The translations under genes and the position numbers were made by a program. DNA of 34,434 nt. Source: a virus. Below, piece after piece: positions 1-34,434 of this stretch (position 1 is its first letter; each line of letters starts with the position of its first letter). Location: the IMG/VR virus record IMGVR_UViG_3300046009_007485, positions 1 to 34,434 of that record; one strand, given 5' to 3'. The notes beneath the pieces are model-generated. The model was not told the DNA's origin. It saw only the letters and a program-made list of their open reading frames with translations, and did no database searches.

Positions 1-267
1 GGACAAGCTGGCATGAAAGTTACTCCAGTCCCAAGTCATCGCGCAGGTATCTTGATGTCTGGCGACCAGTTCTATTTGGCTATGCCACGTTTACCAGACG
101 AATCACCATTCACCACTGTTACCAGTGTTGACGAAGATTCTGGTGCGTCAATTCGTCACTATTTCGGTTCTCAATTCGGTTTGAACAACAGAGCATATGT
201 TCGTGACTGTATTTGGGGTTCAACCTTAGTGGCTGAAAACAGCTTAAGATACTGTTTCCCATTATAA
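1..267 (+). CDS. Major capsid protein, C-terminal part (continues from 34434)
   Basis: This is the 3' end of the major capsid gene that starts at 33241; the reading frame is open from base 1 and ends with TAA at 265-267. Bases 4-129 are identical to 34309-34434, so this piece supplies the last 45 residues that the right-hand copy lacks, giving a joined protein of 443 aa. The first codon here is GGA (Gly), but the corresponding codon in the right-hand copy is ATT (Ile); the three-base mismatch is probably a contig-end error. The visible part resembles the C-terminus of P22-type coat proteins (motifs GMKVTPVP and ASIRHYFG). An ATG at 13 is internal to the protein and not a start. Confidence 0.85.
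   Translation, partial: GQAGMKVTPVPSHRAGILMSGDQFYLAMPRLPDESPFTTVTSVDEDSGASIRHYFGSQFGLNNRAYVRDCIWGSTLVAENSLRYCFPL
4..129. repeat. Left copy of 126-bp exact terminal direct repeat
   Basis: Identical base for base to 34309-34434. It lies inside the capsid coding sequence in the same frame, which is what an assembler leaves when a circular or circularly permuted molecule is closed, rather than a functional terminal repeat. Confidence 0.9.
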
Positions 268-274
268 GCATAGG

Positions 275-294
275 GGCGGTGCGAGCCGCCTTTT
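275..294 (+). terminator. Intrinsic terminator after the capsid gene
   Basis: A six-pair stem, GGCGGT (275-280) with GCCGCC (285-290) including one T-G pair, is closed by a GCGA (GNRA-type) tetraloop and followed by TTTT. It sits 8 bases after the capsid stop codon and before the next gene at 316. Placed here it would reduce read-through from the highly expressed capsid gene into the tail genes. Confidence 0.75.
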
Positions 295-315
295 ATAACA
301 AAAGAGGATTAAACC

Positions 316-1068
316 ATGACTACATATAAATCATACAATCAAGCCTTGTTTCCCTATGCTTACGGCTTAGGATTAAGTAACAATGCCACAACTCCTAACA
401 CCAAGTTAGACGTTGCAGTCGGAAGCATTTTAGATTCAAGCAAAACCTTCCAGTTGAACTTGGATGTTGCAGTTACAATTGATGCAAGCGTTGTTGGGTT
501 AAATGGAATTGACACAGGCGCATTAGCAGCAAGCACCCTATACAAAGTATTTTTAGTGGCTGACCCACAATCTTACAATGTAACTGGCGCAATTATTTCT
601 GCTTCTAGCATTCCAGTTCTTCCATATGGATATAGCGCGTATGCGTTGATTGGTTATGTTGCGACAGGTGCCGGCTCTACCTTCTTGAAAGGCTACTGGA
701 CTGACGACAAGTCATCTTTACGCACTTTTATGTATGATGCGCCACAAGCTACCGCTATTACTGCTGGTAACGCAACTTCTTACACAGCTATTGACTTGAG
801 TGCCTTTGTTCCTGCTGTTGCAAATACCCCTGTATTTGTTGATTCAGCTTTAACTCCAAGTGCTGCAAGTCAAACTTTAAAATTACAACCCGCTGCTGGC
901 ACTGGTGATATGGTAACAATTACTGGACAAGTAAATGCTGTTGTTGTTTCTAGCCAAGACTTAGTGATTGCAACATTAGCTTCTGGTTTGCCAAAAGTTA
1001 ATTACAAAGTAAGCAACGCTGGTGCTGCTGCTGCGGTTAGTGTTGGCGGTTATCAGTTCGCAATCTAA
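316..1068 (+). CDS. Virion structural protein next to the capsid gene (decoration/head-fibre-like)
   Basis: 250 aa, rich in Ala, Ser, Thr and Val, with few charged residues and no obvious membrane segment, as expected for a beta-rich virion protein. The N-terminal stretch around GLGLSNNATTPNTKLDVAVG is of a kind often seen in phage structural proteins encoded just after the coat gene. The last ~85 residues look like a separate beta-rich domain. RBS AGAGGA precedes the ATG at good distance. It lies between the capsid gene (with a terminator in between) and the head-completion gene, so a decoration, head-fibre or neck-associated role is inferred from position only; I do not recognise a characterised homologue. 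Confidence 0.6.
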   Translation: MTTYKSYNQALFPYAYGLGLSNNATTPNTKLDVAVGSILDSSKTFQLNLDVAVTIDASVVGLNGIDTGALAASTLYKVFLVADPQSYNVTGAIISASSIPVLPYGYSAYALIGYVATGAGSTFLKGYWTDDKSSLRTFMYDAPQATAITAGNATSYTAIDLSAFVPAVANTPVFVDSALTPSAASQTLKLQPAAGTGDMVTITGQVNAVVVSSQDLVIATLASGLPKVNYKVSNAGAAAAVSVGGYQFAI

Positions 1069-1087
1069 TTTATAGGAGGCAGATATT

Positions 1088-1792
1088 ATGGCGTATACAG
1101 CTCGAATGCTTATAACTCGTGCGTACTATCTGTCTCAGATAGTTAGTAGACAATTACAGACCGTCTCAGGCGAACAAATTGAAGACGGTTTGTTTCTTCT
1201 TAATGCGCTATTGCAGTTTAAATCTACTGATTTGCGCGAAATCCCATATTTCAAGCGGGATGCAATAACATTAGTTGCAGGACAAGAAGAATATTTTATA
1301 CCAAAACTATTATATGTAGATGCATTAACGTACAACATCGGGGACGTGCGTTACCCTATGCGACAATTAACCCGACACGAATTCTTTGATACAGGGCGAG
1401 TTGACAATATACAGTCTCTGCCTTTCTCATATCGACCCGAAAGAGAAAAGGGCGGCATGAGAATATACTTATATTTTTTGCCACAAGGCAATTATGTTAT
1501 GAAACTAAGTGGCAAATTTGGCTTAGACGAAGTGACTTTAGATACAGATTTGTCTTTAGAATACGACCCATACTATATTGAATTTTTACGTTATCAGCTT
1601 GCTGAATACATTTGCTCAGACTACGGTGCAACATTTCCTGATGAATCTAAAGCACAACTTCGGGCTATGGAGTCAAAAATATTAGATGTTAGCCCCGCAG
1701 ATTTATCAATTAGTAAAACAACATTCTTCCCAGGAAGAAGCCCATTTGATTGGCAAGCTATCAATTTGAGCAAGGGATGGTTCCCATTCTAA
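1088..1792 (+). CDS. Head-completion / tail accessory factor (P22 gp4-like)
   Basis: 234 aa with a strong RBS (AGGAGG) ahead of the ATG. The N-terminal helical region (LITRAYYLSQIV, then EDGLFLLNALLQF) followed by a beta-rich middle and a second helical region (YDPYYIEFLRYQLAEYICS, about residues 158-177) is the layout of the gp4-type adaptor that binds under the portal ring and closes the packaged head. Its place, after the capsid and directly before the gp10-like gene, is the P22 order. The family assignment is from pattern and synteny; sequence similarity to P22 gp4 itself would be low. Confidence 0.65.
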   Translation: MAYTARMLITRAYYLSQIVSRQLQTVSGEQIEDGLFLLNALLQFKSTDLREIPYFKRDAITLVAGQEEYFIPKLLYVDALTYNIGDVRYPMRQLTRHEFFDTGRVDNIQSLPFSYRPEREKGGMRIYLYFLPQGNYVMKLSGKFGLDEVTLDTDLSLEYDPYYIEFLRYQLAEYICSDYGATFPDESKAQLRAMESKILDVSPADLSISKTTFFPGRSPFDWQAINLSKGWFPF

Positions 1793-1828
1793 CCATTTTG
1801 TATTAATTATTTACTACAAGAGAGTAAT

Positions 1829-3457
1829 ATGCCTGCACCTAATGCGATACAACAAATACAAGATGTGCCTCTCAAGATAGTAGGTGGCTCTAACTTTGGT
1901 CGATATCCAAAAATCTCAAATGAACAAACCTGGAATTTTATTGTAAGCGATGACTTTCTTGTGCCCTACGCAGGATATGCCGCAGCAGTTGAATTGAACC
2001 CATCAGGCATAGGCCGAGGTCTTTACACAACCTTCAATGGCGACATCATGGTTGCTGTTATTGGTAATGGGTTTTACAAGATTACGCAAAATACAACAAC
2101 AGGCCAGCTTCAATCATTTTCCCGCGGCTTGTTAGAAACTTTTGACGGTGATGTTTATATTGCTGAAAATAATAACGCAGAAATAGTTGTAACTGATGGC
2201 GTATTTGTTTATGTTTACAATTGGAACACTGACGGCAATATTACAAAGCTTACAGCGGCGCAATATGATTACACAACCTATAGCAATCCTGGATATATTT
2301 CATTTCAGAATGGACGATTTATTCTAGCTTGCCAAAATACAAATTACTGGATTTTGTCAGGATTTAACAACGCATTTACTTGGCCTATGGGCGCATCTAA
2401 TCCTGAGTTGGTTGGCTCCATACAAACTAAGCCTACAAGAGCGCAAGCTGCTATTCCTGTTCCTGGCGGCGGTAATAACCTACTCGTTATGGGCACAAAT
2501 GTGACTGAAAGCTGGCAAGATGTAGGCGCAGCATTGTTTCCTTATCAACGTGGCACAACTTATAACGTTGATTACGGCTGTCTCAATGCATCAAGTATTG
2601 CTGAGCTTGATAACTTAATTGTATGGCTTGCTGTCAATGAGCAGTCTGGCCCTGTCATTATGTATGCGACTGGCAGTCAAACAAAAATGATTTCTACAGA
2701 TGGTATATCTTATGTGCTTGCAAATCTAACAAATCCTGTTAATTGCACTGGTTTTTTGTTTCGCCAAGACGGACACATGATTTATCAATTCACATTTCCA
2801 GATGACAACATAAGCTATGCGTATGACTTCAATACCGGCTTGTTCTTCAATGTCAGTGATGAAAAATTAAATTATCACATAGCGAGACAAGTTGTTTTAT
2901 TTGGCAACGATTATTATTTTGTGTCGCTTAATGGGGGTAACATTTATCGTTTCGGCACTCAATATACTGATGCGGTTTATGTTAATGACGGCGTGCTTTC
3001 ACAAAAAGAAATTCCACGAATTAGAATTACACCACCTGTAAGGCTTCCATCACAACGTTATTTTATCGCTAAAAGCTTAGGATTTACGATTGAAAATGGA
3101 CAAAAAAATATAAAAACTCTGTTGCCTGTTCAATCCAACACTCTAGGCCAAATAATTGCCACAGAAGCATATGTAGAGATTACTACTGAATCAGGAAATC
3201 CGATTGGTATCGAAGCAACAACATCACAGACAGAATATGTAGTTAATTATTCTGAGGCCGTGGATTTAAGTATTTCACGTGACGGCGGAGAAAACTTCGG
3301 CTCAAGCTGGCGATTAAATATGAATCCAACAGGTCAGCGCAAATCACGATTCATTTATCAACGTTTGGGAATTGTCAATGATGCTACATTCCAACTTAGG
3401 TTCAGTGGATTTGGCCGTTTTGTTTGTACTGATGGAGTCTTGGAGGTTTATCAATGA
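1829..3457 (+). CDS. Packaged DNA stabilisation protein (P22 gp10-like tail hub)
   Basis: 542 aa. The N-terminus (residues about 12-50, with VPLKIVGGSNFGRYPKIS and then QTWNFIVSDDFLVPYAGY) is the start typical of the Phage_stabilise family, whose members form the lower part of the podovirus tail tube and keep packaged DNA from leaking. The rest is beta-strand rich with many Gly/Asn/Tyr, consistent with a propeller-like hub. RBS AGAG precedes ATG 1829. The stop overlaps the start of the next gene (ATGA at 3454), so the two are translationally coupled. Confidence 0.8.
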   Translation: MPAPNAIQQIQDVPLKIVGGSNFGRYPKISNEQTWNFIVSDDFLVPYAGYAAAVELNPSGIGRGLYTTFNGDIMVAVIGNGFYKITQNTTTGQLQSFSRGLLETFDGDVYIAENNNAEIVVTDGVFVYVYNWNTDGNITKLTAAQYDYTTYSNPGYISFQNGRFILACQNTNYWILSGFNNAFTWPMGASNPELVGSIQTKPTRAQAAIPVPGGGNNLLVMGTNVTESWQDVGAALFPYQRGTTYNVDYGCLNASSIAELDNLIVWLAVNEQSGPVIMYATGSQTKMISTDGISYVLANLTNPVNCTGFLFRQDGHMIYQFTFPDDNISYAYDFNTGLFFNVSDEKLNYHIARQVVLFGNDYYFVSLNGGNIYRFGTQYTDAVYVNDGVLSQKEIPRIRITPPVRLPSQRYFIAKSLGFTIENGQKNIKTLLPVQSNTLGQIIATEAYVEITTESGNPIGIEATTSQTEYVVNYSEAVDLSISRDGGENFGSSWRLNMNPTGQRKSRFIYQRLGIVNDATFQLRFSGFGRFVCTDGVLEVYQ

Positions 3458-3828
3458 CAACCGTAAGCGATAGAAGTGAGACAAGAATACCTAATCTACA
3501 CATGGGTGAATTGGTGGATAGTAATGGGTATCCCACTGATGACGAATTAACTTTTCGTCAAGTGCTAATTAGTAATTTACAAAGATTAATGGGAAATGAA
3601 GGACTTGTTATCCCTTCTTTGCTTTACGCAGATATTGTTAAAGTTGTTAATAATGTACAAACAATAGGTAGTATTACACGCTATACCTGCGCATTTGGAA
3701 CTTTGTTTTACAGCAAAGGCTTGCCACCGCCCAATGGTACGGAACCGAATGGCGGTAAAGTTTGGGTGACTGTTGAAGACCCTGCCAATCCTGGCGTACC
3801 ATTATTAAAAGAAGTGCAATTAATTTAA
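3454..3828 (+). CDS. Small tail-associated protein, function unknown
   Basis: 124 aa, starting in the ATGA overlap with the gp10-like gene, so it is likely made in step with it. Contains a mid-protein hydrophobic stretch (LVIPSLLYADIVKVV) but no clear transmembrane helix, and a Pro/Gly-rich segment near residue 95. It is embedded in the tail-machine operon between the stabilisation protein and the ejection proteins, which points to a tail or neck component; no family recognised. Confidence 0.6.
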   Translation: MTTVSDRSETRIPNLHMGELVDSNGYPTDDELTFRQVLISNLQRLMGNEGLVIPSLLYADIVKVVNNVQTIGSITRYTCAFGTLFYSKGLPPPNGTEPNGGKVWVTVEDPANPGVPLLKEVQLI

Positions 3829-3837
3829 GGAAACATC

Positions 3838-4542
3838 ATGGCACAGCAACCACAAGAACAAGATTTTACTGCCCTCACAAAACTTTTAAACCAACTATCA
3901 ATAGGGTCTGGACTTGCTGGCCTTGGTGGAGGATTATTCAATATTTTTGGCAAACAAAAAAGCCCATACGATGCAGCAAGCAAAATTTACGGGCAAATAC
4001 CTGGGGCCACAGAAAAATATTTAAGTCCTTACATGCAAGCAGGGCAATCTGCTTTAGGTGACTTGATGGGCCAGTATGGCCAACTAACTGGTTCTACTGG
4101 TGATGTTTATAACAAACTTGCAGGCGGCTACCAACAAAGCCCAGGATTTCAATCGGCTTTAAAACAAGCTTTGGGCGCAGCTAGCAACCAAGCGGCAGCA
4201 GGCGGCATGACAGGCACACCACAAGCACAATTACAATCTGCGGATGTTGCAGGAACCTTAGCCCAAAAAGATTTTGGTGATTACATGAGTCGCATGATGG
4301 GTCTTTATGGCACTGGCTTACAAGGCATGGGTGATATTGGAAAAATGGGCTACGGAGCAAGTACAAATTATGCTGATATGCTTGGAAACATCATGGCGCA
4401 ACAAGGCGGCATGGCAGGCATGTCTCAAGCCCTACAGAACCAACAACGTGCAGGCGGCGTATCTCAAGCACTGCAAGGCTTAATGAGTCTTTTGGGTGGC
4501 GCAGGCCTTTTTGGTGGCTTCACAAATTTATTTAATAAATAG
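3838..4542 (+). CDS. Probable internal virion / DNA ejection protein (small, Gly-Ala-Gln rich)
   Basis: 234 aa with RBS AAGGAA. Very rich in Gly, Ala, Gln and Met, with low charge and a hydrophobic glycine-zipper-like N-terminal segment (GSGLAGLGGGLFNIFG, about residues 23-38) and another at the C-terminus (GLMSLLGGAGLFGGFTNLF). Proteins of this composition follow the tail hub gene in P22-like phages and are expelled into the host envelope during DNA transfer (P22 gp7/gp20/gp16 module). The two glycine-rich segments would suit membrane insertion. Assigned by composition and position. Confidence 0.6.
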   Translation: MAQQPQEQDFTALTKLLNQLSIGSGLAGLGGGLFNIFGKQKSPYDAASKIYGQIPGATEKYLSPYMQAGQSALGDLMGQYGQLTGSTGDVYNKLAGGYQQSPGFQSALKQALGAASNQAAAGGMTGTPQAQLQSADVAGTLAQKDFGDYMSRMMGLYGTGLQGMGDIGKMGYGASTNYADMLGNIMAQQGGMAGMSQALQNQQRAGGVSQALQGLMSLLGGAGLFGGFTNLFNK

Positions 4543-4550
4543 GTGACAAC

Positions 4551-5381
4551 ATGGCAATAAACTTTCCTACAATGCCTCGATTCACGCCTGAAGAAGCAGG
4601 TGCTATGCCAGATCTGCAACAAGCTATAATGCAAGGTCTTGGTAATTATATGCAATTGCAGACACAGCCAAAGCAAATGGCTCAAGATTTTTTAGCAAAA
4701 CAATTAGCTAATAAAATGGCGGGAGTTGAAGCGCAATATGCGGAGCCTATGGCGCAAGCCTCGTTGCAACAAAAGCTGATGGAACAACAATTTTATCCTC
4801 AATTACAACAAGCGAGATTAGGGTTGCTCGAAGCGCAAAAACAATCTGCTTTAAAACCATCTGTTTCTGAACAACTTTTGCCTTATCAAGCAGAATTGTT
4901 AAAAGCAAAAACTGAAGCTGCTCGCTTACCAAAGGGCGGAAAGCTTACTACTTATGAGCAAAAAAGAACTGCGGGCAGTGGCGTTTTGGATTATTTAACC
5001 CCCGTAATTTTAAAACAACCTTATGTTGGGACTTTTTCTTCTGCACAAGTTGCTGATGATTTATCTAATTACAAAAAAAGCCCAGAAGCAAGGCAAAGAT
5101 TAATAGATTATGCTGTTGCCGCCGGCTTAGTTCCAGAACATACTTCTGGTGCTCTTTCAAGCCAAGGGCTGCAAACTACGGTAGATGCACTTAAACATCA
5201 ACGCCAAGCTACAACACAAGGTTGGCCAACTCTGTACGAAAAACAAGTATCTTCACTGCCCAAAGAAATTCAAATTGAAGCAAAAAGAGAAATAGCAAAA
5301 CATCAGAGATATTTAAAAGACTTGCAACAAGGCGGCGCACAAGAAGCTGCGTCTGAATCAGATCCACTGGGGTTATTTTAA
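4551..5381 (+). CDS. Probable internal virion / DNA ejection protein
   Basis: 276 aa, first base 9 after the previous stop. Residues about 25-115 are Gln/Ala/Leu-rich and almost certainly a long helical or coiled-coil segment (runs such as QASLQQKLMEQQFYPQLQQA). The C-terminal half is more polar with a Ser/Glu/Asp tail. Sits in the middle of three ejection-type genes with no space before the next. The coiled-coil composition fits a head-internal protein that threads through the tail; no catalytic motif is visible. Confidence 0.55.
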   Translation: MAINFPTMPRFTPEEAGAMPDLQQAIMQGLGNYMQLQTQPKQMAQDFLAKQLANKMAGVEAQYAEPMAQASLQQKLMEQQFYPQLQQARLGLLEAQKQSALKPSVSEQLLPYQAELLKAKTEAARLPKGGKLTTYEQKRTAGSGVLDYLTPVILKQPYVGTFSSAQVADDLSNYKKSPEARQRLIDYAVAAGLVPEHTSGALSSQGLQTTVDALKHQRQATTQGWPTLYEKQVSSLPKEIQIEAKREIAKHQRYLKDLQQGGAQEAASESDPLGLF

Positions 5382-6650
5382 ATGGCTATTACATTAGAAC
5401 AAGTAAGACAACAATACCCTCAATATAATGACAAATCTGATGAGGAACTAGCTACAGCATTGCATAAAAAATTTTATTCTAGCATGCCTCAAAATGAATT
5501 TTTTAATAAAATTGGTTTTTCTAAAGAGCCTGCACAACAACAAGAACAGATTTCAATGCGGCAAGAACAATTACCTCCAGCATATGTTAGATATCCATTA
5601 TCTATTTTACAAGGAATGGCAACAGTTGGACAAAATATTGGCGAATTTCCGTTTAAATTGATGGGGATGAAACCTTCTGAGCCAGTAGATTTTCGAAAGG
5701 CTTTAGGATATCAGTACCAACCAACTGGTGGCGAAAGATTGGCAGAAACAATAACAGAACAAGTTCCTGGTTTAATATTACCAGAAGCCAAATTATTTGG
5801 GGCAGTTAGTAAATTAAAACAATTGCCTAAAGTTGGAAAGTTTGTTGGGGAAGTGGCAGCAAAAGGTATCCCATTTGGCGCATATGAAGCAACCCAAGAA
5901 GAATCTCCTTTAAAAGGGTTTGCGAAAGGTGTTGGTGGATATGCGGCTGGATTAGGTGCACTAAAAGGACTTGGCGCAGCAGCTAAAGGCATAAAATCCG
6001 CTGTCAGACCAGTTGATGTAGAAAAAACTTATGGTGGCATTCAAAAAGCATATGAAGAAGCCAATTCTAAACTTGGCAATCTTTTTGAATTTGTAACAAA
6101 ACAAGCTAAAGACAGAGGCATAGAAAATGTTGGAAAAATAGATGAAACATTTATAGATGATGCAAAAAATTTATTACCCGCAAGCAAAACAAATAAAAAA
6201 TTAATATTAAATGCTGGCGAAGGAAATTATGAGTCCATTAGAAAATTATATTCTAAAATTGGACAATATCGCAGGAATGCCAAAGATTTTGAAACAGCCG
6301 AACTTTATGATGATTTACGAGATAGAATAAATGATTCTTTAAAAAATCATTTCATATCTACTGGTAATAAAGATTTATCACAATGGCTCGATGCTGCAAA
6401 ATCTGGCTATAGTCAATTAAAACAAACATATGAATCCACACCAATGTTGCGTAAATTAGTTGGTGAAAGCCAAGAAATACCAGAAACCTTAAAGCCTCTG
6501 ATGAAAAAAAATACTGAAATGGCTCGAATTAGAGAGCTGCATCCAGAAATAGAAAAAGATATAGCCGCACAAAATGCTAGAAAAAATTTAAAAAGATTGG
6601 GTATCGGAGCAGCTATGTATGAGGGCTATAAAAAACTAACAAGAGATTAA
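5382..6650 (+). CDS. Probable internal virion / DNA transfer protein
   Basis: 422 aa, starting directly after the TAA of the upstream gene (TAAATG). The N-terminus (residues about 7-46, with QQYPQYNDKSDEELATALH and then FYSSMPQNEFFNKIGF) is a short helical module seen at the N-terminus of many large podovirus internal virion proteins. Residues about 115-210 are Gly/Ala-rich with repeated GLGALKGLGAAAKG-like character, potentially membrane-active. The C-terminal half is helical and basic. Third member of the ejection module; function inferred from module and composition. The codon use becomes more AT-rich toward the 3' end. Confidence 0.55.
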   Translation: MAITLEQVRQQYPQYNDKSDEELATALHKKFYSSMPQNEFFNKIGFSKEPAQQQEQISMRQEQLPPAYVRYPLSILQGMATVGQNIGEFPFKLMGMKPSEPVDFRKALGYQYQPTGGERLAETITEQVPGLILPEAKLFGAVSKLKQLPKVGKFVGEVAAKGIPFGAYEATQEESPLKGFAKGVGGYAAGLGALKGLGAAAKGIKSAVRPVDVEKTYGGIQKAYEEANSKLGNLFEFVTKQAKDRGIENVGKIDETFIDDAKNLLPASKTNKKLILNAGEGNYESIRKLYSKIGQYRRNAKDFETAELYDDLRDRINDSLKNHFISTGNKDLSQWLDAAKSGYSQLKQTYESTPMLRKLVGESQEIPETLKPLMKKNTEMARIRELHPEIEKDIAAQNARKNLKRLGIGAAMYEGYKKLTRD

Positions 6651-6717
6651 TAATATCAATAGAATTGTAAATCTAACGAACTAATAGCATAATGATGTAA
6701 TAAAAAAAGGACTTAAT

Positions 6718-8982
6718 ATGGCGACACCCACACCCAATCCTTTGTACTTTGCTTGCTTTCCTTTGCAAGAGTACTTTGTAAATAAAGACACAGGCTTCCC
6801 ATTGGCGGGTGGCTATGTTGAGTTTTTTAGCGACCCTGCATTTACTGTACCTAAAGACGTTTACCAGCAATCTTTAGTTGGTGGAACCACATATGATTAT
6901 ACAAATCTGGGCTCTGTATTAGTGCTTTCAAGCGTTGGTACGTTTGTTGATAATAACGGCGATGACATCATACCTTTTTTATATCCTTATGATGCGCAAG
7001 GCAATGTAGAATTGTATTTTGTACGTGTTTGGAGCGGCAATCCTAGCGTGCAAGGTTCAGTGTTACAATTTACTCGCCAAGGTTGGCCACCAAACTTAAT
7101 TCAAAGCACAAGCCCAAGTGATGTCTTTGAAAGCTCATTAAATTTATTTACCAATCCACAGTTTTCGATTGTTAACTTCAACAATACCTCTGGTCAGACT
7201 TACTATGAAATCACTGTTGCAGGTGCTGGTAACTTTGAATTTGCTCCTGGGTGGTCAATTTATTATGCTGGATCTGGTAGTTTGAAGATAGGGCAATATC
7301 CCTTATCGGCTGATTGGCCAACTAATCCAAGTTATTATTTAGAAATAATTAGTGATACAACTGTAACGCCCATTACAATTAGACAACGTCTCGATAAGTC
7401 GCCTCGTGTTTTTGAGAATAACTACTTAAGCGTGGCAATGCTTGCGGCTTGCGTTAACAATATTGCAGAAGTTTTAACAATCAATTATGTTGTAAATGGT
7501 GGCGCAGCAAAACAAGTACTATCTGGAGCAGTGCCAAATAATTCTACTTTTGGTTTATTAGCTGGAGTTGCTAATGCTCCAGTATTAATTGATGTAACAA
7601 ACAATACCGCACCTGATACTGGATATGTTGAAATGCAAGTATCCGTTCCATCAGGCAGAACAATGCGCTACACGAGCATGTTTGGGTGTACGGTTCAGAA
7701 CGCAACATCTTTGGTTTCTGGTTCACAATCTACAAATGCGCAACAAACTAATGGCATGTTTTGGTATTACAAACCACAGTTAGAGTACAAACCCATTCCT
7801 AGTTATACTTTAGGATGGGATTTTGCGATGAACCCATTTCAAGCGCAAGGCACTGCTAACGTAACATACAATCCAACAAGTCCAGGAAAATCGGCTTATG
7901 TTGCTGACCAAACCCTTTTGTTCCAAAGCACTGTAAATACCACCACTGTTTCACAAGTTGATAATCGTGCGATTAAATTAGCTGTAGCAACAAATCCAAG
8001 TTCATTAGCACTTGTGCAATACTTAGGCGCAAGAGAGGCGCAAGAGTTACTTAACAATCCTGTTTGTTCACAGCTTAGAGCTAAAGTCAGTACTGGCACG
8101 CTGAAAGGGCAAATAAGATTGTACTATACAGTTGATGCAACTTTGCCAGTGATGGCAGACTATAGCGCGGCATCTCCAGTCGGGGGATATACATTAGTTT
8201 CTGCCGTAGATAATACCTCTGGCGCACCAACTGTTGGCGGTGGCGGAAACTATGGCACATGGATTGAAGTAACACGAGATACTTTAGGAGCTGCAAATTT
8301 TACCTTATCAAGTACTATGTCAGAATATGGCTTTGCTGGCTGGAATGAATCAGCCGTAGCAGGTATTAATAACGCAAAATATTTCGCAATTGTTGTAAGT
8401 TTTGCACAAGTTCCAGTTAGCTCTAACATCGAAATTGAACATATAAGTTTGCAAAAAGGCTACATCCCAACTGCGCCTGCTGCAATGAGTTTTGGCGAAA
8501 CTTTAACAGCTTTACAACAATACTATGAAAAATCTTGGGATGCCCTCACTGTCCCTGGTACAAATACAGTTGTTGGCTCGCTAGTTCAACAATTAAGCGG
8601 GCAAATGTACTATAGTGCATTTATACCGAGCGGAAATCAAAATTTTCAATGGACATGTTTAAATAATTCTAATTTTGGAATTAGATTTATAGTATCTAAA
8701 CGAACAAATAATGTTGCGGTAACTGTTTACTCTAAAGATGGCACAGCAGGCCAAGTTTTTGCCGCAGGTTTTAATAATGGCTCGCCAGTCCTTGGGTCTA
8801 ATTTAGCTATATCAACTTGGAACCAATATGCTAAAGGAGAAAATGGTGTTGATTATTTGGTCGCTTCTCCAGGCTCTAGATTATATGAAAATAATCAAGC
8901 TCCAGGGCCAATTAATCCTAGTACTGTAAATGGTTATTTAAATTATCATTATGTGGCTGATGCGCGGCTTGGTATTGTTTAA
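6718..8982 (+). CDS. Tail fibre / tailspike-like protein with podovirus-type N-terminal domain
   Basis: 754 aa with RBS AAAGGAC. Residues about 8-130 form the compact head-binding type domain seen at the N-terminus of many phage fibres (NPLYFACFPLQEYFVNKDTG, then PLAGGYVEFF and, later, LQFTRQGWPP). The remainder is beta-rich and Asn/Thr/Ser/Val-rich with no enzyme motif that I can identify, ending in a small globular domain. It is the first of four consecutive fibre-type genes and most likely the fibre that docks onto the tail machine; the others may extend it or give receptor binding. Confidence 0.7.
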   Translation: MATPTPNPLYFACFPLQEYFVNKDTGFPLAGGYVEFFSDPAFTVPKDVYQQSLVGGTTYDYTNLGSVLVLSSVGTFVDNNGDDIIPFLYPYDAQGNVELYFVRVWSGNPSVQGSVLQFTRQGWPPNLIQSTSPSDVFESSLNLFTNPQFSIVNFNNTSGQTYYEITVAGAGNFEFAPGWSIYYAGSGSLKIGQYPLSADWPTNPSYYLEIISDTTVTPITIRQRLDKSPRVFENNYLSVAMLAACVNNIAEVLTINYVVNGGAAKQVLSGAVPNNSTFGLLAGVANAPVLIDVTNNTAPDTGYVEMQVSVPSGRTMRYTSMFGCTVQNATSLVSGSQSTNAQQTNGMFWYYKPQLEYKPIPSYTLGWDFAMNPFQAQGTANVTYNPTSPGKSAYVADQTLLFQSTVNTTTVSQVDNRAIKLAVATNPSSLALVQYLGAREAQELLNNPVCSQLRAKVSTGTLKGQIRLYYTVDATLPVMADYSAASPVGGYTLVSAVDNTSGAPTVGGGGNYGTWIEVTRDTLGAANFTLSSTMSEYGFAGWNESAVAGINNAKYFAIVVSFAQVPVSSNIEIEHISLQKGYIPTAPAAMSFGETLTALQQYYEKSWDALTVPGTNTVVGSLVQQLSGQMYYSAFIPSGNQNFQWTCLNNSNFGIRFIVSKRTNNVAVTVYSKDGTAGQVFAAGFNNGSPVLGSNLAISTWNQYAKGENGVDYLVASPGSRLYENNQAPGPINPSTVNGYLNYHYVADARLGIV

Positions 8983-8994
8983 CAAGGAATAAAA

Positions 8995-9363
8995 ATGTCT
9001 ACAAAATATAATGTTATAAGAGATATTAACGGCAGTGTAACTGGCATCAATGGATTTGGTTTGCAGCCTAGCGATGATATTCAAAATGGTCTTCTTGCTG
9101 CTACTGTTGCCCAAAGCATTATTGTCCCTGACAATTACCCTAAATGGATAGCAATCTTTAGTTACCAGTCTGGTAAAAATGTATTTGTAAGCACAACTGC
9201 AACTGCGGCAGTACCTGCTGGAGCTTTTGCAAGTGCTTCATCATTATTAAATCCACCAGCTTTGCAAGTAAAGGCAGGAGATACAATTAGTTTGATTACA
9301 AACGACACTGGGGGTGCGCTAGTTTCGGTACAATTCCAGGTTATACAAAACTATCAGAACTAG
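8995..9363 (+). CDS. Small beta-rich virion protein between fibre genes
   Basis: 122 aa, RBS AAGGAA, 12 bases after the fibre gene. Ala/Ser/Val/Thr-rich with alternating hydrophobic strands and a single short domain (e.g. PPALQVKAGDTISLITND). No signal peptide or membrane segment. Position inside the fibre block suggests a fibre-associated or decoration protein. No family recognised. Confidence 0.5.
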   Translation: MSTKYNVIRDINGSVTGINGFGLQPSDDIQNGLLAATVAQSIIVPDNYPKWIAIFSYQSGKNVFVSTTATAAVPAGAFASASSLLNPPALQVKAGDTISLITNDTGGALVSVQFQVIQNYQN

Positions 9364-9373
9364 GCGGTGAGAC

Positions 9374-12300
9374 ATGTCGATTCCTATTTCCCAGCTAACA
9401 AATGGCGGGCTTCCCAACGGGAACATTGAAATACCTGCCACCAACCCGCTGAATACAACGCAATCTATCAATGGCACAACATTCAAATACATTCTTGCTG
9501 ATATTTTGCAATATATTTTAATTGCTCAAGGTTTCACGACTTATACAAGCTGTCGCGTGGCTACTACTGCTGCACTTACTGCAACATATGCGAATGGCGT
9601 TGCGGGAGTAGGGGCGACATTAACAAATGCTGGCGCACAAGTAGCTTTAAGCATTGACGGTGTGACTTTAGCATTAAACGACCGTGTGTTAATTAAAAAT
9701 CAAATTAATACATTCGAGAATGGTATTTATGTTATCACTGATGTAGGCAGCCTCACTTCCAACTGGGTTTTAACAAGAGCCACAGATTATAATGAGCCTG
9801 CGGAAATTGTTTATTTAGGCGTTGTTGCAATTACACAAGGCACACAGAATGGCAGTTTGGTTTTTCAAGAAAACTCCCAAGGTCCTTTTGTTATCGGCAC
9901 AAGTCCCATTACATTTCAGCAACTTCAAATTGACATCACATTATTACCCTCTGCAAGCCCCGCCAATAAGATTTTACGCAGTGATGGTTCGTATTGGGTT
10001 CAAAGTACAACAGCAGAATTAAGCGCAACTGACGCACTTACTAATATTACCGAATTGCAAGTAGACAATATTAACATCAATGGCAATACAATTACTTCTA
10101 CCGATGTAGGTGGCGATATAATTATTACGCCTAATACGGTAGGTAGTATTGTTCTCGATGGACTTAATTGGCCTCAAGTTGATGGTACTCCAGGCCAGGC
10201 TATCACAACCGATGGCGCAGGGCAGCTTGGATGGTCAACAGTCAGCTTAGTTACAACGCCTACAACAGATAAAGCTATAGCAATCTTTAATGGCACAGGT
10301 GGCGCATTACAAAATTCGACTATAACAATTCCAGCAAGTAATACTTTATCTGGCGTAGCAGATATCAATGATAGTAATAATAATACAGCTATAATAGTAG
10401 GCGCTGCTGTATCGGCAGTTAATTATCTAGAAATTAATAACGCACCAACAAACAATCCAGTAACCATAACTGCAGAAGGTTCAGATGTTGACGTTTCATT
10501 ATACCTGGCTGGTAAAGGCAGTTCTCAAGTTCGACTAGGCAGTGATTTGTTGATGTACAATACATCTGGCGGGAATAATTACACAGTTTTTTCAACTGTA
10601 GCAACAGGAACCAAACCAGTTACAATACCTGATTTGTCAGGAACAATGGCAATTAGCGGAGCTTCGCAATCTGTAAGCTTTGGGCAATTAGATGTCGATA
10701 ACGTTGAAATTAATGGTAATACAATATCAAGTACGGATTTAAATGGTGATTTGATATTAACACCTAATGGAACTGGTGATTTAGTTTTAGATGGGCTTAA
10801 TTGGCCTCAAGCAGATGGAACAAACGCACAAGCAATTACAACTAATGGCGCTGGTCAATTAGGCTGGTCTACTGTAAGCACAGTTACTACACCTACAACC
10901 GACAAGGCTATAGCTATTTTCAATGGTACTAGCGGTGCATTACAGAATTCAACTATAACTATACCTTCAAGCAATACTTTAAGTGGTATTTCAACGATTA
11001 AAGATACAAACGGCAATACTTCGGCAACTTTTATACCTGCCGCAAGCGCGGTAAATTATTGGGGAATTTTAAATTCAGCATCTGGAAATGGATTGGCTTT
11101 AAAAGCATTTGGTTTAGATTCAAATATCAATACTTATTTTATAAGCAAAGGTGATTCGACAATTGCATTTTCAACCGAAGCTGTAACATTAAATCCTATA
11201 CAAATTTTGTCTGGTACAGCATCACAACATAGTACAAGTTTTGCTTTTGCAAATACCGCTAGTTCGAGGATTGTTACATTCCCTGATTTAGATGGCACAG
11301 TAGCATTAAGTGGCGCCGGGCAGTCAGTAAGCTTCGGTAGTTTGTCTCTTACGACGCCATTGGGCATATCTTCTGGGGGCACCAATGCTTCAACAATTGG
11401 AGCAAATGGCACTTTGGCTCAAAGTGACGGCACAAAATATACTTTTACAACCGCAACTTATCCATCTACCGCTACAGCTACAGGCACAATCTTAAGGGCT
11501 GATGGTACAAACTGGGTAGCTACAACTGCAACTTATCCGAATACTACGAGTATTAACCATATTCTTTATAGTTCTGCTGCTAACGTCATAGGTGAAATAG
11601 CTGATACAGTTGGCGGCGTTCTTGTTAGTAATAACACTGGCGTACCTAGTATGTTGGCTAATCCATCTGATAACTATCGTGTGTTGCAATCAAAAAATGC
11701 AGCGATACCCGAATGGTCAGTTGCAGCTTATCCTCATACCGCTGGCGCAAGTGGTACATTAATGCAGTCTGACGGTACAGATTGGACCAATACACAAGCA
11801 ACTTATCCAGGTAGTACTAATAAAAATCATATTCTGTATAGCTCTGCTAATAATACGGTTGGTGAAATTTCTACACAAAAAAATGCTGTTTTAGTTTCAG
11901 ATAACCAAAGCACTCCGCAATGGTCAGGAAGCTTGTCAGATGGTCAAATCATTATAGGCAAAACCAATGATTTACCTGCGGCTGCAAGCATAACAGGCAG
12001 CGGGTCAATTACAGTAACTCCTGGCGCCAATAGTATAACAATTTCAAGTTCTGCAAGTGGTACGGTGAATTCAGGCACTGCTAATCAATTAGCTTATTAT
12101 GCAACCACAGGTTCAGCAGTTTCTGGCTTATCTACAGCAAATAGTGCAACTCTTGTCACTAGCTCTACTGGTGTTCCAAGTTGGACTAGCTCTATGACCA
12201 ATGGCCAAATACTAATTGGTTCTACTGGAGCAACTCCTGTTCCTGCAACTATCACAGGTACATTAGGGATAACTGTTACCAATGGCGCAGGCACAATCAC

Positions 12301-12652
12301 AATTAGCGGCGGAGGTGGTGGATATACCTGGACTGAGGTTACTGGCACAACCCAAACCATGACCGCCAATAACGGTTACATTACCAATAACCCTGCATTA
12401 GTTACCCTAACTTTACCAGCTACCGCTGCATTAGGCACAACATTGTCAATTGCAGGCAAGGGAGCAGGTGGCTGGAAGATTGCGCAAAACGCAGGCCAGG
12501 AAATTTTCTTTGGTTCAAGTGCAACAACAATTGGGGTAACTGGTTATCTGCAAAGTACACAACAATTTGATAGCATAGAATTATTATGTATAACAGCTAA
12601 CACACAGTGGACAGTAATCACAGGACCTCAGGGCGCAATAACTGTAGCGTAA
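9374..12652 (+). CDS. Long repeat-containing tail fibre
   Basis: 1092 aa, the largest product of the genome. The N-terminus (residues 1-15, ISQLTNGGLPNGNIEIPATN) is a fibre-attachment type sequence. The middle holds two tandem copies of a ~210-residue unit (about 228-437 and 438-655), each with NGNTI-S/T-STD, LDGLNWPQ.DGT and TTPTTDKAIAIFNGT motifs followed by a PDLSGT/PDLDGT strand. Then come shorter repeats with ATYP, LRADGTNW and HILYSSA/NHILYSSA. The C-terminal ~100 residues (from about 990, YTWTEVTGTTQTMTANNGY) form a knob-like domain found in several phage fibres. RBS weak (GGTGAG). The layout is that of a long trimeric shaft with a distal tip. Confidence 0.75.
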   Translation: MSIPISQLTNGGLPNGNIEIPATNPLNTTQSINGTTFKYILADILQYILIAQGFTTYTSCRVATTAALTATYANGVAGVGATLTNAGAQVALSIDGVTLALNDRVLIKNQINTFENGIYVITDVGSLTSNWVLTRATDYNEPAEIVYLGVVAITQGTQNGSLVFQENSQGPFVIGTSPITFQQLQIDITLLPSASPANKILRSDGSYWVQSTTAELSATDALTNITELQVDNININGNTITSTDVGGDIIITPNTVGSIVLDGLNWPQVDGTPGQAITTDGAGQLGWSTVSLVTTPTTDKAIAIFNGTGGALQNSTITIPASNTLSGVADINDSNNNTAIIVGAAVSAVNYLEINNAPTNNPVTITAEGSDVDVSLYLAGKGSSQVRLGSDLLMYNTSGGNNYTVFSTVATGTKPVTIPDLSGTMAISGASQSVSFGQLDVDNVEINGNTISSTDLNGDLILTPNGTGDLVLDGLNWPQADGTNAQAITTNGAGQLGWSTVSTVTTPTTDKAIAIFNGTSGALQNSTITIPSSNTLSGISTIKDTNGNTSATFIPAASAVNYWGILNSASGNGLALKAFGLDSNINTYFISKGDSTIAFSTEAVTLNPIQILSGTASQHSTSFAFANTASSRIVTFPDLDGTVALSGAGQSVSFGSLSLTTPLGISSGGTNASTIGANGTLAQSDGTKYTFTTATYPSTATATGTILRADGTNWVATTATYPNTTSINHILYSSAANVIGEIADTVGGVLVSNNTGVPSMLANPSDNYRVLQSKNAAIPEWSVAAYPHTAGASGTLMQSDGTDWTNTQATYPGSTNKNHILYSSANNTVGEISTQKNAVLVSDNQSTPQWSGSLSDGQIIIGKTNDLPAAASITGSGSITVTPGANSITISSSASGTVNSGTANQLAYYATTGSAVSGLSTANSATLVTSSTGVPSWTSSMTNGQILIGSTGATPVPATITGTLGITVTNGAGTITISGGGGGYTWTEVTGTTQTMTANNGYITNNPALVTLTLPATAALGTTLSIAGKGAGGWKIAQNAGQEIFFGSSATTIGVTGYLQSTQQFDSIELLCITANTQWTVITGPQGAITVA
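10055..11337 (+). repeat. Two tandem ~630-bp repeats coding for the fibre shaft
   Basis: Approximate units 10055-10684 and 10685-11337. Both read (in the fibre frame) VDN..INGNTI, LDGLNWPQ, QAITT.GAGQLGWSTV, TDKAIAIFNGT and LQNSTITIP, then a strand-rich part ending GASQSVSFGQ or GAGQSVSFGS. The first ~310 bp of each unit are the best conserved; the second half of unit 2 is more diverged. Boundaries are by eye. Confidence 0.75.
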
Positions 12653-12661
12653 GGAATCGAT

Positions 12662-13981
12662 ATGGCAACTAATAATGCAGTAAATAATAGTTTAACAGGC
12701 CAAACAGGAACAGGTAATTTTGTCGGGTCATTGAGTCCTAGCATAACTAACTTAAATACCAATGCAATTTATTCTGCTGGCGATTACCAAATTGTTTTTG
12801 GCAACGCAGTTTCCCCAGTAAATTTTTTACAAATTACCAATGGTGCCACGGCGAACCCTGTCTCTATATCAGCAACTGGCACAGACACTAATGTTGCTTT
12901 ATATTTATCAGGTAAAGGTTCTACGCAAGTAAGATTGGGCAATGATTTGTTAATGTATAACACGGCTGGGGGTAATAACTATACCGTTTTTAGCACCACA
13001 GCTAGTGGCGCAAAAACAGTTACTATACCAAATTTATCAGGCACTCTAGCCTTATCAGGCGCTAGTCAGAATGTACAATTCGGACAAGTTGGAGCCAATG
13101 GCCCTAATATAAGCACTTATGCCTTAACAGCTCATGGCGGAACAAACCAAAATCTAACGGTAGGCCCCGCTATTTCTATTGCTAATGCTGTATGCTTGGG
13201 AGCTGTAAATGATGCAAACAGCGCAAATATACCTTTAGAAATTAGAGCAAGCGGTATTTATGCAAGCGCTGGGATGGTGGCTGGTCAAGGTGATACTTAT
13301 GTCAAATGGAATACAACTGGGGGACAATTTACTTACGCCACAGAAATTAAACCAACAATACAAACATTTACATCTGGTTCTGGCACTTATACAACCCCTG
13401 CAGGAGTAAAATACATTGTTGTGCAAATGTGCGGTGGAGGTGGCGGTGGCAGTGCTGCATCAACAGGAACACCAACAGTAGGGGGCGCTGGTGGCAATAC
13501 TACATTTGGTTCGTCATTATTAACCGCTAATGGAGGTGCTGCTCCTGTTGGTGGAACTGGGGCGGTATCAGGGGGCTTAGGTGGTTCGTTTACTATAAAT
13601 TCTCCTGCAATAGGCCGTGGGTTCAATGGCGGAGATGGCGGAGCAGGTGCTTATCTATCTGGTACTACTGGCGATAATGCTGGCGGAAGCGGTGGCTCAA
13701 ATCCATTTGGCGGTTCACCTACAGGCGGAAAAACTAACACTGCAGGCAATGCTGGCTATGCAAATACAGGAGCTGGTGGCTCAGGCGGTGGCATTGGAGC
13801 AACAGGAACAGCGACTGCTGGCGCTGGAGGTGGAGCAGGCGGCTATATTTACGCCATAATTAATTCACCAAGCGCAACATATTCGTATAGTGTAGGAATT
13901 GGCGGAACAGCAGGAACTGGCTCTTACAATGGGGGCGCAGGCGCAGCAGGAATTATTATCGTTACGGAGTACTATCAATAA
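12662..13981 (+). CDS. Fibre-tip adhesin with glycine-rich C-terminal domain
   Basis: 439 aa, RBS AAGGAA. Residues about 53-141 are a diverged copy of the shaft unit in the preceding fibre (shared LLMYNT.GGNNYTVFST, PNLSGTLALSGASQ). From about residue 243 (TFTSGSGTYTTPAGVKYIVV) the protein becomes a glycine-rich domain with poly-Gly turns (GGGGGGSA, GGAGGN, GGSGGS, GGGAGG) ending IIIVTEYYQ. Such Gly-rich domains occur at the ends of phage receptor-binding proteins (compare the T-even gp38-type adhesins), where they form a polyglycine-II-like sandwich with variable loops. Inferred as a receptor-recognition tip. Its stop overlaps the next start (TAATG). Confidence 0.7.
   Translation: MATNNAVNNSLTGQTGTGNFVGSLSPSITNLNTNAIYSAGDYQIVFGNAVSPVNFLQITNGATANPVSISATGTDTNVALYLSGKGSTQVRLGNDLLMYNTAGGNNYTVFSTTASGAKTVTIPNLSGTLALSGASQNVQFGQVGANGPNISTYALTAHGGTNQNLTVGPAISIANAVCLGAVNDANSANIPLEIRASGIYASAGMVAGQGDTYVKWNTTGGQFTYATEIKPTIQTFTSGSGTYTTPAGVKYIVVQMCGGGGGGSAASTGTPTVGGAGGNTTFGSSLLTANGGAAPVGGTGAVSGGLGGSFTINSPAIGRGFNGGDGGAGAYLSGTTGDNAGGSGGSNPFGGSPTGGKTNTAGNAGYANTGAGGSGGGIGATGTATAGAGGGAGGYIYAIINSPSATYSYSVGIGGTAGTGSYNGGAGAAGIIIVTEYYQ
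12818..13085 (+). repeat. Diverged copy of the fibre shaft segment at ~10417-10689
   Basis: The amino acid sequences of the two stretches share GKGS.QVRLG, LLMYNT.GGNNYTVFST and LSGT.A.SGASQ in the same order, with most third codon positions differing. It marks an old duplication between neighbouring fibre genes. Confidence 0.7.
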
Positions 13982-14415
13982 TGAAAGCATTAATTAAAGA
14001 TGGAGTTGTGCAGAATTTAAGTGATACTGAATATCCACCATTTGATGATATGATTTGGGTTGATTGTCCTGATGATTGCCAGCCCGGATGGAAGTATGTT
14101 GATGGTGAATTTATTGCGCCAATACAGCCTACACCAACACCTGAACAACAATTAGAATTATTTAATATGTCAGTTCAAAATTATATCGACAGTGTTGCTA
14201 TTCAAAGAGGCTATATAAATGGTGCAACTTGTATAAGTTACTGGATATCGAGTAATCAATCTTGGGTTGAAGACGCTAAAGTTTTTGCTCCATGGCGCGA
14301 CCAAGTTTGGGAGTTAGCTTTTGTTGCTATTGAGCCATTTGAGTCAGGAACTGGAGAGCTTCCGGATTTAAATACATTTATTGCATCTTTACCTCAAATA
14401 GTGTGGCCATCATGA
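13981..14415 (+). CDS. Tail-fibre assembly / tail protein-like product
   Basis: 144 aa, start overlapping the adhesin stop (TAATG). The N-terminal half has an acidic Asp/Pro-rich piece (WVDCPDDCQPGWKYVDGEF) typical of short proteins that follow fibre genes. The C-terminal half (from about residue 61) carries YIDSVAIQRGYINGATCIS, then EDAKVFAPWRDQVWE; this RGY...YW...WRD..W arrangement is common to a family of small phage tail proteins and fibre chaperone C-termini. Position directly after the receptor-binding gene supports a role in folding or attaching it. Confidence 0.65.
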   Translation: MKALIKDGVVQNLSDTEYPPFDDMIWVDCPDDCQPGWKYVDGEFIAPIQPTPTPEQQLELFNMSVQNYIDSVAIQRGYINGATCISYWISSNQSWVEDAKVFAPWRDQVWELAFVAIEPFESGTGELPDLNTFIASLPQIVWPS

Positions 14416-14681
14416 AAAAGAAACCCTCTGTTGTAATGACCAAGAAAGATAAGAATCCCACTGGTGGGTTGACAGCCGCTGGGAGGGCTAAATATAACGC
14501 TGCTACAGGTGGAAACTTAAAGCCGCCAGTAAGTGCAGAGCAGGCCAAGAAGTCACCAAAGGCAGCAGCAAGACGCAAAAGTTTTTGCGCACGCATGAGC
14601 GGTAATCCAGGTCCTATGAAAGATGAAAAAGGCAGACCCACACGCAAAGCACTAGCTCTTAGAAAATGGGATTGTAGATGA
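14412..14681 (+). CDS. Small basic protein (DUF6321-like)
   Basis: 89 aa, starting at the ATGA overlap with the previous gene; a GTG at 14403 would add three residues but has no RBS, so the coupled ATG is preferred. Strongly basic, with the recognisable phage-associated pattern NPTGGLTAAGRAKYNAATGG, then GNLKPPVSAEQAKKSPKAAA, RRKSFCARMSG and GRPTRKALALRKWDC. This pattern recurs in many tailed-phage and metagenomic viral genomes without known function; nucleic-acid or virion-DNA binding is an inference from charge. Followed by another tiny basic ORF. Confidence 0.65.
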   Translation: MKKKPSVVMTKKDKNPTGGLTAAGRAKYNAATGGNLKPPVSAEQAKKSPKAAARRKSFCARMSGNPGPMKDEKGRPTRKALALRKWDCR

Positions 14682-14842
14682 AAAAAGAAATTTGGGATAA
14701 GCCAAGGCCCGCTAAACTTGGCAAACCTAAACCACTATCACCTAAAAAGAAAACGGCTGCAAAGGCTATGGCAAAAAAAGCAGGCAGGGTTTATCCTAAT
14801 TTAGTTGATAATATCCGTATGGCGCGCAAAAAAGGAAAATAA
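14678..14842 (+). CDS. Tiny basic protein
   Basis: 54 aa beginning in the ATGA overlap with the preceding gene and ending 3 bases before the next start. Lys/Pro/Ala-rich (KPRPAKLGKPKPLSPKKKTA) with a short possible helix at the end (VDNIRMARKKGK). Tight coupling on both sides supports that it is real. Its Lys-rich composition matches the tiny proteins at 31274-31957. No function known. Confidence 0.55.
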   Translation: MKKEIWDKPRPAKLGKPKPLSPKKKTAAKAMAKKAGRVYPNLVDNIRMARKKGK

Positions 14843-14845
14843 ATC

Positions 14846-15532
14846 ATGGCAATTTTGAACATTGTAACATCTGTAACTGGGCTTGTGGGCGTAAATCCTC
14901 GTGTAGTCTACATTGACACCAATGACACTTTAGCAACTGTAACCACTACTGGCTACCTAAATAAAGCCCAACAAGAAGGCGCTAGTCTTAAAGAATCAGA
15001 CATGGCTTTAGTGACTATCAAATCTTCTCCAAGTGCGACGAGTGTGCAAGTCGCATGGCTTGAAATTAGTTATAGTTCTGGCAACTGGAGTCTTGTTGCT
15101 TCAAGCACTACGTTACCTTTGGCTACTGCAAACATTTTGGTGGGAAACGCAGCAGGTGTTGCTACAGCGGTTTCAATGTCTGGGGATGCCACAATAGCAT
15201 CATCGGGCGCATTAACAATTGCAGCTAACGCAGTGACCACTACAAAAATCATCAATGCGGCTGTGACTAAAGCAAAACTAGAAACTGCATTACAACCTGC
15301 TGCTGTTGTCAAGTTTGCTAATAAGCACACTGAAGCTGGCGGCTCTGCAACTGTAACTATTACAGCCACTGGTGTTGCTGCAACAGACTTGGCATTTGTT
15401 GCAATTGAATCAAGTGCAAACGCTGTAGAAATTCAAAAAGTTACACCTAGTGCTAATACCATCACAGTTCTTTGCTCTGGAGACCCAGGCGCGTCTGTGT
15501 TTGCGTGGCAGGCCCTGACGCTTACACCATAA
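14846..15532 (+). CDS. Fibre-like virion protein
   Basis: 228 aa. Middle region (about residues 92-140) has the fibre-shaft type sequence LVGNAAGVATAVSMSGDATI followed by SSGALTIAANAVTTTKI, a motif common in phage tail-fibre shafts and trimerisation regions. N-terminal ~80 residues and C-terminal ~75 residues are separate beta-rich domains with almost no charge. Last gene before a strong terminator, so it ends the structural transcript. Confidence 0.6.
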   Translation: MAILNIVTSVTGLVGVNPRVVYIDTNDTLATVTTTGYLNKAQQEGASLKESDMALVTIKSSPSATSVQVAWLEISYSSGNWSLVASSTTLPLATANILVGNAAGVATAVSMSGDATIASSGALTIAANAVTTTKIINAAVTKAKLETALQPAAVVKFANKHTEAGGSATVTITATGVAATDLAFVAIESSANAVEIQKVTPSANTITVLCSGDPGASVFAWQALTLTP

Positions 15533-15538
15533 TCTTAG

Positions 15539-15562
15539 GCCCCTTAATTGGGGCTTTTTTTT
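15539..15562 (+). terminator. Strong intrinsic terminator ending the structural operon
   Basis: GCCCC (15539-15543), loop TTAATT, GGGGC (15550-15554), then eight Ts. Six bases after the stop of the last structural gene. The lysis genes follow with their own strong RBS, so they need read-through or a separate promoter that I could not identify with confidence. Confidence 0.9.
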
Positions 15563-15594
15563 AACCTTAGTTTGAGATAAGGAGATATCAAGCT

Positions 15595-15810
15595 ATGCTT
15601 TGTCATGCCTATAACTATAATTTGATTAAAAAATTGTTTGTTTTATTATTTTTTGCGCTTATTTGCCATGCTTATTTTTATACAGTCTTGTTACAATTAG
15701 ATGAATTAGTTAATCTAACAAAGAAACATAAGTTTTTTGGCAACGGATATCGGCGTAAGGTTACTGTAGAAGCAATCAAGGGATGTGATGAAAGTAAAAA
15801 ATATGATTAA
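15595..15810 (+). CDS. Small single-TM membrane protein, possible holin
   Basis: 71 aa with a good RBS (AAGGAG at 15581-15586). One hydrophobic segment at about residues 10-35 (LIKKLFVLLFFALICHAYFY), followed by a charged basic tail (LTKKHKFFGNGYRRKV). Directly upstream of a DUF1353 gene and the endolysin, which is where holins sit. A single TM plus charged tail is compatible with a class III holin or a small spanin-like protein, but there is no lipobox and no clear family match, so the role is inferred from position. Confidence 0.5.
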   Translation: MLCHAYNYNLIKKLFVLLFFALICHAYFYTVLLQLDELVNLTKKHKFFGNGYRRKVTVEAIKGCDESKKYD

Positions 15811-16327
15811 AAAATATGGATTAATAGCTTTTGGAATTTTTACGGTTGTTTTTTTTACAGCAACAATTTCATTGAATGAAATACAAGAATATCAAGTTGA
15901 TGTTATGGAAAAAAGCCCTGTATTTCCTTACGAAAATTATGACTACATGACAACGGAGGATACTTTTTACTCTATAGATAAAGAATATTCTGTAGTTCCA
16001 TCTTACTTTAGAACTGATTTTGCTAGCATTCCTAAAGTTTTATGGTTTATAGATGCGCCTTATAAAGCATCATTTATATACCCTGCACTTTGGCATGATT
16101 ATAATTATAGTTGCCCTAATAAAAAAACCAGAAAAGAAATTGACGATATCTTTTTTTGGTTGTTGCGTAATGAGCAAAATTCATTATATACGAGCTTAAA
16201 AATGTACTTAGCAGTTAGAATATTTGGGTCGTCGCATTTTAATGAAGGCGGTATGTGTGAAGATATTGTGATTCAAATGGAGCATGATGAGCAATATTAC
16301 AAACAGGAGAACAAAAATCATGGCTAA
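15788..16327 (+). CDS. DUF1353 protein with N-terminal membrane anchor (lysis cassette)
   Basis: 179 aa from ATG 15788; a GTG at 15785 would add one residue. Hydrophobic anchor at about residues 9-26 (YGLIAFGIFTVVFFTATI). The body has the DUF1353 signature: SYFRTDFASIPKVLW, then YPALWHDYNYSC, a charged helix (KKTRKEIDDIFFWLLRN) and a final Tyr-rich helix. DUF1353 proteins are found next to phage lysis genes, and their conserved D and HD residues suggest a metal site, but no reaction is established. The 5' end overlaps the preceding gene by 23 bases; the 3' end overlaps the endolysin start by 8 bases. Confidence 0.75.
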   Translation: MKVKNMIKKYGLIAFGIFTVVFFTATISLNEIQEYQVDVMEKSPVFPYENYDYMTTEDTFYSIDKEYSVVPSYFRTDFASIPKVLWFIDAPYKASFIYPALWHDYNYSCPNKKTRKEIDDIFFWLLRNEQNSLYTSLKMYLAVRIFGSSHFNEGGMCEDIVIQMEHDEQYYKQENKNHG

Positions 16328-16859
16328 TTACGGCAAAGCATTTGAAAAAACTATAAAACATGAAGGCGGATATAATGATATACAAGGTGATAATGGAGGC
16401 CCTACGAATTTTGGTGTTAGTTTGCGTTTTCTTAGTCTACTTTACAAAGATTGCGGTATTGGCGATTTTGACAATGATGGCGATGTTGATAAAGATGATG
16501 TCAAAAAACTCACCGTTGACCATGCTAAAGAAATTTACTATAAAGCTTTTTGGCTCAAACAAAAATGCGATTTAATTAATGACGATGAAGTAGCCGCTAA
16601 ACTTTTCGACTTGTCTGTTAATGCAGGATTGGCGCAAGCAGCAAAGCTCATCCAAAGGGCCTGTAATCAGTTTAGCAAGGGCTTGACAGAAGATGGGAAG
16701 CTAGGCCCTAAAAGTATAATTGCAATCAATAGCATCAATCCTGAAGAGCTTTTAATAGCCTATCGTTACGAATGTGTGCAATTTTACTTGAAACTTGTGG
16801 AGCAAACACCAAGTTTTTCTAAGTTCATCAAAGGATGGTTGCGTAGGGCAGTTAGTTGA
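16320..16859 (+). CDS. Endolysin: GH108-type muramidase with EF-hand loop and peptidoglycan-binding domain
   Basis: 179 aa starting at ATG 16320 after RBS AGGAG (an upstream in-frame start inside the DUF1353 gene has no RBS). Residues 9-32 hold the GH108 core KTIKHEGGYND...GGPTNFG with the presumed catalytic Glu15. Residues 49-60 form a perfect 12-residue calcium-binding EF-hand loop (Asp at 49, 51, 53, 57 and 60, Gly at 54) inserted before KKLT. The C-terminal half (LFDLSVNAGLAQAAKLIQ, then GLTEDGKLGPKSI) is the PG_binding_3 type cell-wall domain. There is no signal peptide, so release depends on a holin. Cleaves the glycan of host peptidoglycan at the end of infection. Confidence 0.9.
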   Translation: MANYGKAFEKTIKHEGGYNDIQGDNGGPTNFGVSLRFLSLLYKDCGIGDFDNDGDVDKDDVKKLTVDHAKEIYYKAFWLKQKCDLINDDEVAAKLFDLSVNAGLAQAAKLIQRACNQFSKGLTEDGKLGPKSIIAINSINPEELLIAYRYECVQFYLKLVEQTPSFSKFIKGWLRRAVS

Positions 16860-17200
16860 TGTCTGAACGTCAAGAGCAAATCAAGCTGTTTCAGTGGATT
16901 AGACTACATTCTGTTTTGAAACGTCATGCATTTTCAATTGCGAATGATGGGAAGCGTAGCCCGCAATTAGGCGCAACATATAAAAAAATGGGCTTGCGAC
17001 CTGGTGCAAGTGATGTATTTATTGCTGTGCCTCGAAGAAACTATCATGGCTTTTTTATAGAACTTAAGTTTGGGAAAAATCAGGCAACACCTGCGCAATT
17101 AGAGTTTATTGAAGACATGCGCAAGAACGGCTATAAAGCAGAAGTCATATGGGGTGCTGATGATGCGATTAAACAGATACAACAATATCTGATAGACTAG
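16859..17200 (+). CDS. VRR-NUC domain nuclease
   Basis: 113 aa from ATG 16859, overlapping the endolysin stop (TGATG). Shows the VRR-NUC core of the PD-(D/E)XK superfamily: NDGKRSPQLGATYKKMG, GLRPGASDVFIAVP (catalytic Asp), HGFFIELKFGKNQATPAQLE (catalytic E-x-K) and a C-terminal helix. Small stand-alone VRR-NUC proteins are common in phages and act as structure-specific (Holliday junction-like) endonucleases or nickases, probably resolving branched DNA before packaging. It is the last rightward gene before a convergent operon. Confidence 0.85.
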   Translation: MSERQEQIKLFQWIRLHSVLKRHAFSIANDGKRSPQLGATYKKMGLRPGASDVFIAVPRRNYHGFFIELKFGKNQATPAQLEFIEDMRKNGYKAEVIWGADDAIKQIQQYLID

Positions 17201-17224
17201 CCGCCCATGGAGTAAGACGGCTAG
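17197..17224. terminator. Inverted repeat between converging genes, possible weak two-way terminator
   Basis: CTAGCCG (17197-17203) and CGGCTAG (17218-17224), seven perfect pairs with a 14-base loop. It overlaps the last codons of the VRR-NUC gene and lies just beyond the stop of the leftward SSB gene. There is no T tract on either strand, so termination would have to be Rho-dependent or the hairpin may protect mRNA ends. Confidence 0.4.
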
Positions 17225-17238
17225 GTGAGACGGACGAG

Positions 17239-17643
17239 TTACCAGGGGATATCATCATCCAATAAATTCCCTGATGATTTTACATTACCACTCTTTTGAT
17301 TTGTTTGTACAGCCTCTTCTTGCGGAGTATTGTTCAATATTTTAAATTCAGTAGCAGTAATGCTTTGGCTAATTTTTTCTATACCTGCGTCATCTTTGTA
17401 TTTGTTCTGATTAATTTTGCCTTCAACATAAACTATATCTCCTTTTTTGGCATATCTTGCCATGATTTCAGCTAATTTATTAAAGCCACAAACATTATGC
17501 CAAATGGTTTTTTCTTGTTTTTCACCATTTTTATCTTTCCATTTTTCATTTGTAGCAACTGAAAGTTTTGTATATTGCATGCCGTTATGATTTTTGCTTT
17601 CAATAAAACCAATGCGTCCTAGTATAATTACTCTATTTATCAT
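17239..17643 (-). CDS. ssb: Single-stranded DNA-binding protein
   Basis: 134 aa. OB-fold signature of bacterial SSB: MINRVIILGRIG at the N-terminus, then TKLSVATNEKW, TIWHNVCGFNKLAEIMARY and KKGDIVYVEGKI. The C-terminus has a Gln/Asn/Ser linker and the acidic tip DDDIPW, the peptide (normally DDDIPF) that recruits host or phage replication and repair proteins. It covers single-stranded DNA during replication and recombination. Last gene of the leftward recombination operon; its start overlaps the end of the 55-aa gene upstream. Confidence 0.95.
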   Translation of the reverse strand: MINRVIILGRIGFIESKNHNGMQYTKLSVATNEKWKDKNGEKQEKTIWHNVCGFNKLAEIMARYAKKGDIVYVEGKINQNKYKDDAGIEKISQSITATEFKILNNTPQEEAVQTNQKSGNVKSSGNLLDDDIPW

Positions 17644-17800
17644 TTTTTTTGCCTATTTTGTTAAGTTTCGTTATTAAATCCAACCGTTGATTTTCTAAAA
17701 CCAGGTAACTTTTGATATCCTGTGCGCCTACTAATTGTTTACTTAATTTTTTCAACTTGCGATTGATAAGGTATTTTTTAAATCTTTTAGTAAATATCAC
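17633..17800 (-). CDS. Small basic helical protein in the recombination operon
   Basis: 55 aa with a GTG start at 17800, preceded by GGAGG about nine bases upstream. The stop (TAG, 17633-17635) lies inside the ssb gene, so the two overlap by 11 bases, a typical coupling. Sequence is Lys/Leu-rich (MIFTKRFKKYLINRKLKKLS, then NQRLDLITKLNKIGKK) and predicted to be all helix, possibly a coiled coil. No family recognised. The RBS, the coupling and the compact gene spacing argue that it is translated. Confidence 0.55.
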   Translation of the reverse strand: MIFTKRFKKYLINRKLKKLSKQLVGAQDIKSYLVLENQRLDLITKLNKIGKKNDK

Positions 17801-17815
17801 GTCCTTGTGCCTCCA

Positions 17816-18664
17816 TTAGTTTGATCTAAGTTTATTGAGTTGATAGATAAGAATCTTGGCTTTAGTTTCAGTAAGTTCTTCGAGGCAAGATACTTCATGA
17901 GATACTAAAGCTTTTGTTATTCTGTCATCAGTTAATGCCAATTCTGTAAACAACCCTTCAATCTCTTTAATTTGTTCGTCAGTAGCTTTTGGATGTTCAA
18001 ATGGCTCATCAATAATAGTGGGTGTAAATAAGTCTTTTAATTCATCATTCTGTTGAAAGGCGGGACGAGGCGATTCCGCTTTTTTCTCGCCTTTTTCTTC
18101 CCACTCTTCTTCTTCAGCATATGTACCGCCTAAAAGGTCTTGGAAACATGCACGCAAACATTGGCTCTCAGCAACTTTCTTAATCATGGTTGCAGGCTTG
18201 CCTTTTTGTTGGTTCCATAAACTTTGACCTGTTGAATACTCTTTTAATTCACAAAAAACATACATAGGACGAGATGATGTATGTCTTTTGGCAATACAAT
18301 ATGCGCCTATTAACTCACCTCTATTAGTTAAAGAATATTCATGTCTAGGAATGCCATCTATAACAGAAAACTTATCATTCTCGTACACGGCGTCTGCTTG
18401 ATGAAAGTCGTATTCAGAATGAGCTTGAGCCGCTTTTCTGTATCCATCACGACCAATAAAAACTTGTGCAGCTCCTGAGCCATATTTAACACACCAAATT
18501 TCACGTGTGAATGGATTTAATCGAGTTGCTTTGCCAAGACCTATAAAATATTGGAATTCGCTTTCAGTTAATGTTGGAGCAAACAATTTTTTTATTTCTT
18601 GCAATTGTTCTTTGTTATCCCACATCATTAATACATCATTTACAGTTGTCATTGCATTACTCAT
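17816..18664 (-). CDS. bet: RecT/Bet-family single-strand annealing protein
   Basis: 282 aa from ATG 18664 (RBS GGAG); an upstream in-frame start would overlap the exonuclease gene and lacks an RBS. Residues about 35-75 carry the Redbeta-type core: ESEFQYFIGLGKATRLNPF, TREIWCVKYG and VFIGRDGYRKAAQAH. Further on are EYSTGQSLWNQQKGKP and AESQCLRACF. The C-terminal ~90 residues are acidic and variable, ending in a small helical domain that in this family contacts SSB or the exonuclease. It anneals complementary strands in phage recombination and works with the exonuclease encoded just upstream and the SSB downstream. The symbol is used for the family. Confidence 0.9.
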   Translation of the reverse strand: MSNAMTTVNDVLMMWDNKEQLQEIKKLFAPTLTESEFQYFIGLGKATRLNPFTREIWCVKYGSGAAQVFIGRDGYRKAAQAHSEYDFHQADAVYENDKFSVIDGIPRHEYSLTNRGELIGAYCIAKRHTSSRPMYVFCELKEYSTGQSLWNQQKGKPATMIKKVAESQCLRACFQDLLGGTYAEEEEWEEKGEKKAESPRPAFQQNDELKDLFTPTIIDEPFEHPKATDEQIKEIEGLFTELALTDDRITKALVSHEVSCLEELTETKAKILIYQLNKLRSN

Positions 18665-18669
18665 TCTAT

Positions 18670-19458
18670 TTACTCCGATTTTAACCAAGCAGGTATTGAA
18701 AGTGTTTGTATTCCGTAGTCTGGAAATTCATTTTTTTGTATAAATTTATTTAGCTCGACCATAAGCGTGTCAAACTCATTTGCACCATATTCTAAGGCCT
18801 CATCATCAAGCTTATAAATGCCGATAGCATAGGGAGCTTCTTTTTCTACAGCAACAAAAATAAAGTTCTTGATAGGCTTATTTAAGCTCTCTAACGCGCG
18901 TTTAATCATGCCAGCTTGTAGATAATAACCATAATTGTATGCGCTTGATTGAAAGCTTCTAAATGAAGCATCGGCAGTTGTTTTTAGATCGATAATAACA
19001 TCTCCAAGCCACGCATCAGGACGAACTTTGCATTGCAAACCAGTCAATTCATGTCGAAAAAAAATAGAATTTTCGACACGATAACCTTGTAATAGGTATT
19101 GCTTAAACATATGATTGTTTACAGAATCAGCGATGCGGCTTGCTTCAGCATAAATTTTACCTTCAATAATTTTTTTACCTTCACTAGCTATTTGGAATTC
19201 TGCGTATTCAGCTTTGCCTTCTTTGCTTTTACGATTAAAGCCAGGATTGACAATGTATCTATCATTGAAGAAATGTGGCTCAAGCACTAACGTGTGAACT
19301 AATTCACCAATAATTAGTGATGGTGTTTCTTTTAATGATTGCTTATGTTTGAAATGCATTGGGGATTTTTTAAAGCGCATCAAATCGCTGCGAGATATGC
19401 CTTCTGAGCTATGATATTGCTCGTTTGTAATTGCATGTATACCGTTTTCAAATTTCAT
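18670..19458 (-). CDS. PD-(D/E)XK exonuclease (RecE C-terminal / exonuclease VIII-like)
   Basis: 262 aa from ATG 19458 with RBS GGAG. Shows the RecB-type nuclease fold: YHSSEGISRSDLMRFKKSP (residues 15-33), the GELVH motif (51-55), CKVRPDAW with Asp148, and DVIIDLKTT with Asp157 and Lys159 forming the D...D-x-K active site, followed by YYLQAGMI with Gln181. This family degrades one strand of double-stranded DNA ends to give 3' overhangs for the annealing protein encoded 6 bases downstream. It is first in the leftward operon, behind the promoter at 19493-19521. Confidence 0.88.
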   Translation of the reverse strand: MKFENGIHAITNEQYHSSEGISRSDLMRFKKSPMHFKHKQSLKETPSLIIGELVHTLVLEPHFFNDRYIVNPGFNRKSKEGKAEYAEFQIASEGKKIIEGKIYAEASRIADSVNNHMFKQYLLQGYRVENSIFFRHELTGLQCKVRPDAWLGDVIIDLKTTADASFRSFQSSAYNYGYYLQAGMIKRALESLNKPIKNFIFVAVEKEAPYAIGIYKLDDEALEYGANEFDTLMVELNKFIQKNEFPDYGIQTLSIPAWLKSE

Positions 19459-19492
19459 TCTATGAACTCCGCTACTCGTTATTAACAAAGTA

Positions 19493-19521
19493 ATTATACT
19501 CAATATATTTTTGTTCGTCAA
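19493..19521 (-). promoter_or_regulatory. Leftward promoter for the recombination operon
   Basis: Read on the minus strand: -35 TTGACG (19521-19516), 17-base spacer, -10 TATAAT (19498-19493). Followed seven bases later by TTAATAACGAGTAGCGGAG, which contains the RBS of the exonuclease gene. The -35 lies within the left arm of the shared palindrome. Confidence 0.8.
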
Positions 19522-19534
19522 ACTATATTTGACG
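19516..19534. promoter_or_regulatory. Palindromic operator shared by divergent promoters
   Basis: CGTCAAA (19516-19522), CTATA, TTTGACG (19528-19534): a perfect 7+7 dyad of 19 bp. Each arm contains one -35 box, so a dimer bound here would block both promoters. The adjacent Cro-like protein is the obvious candidate ligand. Confidence 0.7.
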
Positions 19535-19557
19535 ATGATTATTTATTATAATATTAT
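19529..19557 (+). promoter_or_regulatory. Rightward early promoter for the replication operon
   Basis: -35 TTGACG (19529-19534), 17-base spacer, -10 TATTAT (19552-19557); AGGAGG and the Cro-like start at 19578 follow. A TATAAT at 19547-19552 is too close to this -35 to be its partner. Confidence 0.75.
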
Positions 19558-19577
19558 GAGTTTAGGAGGTACAAAAA

Positions 19578-19829
19578 ATGACTATAGATGAAGTTTTACA
19601 TCATTTCAAGAGTGAGTATAAAGTCTGTCAATTGCTTGGCATCGGCAGGCAAAATTTTACTTATTGGAAAAAGAAAGGTTACATTACTTACATGCAGCAA
19701 TTAGAACTTGAAAAGCTGTCTGGTGGTGTATTAAAGGCAAATATAAAAGATTTGTATGATAGGTATTCTAATCATAGCGTCAGAACAAAACAGGGTTTAA
19801 ACAAACGTAAGGAAATAGCAAATGATTAA
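19578..19829 (+). CDS. Cro-like helix-turn-helix regulator
   Basis: 83 aa with a near-perfect RBS (AGGAGG). Residues about 3-36 match the P22-Cro/YdaS type fold: DEVLHHFKSEYKVCQLLGIG followed by RQNFTYWKKKGYIT, where VCQLLGIGRQNFTYWKKKG is the helix-turn-helix. The tail (NHSVRTKQGLNKRKE) is basic. First gene of the rightward early operon, directly next to the 19-bp operator, so it probably represses both early promoters late in infection. No CI-type partner with a cleavable domain is present. The end overlaps the next start by 8 bases. Confidence 0.8.
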   Translation: MTIDEVLHHFKSEYKVCQLLGIGRQNFTYWKKKGYITYMQQLELEKLSGGVLKANIKDLYDRYSNHSVRTKQGLNKRKEIAND

Positions 19830-20091
19830 AGCGTTGAGTTGGGCATTAAGACAACATCCTGATAAGGTCAATACTCATGAGAAATTGGTTTTGATTGGAA
19901 TGGCTGACATGTGCGACGAAGATATGAATGTAAGAGTTTTAAAATATAAGCTTGCACGTTTTGCAGGACTCGACGTACCAGAAATAACAGAAATTTTGCA
20001 ACAACTTAATGACAAAGGTTTTATTAAAGAGCTAGAAGAAGATACAGATGCTGCTGATACATCAATTGCATATAGATTAATTGCGTCTTAA
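19822..20091 (+). CDS. Small winged-helix-like protein, probable replication accessory
   Basis: 89 aa, RBS AAGGAA, overlapping the Cro-like gene. The layout KALSWALRQ...THEKLVLIGMADMCDED followed by LARFAGLDVPEITEILQQLN and KGFIKELEED looks like the winged-helix module found at the N-terminus of phage replication initiators (helix, recognition helix, wing), but here it stands alone. Early operon position supports a DNA-binding role in replication or regulation. Not assigned to a specific family. Confidence 0.6.
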   Translation: MIKALSWALRQHPDKVNTHEKLVLIGMADMCDEDMNVRVLKYKLARFAGLDVPEITEILQQLNDKGFIKELEEDTDAADTSIAYRLIAS

Positions 20092-20105
20092 TAAGGATAT
20101 TTTTA

Positions 20106-20561
20106 ATGGATATTGAACAACGTATTAAAGAAACACAAGAAGGTTTATTGGAAAAACATGATTTAGTTTTAAATGATGCAGAAACCAAAGCGATGTTAGA
20201 CGAGATGTGCACTAAGGCTGAGTTTGGCTCGAATGATTTAGAAAAAGAGATTGTACGCATGCTCATGGCTCTACATACATTAGATAAAGATGATGAGTGT
20301 AATCAAGTTTATTATGAAGTACAAGAGCGTTTAGATGAGCTTAGATTATCTGAGGGCATGGAGCCAATTAAAGATAAGTTATTTAGCAATGCTATAACAA
20401 ATTTATTAACCAAAGGGATTGTGGATACTGTTAAATCTTTAAATTATAAAACAAAAAGATTGCAACATGGTGTAAAAATAAACTTTAATTATAAAATGGA
20501 TTTACACAAAATGACTCAGCGTGTTATTCAAGAATGGAAATTGAAAAAAGCAACTAATTAA
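20106..20561 (+). CDS. Early protein of unknown function
   Basis: 151 aa, RBS AAGGAT. Acidic and helical in the first 100 residues (repeated Glu/Asp/Lys/Leu, e.g. YYEVQERLDELRLSEGMEPI) with a basic end (YKTKRLQHGVKINFNYKMDL, then a Lys-rich terminus). No catalytic motif or membrane segment. It lies between the small winged-helix protein and a 192-bp gap with possible RNA signals. Function not known. Confidence 0.55.
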   Translation: MDIEQRIKETQEGLLEKHDLVLNDAETKAMLDEMCTKAEFGSNDLEKEIVRMLMALHTLDKDDECNQVYYEVQERLDELRLSEGMEPIKDKLFSNAITNLLTKGIVDTVKSLNYKTKRLQHGVKINFNYKMDLHKMTQRVIQEWKLKKATN

Positions 20562-20566
20562 ATAAA

Positions 20567-20655
20567 TGTGAATTTTGATCTTCACAAGAACAATTAAGCC
20601 TATAATTTAATTTTTAGTTCGCTTAGAATAAAAAGCCCCAGGGAGATGAGGCTTT
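20567..20655 (+). promoter_or_regulatory. Intergenic dyad and hairpin upstream of a leader ORF
   Basis: In the 192-bp gap between genes, TGTGAA (20567-20572) pairs with TTCACA (20581-20586), and a second hairpin AAAGCC (20632-20637) pairs with GGCTTT (20650-20655) across a 12-base loop. The second resembles an attenuator or terminator stem but has no T run after it. Function uncertain. Confidence 0.35.
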
Positions 20656-20690
20656 AGGAACATAACAATAATAATAAGGAGTTTTAACTA

Positions 20691-20711
20691 ATGAATGTTA
20701 CTAGGATTTAA
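20691..20711 (+). CDS. Possible six-codon leader peptide
   Basis: ATG at 20691 with a strong RBS (AAGGAG at 20677-20682) opens a frame MNVTRI that stops at 20709-20711, 42 bases before the next gene. A strong RBS wasted on six codons suggests a translated leader, or decay of a longer gene start. It follows the hairpin at 20632-20655. Low confidence that it is functional. Confidence 0.3.
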   Translation: MNVTRI

Positions 20712-20753
20712 CATTGAGAATTTCACTAACAATAACAATAAGAGTATATCAGT

Positions 20754-21227
20754 ATGGAATTAAATTTAAAATTATTAAAAGAAGTATTATGCGATTTTTT
20801 TAGGGTAAATTTTTTATATATAGATGATGAACTTATAGATTTATGGATAAAAAAATACCATTCACATTATAAAAATACAAATTTATACATGAAAGTGACT
20901 TATGAACTTTTTAATCAAGTTTGTCCTAAAATTATTTTGAATTATGAATATTATTTTCATGACCTCCTGCCCAATGAAGTAATTTTTTTAGTTTGTCAGG
21001 CACTTATCAAATATAAATTAAACGCAACAAAACAACTTATCCATGAATTAGCTTTCCAAGCTAATCATATGTATCTATCTTGGAAGTATGTGAATGATGG
21101 TCCTTTTAATGATTTATCTTATGCAGTTAATTCTGTAATTAAGTTATATCGTGAAGATAAATGGCAAACACCATACGAATTTTTAGAAAATTTTGAAGAG
21201 TATAAACAAAAAATTAAATTAGATTAG
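20754..21227 (+). CDS. AT-rich early protein of unknown function
   Basis: 157 aa. The RBS is poor (AATAAGAG followed by ATATCAGT), unlike its neighbours. Rich in Leu, Ile, Phe, Tyr, Asn and Lys, predicted all-helical (e.g. PNEVIFLVCQALIKYKLNAT) with no Gly-rich or metal motif. Base composition is noticeably more AT-rich than the structural genes. It sits between the leader region and the replication initiator gene. No family recognised; a host-takeover or replication accessory role is possible only by position. Confidence 0.5.
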   Translation: MELNLKLLKEVLCDFFRVNFLYIDDELIDLWIKKYHSHYKNTNLYMKVTYELFNQVCPKIILNYEYYFHDLLPNEVIFLVCQALIKYKLNATKQLIHELAFQANHMYLSWKYVNDGPFNDLSYAVNSVIKLYREDKWQTPYEFLENFEEYKQKIKLD

Positions 21228-21253
21228 TTGTAAAAATACAGCTTCCATGCTTT

Positions 21254-21269
21254 CCCGACTGCAATCGGG
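21254..21269 (+). promoter_or_regulatory. Hairpin upstream of the replication initiator gene
   Basis: CCCGA (21254-21258), loop CTGCAA, TCGGG (21265-21269). No T tract follows, so it is more likely an mRNA structural element than a terminator. The following leader is unstructured ACAACAACAACAAAAGG with the RBS (AAAAGGAT) of the initiator gene at 21306. Confidence 0.4.
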
Positions 21270-21305
21270 CTTGCATCATACAACAACAACAAAAGGATTT
21301 TACCA

Positions 21306-22349
21306 ATGATTGGTCAAAATAGCAACACCCAAAAAGAATTTAATATTAAATCTGTTAAACCACGTTATATAAATATCACTGAAGATATTTTTCTTAATTT
21401 AACCCCTGAGTCATTAAAGCTTTATATGGCCTTGAGATTCGAAGCTGATTATGCGCAAGAATGTTCCTCTGTTAAAAAAAACATACAATTTTTAATTAAT
21501 AAAACCAAGATTTCACGTAGGCAGGTTTTTTATTGTTTGAAAGAACTTGAGACTTGCGGGTTGATATACAGAGAATCAGAAAAAGGGTTTCAGTCAATTT
21601 ATTGGGTTGCTCAAGATTATGGTCATTTCATAAAAGAATTAGAACCAGTGCATGAGGTGCACGGGGTAGTGCATGATATGCACGGGGTAGTGCATGAGGT
21701 GCACGACATAATCACTAATACTTCCACTAATGCTTCCATTAAAGAAAGTATTACTTACAGTAATACTAAAGAAAGTGAGATTAATTCTGTGGATAACTTT
21801 AACATTCTTGAAAACAATCATGACGAATCCTTAATCAAGAATGATAGTGGCTCCAAGAAAAAATACTCCGAAGAATTTTTAGAGTTTTGGGAATGTACAA
21901 ACAAAAAAGGTTCTAAATGGAATGCCTGTAAAGCTTGGCGTAGTTTAAAGCTTGATAAGCGTTTAGATGAATTAAAAGAACTTTGGAATATTTTTTATAA
22001 AAACGATTTCAAAAATCGTGGACATAATTTTATTCCTAACATTTCAACATGGTTAAATAGCCATCCTTGGGATAATGAAAAGTTATCTCCAGAAACATCA
22101 AGTGAAAATGCCTCTAAAACGCAAAATAAAGCCCATAGAAGCGATTTTAGTAGTAATGGAGTATATCAGGACCACTCACGTCAATTTAAAAGCCCTGAGC
22201 AAATTGAAGAGGAATTAAAAAAACGCAACGAAGAGTCAGTTGCTCGTGCGCAAAAACAAGCCGAAGAGTTTTTAAAACAAAAAGGAATTGATATTTCCCA
22301 AACAAAAGGATTTCCCACAAAACCTATTTTAAAAATAATTAACCGATGA
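21306..22349 (+). CDS. O-like replication initiation protein carrying the origin within its gene
   Basis: 347 aa, RBS AAAGGA. Residues about 22-100 are a winged helix-turn-helix (ITEDIFLNLTPESLKLYMAL, then INKTKISRRQVFYCLKELE and CGLIYRE). Residues about 114-136 are encoded by the iteron array (VHEVHGVVHDMHGVVHEVHD). Residues about 140-185 are a Ser/Asn-rich linker. Residues about 187-262 match the C-terminal module of phage replisome organisers (EEFLEFWECTNKKG.K..A.KAW, NFIPNISTWLNSHPWDNE). The remainder is a charged tail. This is the arrangement of lambda O, where N-terminal DNA binding and a C-terminal partner domain are separated by the origin. It would bind the iterons and recruit host helicase, since no helicase is encoded here. 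Confidence 0.8.
   Translation: MIGQNSNTQKEFNIKSVKPRYINITEDIFLNLTPESLKLYMALRFEADYAQECSSVKKNIQFLINKTKISRRQVFYCLKELETCGLIYRESEKGFQSIYWVAQDYGHFIKELEPVHEVHGVVHDMHGVVHEVHDIITNTSTNASIKESITYSNTKESEINSVDNFNILENNHDESLIKNDSGSKKKYSEEFLEFWECTNKKGSKWNACKAWRSLKLDKRLDELKELWNIFYKNDFKNRGHNFIPNISTWLNSHPWDNEKLSPETSSENASKTQNKAHRSDFSSNGVYQDHSRQFKSPEQIEEELKKRNEESVARAQKQAEEFLKQKGIDISQTKGFPTKPILKIINR
21648..21710. repeat. Three tandem 21-bp iterons
   Basis: Units 21648-21668, 21669-21689 and 21690-21710. Consensus GTGCATGAGGTGCACGGGGTA; unit 2 has TATG instead of GGTG in the middle and unit 3 ends ACATA. Units 1 and 3 contain the dyad GTGCA-N5-TGCAC. In frame they encode V-H-E/D-V/M-H-G/D repeats in the initiator protein. 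Period of two helical turns, as for initiator binding sites. Confidence 0.85.
21648..21796. other. Predicted replication origin inside the initiator gene
   Basis: From left to right: three 21-bp iterons (21648-21710); an AT-rich stretch; a perfect 8-bp inverted repeat AGTATTAC-N5-GTAATACT (21747-21767) flanked by direct TAAAGAAAG repeats (21740-21748 and 21767-21775); and TGTGGATAA (21788-21796), the reverse complement of the consensus DnaA box TTATCCACA. Iterons plus an AT-rich unwinding region within an O-like gene is the lambdoid origin plan; the DnaA box suggests the host initiator also takes part. Confidence 0.75.
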
Positions 22350-22627
22350 AAAATCCACATTTGACGCACATAAAATCCATATTAGACGGAACGGTGAAGG
22401 AGAAGAATCCTCGCTGGGAAACTGAGAAAGCCGTCAAGTTGGCCAATACAAAATTAGAACCTAAAAACCAAACGACGGTTAGGGAAGTGCGTGAGAATCT
22501 TATTGCTGATTGCGATGTTGAAGATATCAAGAATGGTTTGTACACTACTGAAGAACTAGCTTTTCATATTGAAGTCTGGGCCAATTCAGGTAAGCTTTGC
22601 TGTATTAAAGCTAACGAGAAAAAATAA
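22346..22627 (+). CDS. Early protein of unknown function
   Basis: 93 aa, starting in the ATGA overlap with the initiator gene. Charged and helical (TVREVRENLIADCDVEDIKN, then TTEELAFHIEVWANSG), with two adjacent Cys near the C-terminus (LCCIKANEKK) and no other motif. Sits between the replication initiator and thymidine kinase, with 2 bases to the latter. Function not known. Confidence 0.55.
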   Translation: MKNPHLTHIKSILDGTVKEKNPRWETEKAVKLANTKLEPKNQTTVREVRENLIADCDVEDIKNGLYTTEELAFHIEVWANSGKLCCIKANEKK

Positions 22628-22629
22628 AA

Positions 22630-23178
22630 ATGGCTAAACTTTTTTATTATTACAGCGCAATGAACGCTGGTAAATCTACAAACTTGATGCAATCGGCACA
22701 TAATTACGAAGAACGTGGAATGAAAGTTTTGACTTTATTGCCCAGCGTTGTAGGTAAAACACAAATTGAATCACGAATTGGTTTAAAGCGTGATGCTCTA
22801 GTATTTAATACCGATACATTGGATGCTGGTTTATTTGCTGATATTTCAGCGGTTTTTGTTGATGAATCACAATTTTTAACAAGAAACCAAGTCATATTTT
22901 TAGCTGGCATTGTTGATGCCATGGATATTCCTGTGCTTTGCTATGGATTACGCACTGACTTCATGGGAGAGCCTTTTGAAGGAGCAAAATATCTACTAAG
23001 TTGGGCTGATGAAATTGTGGAAATCAAAACAATATGTGAGTGCTCTAAGAAAGCAACGATGAATGTTAGAATCGATGAACACAAAGAAGCTGTAACAGAT
23101 GGTGAACAAGTTCAAATAGGCGGCAATGAAAGTTATGTTTCTGTATGCCGCGCTGATTTTTTTAGAATGACAAGATAA
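22630..23178 (+). CDS. tdk: Thymidine kinase (type II, TK1-like)
   Basis: 182 aa. P-loop SAMNAGKST (residues 9-17), catalytic Glu79 in FVDESQFL, substrate lid region YGLRTDF (105-111) and the C-terminal zinc lobe with C136, C138 and C173 and the signature IGGNESYVSVCR. Phosphorylates thymidine to dTMP with ATP, raising the dTTP pool for phage DNA synthesis. One oddity: where the family usually has a fourth metal ligand (Cys or His three residues after the last Cys) there is Asp176. The overall length is slightly shorter than cellular enzymes. Ends the rightward early operon. Confidence 0.93.
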   Translation: MAKLFYYYSAMNAGKSTNLMQSAHNYEERGMKVLTLLPSVVGKTQIESRIGLKRDALVFNTDTLDAGLFADISAVFVDESQFLTRNQVIFLAGIVDAMDIPVLCYGLRTDFMGEPFEGAKYLLSWADEIVEIKTICECSKKATMNVRIDEHKEAVTDGEQVQIGGNESYVSVCRADFFRMTR

Positions 23179-23184
23179 AACTTT

Positions 23185-23213
23185 TTGCCATAAGTGCCTC
23201 TTGTTGCTATACT
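23185..23213 (+). promoter_or_regulatory. Orphan rightward promoter in the intergenic gap
   Basis: -35 TTGCCA (23185-23190), 17-base spacer, -10 TATACT (23208-23213); both boxes are 5 of 6 to the sigma70 consensus. No rightward ORF follows; the predicted start (about 23220) is the first base of a 10-bp inverted repeat. Confidence 0.5.
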
Positions 23214-23219
23214 TTGCGC

Positions 23220-23276
23220 GCTGATTAACTTTTGATTATAACCTCGTAAATTATTTTCATTACTCAGTTAATCAGC
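23220..23276 (+). ncRNA. Candidate small structured RNA
   Basis: GCTGATTAAC (23220-23229) pairs perfectly with GTTAATCAGC (23267-23276) across a 37-base AT-rich loop, and the predicted transcription start from the promoter at 23185-23213 coincides with the first base of the stem. No ORF uses this DNA. It lies between thymidine kinase and the end of the opposing leftward operon, and read-through would be antisense to that operon. A terminator with a T tract is not evident, so this is a hypothesis. Confidence 0.35.
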
Positions 23277-23282
23277 ACCTAT

Positions 23283-23414
23283 CTAATTATAACTATAGTC
23301 GATTAAATCCCATTCTGTTAAATAATATTTTTCTTCTTCGATTTGCATGTACATCAAATCGTAGTGCATGTCTTCAGTAGGACAGTTACACTGGCATTCG
23401 TGGTGGTTATTCAT
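23283..23414 (-). CDS. Tiny acidic Cys/His-bearing protein
   Basis: 43 aa from ATG 23414 (GAGGA eight bases upstream); longer versions starting further up have no RBS. N-terminus has a cluster of possible metal ligands (NNHHECQCNCPTEDMH), and the rest is acidic and aromatic (EEEKYYLTEWDLIDYSYN). Overlaps the upstream gene by 8 bases. Last gene of the leftward operon. Function unknown; small, acidic and early-located. Confidence 0.5.
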   Translation of the reverse strand: MNNHHECQCNCPTEDMHYDLMYMQIEEEKYYLTEWDLIDYSYN

Positions 23415-23544
23415 GGTAAAAGTCCTCATCCTTAAAACTTTCATCATCGCATCTGGCATCATAATCACAGTTTTTATCTTCAGTTAAGTCTATAATAACT
23501 TTATATACGCCATAAAAAGCTAGTATTTTTATTATAAAATCCAT
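23407..23544 (-). CDS. Tiny acidic protein with hydrophobic N-terminus
   Basis: 45 aa from ATG 23544, three bases after the stop of the gene upstream, with GGTGGGG as a possible RBS. The first ~19 residues are hydrophobic (MDFIIKILAFYGVYKVIIDL) and may be a membrane helix; the rest is strongly acidic (DARCDDESFKDEDFYHE). Tight spacing on both sides supports translation. No family recognised. Confidence 0.5.
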   Translation of the reverse strand: MDFIIKILAFYGVYKVIIDLTEDKNCDYDARCDDESFKDEDFYHE

Positions 23545-23546
23545 TA

Positions 23547-23855
23547 TTAAACCCCACCAATACGTTCATAACTTGCCAAATAACGCCTACAAAAATCAGC
23601 AAAACCATCTATAGCGCAATAATTAATTTGTTTGGTTTCGGCAATAATATTGTTATCAATATCTTCGATAGTAAGGGTAAAATCGCCGTTTGCGTCTTTT
23701 GTAATGTATGGGTAATAATCATCGCCCATTAAATCATATACGCTCATGTCTTCTGTTGATGGAGGTGCAACTTCTTCAGGACTGTTGTCATATCTATTAT
23801 TCAATAACATATTGTCGTAGTAGTCGCGCAATCTATCTTCATTCTCAATGTACAT
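23547..23855 (-). CDS. Acidic protein of unknown function, first gene of a leftward early operon
   Basis: 102 aa with RBS CGGAG inside a conserved leader. Very acidic (Asp/Glu-rich, few Lys), with DDYYPYITKDANGDFTLTIE and EDIDNNIIAE in the middle and a short helical end (FADFCRRYLASYERIGG). No catalytic motif. It is driven by the promoter at 23888-23915 and followed by two further tiny acidic proteins. The acidic composition and early-type promoter make DNA mimicry or host-factor binding a reasonable guess, not a finding. Confidence 0.6.
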   Translation of the reverse strand: MYIENEDRLRDYYDNMLLNNRYDNSPEEVAPPSTEDMSVYDLMGDDYYPYITKDANGDFTLTIEDIDNNIIAETKQINYCAIDGFADFCRRYLASYERIGGV

Positions 23856-23887
23856 AATAATCTCCGTTACTCGTTGTTAATGATTGC

Positions 23888-23915
23888 ATTATATCTTATT
23901 TATATTATACGTCAA
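23888..23915 (-). promoter_or_regulatory. Leftward early promoter with the same leader as the recombination promoter
   Basis: Read on the minus strand: -35 TTGACG (23915-23910), 16-base spacer, -10 TATAAT (23893-23888), then seven bases and TTAACAACGAGTAACGGAG leading into the start at 23855. The leftward promoter at 19493-19521 has the same boxes, the same seven-base gap and the near-identical leader TTAATAACGAGTAGCGGAG. Confidence 0.75.
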
Positions 23916-23951
23916 GCTTTATTTTACTAAATAATTATAATACTCTTATGT

Positions 23952-23980
23952 TTGACAACTAACAGCTTGTTTGGTAAGTT
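23952..23980 (+). promoter_or_regulatory. Possible rightward promoter for the zinc-finger/regulator/terS genes
   Basis: Perfect -35 TTGACA (23952-23957), 17-base spacer and a weak -10 TAAGTT (23975-23980). It is about 90 bases before the first rightward gene. A frame opening with TTG at 23952 exists here but is better read as promoter and leader. The 213-bp gap 23856-24068 holds this, the leftward promoter and a lone DnaA-box-like TTATTCACA at 24045. Confidence 0.4.
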
Positions 23981-24068
23981 ATCATCAATCAGAAACCGCA
24001 GGATAACAGGGTTTCATCGCTTAAATGGTTACTTATTAACAACCTTATTCACAGATTTTGGGGATAAC

Positions 24069-24320
24069 ATGCATCAAAGATGTCAACAATGCCGAGGTCA
24101 AAAGTACGCAACTGGACTTGGTGGTATGCGTAAAAAATGCTTTGAATGTAATGGCGTGGGATATGTTGACTTGTCAGATTCAGAAGAGCATGATGAAAGT
24201 TATGTTGATGAATCGGCAGACATCGATGAAGAGCAAACAGAAATGGAAGAACAGGAAAGAGATGTTGAAGAAGTTTCTATGCCGCCTCAGAAAAAATCTA
24301 GAAACCGTCGTAGTGAGTAA
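24069..24320 (+). CDS. Small DnaJ-type zinc-finger protein with acidic tail
   Basis: 83 aa from ATG 24069 (GGGGAT five to six bases upstream); the longer frame from TTG 23952 overlaps the promoter and was rejected. Residues 5-31 carry two CxxCxG modules (CQQCRGQ and CFECNGVG) separated by ~16 residues, i.e. a single zinc-binding hairpin of the DnaJ central-domain kind. The second half is acidic (EEHDESYVDESADIDEEQTE) and ends in a basic patch (KKSRNRR). Likely a small regulator or a partner of the following HTH protein; no J-domain is present. Confidence 0.6.
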   Translation: MHQRCQQCRGQKYATGLGGMRKKCFECNGVGYVDLSDSEEHDESYVDESADIDEEQTEMEEQERDVEEVSMPPQKKSRNRRSE

Positions 24321-24325
24321 TTGAT

Positions 24326-24553
24326 ATGACCCGAGGTCAATTTATTGCTTTTAAACGTGAGCTATGCGGTTATAAAAAAATTGAATTTAGTAGATTGATG
24401 GGCATTACTGACGATACATTACGTTCTTGGGAAAGAGATAGATTTAAGCCAGCAGGAATAAATTTAAGAAATCTTGTCAAATTTTTAAAATTAAGTGAAG
24501 ATGATATAAAAACATATTTTGAGTACGAATATGTCCCGACCTACCATGTATAG
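24326..24553 (+). CDS. XRE/HTH-type transcriptional regulator
   Basis: 75 aa, 5 bases after the zinc-finger gene. Helix-turn-helix at about residues 18-38 (KIEFSRLMGITDDTLRSWER), then GINLRNLVKFLKLSEDDI, the usual XRE pattern without an extra domain. Overlaps the small terminase start by 23 bases. Placement just before terS suggests control of late or packaging genes. Weak RBS. Confidence 0.75.
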   Translation: MTRGQFIAFKRELCGYKKIEFSRLMGITDDTLRSWERDRFKPAGINLRNLVKFLKLSEDDIKTYFEYEYVPTYHV

Positions 24554-24950
24554 CATTGAGCTTGCTGAAAAAATATGTGAAACGATTGCCACGCATACGG
24601 AAGGACTACCTGTACTTTCAAAAATGTATCAATGGTTTCCTGATGAATTAGCAATACGCGTTTGGAGATTTAAGCACCCAGAGTTCGCAAGCATGTACAC
24701 ACAAGCAAAGCAGTTCCAGGCTGAATTGTTAGCTGAACAAGTGCGCGAGATTGCTGCTGAAAAAGCTTATTATATTGACGCTGAAGGCAATCAAAGAGTA
24801 GATAGTGGTTTTGTTGCGTCTCAGCGTTTACAAGCTGATACAGTCAAATGGCTGGCTTCTAAACTCGCGCCTAAGATTTACGGCGACCGCCAAACTATCG
24901 AGCAGACAGTCACGCTAAAACATGAAGATGCATTAAAAGAGTTAGAGTGA
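24531..24950 (+). CDS. terS: Terminase small subunit
   Basis: 139 aa from ATG 24531; the in-frame TTG 24519 was not used. N-terminal DNA-binding helices (IELAEKICETIATHTEGLPV, then MYQWFPDELAIRVWRFKHPE) followed by a long oligomerisation helix (FQAELLAEQVREIAAEKAYY) and ASQRLQADTVKWLASKLAPKIYGD, the pattern of Sf6/terminase_small families. Recognises the packaging site on concatemers and hands it to TerL. Unusually the large subunit gene is 1.36 kb away, beyond an opposing cassette. Overlaps the end of the leftward gene by 9 bases. Confidence 0.85.
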   Translation: MSRPTMYSIELAEKICETIATHTEGLPVLSKMYQWFPDELAIRVWRFKHPEFASMYTQAKQFQAELLAEQVREIAAEKAYYIDAEGNQRVDSGFVASQRLQADTVKWLASKLAPKIYGDRQTIEQTVTLKHEDALKELE

Positions 24951-25352
24951 TTTACTAAAAGGTTTTAATCTATTACCAAACTTTTTTCCCACCCATTTTC
25001 TAAATACTTTATGACTTACTTCACTTGGACTATCTTGTTCCCACTCACATCCGCAATTTTGACATTGAATTTTTTTGCCACGGTCTAACAGAGCGGGAAT
25101 CCAGCAATCATGGCAAAGCATGGGGTTACAATCAATACAAAACTCAACTGCCTGTAAAGGGTCACCATAATGTTGTATGTGAGAATAAATGTAATCCAAT
25201 ACCTCTTCAGACAATATTCTTTTTTGATGTAATGTAAATAGATTCCCTTGCACTCCACAGCCGAAACAATAAAAATCTCCTGTTTTTTTATTATACATAA
25301 ACGATGGCGTTTTTTCTTCGTGCATGGGACATATCATAGTTATAAATTTCAT
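24942..25352 (-). CDS. Primase-type zinc-finger protein (CHC2 domain only)
   Basis: 136 aa. Residues about 8-41 match the DnaG N-terminal zinc domain: MICPMHEEKTPSFMYNKKTG with C-x2-H, then DFYCFGCGVQGNLFTLH with CFGC. Two further Cys clusters follow (CIDCNPMLCHDCW around residue 72, CQNCGCEW around 96), suggesting a second zinc site. There is no TOPRIM catalytic domain, so it cannot make primers alone; it may deliver template recognition to the host primase or regulate it. It is the last gene of the leftward cassette between terS and terL. Confidence 0.75.
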   Translation of the reverse strand: MKFITMICPMHEEKTPSFMYNKKTGDFYCFGCGVQGNLFTLHQKRILSEEVLDYIYSHIQHYGDPLQAVEFCIDCNPMLCHDCWIPALLDRGKKIQCQNCGCEWEQDSPSEVSHKVFRKWVGKKFGNRLKPFSKSL

Positions 25353-25453
25353 TTATTAGCCTCTTGTTTTCTAGTTTTACTTATAAAAACAACCGTCTGT
25401 TTTGTAAGGATTTAACATCTCCTCCTATGCACATTTAACAGCGCATTGCGTAT

Positions 25454-25477
25454 AACCCAGCTCGACACTGGGTTTTT
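25454..25477 (+). terminator. Intrinsic terminator on the rightward strand
   Basis: AACCCAG (25454-25460), seven-base loop, CTGGGTT (25468-25474) and a run of five Ts from 25473. It ends rightward transcription coming from terS, which would therefore run antisense through the primase-type gene. On the minus strand the stem has no T tract, so leftward mRNA should pass. Confidence 0.8.
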
Positions 25478-25500
25478 CATGTGATTGTGGAATTTAACAA

Positions 25501-25947
25501 TTAACTTTTCCACGCTGGAATAATTATATTATGCTTCAGTAGTTGTTCTCTTAAATTCTCATAACTTTTTTTTCCAAAATTAGGAATTCTTTGAAGAGCT
25601 TTGGGGTCTTGTGACTCTAAGTGGTATTTGATAATCTTCTCAACCGTATCTAAGCCCTCAGCTACCAACAAGCGCTCTGCCCTTGTAATTAATTCTAAAT
25701 CATCTATAGTCAAAGAATTGTTTTTTGATTTCTTAATTTTTTGGCTTTTTATTAAATCGTTTAAATAAAACTGCGCCTTTAACAAATCTTCTAGGCCATT
25801 TTTATCTCTCCAGCGCCAAATATACTTAATGATGTTGCCCTCTGTGAATGGTAGCTCTTTAACTATATCTAAGCATTCAAGTGCTTTGCCGCACTCACAA
25901 ACGATGTTATGAGACTGATAGTGTTTTGGGTGGTTGATATTATTCAT
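25501..25947 (-). CDS. DUF3310 domain fused to an RNA polymerase alpha-CTD-like domain
   Basis: 148 aa. Residues about 3-68 match DUF3310: NHPKHY, ECLDIV and GNIIKYIWRWRDKNGLEDLL...YLNDL. After a short basic linker, residues 79-140 match the C-terminal domain of bacterial RNA polymerase alpha: TIDDLELITRA, LVAEGLDTVEKII and RIPNFGKKSYENLREQL. Arg89 aligns with E. coli Arg265, and the PNxGKKS loop (122-128), part of the UP-element DNA-binding surface, is intact; positions aligned with Asn268 and Cys269 are Arg and Leu. Host alpha-CTD contacts promoter DNA and activators, so this protein may bind the same DNA or partners. Its start overlaps the gene upstream by 8 bases. Confidence 0.8.
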   Translation of the reverse strand: MNNINHPKHYQSHNIVCECGKALECLDIVKELPFTEGNIIKYIWRWRDKNGLEDLLKAQFYLNDLIKSQKIKKSKNNSLTIDDLELITRAERLLVAEGLDTVEKIIKYHLESQDPKALQRIPNFGKKSYENLREQLLKHNIIIPAWKS

Positions 25948-26302
25948 GTTCTTTTAACATCTCCATCATCTTGGCTTGTGAAATGAATCCGCGTAAGCCA
26001 GGGGCGATGTTTTCTGTGATGTGCGTAACGATGAATTCAATGTATTGCGGCATTTCTGTGCCGTTGTAATAAGATTTAAGATCAGAAGCAGTATTTTCTA
26101 ATTCATTTACGTGCGCGACCATACGGTCAAATAAATCTTTGTTTTCCATTAGTTTGCCCTTAACTTGTATATTTGCGAATCGCATGTTAAATCCTACGAT
26201 GCCAAGTATATCACCAATTTTACGAACGTCATCTATACTTTGACAGTCAAAAGCAATTTGACCAGATGTATAATCTTCACTAATATCAAGTTTTATTCCC
26301 AT
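25940..26302 (-). CDS. Protein of unknown function, first gene of the leftward cassette
   Basis: 120 aa with RBS AAGGA seven bases upstream of ATG 26302. N-terminal part has alternating strands (GIKLDISEDYTSGQIAFDC) and a possible helix (DVRKIGDILGIVG); the second half is helical with a hydrophobic piece (PQYIEFIVTHITENIAPGL). Only 12 bases separate its start from the divergent terL start, and its RBS is complementary to the DNA just before terL. No room for promoters, so each must be transcribed from within the other gene. Function not known. Confidence 0.55.
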   Translation of the reverse strand: MGIKLDISEDYTSGQIAFDCQSIDDVRKIGDILGIVGFNMRFANIQVKGKLMENKDLFDRMVAHVNELENTASDLKSYYNGTEMPQYIEFIVTHITENIAPGLRGFISQAKMMEMLKEHE

Positions 26303-26314
26303 ATTTATATCCTT

Positions 26315-28699
26315 ATGACCAAATTATCCGAACGTGAAAAGTTAATAAGACAAAAGTTAAAAGATGATTTTCCGCACTTTGCTACAAAATGCCTTAAGAT
26401 TCGCACAAAAGAAGGGCAGATTCTACCGTTTACACTAAATCGTGCGCAACTCTACATCCATGCAAAGCTTGAAGAACAAAAAGCTATGACAGGAAAGGTG
26501 CGGGCGTTAATATTAAAAGGACGGCAACAAGGATGCTGTTTTTCTCCAGATATGAAGGTATTTACTTCAGATTATCGATGGGTGCCATTAAGTGATGTAA
26601 AAATAGGTGATGAATTAATTGCTTGTGATGAAGAAACTTATGGAAAAACAAAAGCAGGTAGAAAACATTCGAGAAAATTCAGAACTGCAAAAGTAGAGGC
26701 AATGCAAGAATTTTATAAAGAAGTTTATGAGCTTGTATTTGATAATGGGACAATTTTAAAAGTTACTGGAGACCATAGGTTGTTATTTAAAAAAAGAGGA
26801 GGCTGCGAAGGCGTTTGGCGTCATGTTGAAGATGCTGTTGAAGGAGACGAAGTAAGAATTGTTGCAAGAACGCCTAATTACAACACACAAACTTATGAAG
26901 ATGGTTGGTTTGCTGGAATTATTGATGGTGAAGGTTCATGGAGAGGAAAAAATGGCGGCTCTAAAAGATTAAGCGTACATCAAATTGATAATGAAATATT
27001 ACAAAGAATTAAAAAATATTTAAATGATAGAAACATCTCTTATTGCGAAGTAATAGATTATCGTACAAAATGCGGGCAAAATCATAAACTTGGCGAAAAA
27101 CCAGTTCATCGAATTGATTTGCATAGACTACCTTATTTGATGGAAATATTTGCAAGATGCAGACCAACGCGATTTACAAATGATAAATGGTATGAAGGGC
27201 ATGAGCTTCCTGGTAAAGCCGCTAAGACAGGCATGAAGCCTTGGGCAAAATTAATTAGCAAAAGAAAAATTGGTTATCAAAAGGTTATTGATTTGCAAAC
27301 AACAACCAAAACTTTTATTTGTGAAGGCGTAGTTTCGCATAATTCAACTTTAGTAGGTGGTAGATTCTACCATCAAGTTATACATCGTTTCGGCACACAA
27401 GCATTCATTCTGACACATGCCTTAGACGCAACTAACAATCTTTACAAAATGGCGCAGCGTTATTATGAAAACACACCAAACCTCATCAAACCTGAAGTCA
27501 CTACTTCGAACGCAAAAGAACTTATCTTTGGTAGACTAGATAGTGGTTATAAATTAGGTACTGCCGAAAACCAATCTGTTGGCCGTTCTGCAACTATACA
27601 GCTATTGCACGGCTCTGAGGTCGCGTTTTGGAATCATGCCAGCGAACACGCGAAAGGTATCTTTCAAGCAGTCCCAAATGCATCTGGCACAGAAATTGTG
27701 CTTGAGTCCACAGCGAATGGCGTCGGTAATTTTTTTCATCAACAATGGCAAAAGGCTGAGGCTGGTGAATCAGAGTATATTGCCATATTTGTCCCTTGGT
27801 TTTGGCAAGATGAGTACCAATCTGAAGTACCCATAGGATTTGCGCCTACAGTTGACGAAGAAGATTTGATGCGTCAATATAGACTGACATTGAATCAAAT
27901 TGCTTGGCGCAGGAACAAGATTGCAGAATTTAGCGTTAATGGAACCGATGGCGTTAAATCGTTTATGCAAGAATATCCTTGTATTTCTGCTGAAGCATTC
28001 CAGCTAACTGGTGAAGATAGTTATGTCCCTAATGAGCTTGTGTTGCGTGCTCGCAAAACAGAGCAAATCGACGATTATGGGCATCTTGTTGTCGGTGTTG
28101 ACCCTGCTCGCTTTGGCTCTGATAGATCAGCAATTATCAGAAGGAAGGGAAGAAAGGCGTTTGGTTTACAGACTTATGTCAAAAAAGATACTATGGAAAT
28201 CGTTGGAATCGTCAACAATATCATTGTTACAGAGCAACCCGCCAAAGTTTTCGTAGACATTGGTGGCTTGGGCGCTGGAATTGTTGATAGACTAAAGGAA
28301 TTAGGGCATGGACAAGTTGTCATCGGGGTTAATGCTGGCTCAACACCGCTTGATGGTCGTAAATACAGTAATAAACGGTCTGAAATGTGGGGTGAGCTTA
28401 AATCCTGGCTTGAAGATGAGCCTTGTCAAATACCTGACTCTGATGAACTCCATTCTGACATTTGCGGAACACGTTACAAAATTGATAGCAATTCAAGATT
28501 AGTCATGGAAAAAAAAGAAGAAATGAAAAAACGTGGCATACGTTCTAGTGACTGTGCTGATGCTTTATGCCTAACATTTGCTTTGCCAATAACACAGATA
28601 ACAAATAGTAGCAAAACAAGCCAAACTGCTGGTAAGATTATGGGTAAACAGAGAACATTGCTCAATGCTAAGGGACAGCTCTATGGTAACAGTAGCTAA
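26315..28699 (+). CDS. terL: Terminase large subunit precursor with intein
   Basis: 794 aa from ATG 26315; the open frame continues upstream but overlaps the leftward gene and has no terminase-like sequence. After removal of the 269-aa intein (26537-27343) the mature protein is 525 aa. ATPase part: GRQQG-C/STLVGGR is the P-loop region, split by the intein; Walker B-type LLHGSEVAFW; coupling motif VLESTANGVG. Nuclease part: VGVDPARFGSDRSAI, KVFVDIGGLGAGIVDRL and SSDCADALCLTFA give the three acidic metal ligands. It cuts and pumps phage DNA into the prohead through the portal encoded next. Confidence 0.93.
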   Translation: MTKLSEREKLIRQKLKDDFPHFATKCLKIRTKEGQILPFTLNRAQLYIHAKLEEQKAMTGKVRALILKGRQQGCCFSPDMKVFTSDYRWVPLSDVKIGDELIACDEETYGKTKAGRKHSRKFRTAKVEAMQEFYKEVYELVFDNGTILKVTGDHRLLFKKRGGCEGVWRHVEDAVEGDEVRIVARTPNYNTQTYEDGWFAGIIDGEGSWRGKNGGSKRLSVHQIDNEILQRIKKYLNDRNISYCEVIDYRTKCGQNHKLGEKPVHRIDLHRLPYLMEIFARCRPTRFTNDKWYEGHELPGKAAKTGMKPWAKLISKRKIGYQKVIDLQTTTKTFICEGVVSHNSTLVGGRFYHQVIHRFGTQAFILTHALDATNNLYKMAQRYYENTPNLIKPEVTTSNAKELIFGRLDSGYKLGTAENQSVGRSATIQLLHGSEVAFWNHASEHAKGIFQAVPNASGTEIVLESTANGVGNFFHQQWQKAEAGESEYIAIFVPWFWQDEYQSEVPIGFAPTVDEEDLMRQYRLTLNQIAWRRNKIAEFSVNGTDGVKSFMQEYPCISAEAFQLTGEDSYVPNELVLRARKTEQIDDYGHLVVGVDPARFGSDRSAIIRRKGRKAFGLQTYVKKDTMEIVGIVNNIIVTEQPAKVFVDIGGLGAGIVDRLKELGHGQVVIGVNAGSTPLDGRKYSNKRSEMWGELKSWLEDEPCQIPDSDELHSDICGTRYKIDSNSRLVMEKKEEMKKRGIRSSDCADALCLTFALPITQITNSSKTSQTAGKIMGKQRTLLNAKGQLYGNSS
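26537..27343 (+). other. Intein in the terminase P-loop with LAGLIDADG-type motif
   Basis: 269 codons from Cys (TGT, 26537) to Asn (AAT, 27341-27343); the next residue is Ser (+1 nucleophile). Hint block A: CFSPDMKVFTSDYRWVPLSD; block B: ILKVTGDHRLL with the T..H pair; blocks F/G: YQKVIDLQTTTKTFICEG then VVSHN before Ser. Between them is an endonuclease region with one clear LAGLIDADG-type helix, WFAGIIDGEGSW; a second motif is not evident, so it may act as a homodimer or be degenerate. All splicing residues are present, so splicing should be active. The boundary at the second of two Cys codons is chosen because it leaves GRQQGCSTL in the mature P-loop. Confidence 0.92.
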
Positions 28700-30836
28700 A
28701 AGTGCATCTGACAAGCTTGCACGCATAAAAGAAGATGTCTCAACATCTTATAAGTATTTTCAAGATAACTATAAACGCTTTCATGAGTTTCGCAAATATA
28801 TTTTCAAAGAATCAATTACTGAGCAACAAAAAGCAGCTATGATGCAATTGCATCGGCCTGTTCTCGAATTTAATATTTTAGAAGCTTACATATCACGTCT
28901 TCTCGGTGAGTTTGCGCAGCAAGAGCCAAGTATCTGCGTGACTCCTGCGGAAGGCGTCCCTATTTCCTATGAGGTTTTGAACATCGTCGAAGGCCACATC
29001 AGGCATATCTTGCATCAAGCTGATAAAGATTCATTCAGTTATGAGATTTACAAAGACCTTCTTTCTGGCGGATATTCAGTTGCTAAAGTTTGGACTGACT
29101 ATTCAAGCCCGATGAGCTTCAATCAACAAATTTATCTTTCACGCGTTTTTGACCCAACATTATGCGGCTTTGACCCAGCAGCACGTGCGTCTCATAAAGG
29201 TGATGGTCAATATTGTTTTGAAGTATTTCCGATGGATGTTAAAGACTTCGAGCGTGATTATCCTGATGTAGAACTCAAAGGCATTAATTATGAGCGCGAC
29301 TTTGAGGGCTTTAACTGGTCGTACAAAGACGCAATGGGTAAAAAACTTATTCTTGTTGTTGATTACTTTGAGAAGAAAAAGAAAAGAACACGCATTGTAA
29401 GACTTGCTGATGGCCGTGTTATGACCGTTAAAGATTATGAGCGTATGCAGGCCTATTGGGAAGAAATGAACTTTATTGAGCAGCTTCCTATTGTAGTCGG
29501 AAAACCTCGTTGGACAGAGCTTGAAACGGTGTGTCGCTATCGTCTTATTGAAAACCAGGTTCTTGAATACGAAGAAACTGATTATACTTATTTACCTTAC
29601 GTCTTTGTCGATGGAAACTCTATTAATCTCACACAAGGCACATCAAATACAACATACCAAATGACTCGTCCGTATGTTTATCATGCGAAGGGCATTCAGG
29701 ATTTGAAAAACTTTGCGGGCATTTCACTAGCAAACTATCTTGAGAATCAAATACAATCTAAGTTTATCGTCATGAAGGAAGCCATTCCTCAAGAAGACGA
29801 TTACATAGAGGCATTAACAGACATTCAGAAAGCCAATACAATTGTGGTGAATGCGTTTTATGAAAATGACCCTAATAAAGCAATACCGCAGCCTATTCGT
29901 GAGGTGGTCAATGCTGGCGCACCGCCTGAAATTATGGGCGCATTCCAAGTCACAGACCCAACCACACAGACTATTCTTGGCTCTTATGCTTCTAATCTCG
30001 GTCGAGATGACACAAGATTGTCTGGGAAAGCTGTTATTGAGACAGCCGCCCAAGGAAACTCTGCCGCAATGCCTTATATTGTCGGTTACTTACAAGGTCT
30101 AACGCAAATTGGAAATATTATTGTAGACCTGATGCCTAAGTATTTGGTTGGTAAGCGCACCATCCCTGTCATTGATAGTAATGGTGAGCAGTCTTATCAA
30201 GAAATCAATATGGAAGGCAAGCCAGTACTTGACTACAAAGATAGAGCAATCAAAGTCAATATTGATGCTGGTGTTAACTTCCAAGTGCAGAAAAACAAAG
30301 CTCTAGAGCAAATTGTAGCGTTAATGCAGGCGAGCCCTCAGTTTGGGCAATTTATGAATAGCCCGCAAGGCTTGAAGATTCTAGTGTCTAACTTGACTAT
30401 TTACGGCGCAGATAGATTACAAGAGTCTATTGAGCCGTACATACAAGAGCAAGCACAGCAACAGCAGCAAGCTATGGAAATGCAGCAACAAGCAATGATG
30501 CAAAATCCACAAATGATTCGTGCTCAAGCTGAAATGATTAAAGCGCAATCTGATGTACAGCAAACACAAATTGAAAATCAGTTTGAATTGGCGCGTTTAG
30601 CTACAGAAAAAGAGTTAGCTGACGCAAAAATACTTGAAGCAGAAGCAAAAGTATCGCAAGCTCAAATTGACAGTGCTGTGCGTTTAGAAGAATCTCAAAC
30701 AAGTCTTGAAGTACATGCACTCGAATCAGCGGCTAAACTTGCTGAAGTACAACAACGTGCGCAGGCCCATGGTTTAAAAATGAATAAAGAACTAAAAGAT
30801 TTAATGCGAGGAGCGGAACGAAATGAAGAAATATAG
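28683..30836 (+). CDS. Portal protein (P22-like)
   Basis: 717 aa from ATG 28683 (AAGGGA eight bases upstream); an ATG at 28665 has no RBS. Overlaps terL by 17 bases. Features: N-terminal helices (YKYFQDNYKRFHEFRKYIF), the conserved wing/stem region (RPVLEFNILEAYISRLLGEF, EAIPQEDDYIEALTDIQKAN) and the crown-and-barrel C-terminus, here a Gln-rich coiled coil (IQEQAQQQQQAMEMQQQAMM, then residues ~600-700 all helix). The long Gln-rich helical C-terminus corresponds to the P22 portal barrel. It forms the dodecameric DNA gate. Confidence 0.9.
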   Translation: MVTVAKSASDKLARIKEDVSTSYKYFQDNYKRFHEFRKYIFKESITEQQKAAMMQLHRPVLEFNILEAYISRLLGEFAQQEPSICVTPAEGVPISYEVLNIVEGHIRHILHQADKDSFSYEIYKDLLSGGYSVAKVWTDYSSPMSFNQQIYLSRVFDPTLCGFDPAARASHKGDGQYCFEVFPMDVKDFERDYPDVELKGINYERDFEGFNWSYKDAMGKKLILVVDYFEKKKKRTRIVRLADGRVMTVKDYERMQAYWEEMNFIEQLPIVVGKPRWTELETVCRYRLIENQVLEYEETDYTYLPYVFVDGNSINLTQGTSNTTYQMTRPYVYHAKGIQDLKNFAGISLANYLENQIQSKFIVMKEAIPQEDDYIEALTDIQKANTIVVNAFYENDPNKAIPQPIREVVNAGAPPEIMGAFQVTDPTTQTILGSYASNLGRDDTRLSGKAVIETAAQGNSAAMPYIVGYLQGLTQIGNIIVDLMPKYLVGKRTIPVIDSNGEQSYQEINMEGKPVLDYKDRAIKVNIDAGVNFQVQKNKALEQIVALMQASPQFGQFMNSPQGLKILVSNLTIYGADRLQESIEPYIQEQAQQQQQAMEMQQQAMMQNPQMIRAQAEMIKAQSDVQQTQIENQFELARLATEKELADAKILEAEAKVSQAQIDSAVRLEESQTSLEVHALESAAKLAEVQQRAQAHGLKMNKELKDLMRGAERNEEI

Positions 30837-30996
30837 AATCACTGAACACCATATTACACAACCAGGTGGCATTGAAAAAATGAAACGTGATGGTTATACC
30901 CGCAGCGAGATTATGCAAACCATGTACAAAGTTACAAGTGGCGCATCGACTGACGAAAGAACAAAAATTGTTTCTGAATTATTTAAGAAAGATTAA
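30823..30996 (+). CDS. Small protein after the portal
   Basis: 57 aa, RBS GAGGAG, starting inside the portal's 3' end (14-base overlap) and ending at 30996, where the next ATG begins (TAATG). Sequence MKKYRITEHHITQPGGIEKM, then a helical DGYTRSEIMQTMYKVT. Not recognised. Good RBS and coupling at both ends support it as a real gene; it is too short for most gene callers. Confidence 0.6.
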   Translation: MKKYRITEHHITQPGGIEKMKRDGYTRSEIMQTMYKVTSGASTDERTKIVSELFKKD

Positions 30997-31271
30997 TGAA
31001 GACGCTTCTCAAAGATGAAACCGGCAGTGATATCGTGTTGCCACGTGTAACTGATGTTCAACCTGTCGCTAACTGGTGGATATGGAAACCAAATGGCGTG
31101 TTCGAAAGGGCAATTGCGCTAGTCATATTCGATTATTTTGAACCTGAAATGGAAGTTATTGAGCAATCTACAGCTTTGATTAGTGTGTCTGATTTAGGAC
31201 TTGGCTCTATGGTTGAAATTTTAAGCGAAGAGCGTAATTATATATATTCTGAAACCTATCCTGGTAGCTAA
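30996..31271 (+). CDS. Small protein of unknown function
   Basis: 91 aa, coupled to the previous gene by TAATG and followed two bases later by the next. Mixed strand/helix protein with Trp-rich part (VANWWIWKPNGVFERAIALV). No motif recognised. Located between portal and scaffold genes in the packaging/head block. Confidence 0.5.
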   Translation: MKTLLKDETGSDIVLPRVTDVQPVANWWIWKPNGVFERAIALVIFDYFEPEMEVIEQSTALISVSDLGLGSMVEILSEERNYIYSETYPGS

Positions 31272-31273
31272 TC

Positions 31274-31462
31274 ATGGCAGAAAAAAAAGACAAGAAGTGG
31301 ATTCAAAAAGCTATATCTAAGCCTGGTGCTTTGCGAAAGACTTTAAAAGTTAAAGAAGGCAAAAAGATACCAGCATCTAAACTTGAAGCTGCTGCAAAAA
31401 AACCTGGCGTTACTGGTAAAAGAGCAAGACTTGCAATCACTTTAAAAGGATTAAAAAAATGA
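31274..31462 (+). CDS. Lys-rich small basic protein 1
   Basis: 62 aa, about a third Lys. Recognisable pattern KDKKWIQKAISKPGALRKTL then KKIPASKLEAAAKKPGVTGK and ARLAITLKGLKK, a family seen in many tailed-phage genomes near head genes, of unknown function. First of four overlapping tiny basic ORFs. Confidence 0.6.
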   Translation: MAEKKDKKWIQKAISKPGALRKTLKVKEGKKIPASKLEAAAKKPGVTGKRARLAITLKGLKK

Positions 31463-31611
31463 AAAAGAAAGCCCCTGCAAAATCAGCAAAACATATGGAC
31501 GTAGCACAAGACAAGAAACTAATTGCCAAGATGATTAAAAAGTCTGAAAAGAAAGATGTTAAAGAAGATAAGGCTATGATGAAAAAAATGATGAAGGGGA
31601 AATGCAAATGA
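31459..31611 (+). CDS. Lys/Met-rich small basic protein 2
   Basis: 50 aa starting in the ATGA overlap with the previous gene. Lys and Met dominate (KKLIAKMIKKSEKKDVKEDK, then [11 protein letters not shown]). Not in databases I can recall; translation is inferred from the coupling at both ends. Confidence 0.5.
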   Translation: MKKKAPAKSAKHMDVAQDKKLIAKMIKKSEKKDVKEDKAMMKKMMKGKCK

Positions 31612-31829
31612 AGCAAGTTAAAAAAGAAATGAAAAAAGGCATGCTTGTGAAGGGCAAAGCTGCTGCTACCCCTAAAGGGATGTCCCATAATGTTAAAGTC
31701 ATGGAAAAGGCTGGCTATTCCAAAAAAAGAGCAATTGGTGCAAGTTATGGTGAAGTTGGCATGGAAAAAAAAGCTCGTAAAGATGAATCTAAAGCCATGA
31801 AAGCTAAAGGTAAAAAATCATGCCGCTAA
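31608..31829 (+). CDS. Lys-rich small basic protein 3
   Basis: 73 aa from ATG 31608, which overlaps the previous stop (ATGA) and has GGGG seven to eight bases upstream; ATG 31602 is too near that RBS. Sequence has [20 protein letters not shown], followed by ASYGEVG and a Lys-rich tail. Resembles in spirit the following protein ([12 protein letters not shown] versus [12 protein letters not shown]), so the two may be paralogues. Confidence 0.55.
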
Positions 31830-31957
31830 AGCCTGGAAAAAGTAAAAAGGTCATTTCCGAAAATATTTCTGAAATGGTTAAATCTGGTTATCCACAAAAG
31901 CAAGCGATTGCGGCCAGTCTATCAAAAGCGGGCAAATCAAAAAAGAAAAAGAAATAG
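31820..31957 (+). CDS. Small basic protein 4 (DUF6496-like)
   Basis: 45 aa starting within the end of the previous gene. [20 protein letters not shown], then [20 protein letters not shown] and a poly-Lys end. This helix-turn pattern (K.GKS.K..S.NI..M...GYP.KQAIA.AL..AGKS) is widespread in phage genomes with no known function. Followed by the parS site at 31996. Confidence 0.6.
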
Positions 31958-31994
31958 CATCTGCTGTTCGTGATTTTAGGATTGCGAATAGCCG

Positions 31995-32318
31995 ATGTTT
32001 CACGTGAAACATTGTTGTGAAACCATGGACAAGAATTTAATTGAACTTTTAGAACAATGCGAAGACCTGACGTATCTTAATACATTTGCGCCATATCTTC
32101 GTGAAACAGAGTACCGTATTTTGTTATTATTATGCGGTCACACTAGACATGGCAAAGTTTCTATATTTGAGATTACAAAAAAACTAGAAGAATACTGGCA
32201 GATTTACGGCAATGAAAATCATGTGAAAAATATTCCATACCTAATTAGGCAGGCATTGAACAATATACAACGAGCAAAATTGTTTTTGGTTTCACGTGAA
32301 ACATTCGCAAATGCTTGA
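31995..32318 (+). CDS. Small protein whose gene is flanked by two parS palindromes
   Basis: 107 aa if translated from ATG 31995, 97 aa if from ATG 32025; neither has a strong RBS. Read from 31995 it begins MFHVKHC, the peptide typically read from a parS sequence, and it ends FLVSRETFANA, another parS-read frame. In between it is a helical protein (DKNLIELLEQCEDLTYLNTF, then YRILLLLCGHTRHGKVSIFE, ITKKLEEYWQIY and PYLIRQALNNIQRAKL) resembling a winged helix; the C-terminal residues cover the second parS. Function unknown; a role tied to the two sites is a hypothesis. Confidence 0.5.
   Translation: MFHVKHCCETMDKNLIELLEQCEDLTYLNTFAPYLRETEYRILLLLCGHTRHGKVSIFEITKKLEEYWQIYGNENHVKNIPYLIRQALNNIQRAKLFLVSRETFANA
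31996..32011. promoter_or_regulatory. parS-like 16-bp palindrome, site 1
   Basis: TGTTTCACGTGAAACA, an exact copy of the widespread chromosomal parS consensus bound by ParB/Spo0J. It overlaps the first codons of the gene at 31995. No parA or parB gene is visible in this genome. Confidence 0.85.
32288..32303. promoter_or_regulatory. parS-like 16-bp palindrome, site 2
   Basis: GGTTTCACGTGAAACA, 15 of 16 identical to site 1 (only the first base differs). It lies within the last codons of the gene at 31995 and 11 bases before the -35 box at 32315. Centre-to-centre distance to site 1 is 292 bp. Confidence 0.82.
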
Positions 32319-32344
32319 CACAAATTGTATCTGTAGTAAATAAT
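32315..32344 (+). promoter_or_regulatory. Promoter for scaffold and capsid genes
   Basis: Perfect -35 TTGACA (32315-32320), 18-base spacer, -10 AATAAT (32339-32344; 5 of 6). It drives the 99-base leader before the scaffold gene. The leader contains the odd dyad CGGTGACACCG. The nearby parS site could place bound ParB right next to this promoter. Confidence 0.5.
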
Positions 32345-32443
32345 TAGGGTATTACGTCCCCAAACGGCATCCTGGGCGCAACCTTACAGCGATATTGTAT
32401 TGAATCACGGTGACACCGACAGAAAGTCAAACGAGGGTTTTAA

Positions 32444-33181
32444 ATGGAAGAAGTAGAGAATATTGTTGATACTGAAATCACTAATCCTGAAGTAAAAGAG
32501 CAAGAAACTGCTCCTGAAGACGATTTGCAAACACCTGTGTTCAATAGAATACAAGTTGCCGATGTCGTTAAGCGGGAAAAACAAAAGGCTTTTGAAAAAG
32601 GGAGATTAGCAGCTATGCAAGAATTACAAGCTCAGCAACAGCAACAACAAGCGGCCCCACAACAGGCTTCTAGCCTTGGTGGTATGGCACAATTGTCACA
32701 AGCTGACATCGAGCGAATGATTCAAGAGCAAGCGACACGTGCGACACAAGAGCATATTCAAAGCCAACTTGCTGAATTAAAACAACAGCAAATGGTCAAT
32801 AGCTTTGTGCAAAAAATGCAGGTGGCAGAACAACAATATCCTGGACTCGAACAAGAACTTAATCAGCTCAATTATAATGACCCCAGAATCCATAGCTTCA
32901 TTGGCATGGTCAATGACATGGAAAACACTGGCGACATTATGAAAGAAGTCTTAGATAACCCACACAAGCTTTCACAAATCTTGTCTGATATCCAAGACCA
33001 GCCTTATTTAGCTATGAAAAACTTGCAAAAGCTATCTGCAAGCATAAAGCAAAACATGGCTGCAAAATCTGAAGAAGCTCAGGCTCGTGACCCCTACGCT
33101 CAACTAAAACCTTCACCTACGGCTGGAATGGACAATGGCTCTATGTCGGTGAGTGATTTTAGAAAAATGTTTAAAGGCTAA
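32444..33181 (+). CDS. Scaffolding protein
   Basis: 245 aa, RBS GAGGG. No Cys or Trp, acidic N-terminus, then a long Gln-rich helical region (residues about 40-120, LAAMQELQAQQQQQQAAPQQ) and a helical C-terminal domain (YNDPRIHSFIGMVNDMENTG, MKNLQKLSASIKQNMA) ending in a short basic tail FRKMFKG, which resembles the coat-binding helix-turn-helix end of scaffold proteins. Directly upstream of the major capsid gene, the usual place. It would direct procapsid assembly and be lost on maturation. Confidence 0.8.
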   Translation: MEEVENIVDTEITNPEVKEQETAPEDDLQTPVFNRIQVADVVKREKQKAFEKGRLAAMQELQAQQQQQQAAPQQASSLGGMAQLSQADIERMIQEQATRATQEHIQSQLAELKQQQMVNSFVQKMQVAEQQYPGLEQELNQLNYNDPRIHSFIGMVNDMENTGDIMKEVLDNPHKLSQILSDIQDQPYLAMKNLQKLSASIKQNMAAKSEEAQARDPYAQLKPSPTAGMDNGSMSVSDFRKMFKG

Positions 33182-33200
33182 ACTACTCGCTATTGTCCTT

Positions 33201-33230
33201 CCAGTTAAGAAGATTTTTTTTATTAACTGG
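33201..33230 (+). promoter_or_regulatory. Hairpin next to the capsid RBS
   Basis: CCAGTTAA (33201-33208) pairs with TTAACTGG (33223-33230) across a 14-base T-rich loop. The Shine-Dalgarno GGAG (33229-33232) of the capsid gene begins within the 3' arm, so the stem either limits ribosome access or protects the 5' end of a processed capsid mRNA. Confidence 0.55.
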
Positions 33231-33240
33231 AGAGACCAAA

Positions 33241-34434
33241 ATGCCTTCTACACCTACTAACGTCTTACAGATAGTTCAAACCTATCAAAAGGCTGAATTG
33301 GCTTGGCTATTAAATAGCTTTGTCGGTATCAGCATGTCTAACAAAAAGTTTAAAGACTTTAATACCACAGCTCCTAGCAACTTAGGCGACACTGTAACAT
33401 TCGACACCACACCACGTTTCATCAGCTACAACGGCTTAGTTATTACCCAACAACCATCTGTACAACGTGTACAATCATTAGTTTGCTCTCAAGCATCTAA
33501 CGTGAGTGCTGGCTACACTGACCAACAATTCATCTTCAACGTAAGAGAATATATGGACAGATTTGGTATGGCTGCCATGAAAGAATTAGGTTCTTTAATT
33601 GAAGCTGACATTCTCAAAAACTTCGTGTCTGGCGTTACTGTTAATGATCCACAAAGTGCTAACTTCGGTGTTAAACAGTTTAAATCTGGACCATTCCGTT
33701 TCTACGGCGACGGTATCACCCCAATTAATAGCTTCACTCAATTAGCACAATCTGTTGCTAACTTTGAAGATTTTGGTGCGGCTACTCATAAAATGATGGC
33801 AATTTTACCAGTTGCAAATATTCCTGCGATTGTTGGTAGTGGTTTGAACCAATTCGCTATGGACCGAAACAATGAATTGTCTACAAGTTGGACTTTAGGT
33901 CGTTTCGCTAACGCTGACTGGTACGAATCTAACTTATTGCCTGTTCATGTCTCTGGTGCCGTTGCTGAAGCTGCCGCTCCTGCTAACGTATTGACTGTTG
34001 TTTCTACCAATGACCCAACAGGTCAAAACGTAACAAGCATTACATTCTCTACCGATGCTTCTGTAGGTAACAGTGCTGATGCAATCAAAGCTGGTGATTT
34101 ATTCCAGTTCAATGATGGCGTTGCTGGCAAACCAAATTTAAGATTCTTAACTTTTATTGGTCATCAACCATGCCAACAACCAGTTCAATTCCGCGCAATC
34201 GCTGATGCTGTGAGTTCTGGTAACAGCGTTACTGTACAAATTCAAACCATTAATGATGTTGGTTTAGTTTGGGCTGCTAACCAAAACCAAAACTTGAACA
34301 ACGCAATTCAAGCTGGCATGAAAGTTACTCCAGTCCCAAGTCATCGCGCAGGTATCTTGATGTCTGGCGACCAGTTCTATTTGGCTATGCCACGTTTACC
34401 AGACGAATCACCATTCACCACTGTTACCAGTGTT
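33241..34434 (+). CDS. Major capsid protein (P22 coat-like), runs off the right end
   Basis: 398 codons visible with no stop before the contig end; joined to 130-267 gives 443 aa. RBS GGAG eight bases upstream. N-terminus PSTPTNVLQIVQTYQKAELA, then NFNVREYMDRFGMAAMKELG-like region and GMKVTPVPSHRAGI near the end, the fold pattern of the P22 coat family (HK97-like). Follows scaffold. Composition is low in charge with a relatively higher GC third position than the early genes. A terminator (275-294) follows the true stop. Confidence 0.85.
   Translation, partial: MPSTPTNVLQIVQTYQKAELAWLLNSFVGISMSNKKFKDFNTTAPSNLGDTVTFDTTPRFISYNGLVITQQPSVQRVQSLVCSQASNVSAGYTDQQFIFNVREYMDRFGMAAMKELGSLIEADILKNFVSGVTVNDPQSANFGVKQFKSGPFRFYGDGITPINSFTQLAQSVANFEDFGAATHKMMAILPVANIPAIVGSGLNQFAMDRNNELSTSWTLGRFANADWYESNLLPVHVSGAVAEAAAPANVLTVVSTNDPTGQNVTSITFSTDASVGNSADAIKAGDLFQFNDGVAGKPNLRFLTFIGHQPCQQPVQFRAIADAVSSGNSVTVQIQTINDVGLVWAANQNQNLNNAIQAGMKVTPVPSHRAGILMSGDQFYLAMPRLPDESPFTTVTSV
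34309..34434. repeat. Right copy of 126-bp exact terminal direct repeat
   Basis: Identical to bases 4-129 and in the same capsid frame; joining the two gives one continuous circular sequence of about 34,305 bp. Confidence 0.9.

Follow-up and report, generated by a model that had tools for sequence, protein, structure and literature searches.

Two chromosomal-type parS sites around a small gene at the capsid promoter of a P22-portal-type phage and their possible use of host ParB

The phage genome considered here, a single IMG/VR virus record (IMGVR_UViG_3300046009_007485; 34,434 nt, G+C 38%; the whole stretch is called the window), carries two parS sites of the chromosomal type that bracket a small gene and adjoin the promoter of the scaffold and capsid genes. 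Judging from the alignments of relatives, these palindromes are conserved as DNA, and it is very probable that they bind the ParB of the host. The overall best explanation is that both palindromes work as parS of the chromosomal type, at which host ParB is loaded, with modulation of the late promoter as the most likely effect, a combined reading that we hold with nearly even confidence.

The sites and the bracketed gene

The ends of the window overlap by 129 nt at 97.7% identity within the capsid gene, and the genome is thus terminally redundant and near complete. Its portal is of the P22 type (PF16510, Pfam/PHROGs scans), and profile scans of the window genes identified an Sf6-like small terminase, RecT and exonuclease VIII homologues, an SSB, a replication-initiator homologue and Cro-like/HTH_3 regulators. 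Several small DNA-binding proteins are encoded by the phage, and no integrase was seen among the PHROGs/Pfam matches listed for the called window genes. The large terminase gene (26165-28699, + strand) is interrupted by an intein with Hint/LAGLIDADG-type motifs. A gene at 25501-25947 (- strand) joins a DUF3310 N-terminus to a bacterial RNA polymerase alpha C-terminal domain (PF03118, E 5e-8), residues 67-141 of its product are matched by NCBIfam rpoA models, and the protein is a possible transcription modifier. The region of the sites contains the following features:

31996-32011, no strand: parS site 1, exact consensus (16/16), TGTTTCACGTGAAACA
32017-32023, + strand: half-parS heptamer GTGAAAC adjoining site 1, absent in some relatives
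32025-32318, + strand: small gene of 97 aa for a predicted sigma-region-4-like helical protein, start moved from 31995 according to the alignment of relatives
32101-32107, + strand: half-parS heptamer GTGAAAC within the small gene, absent in most relatives
32288-32303, no strand: parS site 2, 15/16 with the full 14-bp core, GGTTTCACGTGAAACA
32315-32344, + strand: sigma70-type promoter TTGACA-18-AATAAT (11/12 match) for the scaffold/capsid genes
32345-32443, + strand: untranslated leader of the scaffold-capsid mRNA, conserved, without Rfam match
32444-33181, + strand: scaffold gene, assigned by its place between the portal and coat genes
33241-34434, + strand: presumed major capsid gene, which crosses the contig end and resumes at 1-267

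A sequence scan confirmed the exact site and the 15/16 site, 292 bp apart, that a first-pass annotation had reported, and the single deviation of site 2 from the consensus is an outer base. That annotation also held two chance occurrences to be unlikely, and this is borne out by three matches at up to three mismatches in the window versus 0.18 expected from shuffles, on which chance was rejected as the origin of the sites; besides sites 1 and 2, the window has no parS match under three mismatches. The proposed TTGACA promoter at 32315, a strong one of the sigma70 type, was recovered as well, its -35 box following the end of site 2 by 11 bp. The leader behind it is strongly conserved as far as 40%-identical relatives and contains three weak conserved helices with a few covarying pairs; an Rfam scan of the window matched nothing, and a PHROG match to the scaffold gene was not found. 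In many relatives site 1 is preceded, at a distance of about 5 bp, by a second, imperfect palindrome, CTGTTCG...TTCGCGAA...CGAACAG. It is seen some 30 bp to the left of site 1 in L131, L134 and L141, whereas the window and L138 have only a decayed form.

The small gene most likely starts at ATG 32025 and not at the ATG within site 1. ATG 32025 is the start common to all relatives compared; the sites of L127, L133-L135 and L141 are spaced by 293 bp, which puts MFHVKH in a different phase from the gene; in L128 and L130 this frame is unused and another gene begins after site 1. With the start at 32025, site 1 lies in 5' untranslated DNA. The earlier placement of the sites in the first and last codons of the gene is thereby retained for site 2 of the window, which overlaps the 3' end of the gene (last codons VSRET in most clade members), and given up for site 1.

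Sequence searches of the window protein against Pfam, PHROGs and the PDB returned nothing useful. In a Foldseek search with its AlphaFold model (pLDDT 88), sigma region 4 dominated the top matches, with probabilities of 0.2-0.6 and E-values that are not significant. The protein aligns as one family with a paralogue, here paralogue a, whose model from L138 matched 1ku7, sigma region 4 on -35 DNA, with a Foldseek probability of 0.99 and a TM-score of 0.77 by target, and 1rio_H with a TM-score of 0.84; the E-values against 1ku7/1rio were nonetheless near 1 (0.7-1.2), for a fold of this small size. From these models we infer that the cassette may encode small regulators of transcription whose target would be a -35 box or its vicinity.

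In the window, a six-frame HMM search that detected its positive controls found neither a ParB N-terminal nor a ParA domain, and Pfam/PHROGs scans likewise gave no ParA or ParB, as had been stated before. A complete ParABS system, with parA and parB near the sites, was thus not seen in the six-frame search, and what was found, parS above chance in a genome without its own ParA and ParB, would agree with host-ParB recruitment of the phi29 kind.

Conservation in the close clade and in the wider portal family

Paired parS at the same place in related phages, which the first-pass annotation had envisaged, occurs in all 14 close-clade contigs that cover the spot (L123, L127, L128, L130-L135, L138, L141, L222, L223 and L226). 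Across 11 rows (10 unique), 31 of the 32 site columns are invariant, including all 16 of site 1, compared with 37% in the gene next to site 2 and 46% in the left flank, both counted with the sites included (binomial 4e-11, a crude test of site columns against gene and left flank). The content between the sites varies from one gene to two paralogous genes (L128, L130, L138). In L127, site 1 is out of frame with the gene, and in L128 and L130 site 2 is read in another frame and contains the stop codon of the gene. The sites are kept while flanks, reading frames and bracketed genes change, which argues for selection on the DNA site. Constraint at the protein level is ruled out as the cause of the conservation, as the frames differ among relatives. 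The idea that the MFHVKH and VSRET frames explain the tolerance of the sites within a gene finds no support.

Among 93 portal relatives (36-100% identity), 30 sites with no more than one mismatch were found within 10 kb of the portal gene, every one of them in the portal-scaffold interval; there are thus 30 in the summed 90.7 kb of the interval versus none in about 1,009 kb outside. The whole records of 23 relatives contain only two further sites, at 37197 in the record of L196 and at 11656 in that of L168. In a group formed by L162, L161, L235-L239, L241 and L242, for which portal identity, as far as known, is about 78%, the phages lack the gene; in its place one TGTTTCAAGTGAAACA stands between the left flank of site 1 and the right flank of site 2, like an empty form of the cassette. 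L240 shares this arrangement with a 1-nt deletion in the 16-mer, and L233 has one exact parS followed by paralogue a only. The gene, on the other hand, is kept without parS in L144, L150, L163 and L179. The occurrence of parS without the gene and of the gene without parS means that gene and sites are separable. Loss of the palindromes with the gene kept had been named earlier as an outcome that would speak against a role of ParB; it is seen in these four distant phages and not in the close clade.

Beyond the clade and the L162 group, parS is also found in L181 (one exact site), L195 (two) and L196 (one). L196 has 60% portal identity, and its site again lies 11 bp before a TTGACT, so that the 11-bp spacing from site to -35 box is common to the clade, the L162-type phages and L196. 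The sites of L181, L195 and L233 are away from the promoter. The promoter itself is kept in relatives with parS and in many without it (L144, L150, L179, L234). Between the portal and scaffold genes of L181 (8040-8230) there is also a tRNA-like stretch, CCCCTGTAGCTCAGTTGGTAGAGC....

The variants in L196 (TGTTCCACGTGAAACA) and L195 (CGTTTCACGTGAAACA), with one mismatch each, are both chromosomal parS variants of Legionella maceachernii. A screen of 143 genomes of the order of this species gave matches only in G001, G002 and G131. The metagenome-assembled genomes that contain close relatives of the window bear differing names (Flavobacterium, Legionella, Methylococcaceae), and such binning is therefore unsafe for host assignment. 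Host ParB as the presumed ligand, the view of the first-pass annotation, has good indirect support from the full consensus, the lack of phage ParA/ParB, the conservation at the DNA level, the variants in relatives identical to those of L. maceachernii and the phi29/Spo0J precedent, which that annotation did not include.

parS in other phages

A short blastn search with site 1 against named phage genomes returned about 380-400 records (396, or 383 with a slightly different query), a count that includes some partial matches since the query is short. Among these phages is phi29, with four TGTTTCACGTGGAACA in its genome. In Arthrobacter phage Emotion an exact parS at 4447 precedes the scaffold gene by 92 bp, and pelagiphage HTVC027P carries CGTTTCACGTGAAACA between gp31 and gp32. 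In the HTVC027P-like TerL family of IMG/VR, 14 contigs have parS upstream of terL at distances of 18-128 bp; its position shifts among L034, L116, L032, L052, L079, L101, L023 and others, and L116 contains two adjacent sites of the parS type. Searches of the open-access literature that preceded the phi29 match yielded no article on phages that have parS and lack parAB.

A scan of IMG/VR for parS gave at least 120 stretches, compared with 27 and 2 for two control palindromes of equal composition. The total can be put at about 4,000 parS cores, a rough estimate obtained by dividing by 2/256 the 31 stretches that were found with four extra bases fixed at one offset. parS cores lie outside open reading frames of at least 100 aa in 59% of cases, versus 18% for random positions and 30% for the control palindromes. 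Among the matches listed, the genes flanking viral parS are phage genes (terminase, portal, scaffold), TerL above all, and these flanks argue against contamination with host chromosome as the source, as does the absence of a ParA-like Walker motif near the sites. No ParB was found in 16 multi-site viral records. A general pairing of parS with TTGACA is not apparent in IMG/VR, as TTGACA occurs within 30 bp on either side in 3 of the 150 sites listed, which is near chance; by this sequence count, the pairing is a feature of the present phage family and not IMG/VR-wide.

Clusters of 4-12 parS-type sites occur in L020, L055, L105 and L012, without a ParB domain in the record, and the five sites of L020 and L055 lie upstream of a distant TerL. 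Exact parS is also present at 693-708 in Spiroplasma phage 4 (L440), a small single-stranded DNA microvirus, and at 2536 in L092, a small 4.4-kb contig with terminal redundancy; in single-stranded DNA the palindrome could fold into a hairpin as well. Escherichia and Klebsiella phages, which are abundant in the collection, are outside the ten commonest groups with parS matches, as would be expected if the sites were useful only in hosts with a chromosomal ParB; enterobacteria, E. coli K-12 included, have no chromosomal ParABS.

Possible roles of host ParB on the phage genome

Chromosomal ParB loads at parS and slides from there as a CTP clamp. Host ParB would accordingly be loaded onto the phage genome at both sites, and its sliding could cover the sigma-region-4-like gene together with the adjacent TTGACA promoter, by which late transcription may be lowered early in infection. 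As the phage replicates, its genomes might titrate the limited ParB and free the promoter, and capsid synthesis would thereby follow genome copy number. P. aeruginosa ParB represses promoters adjoining parS3 and parS4 (PMC5521831). These sites are alike in lying directly beside a promoter in intergenic DNA; they are chromosomal and their repression has been measured, whereas the sites considered here are phage-borne and a similar effect is only presumed. In several bacteria, however, the neighbouring genes responded only in small number to loss of ParB or parS (PMC7022226). A nearby ParB thus does not repress as a matter of course, and the sites away from the promoter in L181, L195 and L233 indicate that occlusion of a promoter is not their sole function. 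Among the options of repressing or timing capsid transcription, positioning DNA and titrating ParB, modulation of the promoter fits best; that it is the main function of the sites is somewhat doubtful. An extended version, in which clamped ParB restrains the capsid promoter until enough replicated genomes are present for packaging, this promoter being next acted on by the sigma-region-4-like protein as part of a gene-dose timer, we regard as quite unlikely. If true, parS just upstream of terL or scaffold genes would suggest that such a timer has also arisen in unrelated phages.

The chief rival is that ParB-bound sites let ParA or SMC place or segregate the phage genome, either in a plasmid-like carrier state or by placement in one part of the cell. 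No integrase was found, yet a replication-initiator homologue, the RecT/exonuclease pair and Cro-like/HTH_3 regulators are present, which would suit such a state, as would the variable location of the sites among relatives; phi29 also provides a precedent of this sort. Direct signs of a prophage or plasmid state were, however, not seen, a lytic podovirus of 34 kb would gain little from partition, and neither the strong bias to the portal-scaffold interval nor the fixed 11-bp promoter spacing in two divergent lineages is required by it, so that we consider it unlikely.

It is improbable that the palindromes serve mainly as recombination boundaries, that is, as short homologies for RecT-type exchange or loss of the regulator cassette. 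The RecT and exonuclease VIII homologues, the varying cassette content (one gene, two or none) and the exactly one parS-like 16-mer at the flank junction of the gene-free L162, L235-L239, L241 and L242 would agree with such a role. But it leaves the exact identity with parS unexplained, and also the lone sites in L181, L196, L233 and unrelated phages; moreover, 16 bp is a short homology, and exchange could simply follow from the conservation of the sites. Sites that act as decoys, titrating host ParB and interfering with chromosome segregation or division of the host, would multiply with the phage genome copies, and some unrelated viral contigs hold 5-12 sites, but two sites per genome make a weak sponge and their fixed place beside the promoter is not accounted for, which makes this role very improbable. 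Operators of a phage-encoded regulator that coincide with parS, or mere chance, are hardly credible despite the several small DNA-binding proteins of the phage, given two full parS cores with one outer base changed, the same sequence in unrelated phages with different regulators, cultured ones included, and the excess of parS over the control palindromes in IMG/VR.

Modulation of the late promoter by host ParB can be compared with several known systems. To our knowledge, phi29 of sporulating Bacillus is the single phage whose use of host ParB has been worked out. As far as the account in PMC9437464 goes, which cites Meijer et al. 2005, the host ParB Spo0J traps the phi29 genome in the spore. 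This Bacillus phage is alike in having no annotated ParB/ParA, several parS-type 16-mers and a host ParB that acts on its genome, the last being presumed for the present phage. It differs in its four sites of one variant spread over the genome, in the entrapment in spores and in its sporulating Gram-positive host, whereas the present phage, which has a P22-type portal, has two sites on either side of a sigma-region-4-like gene and right beside the capsid promoter. CtrA sites in alphaproteobacterial phages and the Spo0A sites in phi29 (lytic deferment) are similar as sites of host cell-cycle proteins near phage promoters (PMC9437464), but these proteins are response regulators, whereas ParB is a sliding clamp. 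The parABS systems of phages and plasmids, such as P1 and the mycobacteriophage cassettes, share the centromere-like palindrome and differ in encoding their own ParA and ParB together with their own site, while the window encodes neither protein.

Recruitment of host ParB by a phage is thus already known from phi29, and the present case differs in the phage type, the pair of sites around a putative regulator gene and their place at the capsid promoter. If host ParB is indeed loaded at these sites, it would be a common co-factor of phages, since parS is widely scattered among those that infect hosts with ParB. Such phages, of which phi29, Arthrobacter phage Emotion and pelagiphage HTVC027P are cultured, would then offer a simple system for the question of whether ParB clamps control transcription.
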